Below are positions 1 through 41,390 of a DNA stretch of 41,390 bases, one piece after another; positions within the stretch are counted from its first letter, which is position 1; every line of letters begins with the position of its first letter. Location: assembly GCA_016178595.1 (NCBI GenBank), contig JACOSY010000040.1:1-41390 (forward strand). The letters are read 5' to 3'. Origin of the DNA: Ignavibacteria bacterium (GTDB taxonomy: Bacteria > Bacteroidota > Ignavibacteria > UBA10030 > SZUA-254). A program made the position numbers and the translations under genes. The notes beneath the pieces were generated by a model. That model was not told the DNA's origin and ran no database searches. It worked only from the letters and a program-made list of their open reading frames with translations.

Positions 1-72
1 GTTGACCACCATGCTCACTGCATCGATCTTAAACTGCCGATCATATTTCTTACGAGTGTTCTCTCCAACCAT
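1..72 (-). mobile_element. IS3-type transposase OrfA, N-terminal fragment cut by the window edge
   Basis: Reading the minus strand from an ATG at 72 gives 24 codons open to the window edge, beginning MVGENTRKKYDRQFKIDAV. This resembles the start of IS3-family OrfA (HTH_Tnp_1) proteins, where an RKKYD.QFK.DAV segment leads into a helix-turn-helix. A purine-rich GGAGA lies about 7-9 bases upstream of the ATG, so the start is credible. OrfA would bind the ends of the element and OrfB, fused by frameshifting, would carry the DDE nuclease; both would lie outside the window. Whether the element is intact cannot be judged from 72 bases. Confidence 0.55.
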
Positions 73-136
73 GCCAGTTCTCCTTCTCTGTCTGAAGATA
101 CTGGCTTTTCTCTTTGTCTACAAATTGGGGTAAGGA

Positions 137-300
137 TCAAGCCTTGCGTTGAGTTGTTGCAAAGGATATCTCACGGGGTAAATGTCCCAACAATTCCTGC
201 ACAGTGCGAATGTCGTAACCATCTTCCAGCAGATGCGTGGCTAAGGAATAACGGAACGTGTGACACGCTCATTGCCCTTTGGAATTAACGACAGAGTATA
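137..300 (-). pseudogene. Tyrosine recombinase/integrase C-terminal remnant, frameshifted
   Basis: On the minus strand, 268 to 137 encodes [18 protein letters not shown] followed by [10 protein letters not shown]. This is the HxxR and LLGH region of Xer/IntI-type tyrosine recombinases. The frame is closed by a stop at 271-269 just before the HxxR box. The preceding residues of the family (here KGNERVT) continue in a different frame at about 300-263, so there is an indel. After LLGH the sequence leaves the family consensus and stops at 137, before any catalytic Tyr. It is a dead fragment of an integrase that once carried out site-specific recombination. Confidence 0.6.
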
Positions 301-359
301 AGAAACGCTTCGATGAATTACAAATGCGATTTTTCTTCTTCTCTTACTCCGAGCAGTGT

Positions 360-466
360 TGCAAAGCCCCGCGGGGTTAGGATACCTGTCCGCCTCCCCG
401 AAGGGGTCCTTTGGACTGGCGGAGTACTATACGGGCGACTGTCCCGCCAAAGGCGGGATAAAATCC
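360..466. repeat. Cluster of short GC-rich hairpins
   Basis: Several palindromes are packed together: CCCCGCGGGG at about 368-377, a CCCCGAAGGGG hairpin near 394-406, and TCCCGCC-AAA-GGCGGGA at 442-458. No convincing gene overlaps them; the open frames here have no family signature. A near-identical TCCCGCC/GGCGGGA hairpin recurs at 35273-35289, so this looks like a dispersed extragenic palindrome. Confidence 0.45.
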
Positions 467-484
467 GGTCGTTTTCTTGGTTTA

Positions 485-517
485 AACCTTGCGAAGGTTC
501 GGAACCTTCGCAAGGTT
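485..517 (-). terminator. Perfect 15-bp hairpin downstream of the RND efflux operon
   Basis: AACCTTGCGAAGGTT, loop CGG, then its exact reverse complement. It lies 18 bp beyond the RND pump stop codon on the minus strand. There is no strong U-run after the stem, so it could be a factor-assisted terminator or mRNA 3' stabiliser, or simply a dispersed palindromic repeat. Confidence 0.45.
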
Positions 518-534
518 ACAATAACCTCTCCAAT

Positions 535-3500
535 TTACTTTGCAACTGCCGTACTCTCCGCAACAAGTTTTTCCGACACAGGCACTTCAGAGTTGTATTC
601 CTGTAGCTCGCCCTCTGTGACAATTTTAGCGTACCGTGAAAGTAATGTGTACAGCACAGGCACGAGCACCAGCGTCAAGAATGTGGAGAAGAACAGTCCG
701 CCGACAACCGCCAAACCGAGCGGGCGGCGAGACTCTGCGCCGGCGCCGATGCCGATCGCAATCGGTAGCACGCCGAAAATGGTCGCGAATGACGTCATCA
801 GGATTGGCCGGAGCCGGATCGTGGCTGCATGAACCACCGCATCGAACACCGATTCTCCGCGCGCGCGAAGCTGGTTCGAGAATTCCACGATCAAAATCGA
901 GTTCTTGGTAACAAGACCGATGAGCATGATCAATCCGATCTGTGAGTAAATATTCAAGCTTTCTTTGAAGATAAACAGTGTCAGCAGCGCGCCGAACACT
1001 GCCAGCGGCACTGCAAGAAGAATCGTAAAAGGATGTACGAAACTCTCGAACTGTGCCGCGAGCACCAGGTAAATGAACACGATCGCAAGCAGGAACATGA
1101 AATAGAGACTGGAGCTTGATGATTTGTATTCCAGTGATTGCCCTGCATACTCCCGCTTCATGCCCGCCGGAAGTTTCTCGGCGGCGATGCGGTCGAGATC
1201 ATCGAGCGCTTGCCCGAGGCTGACACCCGGGGCGATGTTCGCCGTGATTTTTGCAGAACGAACCCGGTTGTAATGGTTCAGCTCCTTCGGCGCAAGGGTT
1301 TCATCGACGCGTACGACATTTGCAAGCTGTACCAATCCTCCGCCGCCGCTGCGGATGTAAATCTCCCGGATGGCATCCGGTGTGGCGCGGGCAGCGGGCT
1401 TCATCTGCAAGATGACGTCGTACTGCTTCGTGCCCCGTTTAAAATTGGTGACTGCCCGTCCGCCAAGGTACGTTTCCAGGGTTGTACCGATGTCACTGAC
1501 TGATGCACCGAGGCCTGCGGCGCGCTCCCGGTCGATCGTAAGATCGAGCTGCGGTTTATTCAGGCGCAGGTCGGTGTCGAGGTTAATCAAGTATCCCAGC
1601 TTCGACGCTTCACCCATCATTGTGCCGACAGCTTTATTCAGGTCTTCATAGTTGTCCGCTTGAATCACATATTCGACGGGACTTGAGCTGAAGCTTCCGC
1701 CGAGGCTGGGTGGATTGATCACGAACGCCAGTACGCCCGGAATTGAAATCAACCGCGGAAACAGTTCCTGAACGATCTGCTGCTGGGATTTATTGCGTTC
1801 ATTGTGCGGTTTCAGTGCAAGGAACATGAAGCCGTTCGTTACGCGCCCCGGGCCGCCGAAGCCCAGGCCAATTGCCGTAAACAGGGCGCGCCGCTCTGGA
1901 AGAGAGAGCAGACGGTTTTCCACTTCACGCATGTACTTATCCGTGTAATCCAGTGTGGCACCTTCCGGTGCAATCACAATACCGAAGCCGATACCTCGAT
2001 CTTCAACGGGGACCAGCTCGCTCGGAAGGAATTTGAAAAGCACCACGCTCAATGCAACAGTCAGCAATGCTAAGACGATCATGAGCGGCCGGTGCCGCAA
2101 TGCACCCCGGAGAATACGATCGTACGTTTTGTTGAGGAATTCGAAGAACGAATCGAATGACCGCGAAACCCATCCGGTTCCTGTGCCGTGAAGCGGCTTG
2201 AGAATCCGGGAGGAGAGCATGGGCGTAAGTGTGAGGGCAACGAAACCGGAGATCAATATTGCCACGGCAAGCGAGAGGCCGAACTCGTTGAACAACCGTC
2301 CGACCGACCCGGTTAGGAATGCAAGAGGGACAAATACCGCGACCAGCGTAATAGTCGTTGCGACCACTGCAAAGCCGATTTCCTTGCTTCCATCAAAAGC
2401 AGCCTGCCGACGGCTCTTTCCCATTTCCATGTGGCGGTACACGTTTTCCAGCACCACGATCGCATCGTCCACGACGAGACCGATGGCAAGCACCAATGCC
2501 AGCAGCGTCAGGATATTAATCGTGAACCCGGCGATGTATGCTGCAGCAAACGCGCCAATAATTGAAATGGGAATGGCAACTGTTGGAATGGTGGTTGCCC
2601 GGAGACTTTTCAGGAACGCCAGGACGACGAGCACCACAAGACACATGGCGATGATCAGCGATTCCGTAACCTCATTAATCGAATCGTTGATAAAGGTTGA
2701 GGAATCATACGCAACGTCTAACTTCATGCCTGCGGGCAGAAGCCCCGATAGTTCCTGCAATGCGTTGCGAACTTCTGCGGCAACATCAACCGTGCTTGCC
2801 TTCGATTGTTTGACGATGCCGAGACCAACTGCCGATTGTCCGTTGTATCGGGCCACGGTTCGTTCATCTTCCGCGCCAACATTCACTTCGGCAACATCGC
2901 GGAGACGTACGATATCGTCTTTGCTTTGCGACACGATGATAGCGCCGAACTCTTCCGGTTTAGAAAGTTCTCCACGCGTGCGGACGGAAAATTCGCGTTC
3001 CGCACCTTCGACTCTTCCGGCAGGTATCTCGGCGTTCTCCCTGCGGATTGCCGCTTCGACATCCTGCGTCGTCAACCCGTGGGCGGCCATGCGCAAGGGA
3101 TCGAGCCATACACGCATCGCGTAACGGCGCTCGCCTCCGATAATGACCGATCCGACGCCGGGAATGCGCTGGATCCGTTCCTTCAAGATGCGGTCGGCGA
3201 CATCGGTAAGCTCCAATCCGTTGTGGCGTTCGCTGAACAACGCGAGCCAGACGATCGCCTGTGCATTGGCATCGACTTTCGAAATAGTCGGGTCGTCGAT
3301 CTCGCGCGGAAGTTTTCCTCGCACGCGCGAGACGCGGTCGCGAACATCGTTTGCCGCTTCATCGACGTTCCGGTTTAATTCGAATTCGATGGTGATGACC
3401 GATCCCTGCTCGCGGCTCGACGAGGTCATCGTCTTGACGCCTTCCAGCGTTGCGAATTGCTCTTCCAGCACGTTGGTGATCTCGGTTTCCACGACGCTGG

Positions 3501-3666
3501 GGCTTGCGCCGCGGTAGAAGGTGACGACCGAAACGATCGGCGGGTCGATGTCGGGATATTCGCGCACCGGCAACCGCGTGAATGCAATGATGCCGAACAG
3601 CAGGATTGTAAAGCTCATCACGCTGGCAAATACCGGACGCTTGATGGATGTTGTGCTGAGTTTCAT
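535..3666 (-). CDS. RND-family multidrug efflux pump, inner-membrane permease (AcrB/MexB-like)
   Basis: A 1043-residue protein, the usual length of HAE1-type RND pumps. It uses the proton gradient to extrude drugs or other small molecules through a trimeric inner-membrane pump coupled to a periplasmic adaptor and an outer-membrane channel. TM1 is near residues 10-30, a large periplasmic loop follows, and TM2-6 start near 335. The proton-relay pair D400-D401 (LVLAIGLVVDDAIVV) and K921 (GLVTKNSILIVEF) match the TM4 Asp-Asp and TM10 Lys of AcrB, so the pump looks functional. The adaptor (5173-6255) and outer-membrane factor (6290-7852) lie upstream on the same strand, but a 1470-bp transposase insertion now separates adaptor and pump. 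The first 19 codons and ribosome-binding region are duplicated at 5084-5152. Substrate is unknown. Confidence 0.95.
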   Translation of the reverse strand: MKLSTTSIKRPVFASVMSFTILLFGIIAFTRLPVREYPDIDPPIVSVVTFYRGASPSVVETEITNVLEEQFATLEGVKTMTSSSREQGSVITIEFELNRNVDEAANDVRDRVSRVRGKLPREIDDPTISKVDANAQAIVWLALFSERHNGLELTDVADRILKERIQRIPGVGSVIIGGERRYAMRVWLDPLRMAAHGLTTQDVEAAIRRENAEIPAGRVEGAEREFSVRTRGELSKPEEFGAIIVSQSKDDIVRLRDVAEVNVGAEDERTVARYNGQSAVGLGIVKQSKASTVDVAAEVRNALQELSGLLPAGMKLDVAYDSSTFINDSINEVTESLIIAMCLVVLVVLAFLKSLRATTIPTVAIPISIIGAFAAAYIAGFTINILTLLALVLAIGLVVDDAIVVLENVYRHMEMGKSRRQAAFDGSKEIGFAVVATTITLVAVFVPLAFLTGSVGRLFNEFGLSLAVAILISGFVALTLTPMLSSRILKPLHGTGTGWVSRSFDSFFEFLNKTYDRILRGALRHRPLMIVLALLTVALSVVLFKFLPSELVPVEDRGIGFGIVIAPEGATLDYTDKYMREVENRLLSLPERRALFTAIGLGFGGPGRVTNGFMFLALKPHNERNKSQQQIVQELFPRLISIPGVLAFVINPPSLGGSFSSSPVEYVIQADNYEDLNKAVGTMMGEASKLGYLINLDTDLRLNKPQLDLTIDRERAAGLGASVSDIGTTLETYLGGRAVTNFKRGTKQYDVILQMKPAARATPDAIREIYIRSGGGGLVQLANVVRVDETLAPKELNHYNRVRSAKITANIAPGVSLGQALDDLDRIAAEKLPAGMKREYAGQSLEYKSSSSSLYFMFLLAIVFIYLVLAAQFESFVHPFTILLAVPLAVFGALLTLFIFKESLNIYSQIGLIMLIGLVTKNSILIVEFSNQLRARGESVFDAVVHAATIRLRPILMTSFATIFGVLPIAIGIGAGAESRRPLGLAVVGGLFFSTFLTLVLVPVLYTLLSRYAKIVTEGELQEYNSEVPVSEKLVAESTAVAK

Positions 3667-3682
3667 ATGGGTAATTCCTTAT
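3614..3682. repeat. 69-bp direct repeat, pump-proximal copy
   Basis: Bases 3614-3682 are identical to 5084-5152 (offset 1470 bp). The repeat covers the RND start codon, the first 19 codons and the upstream leader. It flanks the RAYT/REP-like insertion and keeps the RND gene intact despite the insertion. Confidence 0.92.
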
Positions 3683-3786
3683 TTGTACAGATGCGCTTGA
3701 GGCGCCACAGAGTAATGGAAGAACTTTTACCCACGGCGTTAGCCGTTGGAGATGAAACAACAAATGGAGAGGCGAAAGACATCAAG

Positions 3787-4239
3787 CTAATCCCAGATAT
3801 ATCTCTCATCATACTCAACCTCCTGCTCCTTGAGGAAGTTCAGCAACTCCTCCTGAAATGTTGCCCGACGATGGTGCTGTTCCTGGTTAGCGATGTAGTT
3901 TCTCACTCTTTCTATATGACCATAACTGACACTGAAGGCGCCAAAGCCCGTTTGCCATGCAAACTTCGTGTGCGATGGGAATTGTTCATGCACCCACCGT
4001 GAGGAGTTTGCTTTCACTGTTCGCAAAACATCGGAAAGAGCAAGTCTCGGTGGCAAAGATGTTAGTATGTGAACGTGGTCTGCTATGCCGTTGATGAGGA
4101 TTGGTTTCCCGTCTAGCTCCCGAACGATACCTCCTATGTAGGGGAAAAGTCGAGATCGCAATTCGGCATTGATGAATGGAAACCTATTCTTGGTGCTGAA
4201 CACGATATGAGTTAATAACCGGGTGTATGTATGGGACAT
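3787..4239 (-). CDS. REP-associated tyrosine transposase (RAYT, Y1_Tnp/IS200-like)
   Basis: 150 residues from the ATG at 4239, which has an AGGAGG ribosome binding site 7 bases upstream; the upstream ATG at 4245 is too close to it. Y1 transposases cut single-stranded DNA at hairpins using an HUH motif and a catalytic Tyr. Here the HUH motif is HVH (residues 55-57, in GIADHVHIL) and the likely nucleophile is Tyr115 in RVRNYIANQEQHH. SSRWVHEQF, FAWQTGFGAFSVS and the C-terminal EYDERYIWD are typical of the family in Bacteroidota. The same frame is open upstream through the whole repeat array to the duplicated RND start at 5136, giving a potential 449-residue fusion. REP-like palindromes lie immediately next to it, as expected for RAYTs, which are usually single-copy and not part of a classical IS. 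Confidence 0.9.
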   Translation of the reverse strand: MSHTYTRLLTHIVFSTKNRFPFINAELRSRLFPYIGGIVRELDGKPILINGIADHVHILTSLPPRLALSDVLRTVKANSSRWVHEQFPSHTKFAWQTGFGAFSVSYGHIERVRNYIANQEQHHRRATFQEELLNFLKEQEVEYDERYIWD

Positions 4240-4304
4240 GATCATGCCTCCTTCTTTATAATAATCACGCATACGATGGTGAAAGGATTGTCTATCGCCC
4301 CTCT

Positions 4305-4355
4305 GGGGCTTGTGAATATTTCTTTTCTCTATTATCCCATCGCTTATGCGATGGG
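4305..4355. repeat. Palindromes between RAYT and the 111-bp array
   Basis: Two short inverted repeats lie between the transposase and the array: GCCCCTCTGGGGC near 4305-4317 and CCCATCGCTTATGCGATGGG near 4336-4355. They resemble the REP hairpins that RAYT enzymes recognise. Similar stems occur near 3733-3745 and 5057-5070 inside the same insertion. Confidence 0.5.
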
Positions 4356-5021
4356 CAACTTCTTTCATCCCTACGGGATGATTGGTGCAGGCATCGTTGA
4401 CAGGCTGCGAGTTTTCCTTGGCGTGTCTTGCCGCCACGGAGTGGCGGAAGCCGTCTGCCCACGATGCAACTTCTTTCATCCCTACGGGACGATTGGTGCA
4501 GGCATCGTTGACAGGCTGCGAGTTTTCCTTGGCGTGTCTTGCCGCCACGGAGTGGCGAAAGCCGTCTGCCCATGATGCAACTTCTTTCGTCCCTATGGGA
4601 CGATTGGTGCTGACCTCGTTGACAGACTGCAAGTTTTCTTTCGTGTGTCGTACCACCACGGAGTGGCGAAAGCAATCTGTCCATGATGCAACTTCTTTCA
4701 TCCCTACGGGACGATTGGTGCTGACCTCGTCGAGAGACTGCGAGTTTTCCTTCGCGTGTCGTGCCGCCACGGAGTGGCGAAAGCAATCTGTCCATGATGC
4801 AACTTCTTTCGTCCCTACGGGACGATTGGTGCAGGCATCGTCGAGAGACTGCGAGTTTTCCTTCGCGTGTCGTGCCGCCACGGAGTGGCGAAAGCAATCT
4901 GTCCATGATGCAACTTCTTTCATCCCTACGGGATGATTGGTGCAGGCATCGTTGACAGGCTGCGAGTTTTCCTTGGCGTGTCTTGCCGCCACGGAGTGGC
5001 GGAAGCCGTCTGCCCACGATG
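4356..5021. repeat. Tandem array of six 111-bp units with two palindromes each
   Basis: Units begin at 4356, 4467, 4578, 4689, 4800 and 4911, exactly 111 bp apart (666 bp in all). Each carries a CATCCC-TAC-GGGATG type hairpin (first at 4366-4380; some units read CGTCCC-TAC-GGGACG, a compensatory pair change) and a CCGCCAC-GGA-GTGGCGG type hairpin (first at 4431-4447). Paired substitutions that keep the stems suggest selection on DNA or RNA structure. Because 111 is divisible by three, several reading frames stay open across the array; those open frames are not evidence of coding. Confidence 0.9.
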
Positions 5022-5083
5022 TGAGTCGTGGGAAAAGAAAAGAACAAGTCAATGATAGCCTCGGAGAGGCGATAGACACAAAA

Positions 5084-5152
5084 CTCATCACGCTGGCAAA
5101 TACCGGACGCTTGATGGATGTTGTGCTGAGTTTCATATGGGTAATTCCTTAT
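5084..5152. repeat. 69-bp direct repeat, adaptor-proximal copy (orphan RND start)
   Basis: Identical to 3614-3682. It retains the RND leader and an ATG at 5136 with codons MKLSTTSIKRPVFASVMSF, after which the sequence diverges into the insertion. This is probably the original position of the RND start, 36 bp after the adaptor stop. Confidence 0.9.
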
Positions 5153-5172
5153 GCTATCGTATTGTTCCAACA

Positions 5173-6255
5173 CTATTGTGTTGATGGTGCGGGTTGGCTG
5201 CTCATCGGCATCACCTTCCCGCCGTCGAACAGTTTCTGGTGACCTGCGCGAACCACGATCATCCCCGGCTGCAATCCTTCCACCACTTCCACGACGTCGG
5301 ACATGCGCGTCCCCAGGGTGAGGGGGACACGGGCAACAGTGCTATCCGTTTTCACGATGAACACGAACGACTGGTTGCCGCTGCCGAACACTGCTTCGCT
5401 CGGAATTGTCAGCGCGTTGGGCCGCTCGCTCAGAACGGCGGAGACGTTGGCAGACATTCCCGGACGGAACTTGCGGCCGACATTTTGTACGCGGGCAACC
5501 ACGCGAGCGCTCCGGGTTGCTTGATCTATCATCGGCTCAATGACGATAATTGTTCCATTCAATGCGTCTCCGAGAAATGCGGATGTGGAAACTGCCACCG
5601 TCGCGCCTTGACTGAGCTTGGAGAGGAAACGTTCGGGGGCAGAGAACGTCACGCGGATTTCATCGATGTTCGCGAGTTCGGTGATTGCCTGTCCCGCGCG
5701 CAAGAATGTTCCCACGCTCACTCGTCGTGCGCCGATAATCCCATCGAAGGGGGCAACAATTCTTGTCTTATCGAAGCGGGCTTTTGCCAGCGCCAGGTTT
5801 GCCTCGGCGACTTTCAGTGATGCAGCGGCGTCATCCAGATCCTGAGGTGCGCCGGCATGTTGGTCGACAACTGACTTTACACGGTCGTACGATGACTGGC
5901 TTTGGGCACGCAATGCTTCAGCACGCGCAAGCTCTGCAGCAAGCTGAGCATCATCCAACTGCGCAATAAGTCCGCCCCGACTGATGAAGCCTCCTTCCTT
6001 GAAGGGAAAAGCTTTCACGGATGCATCAATCTCCGACACAACGGTAATCGCTTCGATCGCTTCGATCGTGCCGATTCCCTCAAACTTGTCGGAAACCTTT
6101 TGGACCGTTACCGGGCTTACCTCCACAGACATGGGCGGCATGGAAAATCCGCCACCACCCGCTTTATTTCCTCCGCAGCCAAACGTCAATACAAGAATGA
6201 AGCAGAGTATGATAAAGAAAAACAATTTTCGTAACGCAGTTTTCATCGTAGCCAT
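5173..6255 (-). CDS. RND efflux periplasmic adaptor (membrane fusion protein), lipoprotein
   Basis: 360 residues from the ATG at 6255, preceded by AAAGG about 9 bases upstream; an upstream ATG at 6282 would add 9 residues before the signal peptide. The N-terminus has a charged region, a hydrophobic stretch and a lipobox LTFGC with Cys27, so it is probably lipidated and tethered to the inner membrane. It follows the AcrA/MexA order: a beta strand with VEVSPVTVQKV, a lipoyl-like half-motif near residue 60-85, an alpha-helical hairpin rich in Ala/Leu (about 90-140), the second lipoyl half (IVAPFDGIIGARRVSVG), then beta-barrel and membrane-proximal domains. It would bridge the pump (535-3666) and the outer-membrane channel (6290-7852). 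The upstream channel gene ends 34 bp before it, consistent with one operon. Confidence 0.93.
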   Translation of the reverse strand: MATMKTALRKLFFFIILCFILVLTFGCGGNKAGGGGFSMPPMSVEVSPVTVQKVSDKFEGIGTIEAIEAITVVSEIDASVKAFPFKEGGFISRGGLIAQLDDAQLAAELARAEALRAQSQSSYDRVKSVVDQHAGAPQDLDDAAASLKVAEANLALAKARFDKTRIVAPFDGIIGARRVSVGTFLRAGQAITELANIDEIRVTFSAPERFLSKLSQGATVAVSTSAFLGDALNGTIIVIEPMIDQATRSARVVARVQNVGRKFRPGMSANVSAVLSERPNALTIPSEAVFGSGNQSFVFIVKTDSTVARVPLTLGTRMSDVVEVVEGLQPGMIVVRAGHQKLFDGGKVMPMSSQPAPSTQ

Positions 6256-6289
6256 GAATTTGTACCTTTCTGTTTTCATCATGCCGGTA

Positions 6290-7852
6290 TCAGTGAGAGG
6301 CTGGATATGTGCCGGATGTCAATTGCCTCAAAGCCGCCGCCGCTTTAGCGCTGCGCACCAGTGCTTGTGTGTATCGCTGCTGGGCTACTGCAAAGTCGGC
6401 GCCGAGTCGCACAAGCTCGAACGCTGTCGAGCGGCCGTTCTGAAATTCAATTAAACCGATGCGTACTTGTTCCTGCGCTGCATCGACACCTTCTCTCGCA
6501 GCAGTCAACCGGCGCTTACCGTTAAACAATTCCCTGTGACTTTCGCGCACTTGTTCCTCTACTATTCTCGCTTGCTGAATCTGATGCTGCTCCGCAATCA
6601 CAACCTCCGCTTCAAGTCGATCCTGCTCACCCAATCCACTGCGTAAACCGATCGGGATGCTGACTTCGATACCCACACTCCATGAAGGAAAATCTCGCTT
6701 GACAGCATGTCGAACGGCATCGCCGAATCCTCCACCAACGGTGGTGCGCAATGTGTCGCTTCCAAAGATGACATCTTGTGCAGTTCCGGAGAGACCATTT
6801 CCACCAAGCGAGCCAACAAGATTGATGCTGGGAAGAGCTTCCCAGAACGCCGCTCTTGATAGTGCACGTTTTGCTTCAACATCTGCTTTGTCTGCTTGAA
6901 GCTGCAGATTGTTTTGTATTGCCCGATCAACTAACACGCCTGCTTCCTCCAGGGGAAATTCATCGGGAGGGCTATCGACGGTGATGAAGCGATGCCGTCC
7001 CACGTCCGGTCTTCTCCCGATTAAAGAGGCAAACTGGTCTGAGAGCCGGTCGAGTTGTTCCTCACGATCAAGAAAGAGAATTCCCTGTTCTGCCAAAAAG
7101 GTTTTCGCATTAGCCACCTGGTTTGGACCGATGAGTCCTGTTTTGGCTCGCGTCTCCGTTTCTTTCAAAAATGCCTGAGCGCGATCAGTGATAAGTTTCT
7201 GCACTGCGTAATCCCGCTCAGCCGCATAGAGGTCCCAGTAACTTTGCTCCACCGCAGTACTTATGGCGAGCACTTCCTGGTCGTAGCGGGCTTTTGCAGC
7301 GTCCATCTCTTGCTCGGCTTTCGTGAGTTCTTTACGAGCAGAGACGTGCAATCCACCCAGCAACGGCTGCCTCAGGCTGAGATTCCCGAATGTTGTATAC
7401 TGGGGATTCAGAAAAGCAAAAGAGGAGTTCGTGTTCAGTCGAACGGAATTCAGCGATGCTTCTATGTTTGTCCCGATTGGCAATTCATACCGCAATCCGG
7501 CGCTGCTGATGGTTTGCGTTGTGCTCAGGATCGAAGCGCCTGAAAAGAAAGAGGCTGTCGGTTGCTTTTGATCGAGGTAGTTCAAGTTGAAGAATAATGT
7601 AGGATCAAACGAGCCCGCTTCTCTTCGCCGTGAGCCGCTGGCCGCAAGATACGCCGCCTCAGCCGTACGGACTGAGGTTGCATTCTGCAGCGCGTGCTGC
7701 ACCGCGTCACGCAACGGAAGAGTTGTTCCCTCCAGCTTGTCGAGAATATTTTGAAGAGCGCTGTCCGGATTGGCAGGAGTCTGCCCGACGGTTACATGTG
7801 CAGCGCCTATGAGCGCAGCGAACGCCAATTGGATGATTAAATTCCTAGACAT
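6290..7852 (-). CDS. Outer-membrane efflux channel (TolC/OprM-like factor)
   Basis: 520 residues with an N-terminal signal peptide (about 1-24, ending near VTVGQ). Two outer-membrane efflux protein repeats follow. The first has LPLRDAVQHALQNATSVRTAE, a feature of TolC-family proteins, with long amphipathic helices; the second starts near residue 290 with LVDRAIQNNLQLQADKADVE. The family forms trimeric beta-barrel/alpha-barrel tunnels across outer membrane and periplasm. It is the first gene of the operon that continues into the adaptor and, beyond an insertion, the RND pump. Being promoter-proximal, it should be expressed regardless of the insertion. Confidence 0.93.
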   Translation of the reverse strand: MSRNLIIQLAFAALIGAAHVTVGQTPANPDSALQNILDKLEGTTLPLRDAVQHALQNATSVRTAEAAYLAASGSRRREAGSFDPTLFFNLNYLDQKQPTASFFSGASILSTTQTISSAGLRYELPIGTNIEASLNSVRLNTNSSFAFLNPQYTTFGNLSLRQPLLGGLHVSARKELTKAEQEMDAAKARYDQEVLAISTAVEQSYWDLYAAERDYAVQKLITDRAQAFLKETETRAKTGLIGPNQVANAKTFLAEQGILFLDREEQLDRLSDQFASLIGRRPDVGRHRFITVDSPPDEFPLEEAGVLVDRAIQNNLQLQADKADVEAKRALSRAAFWEALPSINLVGSLGGNGLSGTAQDVIFGSDTLRTTVGGGFGDAVRHAVKRDFPSWSVGIEVSIPIGLRSGLGEQDRLEAEVVIAEQHQIQQARIVEEQVRESHRELFNGKRRLTAAREGVDAAQEQVRIGLIEFQNGRSTAFELVRLGADFAVAQQRYTQALVRSAKAAAALRQLTSGTYPASH

Positions 7853-8068
7853 TGGATCAAGAAAATGATTATTGTTTTTACTACTTGAGGATTTCCTCAG
7901 GATACGAAGTCCTAGATTGAACCTCGCCCCGACGGTGTCGAGATGCCCGACGCCGACACTTAATATAATAATCCGTTTGATTGGTGCAAAGTTTCTACGG
8001 CAGGTACGAAAAGATCTACTACGATCGTGAGAGGATCGGAGATTACGCTGTGAATATTGCCGAATCTG

Positions 8069-8920
8069 CTACGTCGACTGCGATGGAGGTGTTTCTTGGT
8101 GGGTTAGAGTGGAAAGAGGAATCTTCACGACGATCGTGGTGCCCGAGGAGTCGTTGGAATCTATCGTTGCCGTACCTCTGAGAAGTGCCGCACGCTCCCG
8201 TATCGTGGTTAGTCCAATTCCGCTTGGTCCCTGCTCCGCCTTTTCACGGTTTACATTACTCGGATCAAATCCTTTTCCGTTATCCGCGATAGTAATGTTC
8301 ATGTATGAATTGGTGCATTCCGTCTCGATGGAGACCAGCGACGCTTGGGCGTGCTTCTGGATATTCGTCAGCGCTTCCTGGACGATCCTGAAAAGGCTAA
8401 GCTGAATTTCTTTCGGCAGGCTCAACGGGAGTTCCGCCAGAGACTGCCGGATGGAGATACCTGTTTGCTCGGCAAACTCACTGCACAGGCTCTGCACTGC
8501 CGCGTTGAACCCGCGTTGATCGAGTACTTTCGGATGCAGGTTGTGCGACATTCGCCGCACCTCTTCCATCGTTTTGCCAAGGTCGACCAGCAGTCCGTCG
8601 ATATGCTCCGTCAAGCCGGCATTGCCGGAAGACTTTGCCTTCGCGGTGTGGAGCCGGTAGTTGACCGATGCGAGCATCTGGTTGATTCCATCGTGGAGTT
8701 CGCGAGCAAGACGCTTTCGCTCCCGTTCCTCACCCTCCATCATTTTCTCGGGAAGCTGACGAAGAAGGTCTTGTTCACGTTTGCTTGCTTCGATCTTGTC
8801 ACGTTGCATTGCAATGAAACGCCGTTGATTCGCAAACACGACAACGAGGAAGAACAAGACAAATGCAAGGATTAGCCCTGTGCCAATAACGATGAACCAG
8901 AGGATGTTTTCTCCTTGCAC
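8069..8920 (-). CDS. Sensor histidine kinase, NarX/DesK-type (HisKA_3), single TM
   Basis: 283 residues. One membrane segment (about 8-29) is followed by a short coiled linker, then the HisKA_3 dimerisation helix with phospho-acceptor His76 (ERKRLARELHDGINQML). The ATPase domain shows an N-box (QEALTNIQKHAQA), G1 (DNGKGFD) and G2 (GIGLTTIRERA). It has no extracytoplasmic sensor of its own; the start overlaps the multi-TM protein upstream by 49 bp, so that protein may supply sensing. The natural partner is the LuxR-type response regulator at 10267-10935. The efflux operon begins 216 bp downstream on the same strand and is a possible but unproven target. Confidence 0.92.
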   Translation of the reverse strand: MQGENILWFIVIGTGLILAFVLFFLVVVFANQRRFIAMQRDKIEASKREQDLLRQLPEKMMEGEERERKRLARELHDGINQMLASVNYRLHTAKAKSSGNAGLTEHIDGLLVDLGKTMEEVRRMSHNLHPKVLDQRGFNAAVQSLCSEFAEQTGISIRQSLAELPLSLPKEIQLSLFRIVQEALTNIQKHAQASLVSIETECTNSYMNITIADNGKGFDPSNVNREKAEQGPSGIGLTTIRERAALLRGTATIDSNDSSGTTIVVKIPLSTLTHQETPPSQST

Positions 8921-9588
8921 CGAAACCCTCCTATGAAAAGTAAGTTCGCAATGAAAAGCAGAACGGGTTGGATCATGAAAACAGATATGAATGTCTCGGG
9001 AGCGTACTTGATCAAGATGCCATCGATAATCGAGATCAACAGCGTCCCGCTGTCTATCACGACAACTCCGGCGCTGATCCAGAATTGTGCCTGTTCCGTG
9101 ACGGGAGAACTCAAGTTCCGACTAATCCGGAGGATTGATCGCAGGGCCGCAAGGGTGATGAGCACACTGGCGACTGGATGGGAAAATGTTAGCAGAGTTG
9201 TGAGTCGATCGAGGTGAAGCATTTCGGCGAGCCAGAAAAAACCGAATGCCGGGATTATCCACAGCATGATTTTCCTGACCGTTTTATTCACTTCCCATGA
9301 GGAGAAAATCCGGAATAGCAGTCCAAACGTGAACGGCGCGGAAACATTGAACAACCAAATACTATTTCGGTTGTATATGACGGCTAACAACAACCCTGCG
9401 GTTAGCTCTATGCTCATGATCAGATAGAAAAGAAAACTACGCACTGATTGATCAATGCAGCGATAGCGAAAGACACCGTAACCGATAGGGATAATCGGGC
9501 TAAATTGTGGTATCCAAAAATAGAGAAAGAGCAGATTCAGCTTAATTCTCTCCGGACCTATGCATCGAGTGCGTTCGATTCGGGACAA
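8872..9588 (-). CDS. Multi-pass membrane protein upstream of histidine kinase (putative sensor module)
   Basis: Up to 238 residues with about six or seven hydrophobic segments and no enzymatic motif that I recognise. The first possible start is TTG at 9588, overlapping the preceding gene by 31 bp and lacking a Shine-Dalgarno. A GGAGAG lies about 7 bases before a CTG at 9540 that would begin just before the first TM, so translation may start there. Its 3' end overlaps the kinase gene by 49 bp, implying translational coupling. By position it could serve as the membrane sensor for the kinase, which has only one TM; this is inference. Confidence 0.7.
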   Translation of the reverse strand: MSRIERTRCIGPERIKLNLLFLYFWIPQFSPIIPIGYGVFRYRCIDQSVRSFLFYLIMSIELTAGLLLAVIYNRNSIWLFNVSAPFTFGLLFRIFSSWEVNKTVRKIMLWIIPAFGFFWLAEMLHLDRLTTLLTFSHPVASVLITLAALRSILRISRNLSSPVTEQAQFWISAGVVVIDSGTLLISIIDGILIKYAPETFISVFMIQPVLLFIANLLFIGGFRCKEKTSSGSSLLAQG

Positions 9589-9872
9589 ATAGGTGGACAG
9601 AGAGGTGAGATCTCGAGGACGGCGTCATCGCTCATGCACTTGCCCTTATCGTCTTCACCAACCAATACTATCACGGGCTCGCCTTTATCATTCATTGCAT
9701 GGTAGTAACGGATGCCCACGCAGTTAGGTTGGTTGAGAATTGTAAGAAGCTTATTCTTACCGTAAAATCCTCCTTTGACGTTTTGGAAGGAGGCACTATT
9801 TTGAAAACTCTGAATCATCGTCCGAGCCTGCGCACGGGTGATGATTGTTCCCTCATTACCGGTAAATGGCAT
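9558..9872 (-). CDS. Small conserved protein of unknown function (104 aa) at head of kinase operon
   Basis: From the ATG at 9872, with GGAGAG 7 bases upstream, the product is 104 residues: MPFTGNEGTIITRAQARTM, then a helix-rich part, a central GFYGKNKLLTILNQPNCVGI segment, RYYHAMNDKGEPVIVLVGED, and a C-terminal CPPICPES motif. I recall similar small proteins with an LNQP.CVG.R.YY core and C-terminal CPP.C in Bacteroidota, but no function is known to me. There is no signal peptide or TM segment; the C-terminal Cys pair could bind metal or form a disulfide. It opens a three-gene overlapping set with the multi-TM protein and the histidine kinase, so it may be part of that signalling pathway. Confidence 0.75.
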   Translation of the reverse strand: MPFTGNEGTIITRAQARTMIQSFQNSASFQNVKGGFYGKNKLLTILNQPNCVGIRYYHAMNDKGEPVIVLVGEDDKGKCMSDDAVLEISPLCPPICPESNALDA

Positions 9873-10266
9873 AATATTACTCTCCTTGCCCCTGATTTGG
9901 TGAATGGTATGAAATGTGGTTAAAAGATTAGTAAATATCAATAACTTACTTTTGCGGAAGTAGGCAGGGTTGAGCGCGGTGTGGAAGGCTGAAAAAACGG
10001 CTCCTAGGTGCCTCCCCAAACCTAGGAGCTTGCAAGTATTAGTTCAATGACCAGAGAGAAGGGAAGGGACGACGATATTCGATCTGTGCTTGATACAAGT
10101 GTTGTGGTGTGTAGAAATGAGTGTGAGTCGTTAGAGGTTGTAAGGGCAAGTTAATTGAGATAGGCCAGAATATCAATACGCTTCGATCACATTTTTGAGG
10201 TGGCAATAGTGCGTATTGGAAGATGTAAAAGGTATATCCCTTTTTAGAAAGGGATAACGGAAACAA
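9873..10266. other. Intergenic region between response regulator and small-protein operon
   Basis: About 390 bp without a convincing gene. It holds one clear terminator (9992-10029) and an AT-rich leader (9880-9960) that probably contains the promoter of the small-protein/kinase operon. The 75-codon frame starting right at the regulator stop is compositionally odd and has no ribosome binding site or family signature. Confidence 0.5.
9992..10029 (-). terminator. Rho-independent terminator
   Basis: A perfect 10-bp stem, GCTCCTAGGT (10000-10009) with ACCTAGGAGC (10020-10029), read on the minus strand and followed by CG and six T residues (9997-9992). It terminates transcription coming from the response regulator and separates it from the small-protein/kinase operon. 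Confidence 0.85.
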
Positions 10267-10935
10267 TTAAAAAGTAATCAACTTTTTTGCGATCGCGTAT
10301 TTCGTCAAGTCGGCGACGGAATGAAGATTGAGCTTACTCATTAACATCTCGCGGTGCTTACTGACAGTCCGGACGCTGATGCAGAGTTTATCGGCGATCT
10401 CTTTACTCGTGAATCCTTTGGCGATCCAAATGAGTACTTCTTCCTCTCGTCCGCTGAGTTCATCGTGGCCGTTCTCCTCTTCCTTTCGTTGATACTTCAA
10501 GAGCATGGATGCTACAGATGGGCTGATGAAGGTCTGGCCTTTCATCACAGTTTCGATCGCACGGATGAGTTCATCCGGTGTGTTTTTTTTAAGAACGTAT
10601 CCATACGCCCCAGACCGGACAAATTGTCTAATGTGTTCTTCGTCGTCGTGCATCGTGAGCAGAATAATCCGGGCATCGGGGATGTCGCGGAGAATCCCTC
10701 TTGTGGCTTCGATGCCGCTGATGCCGGGGAGACTAATGTCTATCAACAAAATATCGGGCGCAAGTTCTCTTGCCATGTGGATCGCTTCTTCTCCGCTGGT
10801 GGTTGTGCCGATGACCTCGATGTGCGAATGGAGAGACAAGAATTCACGGACCCCCAATATCATCATCGGGTGATCATCGCATATGAGAACGCGAATCTTT
10901 GTTAAACGTTGACCAGCAACAGAGTGAGCGCTCAT
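10267..10935 (-). CDS. NarL/LuxR-family response regulator
   Basis: 222 residues. The N-terminal receiver starts at IRVLICDDHPMM with acidic residues D20-D21, phospho-acceptor Asp66 in DILLIDISLPG, and the conserved Lys in GYVLKKNTP. The C-terminal LuxR helix-turn-helix (about 155-215) reads LSGREEEVLIWIAKGFTSKE and continues IADKLCISVRTVSKH. Such regulators dimerise on phosphorylation by HisKA_3 kinases and bind promoters. The kinase at 8069-8920 is the likely partner, though the two are separated by a terminator and so are transcribed separately. Possible targets include the adjacent efflux operon. Confidence 0.93.
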   Translation of the reverse strand: MSAHSVAGQRLTKIRVLICDDHPMMILGVREFLSLHSHIEVIGTTTSGEEAIHMARELAPDILLIDISLPGISGIEATRGILRDIPDARIILLTMHDDEEHIRQFVRSGAYGYVLKKNTPDELIRAIETVMKGQTFISPSVASMLLKYQRKEEENGHDELSGREEEVLIWIAKGFTSKEIADKLCISVRTVSKHREMLMSKLNLHSVADLTKYAIAKKLITF

Positions 10936-11123
10936 AGTCAGTCTTTACGAAAGTGGATTGCCAAGAAATTACGCAATTTCGTAGATCATGTCAAGCAGCA
11001 AACCTATAGAAGCGGAACCTTGACGGAGAAATAGCCCCATGAATCAGATCGGTCAGCAAGACTTGTAGATCGTTCCCTCGGTTCGGGTTATGTCCATAGT
11101 ATGGAAATCCCTGCATTCCGTGA

Positions 11124-11525
11124 ATTAGCTGTAATCAAACCTACCCGGTACTATTTGCTGATAATGAGGAAACCTTGACGACAGTGTTAAAAAGTGAGCT
11201 AAGTTCTCAAGGATATGATGTGAAGACCGCGAACGATGGAGACGAAGCAATCGCGCTCGTTGAGTGTGAGCAATTTGATCTTGCGGTCTTGGATATTAAG
11301 ATGCCGGCGGTTGATAGCTTTGAAGTATTGCTGTTCATTAAAAAGCGTTTTCCGCTCATGAAGGTTATCATGCTCACTGGCTTTGCCGACTTGATGAACG
11401 CTATTAAGTCGAAAAAGCTTGGTGCAGATGATTTCCTCGGCAAGCCGTGCGATCTTCATGAGTTATTCGCAATAATCCAGCAGCACATGCAACCAATCGC
11501 GCTGCTCGAACTGAAGGAAGCGTAA
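11124..11525 (+). pseudogene. Stand-alone receiver domain lacking a normal start codon
   Basis: The receiver fold can be read from about 11124: TYPVLFADNEETLTTVLK, then LAVLDIKMP with the phospho-acceptor Asp, VIMLTGFAD, and the conserved Lys in DFLGKPCDL. The only usual start codon in frame is a TTG at 11175, which would remove the first beta strand and the acidic pocket (ADNEE). Upstream there is a stop at 11121-11123 and then an ATT, with no ATG, GTG or TTG between. Either translation begins at a rare ATT or the gene has lost its start and is decaying. The domain is related to CheY/atypical receivers; no output domain is present. Confidence 0.6.
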
Positions 11526-11840
11526 GAGTCAGGAATTCCAAACTCGAACACCTGATCCATTACAGGGGTTCAACTATTATGGTGGAGGCCAGTTCTTCCT
11601 CTGTCGGTTGTGATCATTACGATCCAAGACGCATTACAGTTATTCCGCCGCACATCGAATAAACCTCGGAGGCTTGTTAGGTCGATTCGCACCGCAATTT
11701 TCTACACGGTTTCTTGCATCTTTCTCCTTCTTTTCCTAAATTTGTCGGTAATCAAACGGCACCCCGCCATCTGTCGCATTATAATGCGCGTTCTTGTGTT
11801 CCACCATTGTAACTCTGAACTTAGAACATCACTGTAAACC
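11526..11840. other. Leader region upstream of the succinate dehydrogenase operon
   Basis: About 315 bp with no supported gene; the 75-codon frame inside lacks any family signature. It holds a possible promoter (11714-11744). Confidence 0.45.
11714..11744 (+). promoter_or_regulatory. Possible Bacteroidota-type promoter for sdh operon
   Basis: TTG at 11714-11716, a 20-base spacer, and TAAATTTG at 11737-11744 fit the Bacteroidota -33 TTG and -7 TAnnTTTG pattern. A transcript would begin near 11751, about 90 bases before sdhC. It is a pattern match only, and other genes in the window carry E. coli-like promoters. Confidence 0.35.
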
Positions 11841-12494
11841 ATGGGAATTCTATCCGGTCTCTACAGCTCATCTGTTGGGAAGAAAATTTTGATGGGAACG
11901 ACGGGGCTTTTCCTGTGCATCTATCTTGTCGTCCACCTCGCGGGTAACCTTCTCCTTTTCAAGAACGACAACGGAGAATCATTCAACGCCTACGCAGAGC
12001 TCTTGCCAAGTTTGACCATCATCCGTATTATCGAAATCGTTCTCTTTGCCATCTTCGCAGGGCATATCGTACTAGGCACGATCTTCTGGACATCTAATCG
12101 GAAGAAGCGCCCGAAGAAGTACGAAGTGAACAAACAGTCTGAGAATAGCTCGATCTTCTCACGGACGATGTTCCTGACGGGAAGTATCGTCTTTATTTTC
12201 CTGGTCGTGCACATGAGGCAATTCTGGGGCCCATCCCGGTTTGCGACTGGAGAAGTTTCGATGTATCACCTTGTAAAGACCGCGTTCGCCAATCCACTCT
12301 ACGCAATGTTTTATATTATCGCGATGGCGCTTCTTGCATTTCACTTGCGACACGGATTCCAATCGGCTCTGCAGACATTTGGCGTATCCAATCAGAAGTA
12401 TGCTTTGATGGTTAAGGTACTTGGAATAATTTTCTGGCTGGTGATACCGGCGGGTTTCGCGGCCATGCCTCTTTTCTTCCTGCTGAATTCGTGA
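11841..12494 (+). CDS. sdhC: Succinate dehydrogenase/fumarate reductase cytochrome b subunit
   Basis: 217 residues with five predicted membrane helices, the layout of the single-subunit cytochrome b558 anchor of Bacteroidota and Bacillus-type complex II. It carries heme b and transfers electrons between the iron-sulfur subunit and the quinone pool. Histidines that could ligate heme lie in membrane segments (LVVHLAGNLLL, FAGHIVLG, FLVVHMRQFWG, YHLV, LAFHLRHGF). The start at 11841 (MGILSGLYSSSVGKKILMG) gives the usual N-terminus. sdhA starts 6-12 bp after its stop, so the genes are co-transcribed. Confidence 0.95.
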   Translation: MGILSGLYSSSVGKKILMGTTGLFLCIYLVVHLAGNLLLFKNDNGESFNAYAELLPSLTIIRIIEIVLFAIFAGHIVLGTIFWTSNRKKRPKKYEVNKQSENSSIFSRTMFLTGSIVFIFLVVHMRQFWGPSRFATGEVSMYHLVKTAFANPLYAMFYIIAMALLAFHLRHGFQSALQTFGVSNQKYALMVKVLGIIFWLVIPAGFAAMPLFFLLNS

Positions 12495-12506
12495 GAATGT
12501 GTGATC

Positions 12507-14420
12507 ATGACACTCGACTCAAAAATCCCTGAAGGTCCCATCCAACAAAAATGGGATAATCATCGCTTCAACCTGAAGCTCGTCAATCCCGCGAACAAGC
12601 GGAAGTATCATATCATTGTTGTCGGAACGGGATTGGCGGGCGCTTCCGCAGCGGCGTCGCTTGCCGAGCTTGGATATCATGTTACGTCGCTCTGCTACCA
12701 TGAATCGCCACGCCGCGCACACAGCATCGCCGCACAGGGCGGCATCAATGCGCCGAAGAATTACAAGAATGACGGTGACAGCGTTTGGCGACTTTTCTAT
12801 GACACGGTGAAAGGCGGCGACTACCGGGCTCGCGAGGCCAATGTCTACCGGCTTGCCCAAGTGAGTGGCAACATCATCGACCAGTGTGCGGCGCAGGGTG
12901 TTCCCTTCGCACGTGAGTATGGAGGATTGCTTGATAACCGTTCGTTCGGGGGAGCGCAAGTCTCCCGAACATTCTATGCGCGCGGTCAAACGGGACAACA
13001 ACTCCTTCTCGGTGCATACCAGGCGCTCTGTCGGCAAATCGATAGCGGAAAAGTGAAGTTCTACGCTCGACGCGAGATGCTCGACCTGATCGTCATCGAT
13101 GGACAGGCACGCGGAATTGTTGCGCGCAATCTTGAATCCGGTGCGATAGAACCATACATTGGCGACGCAGTTGTTCTTGCTACGGGTGGATACGGAAACG
13201 TTTTCTTCCTCTCAACGAATGCCAAGTACTGTAACGCGACGGCTATCTGGCGGGCACACAAGCGCGGTGCGCTGTTCGGCAATCCGTGCTTCACGCAAAT
13301 TCATCCGACATGCATTCCTGTTGCGAGCGATTATCAATCGAAGCTCACCCTCATGAGCGAGAGCCTCCGCAACGACGGCCGCATCTGGGTACCGAAAAAA
13401 GCCCGTGATAAGCGCGACCCGCGCCAGATTCCCGATGCAGAACGCGACTATTATCTCGAGCGGATGTACCCTTCCTTCGGTAACCTCGTTCCTCGCGATG
13501 TGGCATCACGCCGTGCGAAGGAGATGTGCGATAAAGGTCACGGCGTCGGCCCAACACAACTCGCCGTCTATCTCGACTTTGCCGAAGCTATCCAGCGAAA
13601 CACTAAGGAGTGGGTTGCAGAAAAGTATGGAAACCTTTTCGATATGTATCACGAGATCACCGGTGAGAATGCCTACGAAGCACCGATGCGTATCTATCCC
13701 GCAGTTCATTACACGATGGGCGGACTCTGGGTGGATTACAATCTGATGAGCACGATTCCAGGACTTTTCGTCCTCGGTGAAGCGAATTTTTCCGACCACG
13801 GTGCGAATCGCCTCGGTGCCAGTGCCCTTATGCAGGGTCTCGGCGATGGTTACTTCATCATCCCGTATACGATCGGTAATTATCTCGCAACGTCGAAATT
13901 CCCTCCACTCAAGTCCGATCATCCGGCATTCACAGAAGCTGCGAAGAGTGTCCTGGAGCAGACGAGACGATTTGTTTCCATCAAGGGCAAGCGACCGGTC
14001 GACGACTTCCATCGTCAACTTGGAAAGATTATGTGGGATTTATGCGGCATGGCACGCAATGCCGATGGACTCAAGAAAGTGCTCCAGTCGATCCCGCAGT
14101 TGCGAGAAGAGTGGTGGAAGGATGTCGTCGTGCCGGGCAGCGTTGACAATTTCAATCCGGAAATTGAGAAGGCAGGTCGTGTGGCTGACTTCTTTGATCT
14201 TGCGGAATTATTGGCGACCGATGCGCTCCATCGCGAAGAGTCGTGCGGTGGTCATTTCCGCGAAGAGTATCAGACAGAAGACGGTGAAGCCAGACGCAAC
14301 GATGACAAGTTCATGTACGTCGCCGCTTGGGAATATAAAGGAGTTGGAGAAAAGTCTGTACTTCACAAAGAGCCGCTCTCGTTCGAGTACGTCAAACCGT
14401 CGCAAAGAAGCTATAAGTAG
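12507..14420 (+). CDS. sdhA: Succinate dehydrogenase/fumarate reductase flavoprotein subunit
   Basis: 637 residues from the ATG at 12507 (a GTG at 12501 would add two). The N-terminus [16 protein letters not shown] matches the Bacteroidota SdhA/FrdA start. The FAD dinucleotide fold [20 protein letters not shown] is near residue 37-56, and [11 protein letters not shown] carries the His that covalently binds [13 protein letters not shown], a catalytic Arg region ([12 protein letters not shown]) and [13 protein letters not shown] complete the family motifs. It oxidises succinate to fumarate (or the reverse) in complex II on the cytoplasmic face of the inner membrane. It is followed by sdhB after an unusual 475-bp gap that carries a four-helix-bundle gene. 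Confidence 0.97.
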
Positions 14421-14451
14421 TTATCCGTTATCGGTTATTGGTTATTTGTTT
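14420..14451. repeat. GTTATNN heptad repeat, left arm of an inverted pair
   Basis: Beginning at the last base of the sdhA stop codon there are four GTTAT units at 7-base spacing. About 24 of 29 positions match the reverse complement of the block at 14864-14892, so the two form imperfect terminal inverted repeats around the four-helix-bundle gene. Confidence 0.6.
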
Positions 14452-14474
14452 CAACGTTGAGGGAGGAGTTATAG

Positions 14475-14873
14475 GTGAAGGGAAGTATACGAAGTTTCGA
14501 GGACTTAGAATGCTGGAAGGCTTGTACGAACGTTCGGCGGTTTGTGATGAACATTGTGAAAAAGTTTCCCATGCATGAAAGATTCGCACTGATGGATGAT
14601 ATGACAAGAGCAGCACGATCGACGACACATAACATTGCAGAAGGTTTCGGAAGATTTCACTATCAGGAGAACATACAATTTTGTCGGCAAAGTCGAGGCT
14701 CACTTGGAGAGCTTACGGATCAATTCATTACCGCGCTCGACGAAAAATATATCACGCAGGAAGAGTATAGCGAGGCAAGGCGATTAATCAACACGGCTAA
14801 CGCCCTTCTCAATGGTTACATTAACTATCTCGGCAGGGCCAAGAAAAATCTTTCGGGCACGTCCGATAACTGA
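14475..14873 (+). CDS. Four-helix bundle protein (23S rRNA intervening-sequence type)
   Basis: 132 residues from a GTG with GGGAGGAG about 8 bases upstream. It matches the small four-helix-bundle family first described in 23S rRNA intervening sequences: SFEDLECWKAC at the start, ARSTTHNIAEGFGRF in the middle, and SRGSLGELTDQFITALDEKY before the last helix. Homologues form pentameric helical bundles; their job is unknown. Here it lies between sdhA and sdhB instead of in rRNA, flanked by inverted GTTATNN heptad blocks. This points to a mobile cassette inserted into the operon. Readthrough from the sdh promoter would express it, and sdhB probably depends on the same transcript. Confidence 0.88.
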   Translation: MKGSIRSFEDLECWKACTNVRRFVMNIVKKFPMHERFALMDDMTRAARSTTHNIAEGFGRFHYQENIQFCRQSRGSLGELTDQFITALDEKYITQEEYSEARRLINTANALLNGYINYLGRAKKNLSGTSDN

Positions 14874-14893
14874 TAACGAATAACAGATAACAG
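14864..14893. repeat. GTTATNN heptad repeat, right arm of an inverted pair
   Basis: On the minus strand this reads GTTATCT, GTTATTC, GTTATCA, GTTATC, the inverted counterpart of 14420-14451. It overlaps the last codons of the four-helix-bundle gene and ends 3 bases before the sdhB start codon, so it also forms the leader of sdhB. Confidence 0.6.
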
Positions 14894-14895
14894 GT

Positions 14896-15636
14896 ATGCA
14901 GTTTACACTGAAAGTCTGGCGACAACACGACCGGCAAGCGGAGGGAAAGTTCGTCGAGTACAAGGCGACTGACATTACACCGGATATGTCGTTTCTCGAA
15001 ATGCTCGATGCGGTCAATCTCGATCTTGCCAGGAACGGTGAAGAGACGATAGCATTCGATCATGATTGCCGCGAGGGTATCTGCGGCAGCTGCGGCATGT
15101 ACATCAATGGACGTGCGCATGGTCCGCTGCGAGGCGTCGCAACCTGTCAGCTTTACATGCGATCGTTCAAGGATGGAAACACGATTGTTCTCGAGCCGTG
15201 GCGCGCGAAAGCATTTCCCGTCATCAAAGATCTTGTGGTCGACCGCTCGGCGTTCGACCGGATTATTCAAGCGGGGGGATATGTCTCGGTCGATACCGGC
15301 GGTGTGCCGGATGCGAATACAATTCCGGTTCCGAAACCGATTGCGGAAGAAGCCTTTGACGCCGCCGCCTGTATCGGGTGCGGAGCGTGTGTTGCGGCAT
15401 GTAAGAATTCCTCTGCCATGCTTTTTGTTGCTGCGAAGGTTTCACAGCTTGCGCTTCTCCCGCAGGGCCAACCTGAACAGAAGGCACGTGTCGAGCGCAT
15501 GATTGCGCAAATGGACGAGGAGGAATTCGGAGGATGCAGCAATACGTATGCGTGTGAAGCAGAATGTCCGAAAGAGATTTCTGTTTCCCACATCGCTCGT
15601 TTGAACCGGGAATTCCTGAAGGCCAGGCTGAAATAG
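14896..15636 (+). CDS. sdhB: Succinate dehydrogenase/fumarate reductase iron-sulfur subunit
   Basis: 246 residues. The N-terminal ferredoxin domain binds a [2Fe-2S] cluster through [16 protein letters not shown] and a later Cys in VATCQLY. The C-terminal domain has [11 protein letters not shown] and CEAECPKE for the [4Fe-4S] and [3Fe-4S] clusters. It moves electrons from FAD in SdhA to the quinone site at SdhC. The protein is of usual length and all cluster cysteines are present, so complex II should be functional despite the insert upstream. A terminator follows at 15665-15691. Confidence 0.96.
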
Positions 15637-15664
15637 AGTGGCACCGAGTTGTGTGCAAAACAAG

Positions 15665-15691
15665 AAAGCCCAGCCGGAATGACTGGGCTTT
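15665..15691. terminator. Bidirectional terminator between sdhB and a convergent gene
   Basis: A 9-bp perfect stem, AAAGCCCAG (15665-15673) with CTGGGCTTT (15683-15691). It has T-rich sequence after it in the plus direction (CGATTTTC) and a weaker T-rich stretch in the minus direction. It sits between the sdhB stop and the stop of the convergent T9SS gene. Confidence 0.8.
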
Positions 15692-15709
15692 CGATTTTCT
15701 TGGCTAACG

Positions 15710-16963
15710 TTATCGTACAAGCAGCATTTTCTTTGTGTCTAAAAACTTTCCTGCCTGGAGACGATAGAAATAGAGCCCGCTCGGCAAACGGCTACCATCG
15801 AAATTGACTGCCTTGTAACTTACCGATTGAAATTCATCGACGACTGTTGCTACTTCTTGACCGAGCACGTTGAAAACCTTGAGCATAACATGGCTATCTT
15901 CTGGTAGAGCATAGTTGAATTGAGTCGTTGGGTTGAATGGGTTGGGGTAGTTCTGCCGCAGCACAAATCCGCTCGGCATGGCAAGGCCTCCCTCGTCGAC
16001 ACTGGTTACTACACCTCCGCTTGTAGCGTGGAGCAAAGTAGAGTCTAGGCCGGTGATCCATCCATGCTGCTTGTCTGCGAAATAGATGGCACGGGGTATA
16101 AACACTGAGTCGAATGTGTAGTTAATCCACGTTGTGCCGCCATCGGTCGTACGATGAAGGTTTGTTGCGTTGTTCGCACACGTGAAGTTCGCCACCCACC
16201 CGATAGCAGTGTCAAGAAAATAAAAACTCGGGTCATAGCTCGTACATTGGAGATAGAGAAGGTTCTGCCAGGTCTCGCCTCCGTCAGTCGTTTTCAGCAT
16301 TGCTGATGAGATAACAGGTCCATCTGTAGCCAGCCATCCCACACGTGCTGATACAAACTGCAGTCCAAGCATTTGATAGTATCCGATACGGTCACCCACC
16401 GAATCCCATGTTATGCCGCCGTTTGTAGTCCGGTATAATCTAGTAATGGGTCTCCCTGTCATCCAACCATGAACACTATCTACAAACGAGCAGAGATTGA
16501 AAGCATGAGAGCCTCCTTGAGGACTACTTTCAGCAGCCCATGTAAGACCGCCATCAATCGTTCGAAGAAGCATTGTCGATCGGCTCCACTTTTCCACAAC
16601 AAGCCACCCGTGCGTACTATCGACGAAAGATGCATCATGGATGATCCAAATACTGTCGGTAAAAGGTGCGAGAGAGACGTTATTCCAAGTCGTGCCTCCG
16701 TCAAATGTATGGCGAACGTTTGGTGACGATATAGCCCAACATTGATTGTAGCCGAAGAAAAAAAGCTTGAAGGCCGAGATTGAATCTTGAAATGTCCAAC
16801 TTTGACCGCCATCGGTTGAATGGAATATTCCATGGTTCGTTGCAATCCAGCCGTACGCAGTATCAACAAAGGCGATGGACCCCAAAGACGTGGGTGAGGT
16901 CGGAACATGTTGATATGTCCACTGCGCTTCAACAAATAGTGGCAACGTATTCAGCAATATCAC
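15710..16963 (-). CDS. Secreted BNR/YCF48-like repeat protein with T9SS sorting domain
   Basis: 417 residues. The body is a series of Asp-box/YCF48-like beta-propeller repeats (for example IFHSTDGGQSWTF, LLRTIDGGLTWAA, LYRTTNGGITWDS, MLKTTDGGETWQN, LHRTTDGGTTWIN). The last ~85 residues are a Por/T9SS type A sorting domain (LRQNYPNPFNPTTQFNYALP to LYFYRLQAGKFLDTKKMLLV). Such proteins are exported across the inner membrane, then the outer membrane by the type IX system. The start is uncertain: the GTG at 16963 leaves a signal peptide without basic residues. KKALFIP lies in frame upstream with no ATG/GTG/TTG before a stop, so either a rare start is used or the 5' end is damaged. Confidence 0.85.
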   Translation of the reverse strand: MILLNTLPLFVEAQWTYQHVPTSPTSLGSIAFVDTAYGWIATNHGIFHSTDGGQSWTFQDSISAFKLFFFGYNQCWAISSPNVRHTFDGGTTWNNVSLAPFTDSIWIIHDASFVDSTHGWLVVEKWSRSTMLLRTIDGGLTWAAESSPQGGSHAFNLCSFVDSVHGWMTGRPITRLYRTTNGGITWDSVGDRIGYYQMLGLQFVSARVGWLATDGPVISSAMLKTTDGGETWQNLLYLQCTSYDPSFYFLDTAIGWVANFTCANNATNLHRTTDGGTTWINYTFDSVFIPRAIYFADKQHGWITGLDSTLLHATSGGVVTSVDEGGLAMPSGFVLRQNYPNPFNPTTQFNYALPEDSHVMLKVFNVLGQEVATVVDEFQSVSYKAVNFDGSRLPSGLYFYRLQAGKFLDTKKMLLVR

Positions 16964-17194
16964 AGGTATGAATAACGCCTTCTTCGTTTCAGACCTCTGT
17001 TATTTTCATCTTCGGTCACCTTGTATGGAGATCATCTCTGAAGTTGCAACTGTCGTGTAAAAAGATTTACTACTGTGAGATGTTACGCCTTTATCTTGAC
17101 AAATACAATCTTCGCGTTATGAGTGGAGTTGATAAGAAGTTGAGATGGGACGCTTCTTGTGCGATCTCAGGCTCTTTACGCTTGAATCAGTATT

Positions 17195-17941
17195 TCACAG
17201 ATCAAGCGATTCACGGAAACTTTGCTCGTCGAGCGTTTGTGCTTGCCGCTCAATCCGATCCAGTGTCCGCTTCTGCCTGCTCAAGTTCAGATGGGCATCG
17301 GTGAAGAGATTGAGCGCGGAGCGGATTGCAACGAATCGTTCAGCCAGGACATTCAGGACGGGCGCCGCTTCGGCCTCGTACGTATGAGATTCTTCGGCTG
17401 CGGTCTCGTATTGACTGCGGCCGATCTGTTCGTAGTACTGAAGCGAGGGAGCGCCCTGGTTCTTGTTTCGCTGAAATATCATATCCGGAAAAAATCCCGT
17501 GAGAAAAAGAGAAACATTGCCAATGTGCCGTCGCAGGAAATACTGCTGGTGCTTGTCGACATCTCCCAGGAGTTGGAGGAGATCTACTGCATAGACGAAC
17601 TTCTCCCCCGGTGATGAAAAATTCCATAGCGCCTTATGTGATCGAAACTCGACACACACACCCGCGACATAATCGACCACGTCGTCATCTGCAATGTGCT
17701 TTCGATCCAGCGCCTGATAGATGAAGACGTAAAAGAAAAGCTGTGGTGAGATGGAGAGGAAGACCGGCGGGATTGTCATCGACTGCTCGAACAATTTCTT
17801 CCGGTGCAGCAGTTGCGTTACGCTTTCCGGCTCATTCGTCAATTGCATAATAGCATCGTGTTCGAGCGGCGTCTTGCCAAGTGTATGGGCGATAAACTCA
17901 CGATCGTGCTGTGTAAACTCCGCTCTCGTCTTGTAATACAT
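17195..17941 (-). CDS. Hypothetical protein, mostly helical, unknown function
   Basis: 248 residues, no signal peptide, no recognised catalytic motif. The N-terminus (MYYKTRAEFTQHDREFIAHT) and middle (LFFYVFIYQALDRKHIADDD) look like a soluble helical fold with one hydrophobic patch. The C-terminal 80 residues are strongly helical and charged, probably coiled coil. It stands alone on the minus strand, divergent from the YetF-like gene, with a shared upstream region near 17942-18081. I do not recognise a family; the coding call rests on frame length, composition and absence of a better alternative. Confidence 0.75.
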   Translation of the reverse strand: MYYKTRAEFTQHDREFIAHTLGKTPLEHDAIMQLTNEPESVTQLLHRKKLFEQSMTIPPVFLSISPQLFFYVFIYQALDRKHIADDDVVDYVAGVCVEFRSHKALWNFSSPGEKFVYAVDLLQLLGDVDKHQQYFLRRHIGNVSLFLTGFFPDMIFQRNKNQGAPSLQYYEQIGRSQYETAAEESHTYEAEAAPVLNVLAERFVAIRSALNLFTDAHLNLSRQKRTLDRIERQAQTLDEQSFRESLDL

Positions 17942-18081
17942 AGATCAACCGCATAATGTGATACATGCTCGTTCTCCATAGCATAATATCGCTTCTTCCC
18001 GTTATTGTCAATAGCTGTGTCGCCAACAGCACAGAAAGGAAAAAAGTTGATTCTCATTCCGGAAAGACTACATTAGGGGGC

Positions 18082-18600
18082 ATGTCGAACGTGCATCTCG
18101 ATATTATCCTTCGTTCAGCCGCTGTGTATGCCGTGGTCATCCTCGGGCTGAGGCTGCTGGGGAAGAAACATGTCGCGCAGCTATCGATTATCGATCTCGT
18201 TTTGATCCTTCTGATCAGCAACGCCGTACAGAATGCGATGGTCGGTGATGATTCCTCGTTGATCGGGGGGATCGTGGCTGCCGCAACGTTGCTGGTCGTG
18301 AATTACATTCTCACGATAGTATTGTACCGTTTTCGCCTTGCCGATAAACTTTTTGAAGGGACACCAACGCTGCTTGTTCATAATGGGAGCGCCATTCACA
18401 CTCACCTTGCGCAAGAGAAAATTACTGCCGATGAGCTTGAGCGCGTCATCAGAGAACATGGAATCGATGGCATTGCGGAAGTCAAATCGGCGATCATGGA
18501 AGTCGATGGAACGGTGAGCGTCGTTCCACGCGCGGGGAATGAGAAACACATCGAAACATTCAAGCGGCACAGAACAAAATTCCAGCAGAAGAGATCGTGA
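18082..18600 (+). CDS. YetF/DUF421 family membrane protein
   Basis: 172 residues from the ATG at 18082; a longer frame from 17965 would add an unlikely leader overlapping the divergent gene region. Three N-terminal membrane helices (about 8-95) are followed by the cytosolic DUF421 domain. Family signatures are RLLGKKHVAQLSIIDLVLIL near residue 24-43 and the segment where a short beta region (LFEGTPTLLVHNG) leads into ITADELERVIREHGI and SAIMEVDGTVSVVP. Members of this family act in spore germination or unknown membrane processes in other bacteria. Its TGA overlaps the GTG of the next gene (GTGA), so the two are translationally coupled. Confidence 0.88.
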   Translation: MSNVHLDIILRSAAVYAVVILGLRLLGKKHVAQLSIIDLVLILLISNAVQNAMVGDDSSLIGGIVAAATLLVVNYILTIVLYRFRLADKLFEGTPTLLVHNGSAIHTHLAQEKITADELERVIREHGIDGIAEVKSAIMEVDGTVSVVPRAGNEKHIETFKRHRTKFQQKRS

Positions 18601-19517
18601 AGAGCGTTGCTTTCGTACTGCACCTTTGTTTCGTCATTCTTCCTCCGGCATTGCATGGCCAGATACCTGCCCAGATTGAGCGACGGATACAGTTCTACGC
18701 CGCTGAAGGGGGTGGTCGAATTGGTGTCGCTGCCAAGAATCTCCACACGGGAGAAGTCATTGCGCTGGATGCCGATTCGCTCTTTCCGACCGCGAGCATT
18801 ATCAAACTGCCCGTGCTTATGGAACTCTTCTACCAAAGTGAGCAACAGCCCGCGCTGTTGCGCAAACCAATCCCACTCTACGATAGTCTCAAGAAACCCA
18901 GCGATGGCGTCCTTCGCCTCCTTCATGAGGGACAAACGCTTCAACTCATCGACATTGCCACGCTCATGATCGTGCTGAGCGACAATACAGCGACAAACTA
19001 CGTCATCGATCAACTTGGCACAACGCACGACGAGAAACTCGAAGCCGTCAATGCTCGAATGCAATCATTGGGCTTGAAGCATACGCGACTTCTGAACAAG
19101 CTCTACTCATGGACGACGAAGAAGAAAACGGAGGAAGCGCGACGTTTCGGTATCGGCGTCAGTTGCCCATCCGATATGGCGATGTTGTTGGAGAAACTTG
19201 CAAAAGGCGAGGTCGTGAACAAGAGCGTGAGCGATTCCATCATCGCAATTCTACGGAATCAACAAGACGTCACGAAGGCCGCTCGTCTCCTGCCATTCAT
19301 GGAGGATACAACGTTGTGGATCGCAAACAAGACTGGAACGCTGGATGACGTGAAGAACGACGTGGGGATTGTCTCCTGTTCCCGCTCAGCGTATGTCTAC
19401 GCAATCTTCTATGATGAGGGGAAAAATCTCGGTGAGCAGGTCGACAACTCGGCGACACTTGCCGTCGCCAGAGTATCGCGACTTCTTTTTGATTACTTCA
19501 CACAGAAGGGCAACTGA
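18597..19517 (+). CDS. Class A beta-lactamase-like serine hydrolase (secreted)
   Basis: 306 residues with an N-terminal signal peptide (about 1-21, HG/QIP). The penicillin-interacting motifs are present: S67-x-x-K70 (TASIIKLP), S128-D129-N130 (LSDNTATN) and K245-T-G (NKTGTLDDVKND). The Omega-loop Glu that deacylates beta-lactams in class A enzymes is not obvious around LLNKLYSWTTKKKTEEARR. It may therefore be a PBP4b/beta-lactamase2-type hydrolase and not a true resistance enzyme. It starts at a GTG overlapping the stop of the YetF-like gene and ends back-to-back with the convergent gene at 19518. Confidence 0.85.
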   Translation: MKSVAFVLHLCFVILPPALHGQIPAQIERRIQFYAAEGGGRIGVAAKNLHTGEVIALDADSLFPTASIIKLPVLMELFYQSEQQPALLRKPIPLYDSLKKPSDGVLRLLHEGQTLQLIDIATLMIVLSDNTATNYVIDQLGTTHDEKLEAVNARMQSLGLKHTRLLNKLYSWTTKKKTEEARRFGIGVSCPSDMAMLLEKLAKGEVVNKSVSDSIIAILRNQQDVTKAARLLPFMEDTTLWIANKTGTLDDVKNDVGIVSCSRSAYVYAIFYDEGKNLGEQVDNSATLAVARVSRLLFDYFTQKGN

Positions 19518-20666
19518 CTACCGTTTTGCCGGGAAAGATTTCTGATCATCCCGATTGAGCAGCCTGCCGCTGAGCGTGGCGTGCAGCATCTCGTAGTCGA
19601 TCGGCTTCGTAATAAACTCATCAATGCCGAGGCGCCGTCCGATGATTTCCGTCGTTCGATCGAATGTTTCTGAGATGAAGAAAAACGGGACATGCTTTGT
19701 CTTGCCGGTTGAACGTATTGCCTGGTAGAGATCGAAGCCGCTGGCGTTCTTCTCAAAGTTCAGCTCGGAAATCACGACATCCGGTATCGCCATCTTTATC
19801 GTCGCGAGTGCTTCTTCGGGACTGATTGCCGCGGCAACTGCGTACGACTGAAGTCGCAGCGTGCGTGTCAGTTCTCGCAGGGTAGCCTCGTCGCCATCGA
19901 CAATCAGGATCATTCCTCTCACCTTGTTCTTCCGAACTTCCCGCAGCAGCGCCATCTCGATCGAGGAATGATCGACCCGTGAAATTTCAAATTTGGACCT
20001 GAGTGTATCGATCATCTCGTCACTAAATGCAGCAAGTCCGCCGTTCACCCAAATCTCGTGGAGGGCTTCCTTGTAAAACGAATTTCGAACATCTCGTTCA
20101 AGATTTGTTCGGGTTTCTTCGGGAATCTTCAAATCCTTCTGTACATTTGCGAGGATTTCCTGCTGAGCCATGGCCGGTCTGCCGTTCGCCCACGATTCCT
20201 TTAACAGCGCGCGAAATTTATATTCGCTCTCTTTCGAAATTCCGGTAGCGCTGTCGATCTGCAGCTCGGAGAGACGTTGCTGGAGCGCTTTCGCGTATGT
20301 ATTATCCGGGTCGATGACGAGCACCTTCGAAACTTGCTCTCCGGCTCTCTTGAAGTGCCCATCCTCAAGATACTGTCGTGCAGAGACAAGGAATGTGTTG
20401 ACCTGATTTGACTTTCGCTTGATGATCAGGTCCCTGTACTTCCGCACTTCCATTTGGAGTTCATCGCGAAGTCCAAAACGCTGCGAAAGCTGGTTGGTAA
20501 GGAATTGAATGCGATCCTGATAGGAGAGCGCCGTCGTGCTATCGGGTTGAACGTGCAGGGCTTTTTGGAGCCATTCATCGGCGGCGATGTATCGCCCTTC
20601 ACGGATGCACTTGTCCGCCTCCTTCAACCACTCATCGACCTGCATCTTTTGCGCTGGGCTGATCAT
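19518..20666 (-). CDS. TPR-like protein with C-terminal pseudo-receiver domain
   Basis: 382 residues. The N-terminal ~135 residues form TPR-like helical repeats (WLKEADKCIREGRYIAADE, ARQYLEDGHFKRAGEQVSKV). A middle helical region follows, then a receiver domain (about 252-372) starting LIVDGDEATLRELTRTL. The phospho-acceptor position holds Glu301 (PDVVISELNF) in place of Asp, while acidic D257/D259 and Lys354 (EFITKPIDYEM) remain. Such a substitution often gives a constitutively on-like receiver. The ATG at 20666 has GGAGGATCAGGCA before it. The start lies 36 bp after the cytochrome c stop, so it is probably the last gene of the porin-lipoprotein-cytochrome operon. Confidence 0.85.
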   Translation of the reverse strand: MISPAQKMQVDEWLKEADKCIREGRYIAADEWLQKALHVQPDSTTALSYQDRIQFLTNQLSQRFGLRDELQMEVRKYRDLIIKRKSNQVNTFLVSARQYLEDGHFKRAGEQVSKVLVIDPDNTYAKALQQRLSELQIDSATGISKESEYKFRALLKESWANGRPAMAQQEILANVQKDLKIPEETRTNLERDVRNSFYKEALHEIWVNGGLAAFSDEMIDTLRSKFEISRVDHSSIEMALLREVRKNKVRGMILIVDGDEATLRELTRTLRLQSYAVAAAISPEEALATIKMAIPDVVISELNFEKNASGFDLYQAIRSTGKTKHVPFFFISETFDRTTEIIGRRLGIDEFITKPIDYEMLHATLSGRLLNRDDQKSFPAKR

Positions 20667-20702
20667 TGCCTGATCCTCCGTTTGCCGGCTTGGCTGGATG
20701 TC

Positions 20703-21137
20703 TTAATTGTTCTTCGCACCCTGGTTAATCCATGTCTTGATAATTTGGACGGTGTCTTGAGGAAATGGCGTCTTGCGTTTCAAGGGCATCGGATCGCCGA
20801 GCGGAGGTTTCGCCATGCTAAGTTTCATAACGAGTAAGCTCGAGTCTGCTTTGCCCGGTACGATGGGTTTGCCGTGCTTGCCGCCTGCCATCATGTTGTC
20901 GTACGTGTCGAGGTACAGCTCGCTCGGATTCATCTCATCCTCGGTGTGGCAGGGGAGGCAGTATTTTTTCACGATCGGCTGGATGTCTTTCTTATAGGAA
21001 ACCTGCGCAGGCGGCGGGGCCGTTTTCTTTCTATCCGTTTTCTTCGGGTGGTTTTTTTGTGCCTTCTGTACGACGAATGCCGTCAGCGTAATGGCAATGA
21101 GAACGAGAAGACTTGCATTGATGAGTTGTTTGATCAT
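20703..21137 (-). CDS. Membrane-anchored monoheme cytochrome c-like protein
   Basis: 144 residues: an N-terminal membrane anchor or uncleaved signal (about 5-23), a Lys/Pro-rich linker, then a cytochrome c-like domain. It has one heme-binding motif C60-LP-C63-H64 (KKYCLPCHTEDEM) and candidate distal methionines in MKLSMAKPP and LGDPMPLKRK. The pattern (YKKDIQPIVKKYCLPCH, then GGKHGKPIVPGKADSSLL) resembles the planctomycete-type cytochrome c domain. It probably works in the periplasm in electron transfer. It begins 3 bp after the lipoprotein gene and belongs to the same operon as the heme-motif porin. Confidence 0.88.
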   Translation of the reverse strand: MIKQLINASLLVLIAITLTAFVVQKAQKNHPKKTDRKKTAPPPAQVSYKKDIQPIVKKYCLPCHTEDEMNPSELYLDTYDNMMAGGKHGKPIVPGKADSSLLVMKLSMAKPPLGDPMPLKRKTPFPQDTVQIIKTWINQGAKNN

Positions 21138-21140
21138 ACG

Positions 21141-21509
21141 TTATTGCACGTGAATGAAGTGATTTAATGGTGATGTTACAACGACAATCTGAATAGTGAC
21201 GGTATTTTGTGTAGGAGCAGAGTCGCCGATGCGGATGTGATCCGTGCCGGATGAAAGCGCCGAATGAATATGCACGATGGTCGAATCGAGGGAAACCGAA
21301 GCGATGTTTGCCTTTGGCGACTGCAAGATAACGTAGGGAGGAACACCGCCGCTCAGCGAGACGGTCGTGTCCCTTCCGCCAACCATTGTTACTGACGATG
21401 GCGTGGCGAAAATGTAATTGGCGATCACCGGATTCTCGTCGTCCTTCTTACATCCAGTCAAGGCTGCGACACAAAGGGTGATCGCTATGATAAGAAATCT
21501 ACCCGACAT
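21141..21509 (-). CDS. Small lipoprotein with Ig-like fold
   Basis: 122 residues from the ATG at 21509, which shares its A with the TAA stop of the upstream porin gene (TAATG). The signal peptide ends in a lipobox CVAALTGCKK, so the product is probably an outer-membrane or periplasmic lipoprotein. The rest is beta-rich (SSVTMVGGRDTTVSLSGG, PPYVILQSPKANIASVSL), like a small bacterial Ig/cadherin-type domain. No enzyme motif is seen. Its tight coupling to the porin and cytochrome genes suggests it accompanies them at the cell envelope. Confidence 0.82.
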   Translation of the reverse strand: MSGRFLIIAITLCVAALTGCKKDDENPVIANYIFATPSSVTMVGGRDTTVSLSGGVPPYVILQSPKANIASVSLDSTIVHIHSALSSGTDHIRIGDSAPTQNTVTIQIVVVTSPLNHFIHVQ

Positions 21510-22681
21510 TAAAACCACACGTGCATCTGAATAAGGGCCTGATCATTTGTTACCGCAGGCTCTTCGATATTAATACGGTATTGCGGGCGTACCTCGACGA
21601 AATTATACGGATAAAATTCGAAACCCAGTGTAACACGCTTCACCGAATTTACACTCGATCCTGCCGGATCATTCACGGTTCCTTGCAGCGGATCAAAGAG
21701 ATCGAATTTCCCGATTGCCCACACACCGTCGACGATCCGGTAATCAGCCTCAGCGTACGCCGCCATAGCATGAGCACCCGGAATGATTAAAGTTCCCGAG
21801 AGCATATTATGCGTCCAATCCATTTCTCCCATAACGACGAAGCAGCTATCGGGTGTCGCAAAGCCCGCTGAAATTCCTCCCATCTTATAGCTGCCGAATC
21901 CATAACCCGAAACACCGAGACGGAATGGAACCGATGACAGCATCCCGTTATATTCGAGCTTAACACAAAATGCTTTGTCTTTCTGAAAGTCGATCTTCCG
22001 AAAATTCCCGGTTCCATTCAAAATGCTCGCGGTGACGAACAAGTTTTCGATGTATCCTCCAACTTCCACACCGATGTCCCGGTAGTTCGGAATGAATAAC
22101 AATCCCGTGTTGAGAGGCCCACCGGGAATAAAGCCGAGATCTCCTCCGCGAATATAGGAAGTATGGTCATCGATTCTCCAGCCATAGTCGGGGAGAAATG
22201 CGCCGCCTTTGATGTACCACTGGTTCGGGAGAATGCGCGCAATGCCGAAGACTTCAGGACCGACGAGGGCTCCATAGCCGCTGTTCACGATATCCTGCTT
22301 GAAGTAGAACGTAAACTTTTTTCCCAGCTTTGCCGCGCCGTAGATGGTTGTCGTCATCGCGTGGAATGAAGTCTTGCCGGACTGACCGTCGGACGGATCC
22401 GTAGCAAAATCGTAGATGAACTGCGAGCGGTAGTCGCCGCCGATGGAAATGTTGTCGTTCAGCTTGCCGCTGAAGGTGAAATCGTCGTCGCGCGTCGCGC
22501 GGAGCGGGAGGACATCGGAGCTGAAGGTGGTGCCGTAGTCGGTGCGCATCTGTCCGCCCGTCGGATTGACGTGGCACGCGGCGCACTTTGCGCCGGTCAT
22601 AAGCGCGAAGCGGGGAAGAGCGAACGAAAACTGCGTGATGAGGAATGTTGCAACGGCAAGAATCCCGAACGTACGTTTCAT
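21509..22681 (-). CDS. Outer-membrane porin-like beta-barrel with N-terminal CxxCH motif
   Basis: 390 residues from the ATG at 22681, preceded by AAGGGGC; an upstream frame extension lacks a signal peptide. A signal peptide (about 1-22) is followed by LMTGAKCAACHVNPTGGQMR with a heme-type motif C33-AA-C36-H37, then a beta-barrel of alternating strands ending in VWF, the aromatic C-terminus of outer-membrane proteins. Similar porins with a single N-terminal CxxCH are known to me from Ignavibacteria and Acidobacteria annotations, with unknown role; the motif may bind heme or a metal. The downstream lipoprotein and cytochrome c suggest electron transfer at the outer membrane. Confidence 0.85.
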   Translation of the reverse strand: MKRTFGILAVATFLITQFSFALPRFALMTGAKCAACHVNPTGGQMRTDYGTTFSSDVLPLRATRDDDFTFSGKLNDNISIGGDYRSQFIYDFATDPSDGQSGKTSFHAMTTTIYGAAKLGKKFTFYFKQDIVNSGYGALVGPEVFGIARILPNQWYIKGGAFLPDYGWRIDDHTSYIRGGDLGFIPGGPLNTGLLFIPNYRDIGVEVGGYIENLFVTASILNGTGNFRKIDFQKDKAFCVKLEYNGMLSSVPFRLGVSGYGFGSYKMGGISAGFATPDSCFVVMGEMDWTHNMLSGTLIIPGAHAMAAYAEADYRIVDGVWAIGKFDLFDPLQGTVNDPAGSSVNSVKRVTLGFEFYPYNFVEVRPQYRINIEEPAVTNDQALIQMHVWF

Positions 22682-22773
22682 TGAATGCCCCTTTGTTTGT
22701 GATCGATGAAAATATGCGATGATTTTCAGTCGGAGAAATGTACACAATGAGAGGTACTTTTGCAACTTGACAT

Positions 22774-22805
22774 GAGAAAGCCGACCCCGCAGGATCGGCT
22801 TTCTC
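22774..22805 (-). terminator. 11-bp hairpin downstream of the large T9SS gene
   Basis: GAGAAAGCCGA (22774-22784) pairs perfectly with TCGGCTTTCTC (22795-22805). It lies 35 bp past the stop of the T9SS gene at 22840-26445 and before the porin operon on the same strand. There is no clear U-run, so efficiency is uncertain. Confidence 0.55.
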
Positions 22806-22839
22806 AATACTCTCTACTCGATACTTGTTATTTGCATAC

Positions 22840-25800
22840 TTACTTCATCAATATCATCTTCCTCACGCTCACAAACGAGCCAGCCTGCAATCGGTAGAAG
22901 TAAATGCCGCTCGTGAGTTTCGTGGCGTCGAAGCGAACAGTATGTTGACCGGCTTCGTATTCCTTGCCGTCAATCAACGTCGCAACTTCCTGACCGATAA
23001 GGTTGTAGAGCTTCAGCGTCACGTTCGTTGCCATCGGCAGGCTGAACGAGATCGACGTCGTTGGATTGAACGGATTCGGATAATTTTGCTCGAGTGCGTA
23101 GGCTATGGGAAGCGCTTTTCCTTGAACATCTAGGAACAGTCGATCGCCGATAGACTGCACAGTCGCTGATCCGCTTCCGCTCATCTTAGCAATGACTTTT
23201 CCGTTTGCATCGGCGAGACTGTATGATGCGTCGTCGCTCCGGATCGACCATGTTATCGTTATCGCACCAACCGCCGATTGTACCTGAACCGGATACTCAA
23301 GCGCCTTCTCGATGGTTGCCGGATGCAGCTCAATCAATCGTTGCGATCCGAACCGGACATCGAACGCTTCTGCAGGCGGCAGAGGAGGAACTTCATACTT
23401 GTTCACATCGATATTGTTTCCCGTTCCTCCGAAGTACAGCACCTGTGAACGTCCGGCTGCATCGCTGATTGTCATGGAGTTCAGATTGATGCCTGCTTCT
23501 GTCGCCGGTTGTGCTTTGGGAATGGCTGTGCCCGCCGTTATCGTCAATGTTCCGGCTGCGGATACTTTCACCCAATACCCCTTGCCGGGCTGGATCGAGG
23601 TTGCGGAAACGTAGCTTCCATTGAACCCAAAATAATTCGATGTGATGATTTCGGAAGGAGTGGTCGAGATCGAGGAAGTCGCAACCGGCGAAGAGATTGC
23701 ACCGATCAAGTTCCATCCCTCCATTATCGGGATCGTCTGACTCGTTCGCGGCTCGCCGGGCACGGTGAAAGCTTGCGCAACTGCGAACTTGAGCCAGTAG
23801 CCGTAGTTGTAATCGAGGACGCTGGCTACAACATAACCATTCCCATCGTATCCGAACGCCTCGGAAATCGCGCCGGGGAACACCGCGGAACGATGCGCAT
23901 CGGCGACTGTTACGGGGAGCGACACGAGATTCCACCGATGCAGCACCGACATGGTTCCAATTTGTCCGCTGCCCGCGTCGGAGAGTTGTGCATCAACGGT
24001 TGCAATGGTCGGAGTGTTGTTCGAATAACTGACGGTTATCGGCACACTCGTCGTAGTCTTTCCGGGTTTCTGGAATGTCACCGTGTACGATCCAGGCGCA
24101 AGACCTGTCGCCATGTAACTTCCGTCCGAACCGGTAATCGAACTCCCAACGGCTGCGTGCGATTGATCCAGCACCGTCACGACAACGCCGGGAAGCGGAG
24201 TGAGCGAGCTGGGAATATTTACGTTCGTGCTGCCATTGGTTTGTACCATGCCCGCGACGCTGTTCAATCCATCGATGGAATCAGGCTGCACGTAGACATT
24301 AATTCCACCAACAGAATCTGAGAAGACTGCGACGGCAGTTGCACTATCGAGGAATGGCGTTCCACCCGAAGTGTTGTAGAATGTCGGCACGTACTCTCCA
24401 CGTGGTAAAGCAAGAACGACGTAGTAGCCGTCCGGCAAGCCGTGCAAAAGATAATTTCCTGCCGTATCGGTGTGCGTGAAGAAGGTCATGCCGCTGAAGG
24501 CAGAGTCGGGTGCAGGTTTGTGGAAGCCGACAACAAGTCCACGAATCCTTGCGCTGTCGGTCGCACTGAAGAGTGTTCCTGAAAGCAGTCCACTTCCGTG
24601 ATGAATCTGGCGGAGATCGAAATCGATTCCCGTCGTATCGTGCTGCAGGTCGATGACGTTGGCATCGAGCGGCGAACTCTTGTGATCAAAGAATTGCGGA
24701 AAGTATCCTTCCATCATCGCGCCGACGATGTAATGCCCGCTGCGCAGTTGTACGCTGTACGATCCATTCTCATCGGTCCATGCCGTATGCACGAGTTCAT
24801 GATCGTCACCGTCGCCATCCAACAAATCCTCGAGTGGGCGATCATGGACGATACGGAAGATCAATACTCGTGCACCGCTAAGCGGGTGAGAGGAATCGTC
24901 TCGTACTGTTCCCGAGAGAGGAAAGAATTCCGGAACGATACTGCTTGGCTGCAGTGTGAAGTTTACCGTTACGCTTGAACTTTCGGCCACGGTCACTGGA
25001 GTTGCGTTCTCAATACGCTCGACGCCGTCGTACCACTGTGCGGCGTACACAAGCTCGCTATCCGGCTTCGCACGAACAAAGTAGATGGAAGGATTCACCA
25101 TTGGAAAACTGTACTGTCCGGAGTCGTCCGTCCGCGCACGCATGACGAATTCACCGTGATGGACGTCGAACAGCTTGATCGTCACAAACGGCACACCCTG
25201 ACCTGCAAGGTTTCGCACCGTGCCACTGATGCTGCCCGGGTTGCCCGAGAAAATGTAAAGGGGAAATTCCTGTTCCGCGTTTGCGTAGACCGAGTCACAG
25301 ATTGTCGCTTTGATTTCCACACCAACAATACCTGCATGAACGGGTGTCCATTGCACAAGCCCTGTGGCCGGATCAATCGTCATCCCATCGGGAGCGTGTT
25401 CAAGACTGAAGCAAACCGTATGTCCGGGCGGATTGGTCACAACATCCGCATCATATTGGTAGAGCTGTCCCACCATCGCGGTGTGCGGTGGTGTCGACGT
25501 GAAATGGATACTGGCTTCATCGTTCGGAAGCATGATGATGTTCGATGGAAAGCTCTCAGCCGAGTCACGCAGATAAACGGCAGTGACATCATACAAATAT
25601 CGGCCGGAAAGATCGATTGTCGTATCGAGATACTGTGTTTGGTCCGTTCTCCCGATGACCGCCGGCAAACTGTCGTGGAATGTCCATCGGTATACATTGT
25701 ACCAGAGTATCACTGCGTCATTCTCAGGTCGATCCCATTGCAGCGCGGCAAAATTATTCTCGATGTGACCTTCGAGATTGTACGGTCCCAGTGGCCGACC

Positions 25801-26445
25801 GGTGTGGACAAAAGCGCTGTTGGAGGATGGACTCTCGATCGTGTCGTGATATACAGCAGTGACTTTGTACCAGTACGATGTATTAAGCTGGATTGTATGA
25901 TCAACGGAATAATGAACGAGCGAAGTGCCGATCAGTGAGAAAGCGGTATCGCTATCAGAATGTCGGTAAATTTTATAGAACGACGGATGAAGAGGATAGA
26001 TCGGGTCGTGCCACTCAAGGGCAACCGATCCTTCGACGTAAAAGGCTTCAAGCCCGTAGGGAGGCTGCGGCGGGCCGGGATTCTCGCCAGTGTGTACCTC
26101 GATGATGTTTGATGGTCCGCTCTCTACTGTATCGGGGAAATTTCCGACTGCAGTCACGTAGTAATGGTAGATGGCATTCAAGCCTACTGTATGATCACTA
26201 TAGAAAGTCGAATCGGGTCCCGGTGAACTTCCGATTGGTGAGAAGGTCGTGCCGCCATTTGCCGTTCTGTATACTACATACCACGCTGCATCAATGTGGG
26301 AATCGGGCTTGTTCCAAGCCAGGATGACTTTGCCATCCATAAACTGACCCTGCAATTCTCGCGGTGGAGTTATCTGTGCGGTCAATGGAAGAATAACAAA
26401 CAAGAGTAGAGAAAAAACGAGGAGACTTCGAAATCTTGTAGACAT
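22840..26445 (-). CDS. Large secreted FN3/carboxypeptidase-regulatory-like protein with T9SS sorting domain
   Basis: 1201 residues from the ATG at 26445, preceded by AGAGAGG; the frame is open 55 codons further but that part has no signal character. A signal peptide (about 1-22, PLTAQ) is followed by three fibronectin type III-like domains (to ~330), a cadherin/Ig-like domain with PPHTAMVGQLYQYDADV, and several carboxypeptidase-regulatory-like beta domains (GSISGTVRNLAGQGVPFVTI; FPLSGTVRDDSSHPLSGARV; and one near TPLPGVVVTVLDQSHAAVG). Near the end is a WNLVSLPV/WNLIGA duplicated region. The last ~80 residues are a T9SS type A domain (LEQNYPNPFNPTTSISFSLP to FVSVRKMIL). It is probably a cell-surface or released adhesin-like protein; no enzymatic domain is seen. 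Confidence 0.92.
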   Translation of the reverse strand: MSTRFRSLLVFSLLLFVILPLTAQITPPRELQGQFMDGKVILAWNKPDSHIDAAWYVVYRTANGGTTFSPIGSSPGPDSTFYSDHTVGLNAIYHYYVTAVGNFPDTVESGPSNIIEVHTGENPGPPQPPYGLEAFYVEGSVALEWHDPIYPLHPSFYKIYRHSDSDTAFSLIGTSLVHYSVDHTIQLNTSYWYKVTAVYHDTIESPSSNSAFVHTGRPLGPYNLEGHIENNFAALQWDRPENDAVILWYNVYRWTFHDSLPAVIGRTDQTQYLDTTIDLSGRYLYDVTAVYLRDSAESFPSNIIMLPNDEASIHFTSTPPHTAMVGQLYQYDADVVTNPPGHTVCFSLEHAPDGMTIDPATGLVQWTPVHAGIVGVEIKATICDSVYANAEQEFPLYIFSGNPGSISGTVRNLAGQGVPFVTIKLFDVHHGEFVMRARTDDSGQYSFPMVNPSIYFVRAKPDSELVYAAQWYDGVERIENATPVTVAESSSVTVNFTLQPSSIVPEFFPLSGTVRDDSSHPLSGARVLIFRIVHDRPLEDLLDGDGDDHELVHTAWTDENGSYSVQLRSGHYIVGAMMEGYFPQFFDHKSSPLDANVIDLQHDTTGIDFDLRQIHHGSGLLSGTLFSATDSARIRGLVVGFHKPAPDSAFSGMTFFTHTDTAGNYLLHGLPDGYYVVLALPRGEYVPTFYNTSGGTPFLDSATAVAVFSDSVGGINVYVQPDSIDGLNSVAGMVQTNGSTNVNIPSSLTPLPGVVVTVLDQSHAAVGSSITGSDGSYMATGLAPGSYTVTFQKPGKTTTSVPITVSYSNNTPTIATVDAQLSDAGSGQIGTMSVLHRWNLVSLPVTVADAHRSAVFPGAISEAFGYDGNGYVVASVLDYNYGYWLKFAVAQAFTVPGEPRTSQTIPIMEGWNLIGAISSPVATSSISTTPSEIITSNYFGFNGSYVSATSIQPGKGYWVKVSAAGTLTITAGTAIPKAQPATEAGINLNSMTISDAAGRSQVLYFGGTGNNIDVNKYEVPPLPPAEAFDVRFGSQRLIELHPATIEKALEYPVQVQSAVGAITITWSIRSDDASYSLADANGKVIAKMSGSGSATVQSIGDRLFLDVQGKALPIAYALEQNYPNPFNPTTSISFSLPMATNVTLKLYNLIGQEVATLIDGKEYEAGQHTVRFDATKLTSGIYFYRLQAGSFVSVRKMILMK

Positions 26446-26686
26446 GGCAACCTCTCTTTTTATCTTGAAGATTATTATCGGGCGTGACGAGAAAATTTCC
26501 TCAATTTCTTGACAAAAGTCAACACCGTAAACGCTTACAACGTTCCAGAAGCAAAGCTGAGACAATGGCCTGGAAAGTTTCGGAATACAAGCTGTTTTTA
26601 GCATTCTCATAGTTGAAATTGTCAGGATGAACAGCTATATTCATCTCCAAGGTTCTCAACCCACGTACTGATTCTCTCAAGTTATC
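26446..26686. other. Divergent intergenic region between two T9SS genes
   Basis: About 240 bp separate the starts of the minus-strand large T9SS protein and the plus-strand small one, so it must hold both promoters. I see no clear -35/-10 pair or hairpin that decides their positions. Confidence 0.35.
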
Positions 26687-27520
26687 ATGCACTGTACGCA
26701 ATTACATCGCGCCCTTTTTATCTTCACACTTGCAGCGCTTCCGGCATTTGCTTTGGCTCAAAGTGTTCATCTGAAGATTCCTCTTAGCATCAGAGATAAT
26801 AATGGGCACAGTGCGATTGTCTATTTTGGTGTCGATCCGTCCGCAACGTACTGCATCGATCCGTCTCTTGGCGAGTATGAGCTTCCATCGGATCGTTGTG
26901 GCACATCGAGCATTTGCGCATACTTTGCCGATAGCCGAGGGGAATCCGATAGCTGTCTCGGGAATGGCCTTCTTCTCGACTATCATGCATTCGCTTTTAT
27001 CGTTCAAGCAGATACATATCGCGTCATTTTCTCGGCGCAGGATTATCCGCTGACACTTCGCTGGCCATCGAACCTTCGTACGTTCTATGATAGCGCACGG
27101 ATCGTCGATCTCTCGGGCGGTGTTCTCGTGAAGGCGGACATGTTAGGCGTTGATTCGCTGGTGATTTCGGATGCCACCGTCAACCAGCTCATTATTCATA
27201 CATGGGATCCAAAAGGCTTTGTTGATGGCATTTGGGAGAGGAACGGTGCGACCCCCAACGGTTTTGCGCTCTATCAGAATTATCCAAACCCTTTCAATCC
27301 TATGACGACAATTGTGTACAAACTTTCCGCTGCATCGGATGTTCGATTAGAGATTATTGATGTTGTTGGAAATACCGTCGCTACGCTCGTCGATCAACAT
27401 CAACAGGTTGGTGCATACCGCGTGTCGTGGGATGCGGGGCAGCATTCAAGCGGGGTCTATTTCTGCCGGTTGCAAGCCGGGACCACGTCCATGTTAAGGA
27501 AACTCCTCGTTGTGAAGTAA
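26687..27520 (+). CDS. Secreted protein with T9SS sorting domain
   Basis: 277 residues with a signal peptide (about 1-24, ALPAFALAQ). The N-terminal domain (HLKIPLSIRDNNGHSAIVYF, GVDPSATYCIDPSLGEYELP) resembles the conserved beta domain that often precedes a T9SS tail in Ignavibacteria. It contains four Cys (in TYCID, DRCGTSSICAYF, DSCLG) that could form disulfides after export. The last ~85 residues are a Por sorting domain (LYQNYPNPFNPMTTIVYKLS to VYFCRLQAGTTSMLRKLLVV). Role unknown; likely surface-exposed. Confidence 0.88.
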   Translation: MHCTQLHRALFIFTLAALPAFALAQSVHLKIPLSIRDNNGHSAIVYFGVDPSATYCIDPSLGEYELPSDRCGTSSICAYFADSRGESDSCLGNGLLLDYHAFAFIVQADTYRVIFSAQDYPLTLRWPSNLRTFYDSARIVDLSGGVLVKADMLGVDSLVISDATVNQLIIHTWDPKGFVDGIWERNGATPNGFALYQNYPNPFNPMTTIVYKLSAASDVRLEIIDVVGNTVATLVDQHQQVGAYRVSWDAGQHSSGVYFCRLQAGTTSMLRKLLVVK

Positions 27521-27575
27521 CCTTTGTCACTCTGGTATTTGCTTTTCTCGCTTTTCCGGTCTATCTTGAGTCGTT

Positions 27576-27598
27576 TTTCGAGCGATGATGTCTCGAAA
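27576..27598 (+). terminator. Weak hairpin after T9SS gene
   Basis: TTTCGAG (27576-27582) pairs with CTCGAAA (27592-27598), 55 bp after the stop of the T9SS gene. No U-run follows, so this is a weak candidate. Confidence 0.3.
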
Positions 27599-27676
27599 TG
27601 ATTGAGTGAGTCACGATGCACGTCGAACAAGATTGTGGCATTGTGACTGAAATGAAAGATTTGCTCAAGAAAGAAT

Positions 27677-29164
27677 GTGAGTCAGAAGCCCCCCATATCG
27701 CAGCTCCGCTTACCTCTCTTCACCAAGCTTGTCGTCGGTTTCATTGTTATTATTCTCTTCATGGTTCTTGCGGGCGTCGTCGTCGTATTACAGTTGAAGA
27801 CGCTCTTCTCGTCAGACCAATCGGAGTTTCGTGTTATTCCCATGGCGCAGCAAATCGAACACCTTTTCGATTCCGAAAGAGAGCTTGCCATCAAGTATTT
27901 CCAGACCCACGACCCGTACAGCGAGCAGACACTCGTTTTGGTGACCGCTCAGTTCAATGCTGAAGTAGATTCTCTCCGTGCCGCAGTCGATAAAGAAGAT
28001 GTGCGTGTCATGATTGACCGCCTGCGGTGGCATCACCAAAGGTTTGAAGAGTTTCTCGATCAACAAAGCCGGACGGTGAAGGATAATCCTCGTTATGATG
28101 CAGTGAGTGCGATGAAGAACCAGCAAGCATTGATGGATTCCATCCGGTCGCCTCTCCGATTCGTTAAAGAAGCGTACATCCCCACGCTGAGTAAGTCGCT
28201 GAAGAAATTGAACCAGCGCACCTCGGATGCGATGACGACGGCAAATTTCATCTTGTTGCTTGCGCTTGCTGTCGGGACGGTCTTCGCATTTCTCCTCGCT
28301 CGAAACTTCACACGTCCGATCCAATCGCTGAAAGCGGGCACACAAAAAGTTGCAGAAGGACATTACGAGACCGTTCCCATTACATCGAACGACGAAATTG
28401 CCGACCTGACAATCGCATTTAACGTGATGAGCGAGCGACTCCGGCAACTTGACGAGATGCGTATGCAGATGATGTCTGAGATTTCGCATGAGATGCGTAC
28501 GCCCCTCCAGGTGATTAAGGCGGGATGCTACACCATCATCCATGCCAAAGATGGACCGCCGCTTACCCAGCGGCAGCGTGAAGCGGTCGGTATGATTCAT
28601 CAGTCAACTAACCGCATCAACCAGTTCGTCAATTCCTTCCTTGACGTGGCGAAGATGGAAGCCGGCCTCATGAAGTTTAATTTCGAAGAGTCCGACCTCG
28701 TAGAAGTCTTAAGCCCGCTGGTTCAGGAAGCACAGTTGATTGCACAGAACCGGCAGATCAAGGTTGAGATCAAGACGCAAGATATTCCGAAGCTCCGGCT
28801 GGATCGTGAACGCATCAGCCAGGTGTTTAGCAACCTGCTCTCGAATGCGTTAAAGTACACGCCGGACAACGGTTCAATCATGATTTGCATTGAACGTCTG
28901 CTTGATTGTGATGGCATCAGCCATCATGGAAAGGGGTGTGTCAAGGTTGACGTTCAAGACACGGGTGTGGGAATTCCGGAAGATGATCTGCAGAAGCTCT
29001 TCAACAAGTTCTACCAGGCGAAGAACGTTCCGCTCGTGAACGAGAAAGGATCCGGGCTCGGACTTGCGCTCGTGAAGCATGTTGCGGAAGCCCACGGTGG
29101 CCGCGTCAGTGTCGAAAGTACAGTCGGTGCAGGATCGACGTTTACTGTTCTTATCCCAATTTGA
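27677..29164 (+). CDS. HAMP-domain sensor histidine kinase
   Basis: 495 residues from a GTG with AAGAAAGA upstream. TM1 is about 16-40, a ~150-residue periplasmic helical domain follows (four-helix-bundle-like), TM2 about 190-209, then HAMP (to ~262). The HisKA helix has phospho-acceptor His271 (MMSEISHEMRTPLQVIKAG). The HATPase shows N-box (QVFSNLLSNALKYTP), G1 (DVQDTGVGIPEDDL), F-box (LFNKFYQ) and G2 (GSGLGLALVKHV). It autophosphorylates on sensing an extracytoplasmic or membrane signal. No response regulator is adjacent, so the partner is elsewhere; the next two genes follow at 3 bp and at about 70 bp or less and may be co-transcribed. Confidence 0.93.
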   Translation: MSQKPPISQLRLPLFTKLVVGFIVIILFMVLAGVVVVLQLKTLFSSDQSEFRVIPMAQQIEHLFDSERELAIKYFQTHDPYSEQTLVLVTAQFNAEVDSLRAAVDKEDVRVMIDRLRWHHQRFEEFLDQQSRTVKDNPRYDAVSAMKNQQALMDSIRSPLRFVKEAYIPTLSKSLKKLNQRTSDAMTTANFILLLALAVGTVFAFLLARNFTRPIQSLKAGTQKVAEGHYETVPITSNDEIADLTIAFNVMSERLRQLDEMRMQMMSEISHEMRTPLQVIKAGCYTIIHAKDGPPLTQRQREAVGMIHQSTNRINQFVNSFLDVAKMEAGLMKFNFEESDLVEVLSPLVQEAQLIAQNRQIKVEIKTQDIPKLRLDRERISQVFSNLLSNALKYTPDNGSIMICIERLLDCDGISHHGKGCVKVDVQDTGVGIPEDDLQKLFNKFYQAKNVPLVNEKGSGLGLALVKHVAEAHGGRVSVESTVGAGSTFTVLIPI

Positions 29165-29167
29165 CCG

Positions 29168-29614
29168 ATGATGGACATCCGTCCCGAAACGGACGCCTAC
29201 CTTATCGAATTGGAAAAATTCGCTGCCCGGAAGTTTCAGTACCGGCGCGAGGTAGGGATCCTCATCGATCTCGCAGAGCAGCGTTCGATGCAACCGCTTT
29301 TCGAGCAGATCATCTTCCTCGCCAAATTTGCTTCCAGCTCCTTCAACATTCTGAAGCGAAGCGGCGTCGAGAGCGAGGAGACGGCGAAGCTCTCAACGGA
29401 ATATGCCGAAAGTCTTCGGAAGATAACGTCCCTTCTTGAGTTGCTCACCGCCGAGGCGCCGAATGAAATAACGGAGATCTTTCAACGATCGTTTCTGAAC
29501 CTCTCTCATGAAAGCGTGAACCGCTTCATGGCGCTCTTGTATGAATTGAGCTGGGTCAAAAACTCCCTGCTCGATAATCGTCGCCCGCCATTCTCTCCTT
29601 CTTCCATCTCATGA
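29168..29614 (+). CDS. Hypothetical helical protein co-transcribed with histidine kinase
   Basis: 148 residues, starting 3 bp after the kinase stop (ATG ATG; the second ATG at 29171 is also possible). Sequence is charged and helix-rich (KFQYRREVGILIDLAEQRSM, LFEQIIFLAKFASSSFNIL, LFEQ/ITSLLELLTAEAPNE). No signal peptide, TM or catalytic motif is seen. The tight spacing suggests a function with the kinase, perhaps as a regulatory partner, but no family is recognised. Confidence 0.78.
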   Translation: MMDIRPETDAYLIELEKFAARKFQYRREVGILIDLAEQRSMQPLFEQIIFLAKFASSSFNILKRSGVESEETAKLSTEYAESLRKITSLLELLTAEAPNEITEIFQRSFLNLSHESVNRFMALLYELSWVKNSLLDNRRPPFSPSSIS

Positions 29615-29687
29615 GTTGGTATCAAAGTCAGCCAAGGTTCGCCATTTTGCAAGTCAGAGAAATTTATCCTATGTTGTAACCGCTTGT

Positions 29688-30215
29688 ATGGAGAGACGCA
29701 TTACACAAGTGACTGTTGTCGTTATCATGATCGGCGGCATCTGTTGGCTTGGCGGCATCAATATTCGGGCGATGATCGGGTTTGATTTGCTTGAGCCGGG
29801 CACGCTGGATTTCAAAGCTAATATTCATCCGTACGTTGAGCGTGCAGTGTATAGCTTGATCGCCCAAAGTTCGATGGTGATCAATAGTGCATATCTGATC
29901 GTTTGGGTTGCCGGTGTTTTGTTTTTGCGAACATCGAGTTTTCGCTTGAAGGAGCATGGCTGGCTCCTGATGGTAGCCATTCTTTTCTACCTCTTCACGC
30001 CTGTGGAAATTTATGCAATGGTGCTGGACGCGAAAATGTGGTATCTAGATAACATTGGCTCGAACGATCTCGTGGAATTTCGGAAGATCTTTATTCATCG
30101 TCTTGCTGCACTTGCGGGCGTGCCGATGATTGCGCTCCTGTCGTATTACACTGCGATTGTTGTCGCGATCTTTCGACCGTTCGAAAAGCGGAACAGTGCC
30201 ACGAGTACCCGGTGA
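29688..30215 (+). CDS. Integral membrane protein, unknown function
   Basis: 175 residues from the ATG at 29688; an in-frame TTG at 29616 adds a leader with no signal character. Four hydrophobic segments are visible (VTVVVIMIGGICWLGGI, MVINSAYLIVWVAGVLF, WLLMVAILFYLFTPVEIY, and a C-terminal one around LAALAGVPMIALLSYYTAI). The charged loop between the first two (RAMIGFDLLEPGTLDFKANI) is probably extracytoplasmic. Its stop overlaps the GTG of the next gene (GTGA), so the glycosyltransferase-like protein is translationally coupled to it. Family not recognised. Confidence 0.7.
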   Translation: MERRITQVTVVVIMIGGICWLGGINIRAMIGFDLLEPGTLDFKANIHPYVERAVYSLIAQSSMVINSAYLIVWVAGVLFLRTSSFRLKEHGWLLMVAILFYLFTPVEIYAMVLDAKMWYLDNIGSNDLVEFRKIFIHRLAALAGVPMIALLSYYTAIVVAIFRPFEKRNSATSTR

Positions 30216-32728
30216 CCCATAGTCCTCCCTGGTGCATGCAGGAATCCTCGTCCCCCCGTTCAGTACTCGCACTCCTGGCCATCTGCTTCTTTTTCCTCAC
30301 GATTGGTTTCCTCCGTCTGAACGATGTTTCCATCTACACTCCTGACAGTGTGCGTTATTTGATTTGGGGAAATTCCCTCGTACACGGAAAGGGATTCGTC
30401 GATGACACGCAGCCTGACCCGGACAGGTTCATCGTCAACGCGCCACTCTATGCACTTCTTCTCACACCGGTTGAGCTGGTCTTTCCCATGAATGTCTATG
30501 CCGCAAAGTGCTGGACGCTTCTCTGGGGTGTTGTAGCACTCGTTCTCCTGTATGTATGGTTATGCCGTACCTTCAGTCGGCGTGTTGCCTTGCTCGGGAC
30601 ATTCTTACTCGCGTGCAACCCTGCGATGGTTGTCTACAGCACGGAGATGCTCTCCGAGGCGCCCTTCATCGCCTGGATACTCGCAGTGTTCATTTTGGGC
30701 GAACGTCTCTCCGCTGATGAGGGGAACAAGCGCCCGCTGGATTTTGTCGTCCTCGTTGTTTTTCTCTCGTTTATTAGCTTGTTGCGCGAAGTTGGGATTG
30801 TCATGGTCATTGCTGCCGCACTCTATTTTTGGTGGCGCGGTGCGCTGAAGCGTGCAATCATCATCCTCGTAGCAACCGGCATTGTGTCTGGCTTGTGGTA
30901 TTACCGCAATCAAATCTGGGTGAGCCAGTTGCAAGGGCCGATCGAAGGAAATCTCTCCTTTATCACGCGTCACTACGTGACAGAGCCGGGGGTATCACTC
31001 GTGAGCGAGTTGGCGCTTCGCATGTGGCTTGCGGCGAAAGTATACTTCTCCCAGTTTGGGGAGATGTTTTTGTCGCCGATGTACTCGCGGCAACTTTCCC
31101 AAATGACGATCGATCCTGCAAGAATTTTCAAGTTCATACAAGCGATAATTCAAAGTGCGCGACCCGTTATCCTGTTCTTCTCTGCTGTACTCACCACCCT
31201 CGGGATGTATGTTGACATGAAGCGATCCGTCAATTCCTGGCTTCGATTTGTTTTCAGCATATTGTTTCTCGGGGTCATCCTTATCTATCCGGTTCATGAT
31301 ATCCGTTTTCTTCTTCCGTTGTTCCCTCTTCTGATGTACTGGATGTTCTCCGGCGCTCACTGGCTTGCAGCACGGCCACCCTTCGTCTCATCCATTGGCC
31401 GCCGTCGAGTTGCGACGATTGCAAGTGCAGCATTGCTTATCATCCCGAATGTGATTGGCCTTCACCAGCTCATCACGGCCAATATGGAATACCGTTCCTC
31501 GCGCGACGATCTCATGAGCCGGCATCACGTTGTTTCCGATCTCTATTTGTTCAAATGGCATTTACTTTCAGACTGGATCGAGAAGAATGTGCCGAAGGAT
31601 GCCGTCATTGCTTCTCCGATGAAGGATCTCGTTGTCTTTGCCGGAGGGAGGAAGGTCATCATCATCGATCGCGGAGCGTCTCTCGGTGAATTTGAGAGAC
31701 TCCTGCGCGACAATCGTGTACAATACCTTCTTGCTGTGGTACAGGGTGAGTTGAATCTGCAAGACTTCGTGATGGCACAATCGCGACGCTTCTGGTTTCA
31801 GCCTATATTCGATGCGGGATTCTTGCACCTGCTGCGAATTCATTCGCAGTTCCTCATTCCACCTCCGAAGGCATATTCATTCTCTCCCGCAGATACTCTC
31901 TACTCGGTGCGGTCGATGAGAGAAGGGAGGGATCTCCTGATGGCAGGAAAGTATGAGCTTGCAGAATCAACTCTCGTTCGTGCGTACAGAAGCTCTCGTG
32001 ACCACCCGCTACTCGCGTACTATGCGCTCGTCTCATCGGCGCTTGCCGAAGATAGTGCGACGGCAGCAATGCTCTACCAGGATTTGCGCTCGCTGCCACA
32101 GACATTATCGTATACTCTCTCGGCTCGTTCTCACTTCGATGTACTCAAGCTTGTGATGACATCGAAACGATCTTCCGTTATGGAAGAACGTGGCATCGCG
32201 AGGCAGAGAGCGGCATCATTGTGCTGGGAGATGGGTTACTATATGCGCGCGGCTGAGTTGCTGGAACCACTCCTGCGTGATGACCCCGGATATTTTGTCG
32301 GTCTCCTTTGGGGTTTGCATTACAATCTCCAGAACAAAGACACTGCAAAAGCTCTGCTGTTCTTTTCGAAGCTGGAAAGAATAGATAGTACACACGTTCT
32401 CGTGCAATCCTATCGGCAGATCATCGGAATTGGCGGCTCGCTGGCGCTGGCCGGGAGCGATTCCGCAAGAAGTAATCTCCATTGTACGATCGCCGCGGTC
32501 TACGATCAAATGGATCTCAAGGAAGAAGCGCTCGATGAGACGGAGCAAGCATTGAGGTACAACCCGAATAATAGCGACGCGATGCTGCTGATGGCAAAGG
32601 TCTTCGAGCGAAAGGGGCGACCACGTGCCGCAATCTGGGCGTACAGACAAGTATTGCTCCGGCAACCGCAACAGCCTGATGCGCTTGCCCGCACCGATGC
32701 GCTTTCTCGAATTCTTTCCAGTCGATAA
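30212..32728 (+). CDS. GT39/ArnT-like polytopic glycosyltransferase fused to TPR repeats
   Basis: 838 residues beginning at a GTG that overlaps the preceding stop. The first ~430 residues have about ten membrane segments, and the first loop carries DVSIYTPDSVRYLIWGNSLV with the Asp of the GT-C/PMT-2 (ArnT/GT39-like) active site. GYD/PLYALLLTPVEL and LREVGIVMVI resemble the same superfamily. Such enzymes transfer sugars from polyprenyl-phosphate donors to lipids or proteins on the outer face of the inner membrane. The C-terminal ~250 residues (from about 560) are TPR-like (LLMAGKYELAESTLVRAYRS, LKEEALDETEQALRYNPNNS). The TPR tail may recruit a substrate or partner. Donor and acceptor are unknown. 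Confidence 0.8.
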   Translation: MTHSPPWCMQESSSPRSVLALLAICFFFLTIGFLRLNDVSIYTPDSVRYLIWGNSLVHGKGFVDDTQPDPDRFIVNAPLYALLLTPVELVFPMNVYAAKCWTLLWGVVALVLLYVWLCRTFSRRVALLGTFLLACNPAMVVYSTEMLSEAPFIAWILAVFILGERLSADEGNKRPLDFVVLVVFLSFISLLREVGIVMVIAAALYFWWRGALKRAIIILVATGIVSGLWYYRNQIWVSQLQGPIEGNLSFITRHYVTEPGVSLVSELALRMWLAAKVYFSQFGEMFLSPMYSRQLSQMTIDPARIFKFIQAIIQSARPVILFFSAVLTTLGMYVDMKRSVNSWLRFVFSILFLGVILIYPVHDIRFLLPLFPLLMYWMFSGAHWLAARPPFVSSIGRRRVATIASAALLIIPNVIGLHQLITANMEYRSSRDDLMSRHHVVSDLYLFKWHLLSDWIEKNVPKDAVIASPMKDLVVFAGGRKVIIIDRGASLGEFERLLRDNRVQYLLAVVQGELNLQDFVMAQSRRFWFQPIFDAGFLHLLRIHSQFLIPPPKAYSFSPADTLYSVRSMREGRDLLMAGKYELAESTLVRAYRSSRDHPLLAYYALVSSALAEDSATAAMLYQDLRSLPQTLSYTLSARSHFDVLKLVMTSKRSSVMEERGIARQRAASLCWEMGYYMRAAELLEPLLRDDPGYFVGLLWGLHYNLQNKDTAKALLFFSKLERIDSTHVLVQSYRQIIGIGGSLALAGSDSARSNLHCTIAAVYDQMDLKEEALDETEQALRYNPNNSDAMLLMAKVFERKGRPRAAIWAYRQVLLRQPQQPDALARTDALSRILSSR

Positions 32729-32759
32729 TGTTGTTTGATGAGTACGGTCCAATTTCATT

Positions 32760-32800
32760 CGACAATGGTGGGACGGGCATTCCTGCCTGTCATTATCGTC
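32760..32800. repeat. Extragenic palindrome in the 32729-32980 gap
   Basis: Within a 252-bp gap that holds no gene, GACGGGCA, a TTCC loop and TGCCTGTC form a near-perfect stem at about 32773-32792. The surrounding GGTGGGACGGGCATTC pattern is a typical dispersed extragenic repeat. Confidence 0.4.
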
Positions 32801-32980
32801 AGACAAGTCCTGCGGAACGGGATGGCGCTCTACGAGTTTGACGACTCGGCAGAGTTGTAGACCACAGGCGCTCAAATGTCTGACCACCAAATGAGGACAC
32901 ATCGTTTGATTTTCTTTCGGGAATTGGTTATTCTTGATTGAACATCGCCGCAGAGCACGTATCGGACAACTCATAACACT

Positions 32981-33253
32981 ATGAACTACCTCCAGTTACT
33001 GAACGACCTCGAGGAATTGACCCAGCATCTCGGTATTGAACTTCGGTATGAGAAGGGAGACTTCGAGGGAGGCTACTGCGTCCTGAGAAGTCAAAAAATG
33101 CTTGTGGTGAACAAGCGTTTGCCAGACGCTCGGAAAGCATCCTCACTTGCACAAGCACTCGCGCAGTACGGCATCGAGGCGACATTCATCAAACCCACGT
33201 TGCGCGAGTACATTGAAGACGAGGTCGCGAAAGCGGCGAAAGTCAAGCAATGA
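32981..33253 (+). CDS. Small conserved protein of unknown function (90 aa)
   Basis: 90 residues starting MNYLQLLNDLEELTQHLGIE. A central FEGGYCVLRSQKMLVVNKRL segment looks like beta strands, followed by a helix (SSLAQALAQYGIEATFIKP) and a charged C-terminal helix. Similar small proteins occur upstream of HAD genes in Bacteroidota/Chlorobi genomes, as far as I recall, with no known function. Its TGA overlaps the ATG of the HAD gene (ATGA), so the two are coupled. Confidence 0.82.
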   Translation: MNYLQLLNDLEELTQHLGIELRYEKGDFEGGYCVLRSQKMLVVNKRLPDARKASSLAQALAQYGIEATFIKPTLREYIEDEVAKAAKVKQ

Positions 33254-33951
33254 TCAAAGCCGTTATCTTCGATCTTGACAATACGCTTGTCGACTTCATG
33301 GCAATGAAGCGACGCGCTATTGATGCGGCAATTGATGCGATGATCGACGCCGGATTGAACCTTTCTCCGGAAGAAGTGAAAACACGGATTGATGCCATCT
33401 ACGAAGAACGTGGCATGGAATTCCAGAGCGTTTTCGATCAACTCCTCTATGATGTTTTCAAAAAAGCCAATTACAAGATTCTCTCGGCGGGGATCATCGC
33501 CTACCGCCGAGCTCGTGAGGCCGCACTTGTTCCGTATCCGCATGTGTACATGACCCTGATGGAATTGCTGAAACAAGGACTGAAGCTCGGTGTCGTGTCG
33601 GACGCACCGGGCCGCGAAGCGTGGCTCCGCCTCTGCTATCTTAACTTCCATCATATTTTCCACTCCGTCGTTACCTTCGATGATACGGGCGAGCGAAAAC
33701 CCAACCCGGGTCCTTTCCGGAAGGCACTCGAGCTTCTCGAAGTTGAAGCACATCATGCGCTGATGGTCGGCGATTGGGCAGAACGCGACATGATTGGCGC
33801 AGCAAACCTCGGCATGAAGACGGTCTTTGCGCGGTATGGCGATACGTTCGGTACCATCGAGACACATGCCGACTACGAGGTGGATGACGTCAAAGATCTC
33901 CTCGCCATCATCCGGAAAGAAAATCATGGAGTACAGATCTCCGATGATTGA
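33250..33951 (+). CDS. HAD-superfamily phosphatase
   Basis: 233 residues with all four HAD motifs: motif I D8-L-D10 (VIFDLDNTLVDF), motif II Ser in VVSDAPGREAW, motif III Lys in ERKPNPGPF, and motif IV acidic pair in MVGDWAERDMIGA. A helical cap domain lies at about 15-95. HAD hydrolases cleave phosphoesters through an aspartyl-phosphate; the substrate here is unknown (phosphoglycolate/pyrimidine nucleotidase-like subfamily). It overlaps the small protein before it by 4 bp and AcpS after it by 8 bp, so the three are one unit. Confidence 0.92.
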   Translation: MIKAVIFDLDNTLVDFMAMKRRAIDAAIDAMIDAGLNLSPEEVKTRIDAIYEERGMEFQSVFDQLLYDVFKKANYKILSAGIIAYRRAREAALVPYPHVYMTLMELLKQGLKLGVVSDAPGREAWLRLCYLNFHHIFHSVVTFDDTGERKPNPGPFRKALELLEVEAHHALMVGDWAERDMIGAANLGMKTVFARYGDTFGTIETHADYEVDDVKDLLAIIRKENHGVQISDD

Positions 33952-34321
33952 AGGCATCGGTGTTGACGTGGTGGAGATTGCACGGATCCGGCGCACCATT
34001 GATCAGTGGAGCGGCACATTTCTCAACCGGGTATTCACAGAACAGGAGATTTCTTACGCACAATCGAAGAAGAATCCGACTCCGCACCTTGCTGCGCGTT
34101 TTGCGGTGAAAGAAGCAGTTGCAAAGGCTCTCACCACCGGCTGGAGCGGCGGATTTCGGTGGAAGGATGTTGAAGTTCAAAACAACTCGAGTGGGAAGCC
34201 ATGCGTCATTCTCAACGGCCATGTCCGTGAGTTGTTGAAAGGAAGTCGCATTCTTGTCTCCATTTCGCACTCTGAGAATGTTGTCATAGCGTTCGCCATT
34301 ATCGAAAAGGAAGCATCGTAA
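33944..34321 (+). CDS. acpS: Holo-[acyl-carrier-protein] synthase
   Basis: 125 residues from the ATG at 33944, which overlaps the HAD stop by 8 bp. It transfers 4'-phosphopantetheine from CoA to a serine of acyl carrier protein, activating it for fatty acid synthesis. The AcpS signature is present: GIGVDVVEIARI with metal ligand Asp8, RFAVKEAVAKAL with Glu57, and ISHSENVVIAFAII near the C-terminus. The length is normal for the trimeric bacterial enzyme. Confidence 0.95.
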   Translation: MIEGIGVDVVEIARIRRTIDQWSGTFLNRVFTEQEISYAQSKKNPTPHLAARFAVKEAVAKALTTGWSGGFRWKDVEVQNNSSGKPCVILNGHVRELLKGSRILVSISHSENVVIAFAIIEKEAS

Positions 34322-34405
34322 GCTCTTTACTCCTATTGCCTTTCGGAAAGAAATTCCGTATGTTGGTGATGGAAAACCTGTTCATCAACTCTGAAAGACC
34401 ATACC

Positions 34406-34813
34406 ATGAAACAGCAGGGCATCAAGAAGCTCTATTACTCGATCAGCGAGGTCAGCAAGATTACTGACCTCGAACAATACGTATTACGGTATTGGGAAAC
34501 AGAGTTTGAGCTGCTCAACCCATCGAAGAACCGCGCGGGCAACCGCATTTACACGAACCGCGATATCAAGCTGATTCTCTACATCAAGAAATTGCTGCGC
34601 AACGAGCGCTACACGATCGAAGGGGCAAAACAGGTTCTGCAAAATTACATGCCTGACCAAGAAGCAGGAGAACAGCTGGATCTTCTTGCCGAGCAGCCGT
34701 CCGTCCCTGTCACAACCGCGGCACAACCTGTTCGCCAAACTGACAACCGGTTGAAGAACGATATAGTCGAGATCAAGAAATTTCTTGAGGAGATGTTGGT
34801 TCGGTTGACATGA
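34406..34813 (+). CDS. MerR-family transcriptional regulator
   Basis: 135 residues. The N-terminal winged helix-turn-helix starts at LYYSISEVSKITDLEQYVLR, with WETEFELLNPSKNRAGNRIY and RDIKLILYIKKLL, typical of the MerR/HTH-17 group in Bacteroidota. A short linker (residues ~85-115) and a C-terminal coiled coil (KNDIVEIKKFLEEMLVRL) should mediate dimerisation. No Cys or aromatic pocket marks a metal or drug ligand. It follows acpS by about 84 bp and precedes tRNA-Pro. Confidence 0.9.
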   Translation: MKQQGIKKLYYSISEVSKITDLEQYVLRYWETEFELLNPSKNRAGNRIYTNRDIKLILYIKKLLRNERYTIEGAKQVLQNYMPDQEAGEQLDLLAEQPSVPVTTAAQPVRQTDNRLKNDIVEIKKFLEEMLVRLT

Positions 34814-34881
34814 AGAGCGTTCTTGGTTCGTAGTTATTCGTTGTCGCTTTCGTTTTACGTTTAATATTTTTGAATCGATCT

Positions 34882-34956
34882 CGGAACGTGGCGCAGCCCG
34901 GCTAGCGCACTTGCTTGGGGTGCAAGGGGTCGCGGGTTCAAATCCCGCCGTTCCGA
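34882..34956 (+). tRNA. tRNA-Pro (anticodon GGG)
   Basis: A 75-nt cloverleaf. The acceptor stem CGGAACG pairs with CGTTCCG (34949-34955) and is followed by discriminator A. The D-arm contains GCGCAGCCCGGCTAGCGC. The anticodon stem CTTGC/GCAAG encloses the loop TTGGGGT with anticodon GGG. The T-stem GCGGG/CCCGC encloses TTCAAAT. The leading C1 and GTGGCGCAGC pattern are typical of proline tRNAs. CCA is not encoded. Confidence 0.95.
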
Positions 34957-34960
34957 CTGG

Positions 34961-34986
34961 CAACGCCTCCCACGATGGAGGCGTTG
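34961..34986 (+). terminator. Hairpin terminator after tRNA-Pro
   Basis: CAACGCCTCC (34961-34970) pairs with GGAGGCGTTG (34977-34986) in a perfect 10-bp stem 4 bp past the tRNA end. T-rich sequence follows (GTGTTTCAG). Confidence 0.65.
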
Positions 34987-35024
34987 GTGTTTCAGAGCCT
35001 ATTTTCGTACCTTTTTCCGCACCG

Positions 35025-35054
35025 TTAACCCTTTTTCTTGATAGTTCCTATAAT
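35025..35054 (+). promoter_or_regulatory. Possible sigma70-like promoter upstream of kinase remnants
   Basis: TTAACC (35025-35030, 4/6 match to TTGACA) and a perfect TATAAT (35049-35054) at 18-base spacing. It would read into the kinase remnants and the intact kinase gene at 35300. Pattern only. Confidence 0.35.
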
Positions 35055-35123
35055 TCTCGCTACTTTATCTCCACTCGATCATTCAGTAAAGTGGATTTTA
35101 TCCATGGTTGGCAAGCTATGTTG

Positions 35124-35160
35124 TATTATCAGATTTTTGAGAGACTCCGCGAAGTGCTCC
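35124..35160 (+). pseudogene. Decayed fragment of a Ser/Thr kinase start, copy 1
   Basis: YYQIFERLREVL in frame here resembles the HYKILEKLGEGG start of the intact kinase, and the DNA from TATTATCAGATTTTTGAG aligns with it at roughly two thirds of positions. Only a dozen codons remain. Confidence 0.4.
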
Positions 35161-35161
35161 A

Positions 35162-35225
35162 ATGATAGGACAAACCATCTCTCACTATGAGGATTCTTGA
35201 GAAACACGGCGAAGGCGGCATGTCC
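35162..35225 (+). pseudogene. Decayed fragment of a Ser/Thr kinase start, copy 2
   Basis: From ATG at 35162: MIGQTISHY, then a one-base insertion shifts the frame and RILEKHGEGGM follows in the next frame. This matches MIGTTVSHYKILEKLGEGGM of the intact kinase 138 bp downstream. The glycine-rich loop is truncated right after. Confidence 0.65.
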
Positions 35226-35272
35226 CGAAATTGCCCACGAACGTTTTTTGAGAGTGGATGCAATTTCGAGGA

Positions 35273-35289
35273 TCCCGCCGCAGGCGGGA
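35273..35289 (+). promoter_or_regulatory. Hairpin overlapping the kinase ribosome binding site
   Basis: TCCCGCC, loop GCA, GGCGGGA. The right arm contains most of the Shine-Dalgarno GGGAGG (35286-35291), 8 bases before the ATG at 35300. When folded, this stem would hide the ribosome binding site. The same hairpin, with loop AAA, lies at 442-458, so the arm may be a dispersed repeat. Confidence 0.5.
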
Positions 35290-35299
35290 GGCGTGGCTT

Positions 35300-38212
35300 A
35301 TGATTGGGACGACCGTTTCTCACTACAAGATACTTGAGAAGCTCGGCGAGGGCGGGATGGGCGTGGTGTACAAAGCCCAGGATACTTCGCTTGATCGTCT
35401 TGTCGCCCTAAAATTTTTGCCTGAACGTCTATCTTCTTCATCTGAAAGCAAAACGCGCTTCATTCGGGAAGCAAAGACTGCCGCCACGTTGAATCATCCC
35501 AACGTGTGCGTTATTCACGAGATCGATGAGTATCACGATCAGCAGTATATCGCTATGGAGTACGTTGATGGCATGACATTGAAGAAAAAGATATCCTCTG
35601 TCGAAAACAATGAGCGTATGCCGATACGTGACGTGATTACTTATGCCATCCAAATCGGAGAAGCCTTGCACGAAGCTCATACACGCGGAATTATCCATCG
35701 TGATGTCAAGTCGGATAACATCATGGTGAATTCCAAAAACCAACTAAAGGTCATGGATTTTGGACTTGCGAAAATGAAAGGTTCGCTGGGGCTGACTCGC
35801 ACATTGACCACCGTTGGAACGTTGGCGTATATGGCACCGGAACAAATACAGGGCGGCGACGCCGATGCACGCTCGGATATTTTTTCACTGGGCGTCGTAT
35901 TCTACGAGATGCTGACCGGCGGCAAGCTGCCATTTCGCGGCGAACACGAAGCGGCAATGATGTATTCGATCGTCTATGAAGAGCCAATTGATCCGCAGAA
36001 GTTCGGAGTTGAAATTCCTCTCGAAGCGAAGCACGTTTTGGCGCACGCATTGATGAAAAATCGGGAAGATCGTTATCAGTCGGCAGCCGAGATGGTGAAG
36101 GATCTTCAGAATATCCTTTCACCTCAATCGACCATGATAGGAACCCGGCCTTCCAGCATGAAGAGTACAATACATGTACGCAAGAGTTCAACTCGATGGC
36201 TGCTTGTGAGTGCTATTCTCGTTGGCGGAGTCTTGATAATCTGCGGATACATGTATTTCATGAAAGGAGATTTCGTCCACAGGGGTTCTGGTAAGGACAA
36301 TACTACACTTGCGGTACTATCCTTCGATAACTTTTCCGATCCAGAGGATAAGGATCATACTGGTGAAATGATCGCCAATCTTCTCATTACTTCGCTGTCG
36401 CAAGTCAAAGGATTGGAAGTGATTAGTAATGAACGGTTATCTGCAATTCAAAATGAACTTGGACATCCAGCCGCGAAAAACAAGACTCCTGACCTTGCTA
36501 CGACGATTGCACACCGGGCTGGCGTTGGGATGATGTTGCTGGGAAGTATTTTGCAGCATCATCCGACGCTTGTTGTTACTGCGCGCCTCATTGATGTGGA
36601 GACAGGAAAAATATTGGCGGCTCAACAAATTGTTGGTGTTTCTGGCTCAAGCATATTCGCGCTCGTTGATAGTTTGGCGCAGATTGTAAAGGACGACCTG
36701 CGTATCTCACCGGGCTCCTCGAGTGAAACCAAGTCGCTCTCGGAAGTAACAACAACCTCCGCAGAGGCATATCGGTCATACCTGGCTGGACTGGAATTGC
36801 AGAATAAACTGTATTGGAGTGAAGGCGAAGCTGCCCTCAAGAAAGCGATACAACTTGATAGCACGTTTGCTCTTGCCTATTTGGCATTGGGAGATGTTCG
36901 GAAAGCATGGCAATTCAGCGGCAAAGTCACGGAAAAAGAGCGCATGCAAATTCATGCTGCCTATCTGAAAGGCATAGAGAAAAAAACTTCACAAGCGATA
37001 GATATATTGGAGCAACTCGTTGCAAAATATCCTCACGAACTCAGTGCATATTACACTTTGCAGGAGTACTATTATAGCTTGTTTCAGTTTGAAAAGGCAA
37101 TAGACGCCAACTTGCGGGCAGCGCGCATCGATTCACTCGACAAAGTGCCGTGGCAAAATCTTGCTTATCTCTATGCAGATCAAAACCGACAGAGAGAAGC
37201 CTTAGACGCTGCGGATCAATATGTGAAACTCTCGCCCGCCGAACCGAATCCCTACGATACGAAAGGCGATGTGTACGCAAAGTTTGGGGAAGGAGATTCA
37301 GCGATGATTTGGTATAAGCAGGCGCTGTCATTCCGCCCGGATTTCTACAATACCGCCGAAAAGATCGGGTTCATCAATGTTTTACAGAACAAATACGATG
37401 AAGCAAAGAAATACTTTCAACAATATGGGTCTTCACCAGAAATAGCGAAGAAAGCATGGGCGGAGATCGATGCCGTGTGTATGATGATGCATCAAGGAAC
37501 ACTTAAAGATGCAGAGCAACGACTTCTGAAATTGGCCGCCAGCCATCGGGCAAAAAAGCTTCAGGAACACCTCCTTGCAGATTATTCACTGCTCACGCAT
37601 ATCGCACGAGCGCGCAATGACAACACTGCGCTGTTGGCGTATGCAGAAAGTTACGCTGCCCATGCGACGAACGACAAGAATAATCTTGTTCGAGGCATGG
37701 ACGTTTTGGCGAGAGCATACGCAGCAATCAAGGAGAGCACAAAGGTACGCGAAATACTTGGCGAGATCGGTTCTCTCACTCCTCATCCCACGCCCGGATT
37801 TCAATTGCTCTATCATCGGTGTGCAGCGCTCGTAGCGTATGACGAACAGCGATACTCGGATGCACTGCACGAGTTCAACAACGTGTTCGAGATTCAACCG
37901 CCGAACCTTCGAGATCATCTCCCGTACGGAATTTGTCTCTTCAAGGCTGGACGAACAGGAGAAGCAATCGCTGAATTCCAGCAACAGACAAATTATTTCC
38001 CGGAGGATACTCCCGATCGGCGTGATTGGCCCATTACCTCCGTGATTTCACAGTACTGGACGGGAGTTGCTTATGAGCAACAGCACGATATAGTCAAAGC
38101 AATCGAATCATACAACAATTTTATGAGAATATGGAAAGATGCCGACAGAGATCTACCGGTGTTGATAAGTGTTCGATCCCGACTGGAGAGACTGCGAAAA
38201 ATGGGGGCATAA
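35300..38212 (+). CDS. Membrane Ser/Thr protein kinase (PknB type) with TPR repeats
   Basis: 970 residues from the ATG at 35300, with GGGAGG 8 bases upstream; an upstream in-frame start at 35258 lacks one. The kinase domain (about 8-265) has the glycine loop LGEGGMGVVYKAQD, Lys38, catalytic H133-R-D135 (IIHRDVKSDN), D153-F-G and APE (YMAPEQ), so it should be active. A single TM lies at about 300-321. The outside part begins with a CsgG/FlgO-like or TolB-like domain (TLAVLSFDNFSDPEDKDHTG), followed by many TPR repeats to the C-terminus. Kinase-TM-TolB-TPR proteins are frequent in Ignavibacteria and related groups; substrates are unknown. Two decayed copies of the same gene start lie just upstream. 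Confidence 0.93.
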   Translation: MIGTTVSHYKILEKLGEGGMGVVYKAQDTSLDRLVALKFLPERLSSSSESKTRFIREAKTAATLNHPNVCVIHEIDEYHDQQYIAMEYVDGMTLKKKISSVENNERMPIRDVITYAIQIGEALHEAHTRGIIHRDVKSDNIMVNSKNQLKVMDFGLAKMKGSLGLTRTLTTVGTLAYMAPEQIQGGDADARSDIFSLGVVFYEMLTGGKLPFRGEHEAAMMYSIVYEEPIDPQKFGVEIPLEAKHVLAHALMKNREDRYQSAAEMVKDLQNILSPQSTMIGTRPSSMKSTIHVRKSSTRWLLVSAILVGGVLIICGYMYFMKGDFVHRGSGKDNTTLAVLSFDNFSDPEDKDHTGEMIANLLITSLSQVKGLEVISNERLSAIQNELGHPAAKNKTPDLATTIAHRAGVGMMLLGSILQHHPTLVVTARLIDVETGKILAAQQIVGVSGSSIFALVDSLAQIVKDDLRISPGSSSETKSLSEVTTTSAEAYRSYLAGLELQNKLYWSEGEAALKKAIQLDSTFALAYLALGDVRKAWQFSGKVTEKERMQIHAAYLKGIEKKTSQAIDILEQLVAKYPHELSAYYTLQEYYYSLFQFEKAIDANLRAARIDSLDKVPWQNLAYLYADQNRQREALDAADQYVKLSPAEPNPYDTKGDVYAKFGEGDSAMIWYKQALSFRPDFYNTAEKIGFINVLQNKYDEAKKYFQQYGSSPEIAKKAWAEIDAVCMMMHQGTLKDAEQRLLKLAASHRAKKLQEHLLADYSLLTHIARARNDNTALLAYAESYAAHATNDKNNLVRGMDVLARAYAAIKESTKVREILGEIGSLTPHPTPGFQLLYHRCAALVAYDEQRYSDALHEFNNVFEIQPPNLRDHLPYGICLFKAGRTGEAIAEFQQQTNYFPEDTPDRRDWPITSVISQYWTGVAYEQQHDIVKAIESYNNFMRIWKDADRDLPVLISVRSRLERLRKMGA

Positions 38213-38237
38213 TATCTTATCGTTAGAGCAAAAGAAC

Positions 38238-38266
38238 TTGACAATTGACTTTGGAATATGTACCAT
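38238..38266 (+). promoter_or_regulatory. sigma70-like promoter of proline-rich repeat gene
   Basis: TTGACA (38238-38243) and TACCAT (38261-38266, 4/6 to TATAAT) with 17-base spacing, about 28 bases before the ATG at 38295. Transcription would start near 38273, so the leader is short and contains AAAGGAGA. This indicates that the gene has its own promoter, apart from the kinase gene. Confidence 0.6.
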
Positions 38267-38294
38267 GTAACTCATTCAACAAAGGAGACATAGT

Positions 38295-38654
38295 ATGGAA
38301 GTGACGACGCGAGTGCAAGAAGCTGCTAAGCTTCGCGCTGAATTTCGTAGGAATGGAAAGCTTCGCCTTGAATATCTTGCAGCCATGTCGAGACTGCTTC
38401 GTGAATACGGCATCGGAATCGACGACGAGTCTCTTGCAAATATGGTGCCCGCAGATATTGCAGAACTGTATGCTGAGGGACCGCCTGGAGGCCCTCGTCC
38501 GGCTCCAAGTTCATTACCGGGTGGACCTCGTCCAGCACCGCAATCATTGCCGGGCGGCCCTCGTCCGGCTCCAAGTTCATTACCGGGCGGCCCTCGTCCA
38601 GCACCACAATCATTACTGGGCGGTCCTCGTCCGGCTCCAAGCATTCGTCCCTGA
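38295..38654 (+). CDS. Proline-rich repeat protein, candidate substrate of prolyl hydroxylase/GT60
   Basis: 119 residues with AAAGGAGA 6 bases before the ATG. The first ~62 residues are a charged helical domain without signal peptide (RAEFRRNGKLRLEYLAAMSR, LREYGIGIDDESLANM, VPADIAELYAEG). Residues 65-119 are five 11-residue repeats: GGPRPAPSSLP, GGPRPAPQSLP, GGPRPAPSSLP, GGPRPAPQSLL and GGPRPAPSIRP. The SS/QS variants alternate. The layout of leader-like helix, GG and repeated core resembles RiPP precursors or modular substrates, but no known leader family is recognised. An opposite-strand frame is also open because the repeat is GC-rich; the plus strand has promoter and ribosome binding site. 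The neighbouring hydroxylase and glycosyltransferase suggest modification of its prolines; this is inference. Confidence 0.75.
   Translation: MEVTTRVQEAAKLRAEFRRNGKLRLEYLAAMSRLLREYGIGIDDESLANMVPADIAELYAEGPPGGPRPAPSSLPGGPRPAPQSLPGGPRPAPSSLPGGPRPAPQSLLGGPRPAPSIRP
38491..38640 (+). repeat. Five tandem 33-bp repeats encoding GGPRPAP units
   Basis: Five 33-bp units encode the 11-residue repeats. Alternate units are more alike (66-bp higher-order period), for example the two SS units share CCTCGTCCGGCTCCAAGTTC. This suggests expansion by slippage or unequal crossover of a two-unit block, with frame preserved. Confidence 0.85.
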
Positions 38655-38836
38655 TACCCGAGTAGAAGAAGAGACCCCGATCTCATTTCTTAATGCGGCT
38701 TGTTCGTCGGTCTAATGTCGGCATGAAGGGCATCGTTTGATGACAAGCGATGTATTCACCATATATTGTAGATGGCTGATTTTTTGTTGAGTGCAAACAT
38801 CGGGGCCACGATATCCCATTAAACTATAGTTAAGCG

Positions 38837-39433
38837 ATGGTTGTGAATAATCTCGGTACCGTTATCGAAGAGATTGCGGGGATAATATCTCTTCCCCTTT
38901 TTTCTCCAGAGGAGTGTAAGCTTTTTGTTTCAGAAGCGGAGAACAGTAATCAGTGGGAGTTGGCGAAAGTGCATGGAGGTCATCACGATGGAGACGTTCG
39001 ATGGGTTACCAATGCCGAGGTGCGCAATGCTTATGTGATGGGTCTTTCCTCTCTCTCCTCTGTCTCGCAGCAGTTCGATCTCAGAATCAAGGAGTATATC
39101 CTCCCACTTATAGCCACGAAGTGGAAGGTTCATCTAAGGGAACATGCAGGTGCACAGATTCTTCGCTACACGCCCGGTGGACATTATGTCGCTCATATCG
39201 ACAGCGGTACCGATCTTGATGATAGACACTTCAGCGTTGTCTGCTACCTGAACGATGACCTTACAGGCGGTGCGACGAGTTTTCCCATGATCAATTATGC
39301 TACTACGCCACAATGTGGAAAAGCGATCATCTTTCCTTCAGAATATCTCCATCAAGCCGAACAGGTTATCAGCGGACGCAAATATGTCATCGTTACGTGG
39401 ATCATCGGGCCGGTTCCTGTATCGTGGATATAA
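38837..39433 (+). CDS. Prolyl 4-hydroxylase-like 2-oxoglutarate/Fe(II) oxygenase
   Basis: 198 residues, the size of minimal bacterial P4H proteins. The 2OG-Fe(II) oxygenase core has facial-triad residues H120-x-D122 (GGHYVAHIDSGTD) and H172 (EYLHQAEQ), with the 2OG-binding basic residue in SGRKYVIVTW (Lys182). LRYTPGGHY, SVVCYLND and GGATSFP are typical of P4H family strands. These enzymes hydroxylate peptidyl proline using O2 and 2-oxoglutarate. The 119-residue protein upstream supplies five proline-rich repeats as a candidate substrate. The GT60-type glycosyltransferase begins 22 bp downstream on the other strand, converging with this gene. No strong ribosome binding site is seen. Confidence 0.88.
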   Translation: MVVNNLGTVIEEIAGIISLPLFSPEECKLFVSEAENSNQWELAKVHGGHHDGDVRWVTNAEVRNAYVMGLSSLSSVSQQFDLRIKEYILPLIATKWKVHLREHAGAQILRYTPGGHYVAHIDSGTDLDDRHFSVVCYLNDDLTGGATSFPMINYATTPQCGKAIIFPSEYLHQAEQVISGRKYVIVTWIIGPVPVSWI

Positions 39434-39455
39434 TGTTTCCCTTCGTACATGTTCT

Positions 39456-40415
39456 TCACCAATAAAAAGGTTTAAGCGGTTCATCTTCCAACGGTCTCAA
39501 TGCGGGAGTCAACCGGTAATTTGAAACTGATCGCCGCGCGAAATCAATTCCAGTGAACTTCCCATAATCAGCAAGAGACCGCACGTTCCCCAGCCCGTAG
39601 CTCTTCAGATCGACAAGTACTTCGTCCGTTGCATTCTCGATGCCCAGAAGGTGATTCACACGGCGTCGCGATTTCGTATCCATCGAAAGCCAATCCGGTA
39701 CATCATCCCAGTGTGTTGGTCTGTAATCCCTTTCCCAATAATGATAGATGACCGGAATATTCGGATAAAAAATATCCCATCCGTGAGTCCACAATCGGAC
39801 CGACAATGAAATTTCTTCTCCGAAAAAGTACACATGCGGATCGTACGGTACCTCTGAAAGGATCTCCGCGGGGCCGAAGAGGAAACACGTGCCGCACAGC
39901 GCTCCGGGAATCGGCCGATGTGGTCTGCTCGTCAATGGAATCTCGATTGAGCCAAGGAGCAATGTTCCATGTTCGTCAAAGTGCGATGGAACAATGACAG
40001 GAATTGAACGACGCGAGATACTGTTCGGCGGTATATACGGACCCGGGTATGTTGTGAGCAATGGTTTTTTCGAAGGGCACACGTTGAGGAGCTCGATCAT
40101 CATTCGGTCCCATCCATCTTCGAAGCGCATGTGGCTGTCTATTTGCAGCACAAATTCTTCTCCTGCCCACTGCTGTTGGATGAGATGCCGAGCCCAACAC
40201 ACGCCCCGGCTCTCCGCTGCATCCACTCGAATATAGCGGATCTGGTGATCGCGGTTGAGGATATGCGGTGGCTTAGAGTCTTTTTCCGGTATTGATTGCA
40301 GACAAACCGCGACGGCGAGCCGGTCGGGGCGTTCTGCTTTCTCAAATAAATCGTGGAGGGTTGGCAGCAGCTCCGGGTCGCGATAACTTGGTATCTGGAC
40401 AAAAATTCGTTCCAT
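39456..40415 (-). CDS. GT60-type GlcNAc transferase (PF11397-like)
   Basis: 319 residues from the ATG at 40415 (a TTG at 40418 adds one). The N-terminus MERIFVQIPSYRDPELLPTL, followed by HDLFEKAERPDRLAVAV, fits the GlcNAc/GT60 family, as do ESRGVCWARHLIQQQW and the metal-binding motif LQIDSHMRFEDGWD (D93-S-H95). GALCGTCFLFGP, FFGEEISLSVRLWTHGWD and the later HYWERDYRP are also family features. In Dictyostelium and other protists this family adds alpha-GlcNAc to hydroxyproline of Skp1. Here the gene lies next to a prolyl hydroxylase-like gene and a proline-rich repeat protein. Sugar donor and acceptor are not proven by sequence. A SAM methyltransferase gene ends 29 bp upstream on the same strand. 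Confidence 0.87.
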   Translation of the reverse strand: MERIFVQIPSYRDPELLPTLHDLFEKAERPDRLAVAVCLQSIPEKDSKPPHILNRDHQIRYIRVDAAESRGVCWARHLIQQQWAGEEFVLQIDSHMRFEDGWDRMMIELLNVCPSKKPLLTTYPGPYIPPNSISRRSIPVIVPSHFDEHGTLLLGSIEIPLTSRPHRPIPGALCGTCFLFGPAEILSEVPYDPHVYFFGEEISLSVRLWTHGWDIFYPNIPVIYHYWERDYRPTHWDDVPDWLSMDTKSRRRVNHLLGIENATDEVLVDLKSYGLGNVRSLADYGKFTGIDFARRSVSNYRLTPALRPLEDEPLKPFYW

Positions 40416-40444
40416 CAATCAGTCACGGAAAAAGTAAGAGAAAC

Positions 40445-41065
40445 TTATGAGACAAGAAGATCGTTGATGTTCCAAACACCCATACATTTATCGGAATCCT
40501 CACCGCCATCCCAAATACCATGCTCTCGAACTATGAGCAATGGGGCGGGGAACTGAAAAAGCCGACGTTGCAAATTGAGCGGTCTCCAATCACCAGTGTC
40601 GATGTCGTAATTTTCTTCGATACCTGTGAATGTCGTCGTCATGAGGTAGATTGACCGGCTTTGCCGCATAGTTTGGAGAGAGCGACGGATATCGGCAAAC
40701 GAAAAATGGACAAAGCAATCGCGGCAGAAGATCAGGTCGACGCGGGGAAGAGCATCGCGTGTGACGTCCAGATGACAGAATCGTTTTCGCTCGCTGCCGG
40801 ATGTTCGAGAGTTTCGCTCGACAAGCTCGGGGACGATGTCGGCACCGATGTACTCGTCGATGTCCAGGGTAACTTCCCGCATCCAATGATGATCGCCGCA
40901 CGGGACGTCGATCATCGATCGCACACCAAGTTCTTTGATGACGAAAGGGAGCTCACGACGGATCGCAACAGTATTGAATATACTGGAACCGGATCCTGAG
41001 GTGGTTTCAGAATTTCCCCACCCATTGTGTTGATAGATACGAGTAAAGATTTCTTTCATCGTCAT
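40445..41065 (-). CDS. Class I SAM-dependent methyltransferase
   Basis: 206 residues from the ATG at 41065; alternative starts at 41059, 41089 and a TTG at 41119 are possible. Methyltransferase motif I is MIDVPCGDHHWM (DVPCGD, about residues 53-58), followed by YIGADIVPELVERN (motif II, Asp binding SAM ribose) and LIFCRDCFVHFSFADIRR (motif IV region). Such enzymes methylate sugars, proteins or small molecules; the acceptor cannot be told. It precedes the GT60-type gene by 29 bp on the same strand, so they are probably co-transcribed. That makes it a plausible third modifier of the peptide or its glycan. Confidence 0.85.
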   Translation of the reverse strand: MTMKEIFTRIYQHNGWGNSETTSGSGSSIFNTVAIRRELPFVIKELGVRSMIDVPCGDHHWMREVTLDIDEYIGADIVPELVERNSRTSGSERKRFCHLDVTRDALPRVDLIFCRDCFVHFSFADIRRSLQTMRQSRSIYLMTTTFTGIEENYDIDTGDWRPLNLQRRLFQFPAPLLIVREHGIWDGGEDSDKCMGVWNINDLLVS

Positions 41066-41390
41066 CGTTGTGTCTCGCGCGGGACTCATGAATATACGCA
41101 CTACCTCATAGGGAATCAAGAGTATGCGAGTGAGGGTAGTGCCTTATTTTCGGTGATGTGGTTTGACTCCGCTCACCACGACGCGTCGTCCTGAGCGAAG
41201 TCGAAGGACATTCTGAATCAAATTCAGGCAGTACCCGAGTGAGGTGATCGCCCTGTTGCCTCACGTAAGAATCTAAACGAAACTGATTCGTTGCCTCACG
41301 TAAGAATCTCGATGAAATAGTGGAGTCATTCGGTTGCCTTTTAGGGTGGAGGATGCGGCTTCAGACTGGCTGATGGTGGAGTATCGTGAA
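41066..41390. other. Intergenic region with palindromes and a short tandem repeat
   Basis: No gene is seen. GTCCT/AGGAC ends enclose GAGCGAAGTCGA at 41188-41209, a widespread extragenic palindrome type. CTGAAT-CAA-ATTCAG lies at 41213-41227. A 20-bp direct repeat GTTGCCTCACGTAAGAATCT occurs at 41255-41274 and 41290-41309, 35 bp apart; only two copies are present, so it is not a CRISPR array. Confidence 0.55.

Follow-up and report, generated by a model that had tools for sequence, protein, structure and literature searches.

Hydroxylation and glycosylation of peptidyl proline

To our knowledge, the glycosylation of hydroxyproline is known only from eukaryotes. Oxygen sensing in Dictyostelium and Toxoplasma involves the modification of one proline in Skp1, a folded subunit of a ubiquitin ligase, by a prolyl hydroxylase and a GlcNAc transferase, the latter of which we take to be a GT60 enzyme. 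Hydroxylation comes first in this pathway and GlcNAc is transferred afterwards (PMC11570480). Proline-rich repeats are the substrates of P4H and HPAT/GT95 enzymes in plant hydroxyproline-rich glycoproteins and CLE peptides, which belong to the secretory pathway. The closest solved bacterial relatives of the oxygenase described below are the P4Hs of Pseudomonas putida and Bacillus anthracis that act on the housekeeping protein EF-Tu. Multi-core RiPPs combine a conserved leader and variable tandem cores with adjacent modifying enzymes, and glycocins are glycosylated ribosomal peptides with a glycosyltransferase encoded within the cluster. The latter are glycosylated at Ser, Thr or Cys, without prior hydroxylation of proline and by other transferase families.

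The locus considered here lies near the end of the window, i. e. the whole 41,390-nt stretch of Ignavibacteria bacterium DNA that was analysed, and carries the following features:

38238 to 38266, + strand: sigma-70-like promoter of the precursor gene, TTGACA-N17-TACCAT (consensus scan, 10/12 matches; weak alone)
38281 to 38287, + strand: ribosome-binding site AAAGGAG, 7 nt 5' of ATG 38295 (read from the sequence)
38295 to 38654, + strand: putative precursor, repeat ORF of 119 aa with five GGPRPAP units
38295 to 38477, + strand: conserved leader of 61 aa (homology to leaders at L125, L126, L041, L142, L029 and L030)
38487 to 38651, + strand: multi-core region, five 11-aa units GGPRPAP(S/Q)SLP, the final unit being GGPRPAPSIRP (tandem repeat finder and codon comparison)
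38837 to 39433, + strand: P4H-like 2OG-Fe(II) oxygenase, 198 aa (PF13640, E=7.8e-15)
39456 to 40418, − strand: GT60 glycosyltransferase, likely start ATG 40415 (PF11397, E=6e-75)
40131 to 40139, − strand: DSH motif of the GT60 enzyme (D94-S95-H96, invariant in 10 homologues)
40445 to 41119, − strand: class I SAM methyltransferase with DVPCGD motif (weak Methyltransf_25/12/23 matches, below Pfam cut-offs)

Like the Skp1 pathway, the locus combines a hydroxylase-type oxygenase with a PF11397 enzyme; instead of Skp1, however, the neighbouring candidate substrate is a dedicated bacterial leader-plus-repeat peptide without Pfam match. It is set apart from the plant systems by its bacterial origin, the clustering of its genes, a leader of its own and the GT60 transferase, although one relative (L125) harbors a Pfam HPAT transferase. 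The oxygenase shares fold and ligand set with the EF-Tu P4Hs but has a dedicated neighbouring substrate. In contrast to known multi-core RiPPs, the leader belongs to no Pfam or NCBIfam family, and the enzyme conserved alongside it is not a known class-defining one but a P4H-like 2OG oxygenase. Such a RiPP class was not found in Pfam, NCBIfam or the literature searched.

A leader followed by variable proline-rich cores

A sequence-only reading of this DNA had proposed a pathway for peptidyl-hydroxyproline glycosylation based on the GGPRPAP repeats, the HxD...H triad, the GT60-type DSH motif and the DVPCGD motif. All of these are present, the five repeats in the ORF at 38295-38654, whose N-terminal leader, and hence RiPP-like nature, had been overlooked. 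Judging from its sequence, we regard the repeat protein as a RiPP-like precursor, in which a leader of about 60 residues, homologous to leaders found elsewhere, precedes proline-rich cores. An opposite-strand ORF overlaps the precursor ORF.

Besides the window, six further bacteria possess the leader, namely the phylum-mates G280 and G648, a member of the Terriglobales (L125), one of the Acidobacteria (L126) and, on plasmids, Acinetobacter (L029) and Sinorhizobium (L030); together with the window, these span three phyla. Compared with the six others in a leave-one-out search, the window leader scored 61.0 bits, while none of about 1,900 shuffles exceeded 7.8. Weak leader matches in G356, G335, G052, G274, G028 and G574 (E about 5e-4 to 9e-3) were treated as chance; no oxygenase is located near the first three. 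A scan of viral_contigs with the leader alignment and a leader search of phages returned no match. Neither the window precursor nor its Acinetobacter homologue matched any Pfam or NCBIfam family up to E=1, known RiPP precursor families (e. g. Nif11-like, NHLP) included.

While the leader is conserved in these seven genomes or plasmids, the cores differ. Four precursors (119-178 aa) contain five to seven tandem units, i. e. GGPRPAPxSLP (five units), DGPPPAPTH (seven units), DAPATPGGHPPARP and xIPPQGG, and proline is dominant and common to every unit, amounting to 21-28 residues per core region. In L126, the repeats are followed by a long Lys/Pro tail. Two precursors, those from Sinorhizobium and Acinetobacter (72-74 aa), feature a single short LPGGxNC core and few prolines instead. 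The leader protein of G648 lacks tandem repeats, and the contig that carries it stops before any oxygenase position.

The window array has a period of 33 nt, and comparison of codons between its units gave 38 synonymous versus 18 non-synonymous codon-pair differences, the latter chiefly due to the S/Q alternation and the final unit. This synonymous excess argues for conservation of the repeat as protein. In the G280 repeats, which contain neither Lys nor Arg, 62 synonymous versus 5 non-synonymous codon differences likewise point to maintenance at the protein level. As a blind test, the G280 locus was picked out via its leader alone; it then turned out to encode the seven DGPPPAPTH repeats together with glycosyltransferase-type genes and an oxygenase sharing 41% identity with that of the window.

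A P4H-like oxygenase as conserved partner

The oxygenase carries the iron ligands H120-x-D122...H172, i. e. the triad noted earlier, as well as the 2OG-binding lysine K182, and its predicted structure (pLDDT 89.5) is that of a P4H with a double-stranded beta-helix fold. The best fold matches are the Pseudomonas P4H with EF-Tu (Z 21.1) and an algal P4H with (Ser-Pro)5 (Z 21.0). In all six loci with downstream DNA, the leader gene is followed on the same strand by such an oxygenase gene, which starts -16 to 243 nt downstream. The window enzyme is 41-48% identical to the oxygenases adjoining leaders at L041, L125 and L126. Among 169 oxygenase ORFs in the fetched loci, a neighbouring leader is confined to the seven that most resemble the window type, and the repeat-linked oxygenases cluster in the tree with support of 94/91. 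The proposed pairing of a dedicated repeat substrate with a P4H-like oxygenase thus recurs in distant bacteria, with differing repeats, and for these two genes the earlier reading withstands its own refuting condition, a lack of co-occurrence in relatives. From sequence and model, the window oxygenase likely hydroxylates core prolines.

Glycosyltransferases and methyltransferase

The GT60 gene converges on the oxygenase gene, 22 nt from its stop codon, and its product combines the family profile with the metal-binding DSH motif. We know of no acceptors or donor for bacterial GT60 enzymes. The window enzyme gave the sole strong PF11397 match among 395 genomes of the phylum. Single-protein scans of viral_contigs and genome_contigs gave no relative, and none of the other leader loci carries the gene. 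Plasmid and phage homologues occur in plasmid, phage and type VI secretion contexts, and no such oxygenase accompanies them; GT60 was thus discarded as a conserved marker of the system.

Other glycosyltransferases, however, adjoin the leader-oxygenase pair at L041 and L125. The L125 enzyme occupies the place of GT60 and likewise converges on the oxygenase. It matches the HPAT profile PF23452 weakly and partially (27.2 bits, cut-off 23.9; profile positions 94-221 of 307), and its single-sequence model failed (pLDDT 40). As a whole-genome HPAT search of its own genome did not recover this match, the null result of the same search across the phylum is uninformative. No glycosyltransferase was found near the pair in L126 or on the Acinetobacter plasmid. 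By analogy with the Skp1 pathway, addition of GlcNAc to hydroxyproline by the window GT60 is plausible.

On the strand of GT60, and immediately upstream of it, lies the methyltransferase gene. Its class is widespread, and no related leader locus encodes a homologue; plasmid homologues occur in unrelated contexts including a polysaccharide cluster, and the gene was dismissed as a conserved partner. Whether it takes part in the pathway is doubtful, and the suggested methylation of the product finds no backing in gene conservation. Of the four genes expected to co-occur, only precursor and oxygenase do so at related loci. Between the kinase gene at 35258 and the contig end at 41390, no protease or exporter was recognised in the window. 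The contig ends shortly beyond the methyltransferase gene, and genes for leader removal can lie elsewhere.

Proposed pathway and alternatives

We consider it reasonably probable that these genes constitute a small modification cluster of RiPP-like character. Its precursor, with a leader of about 60 aa and five tandem proline-rich cores, would be encoded by the gene at 38295, and the leader would probably be recognised by the enzymes. The adjacent P4H-like Fe(II)/2-oxoglutarate oxygenase could then hydroxylate core prolines, as suggested by family, fold and conserved pairing. Subsequently, the convergent GT60 may transfer a sugar, most likely GlcNAc, onto the new hydroxyprolines, a step proposed from family knowledge and from the different hydroxyproline-type glycosyltransferase that a relative encodes at the corresponding position. 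The methyltransferase would be optional or unrelated. Leader and oxygenase represent the conserved kernel, while cores and additional tailoring genes differ among bacteria.

A rather unlikely alternative is that precursor and oxygenase alone constitute the system, with GT60 and methyltransferase as a neighbouring pair acting on a surface polysaccharide or another protein. Their opposite orientation, the absence of GT60 from the other leader loci, its occurrence elsewhere without P4H, and the wide distribution of the methyltransferase class would fit this, yet the glycosyltransferases adjoining the pair at L041 and L125, the latter from a hydroxyproline-transferase family, argue for the glycosylation step, and the isolated occurrence of GT60 in the phylum sample is expected if it was acquired with the cluster. 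Unlikely, too, is a structural hydroxyproline-rich surface protein that retains its leader domain, comparable to plant extensins, instead of released peptides. The lack of a recognised protease or exporter in the cluster, the varying unit number and the Lys/Pro tail of L126 agree with such a protein, whereas visual inspection shows no obvious signal peptide, the precursors are short, and the single-core relatives resemble ordinary RiPP precursors, one of them within a RiPP-type cluster.

Improbable is an oxygenase acting on a non-proline core residue (Arg, Leu, Gly) or catalyzing another oxidation within a still RiPP-like system. 2OG oxygenases of such fold target Pro, Lys and other residues, and in the fold comparison PKHD-type and lysyl hydroxylases come near the scores of P4Hs, so that a proline target is not forced; prolines are also scarce in the single-core peptides. 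Against this stand the dominance of proline in all four repeat types, the G280 cores without Lys or Arg, and the leading fold and profile matches of the oxygenase, which are peptidyl-prolyl enzymes. Finally, repetitive GC-rich DNA tends to open extra frames, as the overlapping opposite-strand ORF may illustrate, but a spurious ORF placed beside the oxygenase by chance can practically be discarded: it is refuted by the leader homology at distant loci and further contradicted by the ribosome-binding site, the synonymous bias and the conserved pairing.

Returning to the RiPP-like modification cluster, the occurrence of the leader-repeat-hydroxylase arrangement in unrelated bacteria suggests from sequence that bacteria possess a peptide family not yet described, whose members probably carry hydroxyproline, and perhaps sugars on it, in the manner of certain plant and amoeba proteins. 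Whether this extends to a horizontally scattered new RiPP class with leader-guided hydroxylation of tandem cores by a dedicated P4H, into which GT60 and HPAT-like transferases, best known from eukaryotes, were independently recruited, is possible at slightly less than even chances. If true, prolyl hydroxylation and hydroxyproline glycosylation could be tested in a compact, simple and reprogrammable bacterial system that brings its own repeat substrate. The GT60 and HPAT pathways would seem to have bacterial relatives, and one more precursor family, invisible to current RiPP-mining models, would become known. Moreover, bacterial GT60 enzymes gain a concrete candidate substrate.

Further neighbours of the pair deserve mention. 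A Ser/Thr kinase is encoded upstream in the window and one also lies beside the pair in L126, but with 16 kinase-domain matches in the window's genome this adjacency is weak evidence, and the kinase was rejected as a partner. The Sinorhizobium locus encodes RiPP-type enzymes, namely a B12 radical-SAM enzyme and a CypD/CoaC-like flavoprotein.

The right end of the window

The window is one entire contig (41,390 bases) from a source genome of 3.1 Mb that is 97% complete. A Bacteroidota origin is suggested by two of the ten window proteins scanned, which carry a Por secretion C-terminal sorting domain. At the right end, five genes lie in the following order, the last two on the strand opposite to the repeat protein and the oxygenase:

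35258-38212, +, Ser/Thr kinase with TPRs
38295-38654, +, repeat protein, 119 aa
38837-39433, +, 2OG-Fe(II) oxygenase
39456-40418, -, GT60-family glycosyltransferase
40445-41119, -, SAM methyltransferase

Every motif named by the sequence-only reading, which had proposed a peptidyl-hydroxyproline glycosylation system here, is present. A good ribosome site precedes the repeat ORF. Among its five 33-nt units, synonymous codon differences outnumber non-synonymous ones by 38 to 18, so it is the peptide sequence that is kept. The window holds a further repeat locus at 3787-5136 (-), where six 111-bp tandem copies (array 4355-5021, in-frame reading MKEVASWTDCFRHSVAARHAKENSQ...) lie upstream of a Y1 (IS200-like) transposase and are open in frame into it. 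Placed together with the transposase between RND efflux genes, this array resembles the REP-type repeats linked to Y1 transposases.

A leader peptide paired with an oxygenase

A tblastn search of plasmids with the oxygenase picked out a 7-kb plasmid of Acinetobacter johnsonii, in which a 74-aa peptide ends 6 nt upstream of the oxygenase, together with Sinorhizobium meliloti pAK76, in which a 72-aa peptide that lacks annotation overlaps an oxygenase start. The two peptides are related to each other (51% identity, E = 8e-15); each has LPGGxNC at its C-terminus or close to it, and the N-terminus of the window repeat protein aligns with roughly their first 60 residues. When each leader was scored by a profile built from the remaining leaders, with about 1,900 shuffles as control, the scores were 57-70 bits versus 7.8-14 bits for the best shuffle (61.0 versus 7.8 bits for the window leader). 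This predicted leader, which the sequence-only reading had overlooked, matched no family in Pfam or NCBIfam.

When 395 genomes from the phylum of the window were searched with a profile of the window, Acinetobacter and Sinorhizobium leaders, a sole clear new match (E = 2.9e-9) emerged in G280, a genome of another class. The matching 141-aa protein consists of the leader followed by seven DGPPPAPTH-type units, and the next same-strand gene encodes an oxygenase 41% identical to that of the window; a GT2_4/GT92-type glycosyltransferase and two DUF6625 proteins are encoded beyond this oxygenase. A later search of the phylum with an enlarged profile added the genome G648 (E = 6.4e-15), which brings the leader-bearing genomes to three among several hundred sampled. 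The G648 leader protein (L142:9003-9371) has a Pro/Glu-rich tail without a tandem repeat, and its core may be degenerate or function in another way; the contig stops about 140 bases further on, a stretch too short to show an oxygenase.

An oxygenase-alignment scan over 84,980 species genomes yielded two full-length relatives (44 and 48% identity). In the Terriglobales MAG locus L125, a leader followed by DAPATPGGHPPARP repeats lies 13 nt upstream of the oxygenase, while in the Acidobacteria gp4 MAG locus L126, the protein 243 nt upstream of the oxygenase has a leader, then (N/S)IPPQGG repeats, then a Lys/Pro tail. Both loci were reached via the oxygenase, so that the leader is the finding there; G280 is the reverse case. 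Among the 169 oxygenase ORFs in the fetched loci, a leader adjoins only seven, those closest to the window type. In the tree, the four repeat-linked oxygenases cluster (support 94/91), and a weakly supported branch (56/90) has all seven leader-linked oxygenases on the same side.

No glycosyltransferase was seen near the pair in L126 or on the Acinetobacter plasmid. The conserved kernel is therefore predicted to be leader peptide plus oxygenase, with glycosylation as an accessory step. Among 135 genomes of the order Terriglobales only the starting one was positive, and plasmid-borne members occur in Pseudomonadota; sparse spread and plasmid carriage are as expected for mobile secondary-metabolite genes. 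No protease or exporter was seen. The proposed methylation of the product by the window methyltransferase found no backing, as none of the fetched related loci encodes a homologue of this enzyme, and those on plasmids sit in unrelated surroundings.

From this system, the Acinetobacter plasmid (NZ_CP068190.1, 7.1 kb) carries the 74-aa leader peptide and the oxygenase only, amid replication, toxin-antitoxin and DNA methyltransferase genes; two larger plasmids resemble it. On pAK76 (76268-84744), the leader is surrounded by an RiPP-type cluster that looks undescribed, encoding a B12 radical-SAM protein, two 2OG oxygenases, a JmjC/cupin protein and a sulfotransferase-like protein. A CypD/CoaC-like flavoprotein adjoins the core with its terminal Cys, for which C-terminal cysteine decarboxylation is suggested.

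Predicted oxygenase reaction

The window oxygenase model (pLDDT 89.5) is closest in fold to two P4Hs, a Pseudomonas enzyme complexed with EF-Tu (Z 21.1) and an algal one bound to a (Ser-Pro)5 peptide (Z 21.0), but lysyl hydroxylases and PKHD-type enzymes come next (Z 19-20). The sequence profile of the family returned Bacillus and other P4Hs as top matches, and the window protein retains the ligands H120, D122 and H172 as well as the 2OG lysine K182. Since proline is common to all core types and dominant there (21-28 per core region), the enzyme most likely hydroxylates peptidyl proline. L125 also encodes a second, divergent HxD-type oxygenase-like protein (2320-3243, -) that adjoins its glycosyltransferase and has no confident match in Pfam.

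Glycosyltransferases and possible sugar addition

GNT1, the GlcNAc transferase of the Skp1 pathway, is of GT60 type. In this pathway, a prolyl hydroxylase acts first and GNT1 then modifies the hydroxyproline (PMC11570480); the window likewise combines a P4H-like oxygenase with a GT60. No other strong PF11397 match turned up in the 395 genomes of the phylum, so this GT60 was probably gained horizontally.

In L125, the place of the GT60, converging on the oxygenase, is held by a weak match to the Pfam hydroxyproline O-arabinosyltransferase family (HPAT, GT95; 27.2 bits, cut-off 23.9), which a whole-genome HPAT search of the same genome did not recover and a structure model did not confirm. GT95 and the serine transferase family GT96 are related (PMC8012813), so this enzyme might instead target Ser/Thr. 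The strongest hint that the sugar would go onto hydroxyproline is the presence, beside one kernel, of two transferase families in which hydroxyproline-directed enzymes are known.

Taken singly, RiPP logic, the P4H reaction and hydroxyproline glycosylation are established; what appears to be new is their combination in a bacterial leader-plus-repeat system. The open-access literature on RiPPs, prolyl hydroxylases, hydroxyproline glycosylation, GT60 and HPAT yielded no such class, which is no proof, as subscription papers mostly fall outside this coverage.

GT60 was rejected as a conserved partner, as it is not kept with the leader-oxygenase pair and occurs elsewhere without it. On plasmids of Burkholderia ambifaria and Paraburkholderia sprentiae, a GT60 directly follows a gene annotated as 'fimbrial protein'; both are type VI secretion loci of identical gene order, with RHS/PAAR/VgrG genes adjoining. 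GT60-family genes also occur in the large phages XacN1 (Xanthomonas), where a carbamoyltransferase gene follows, and CM1 (Stenotrophomonas).
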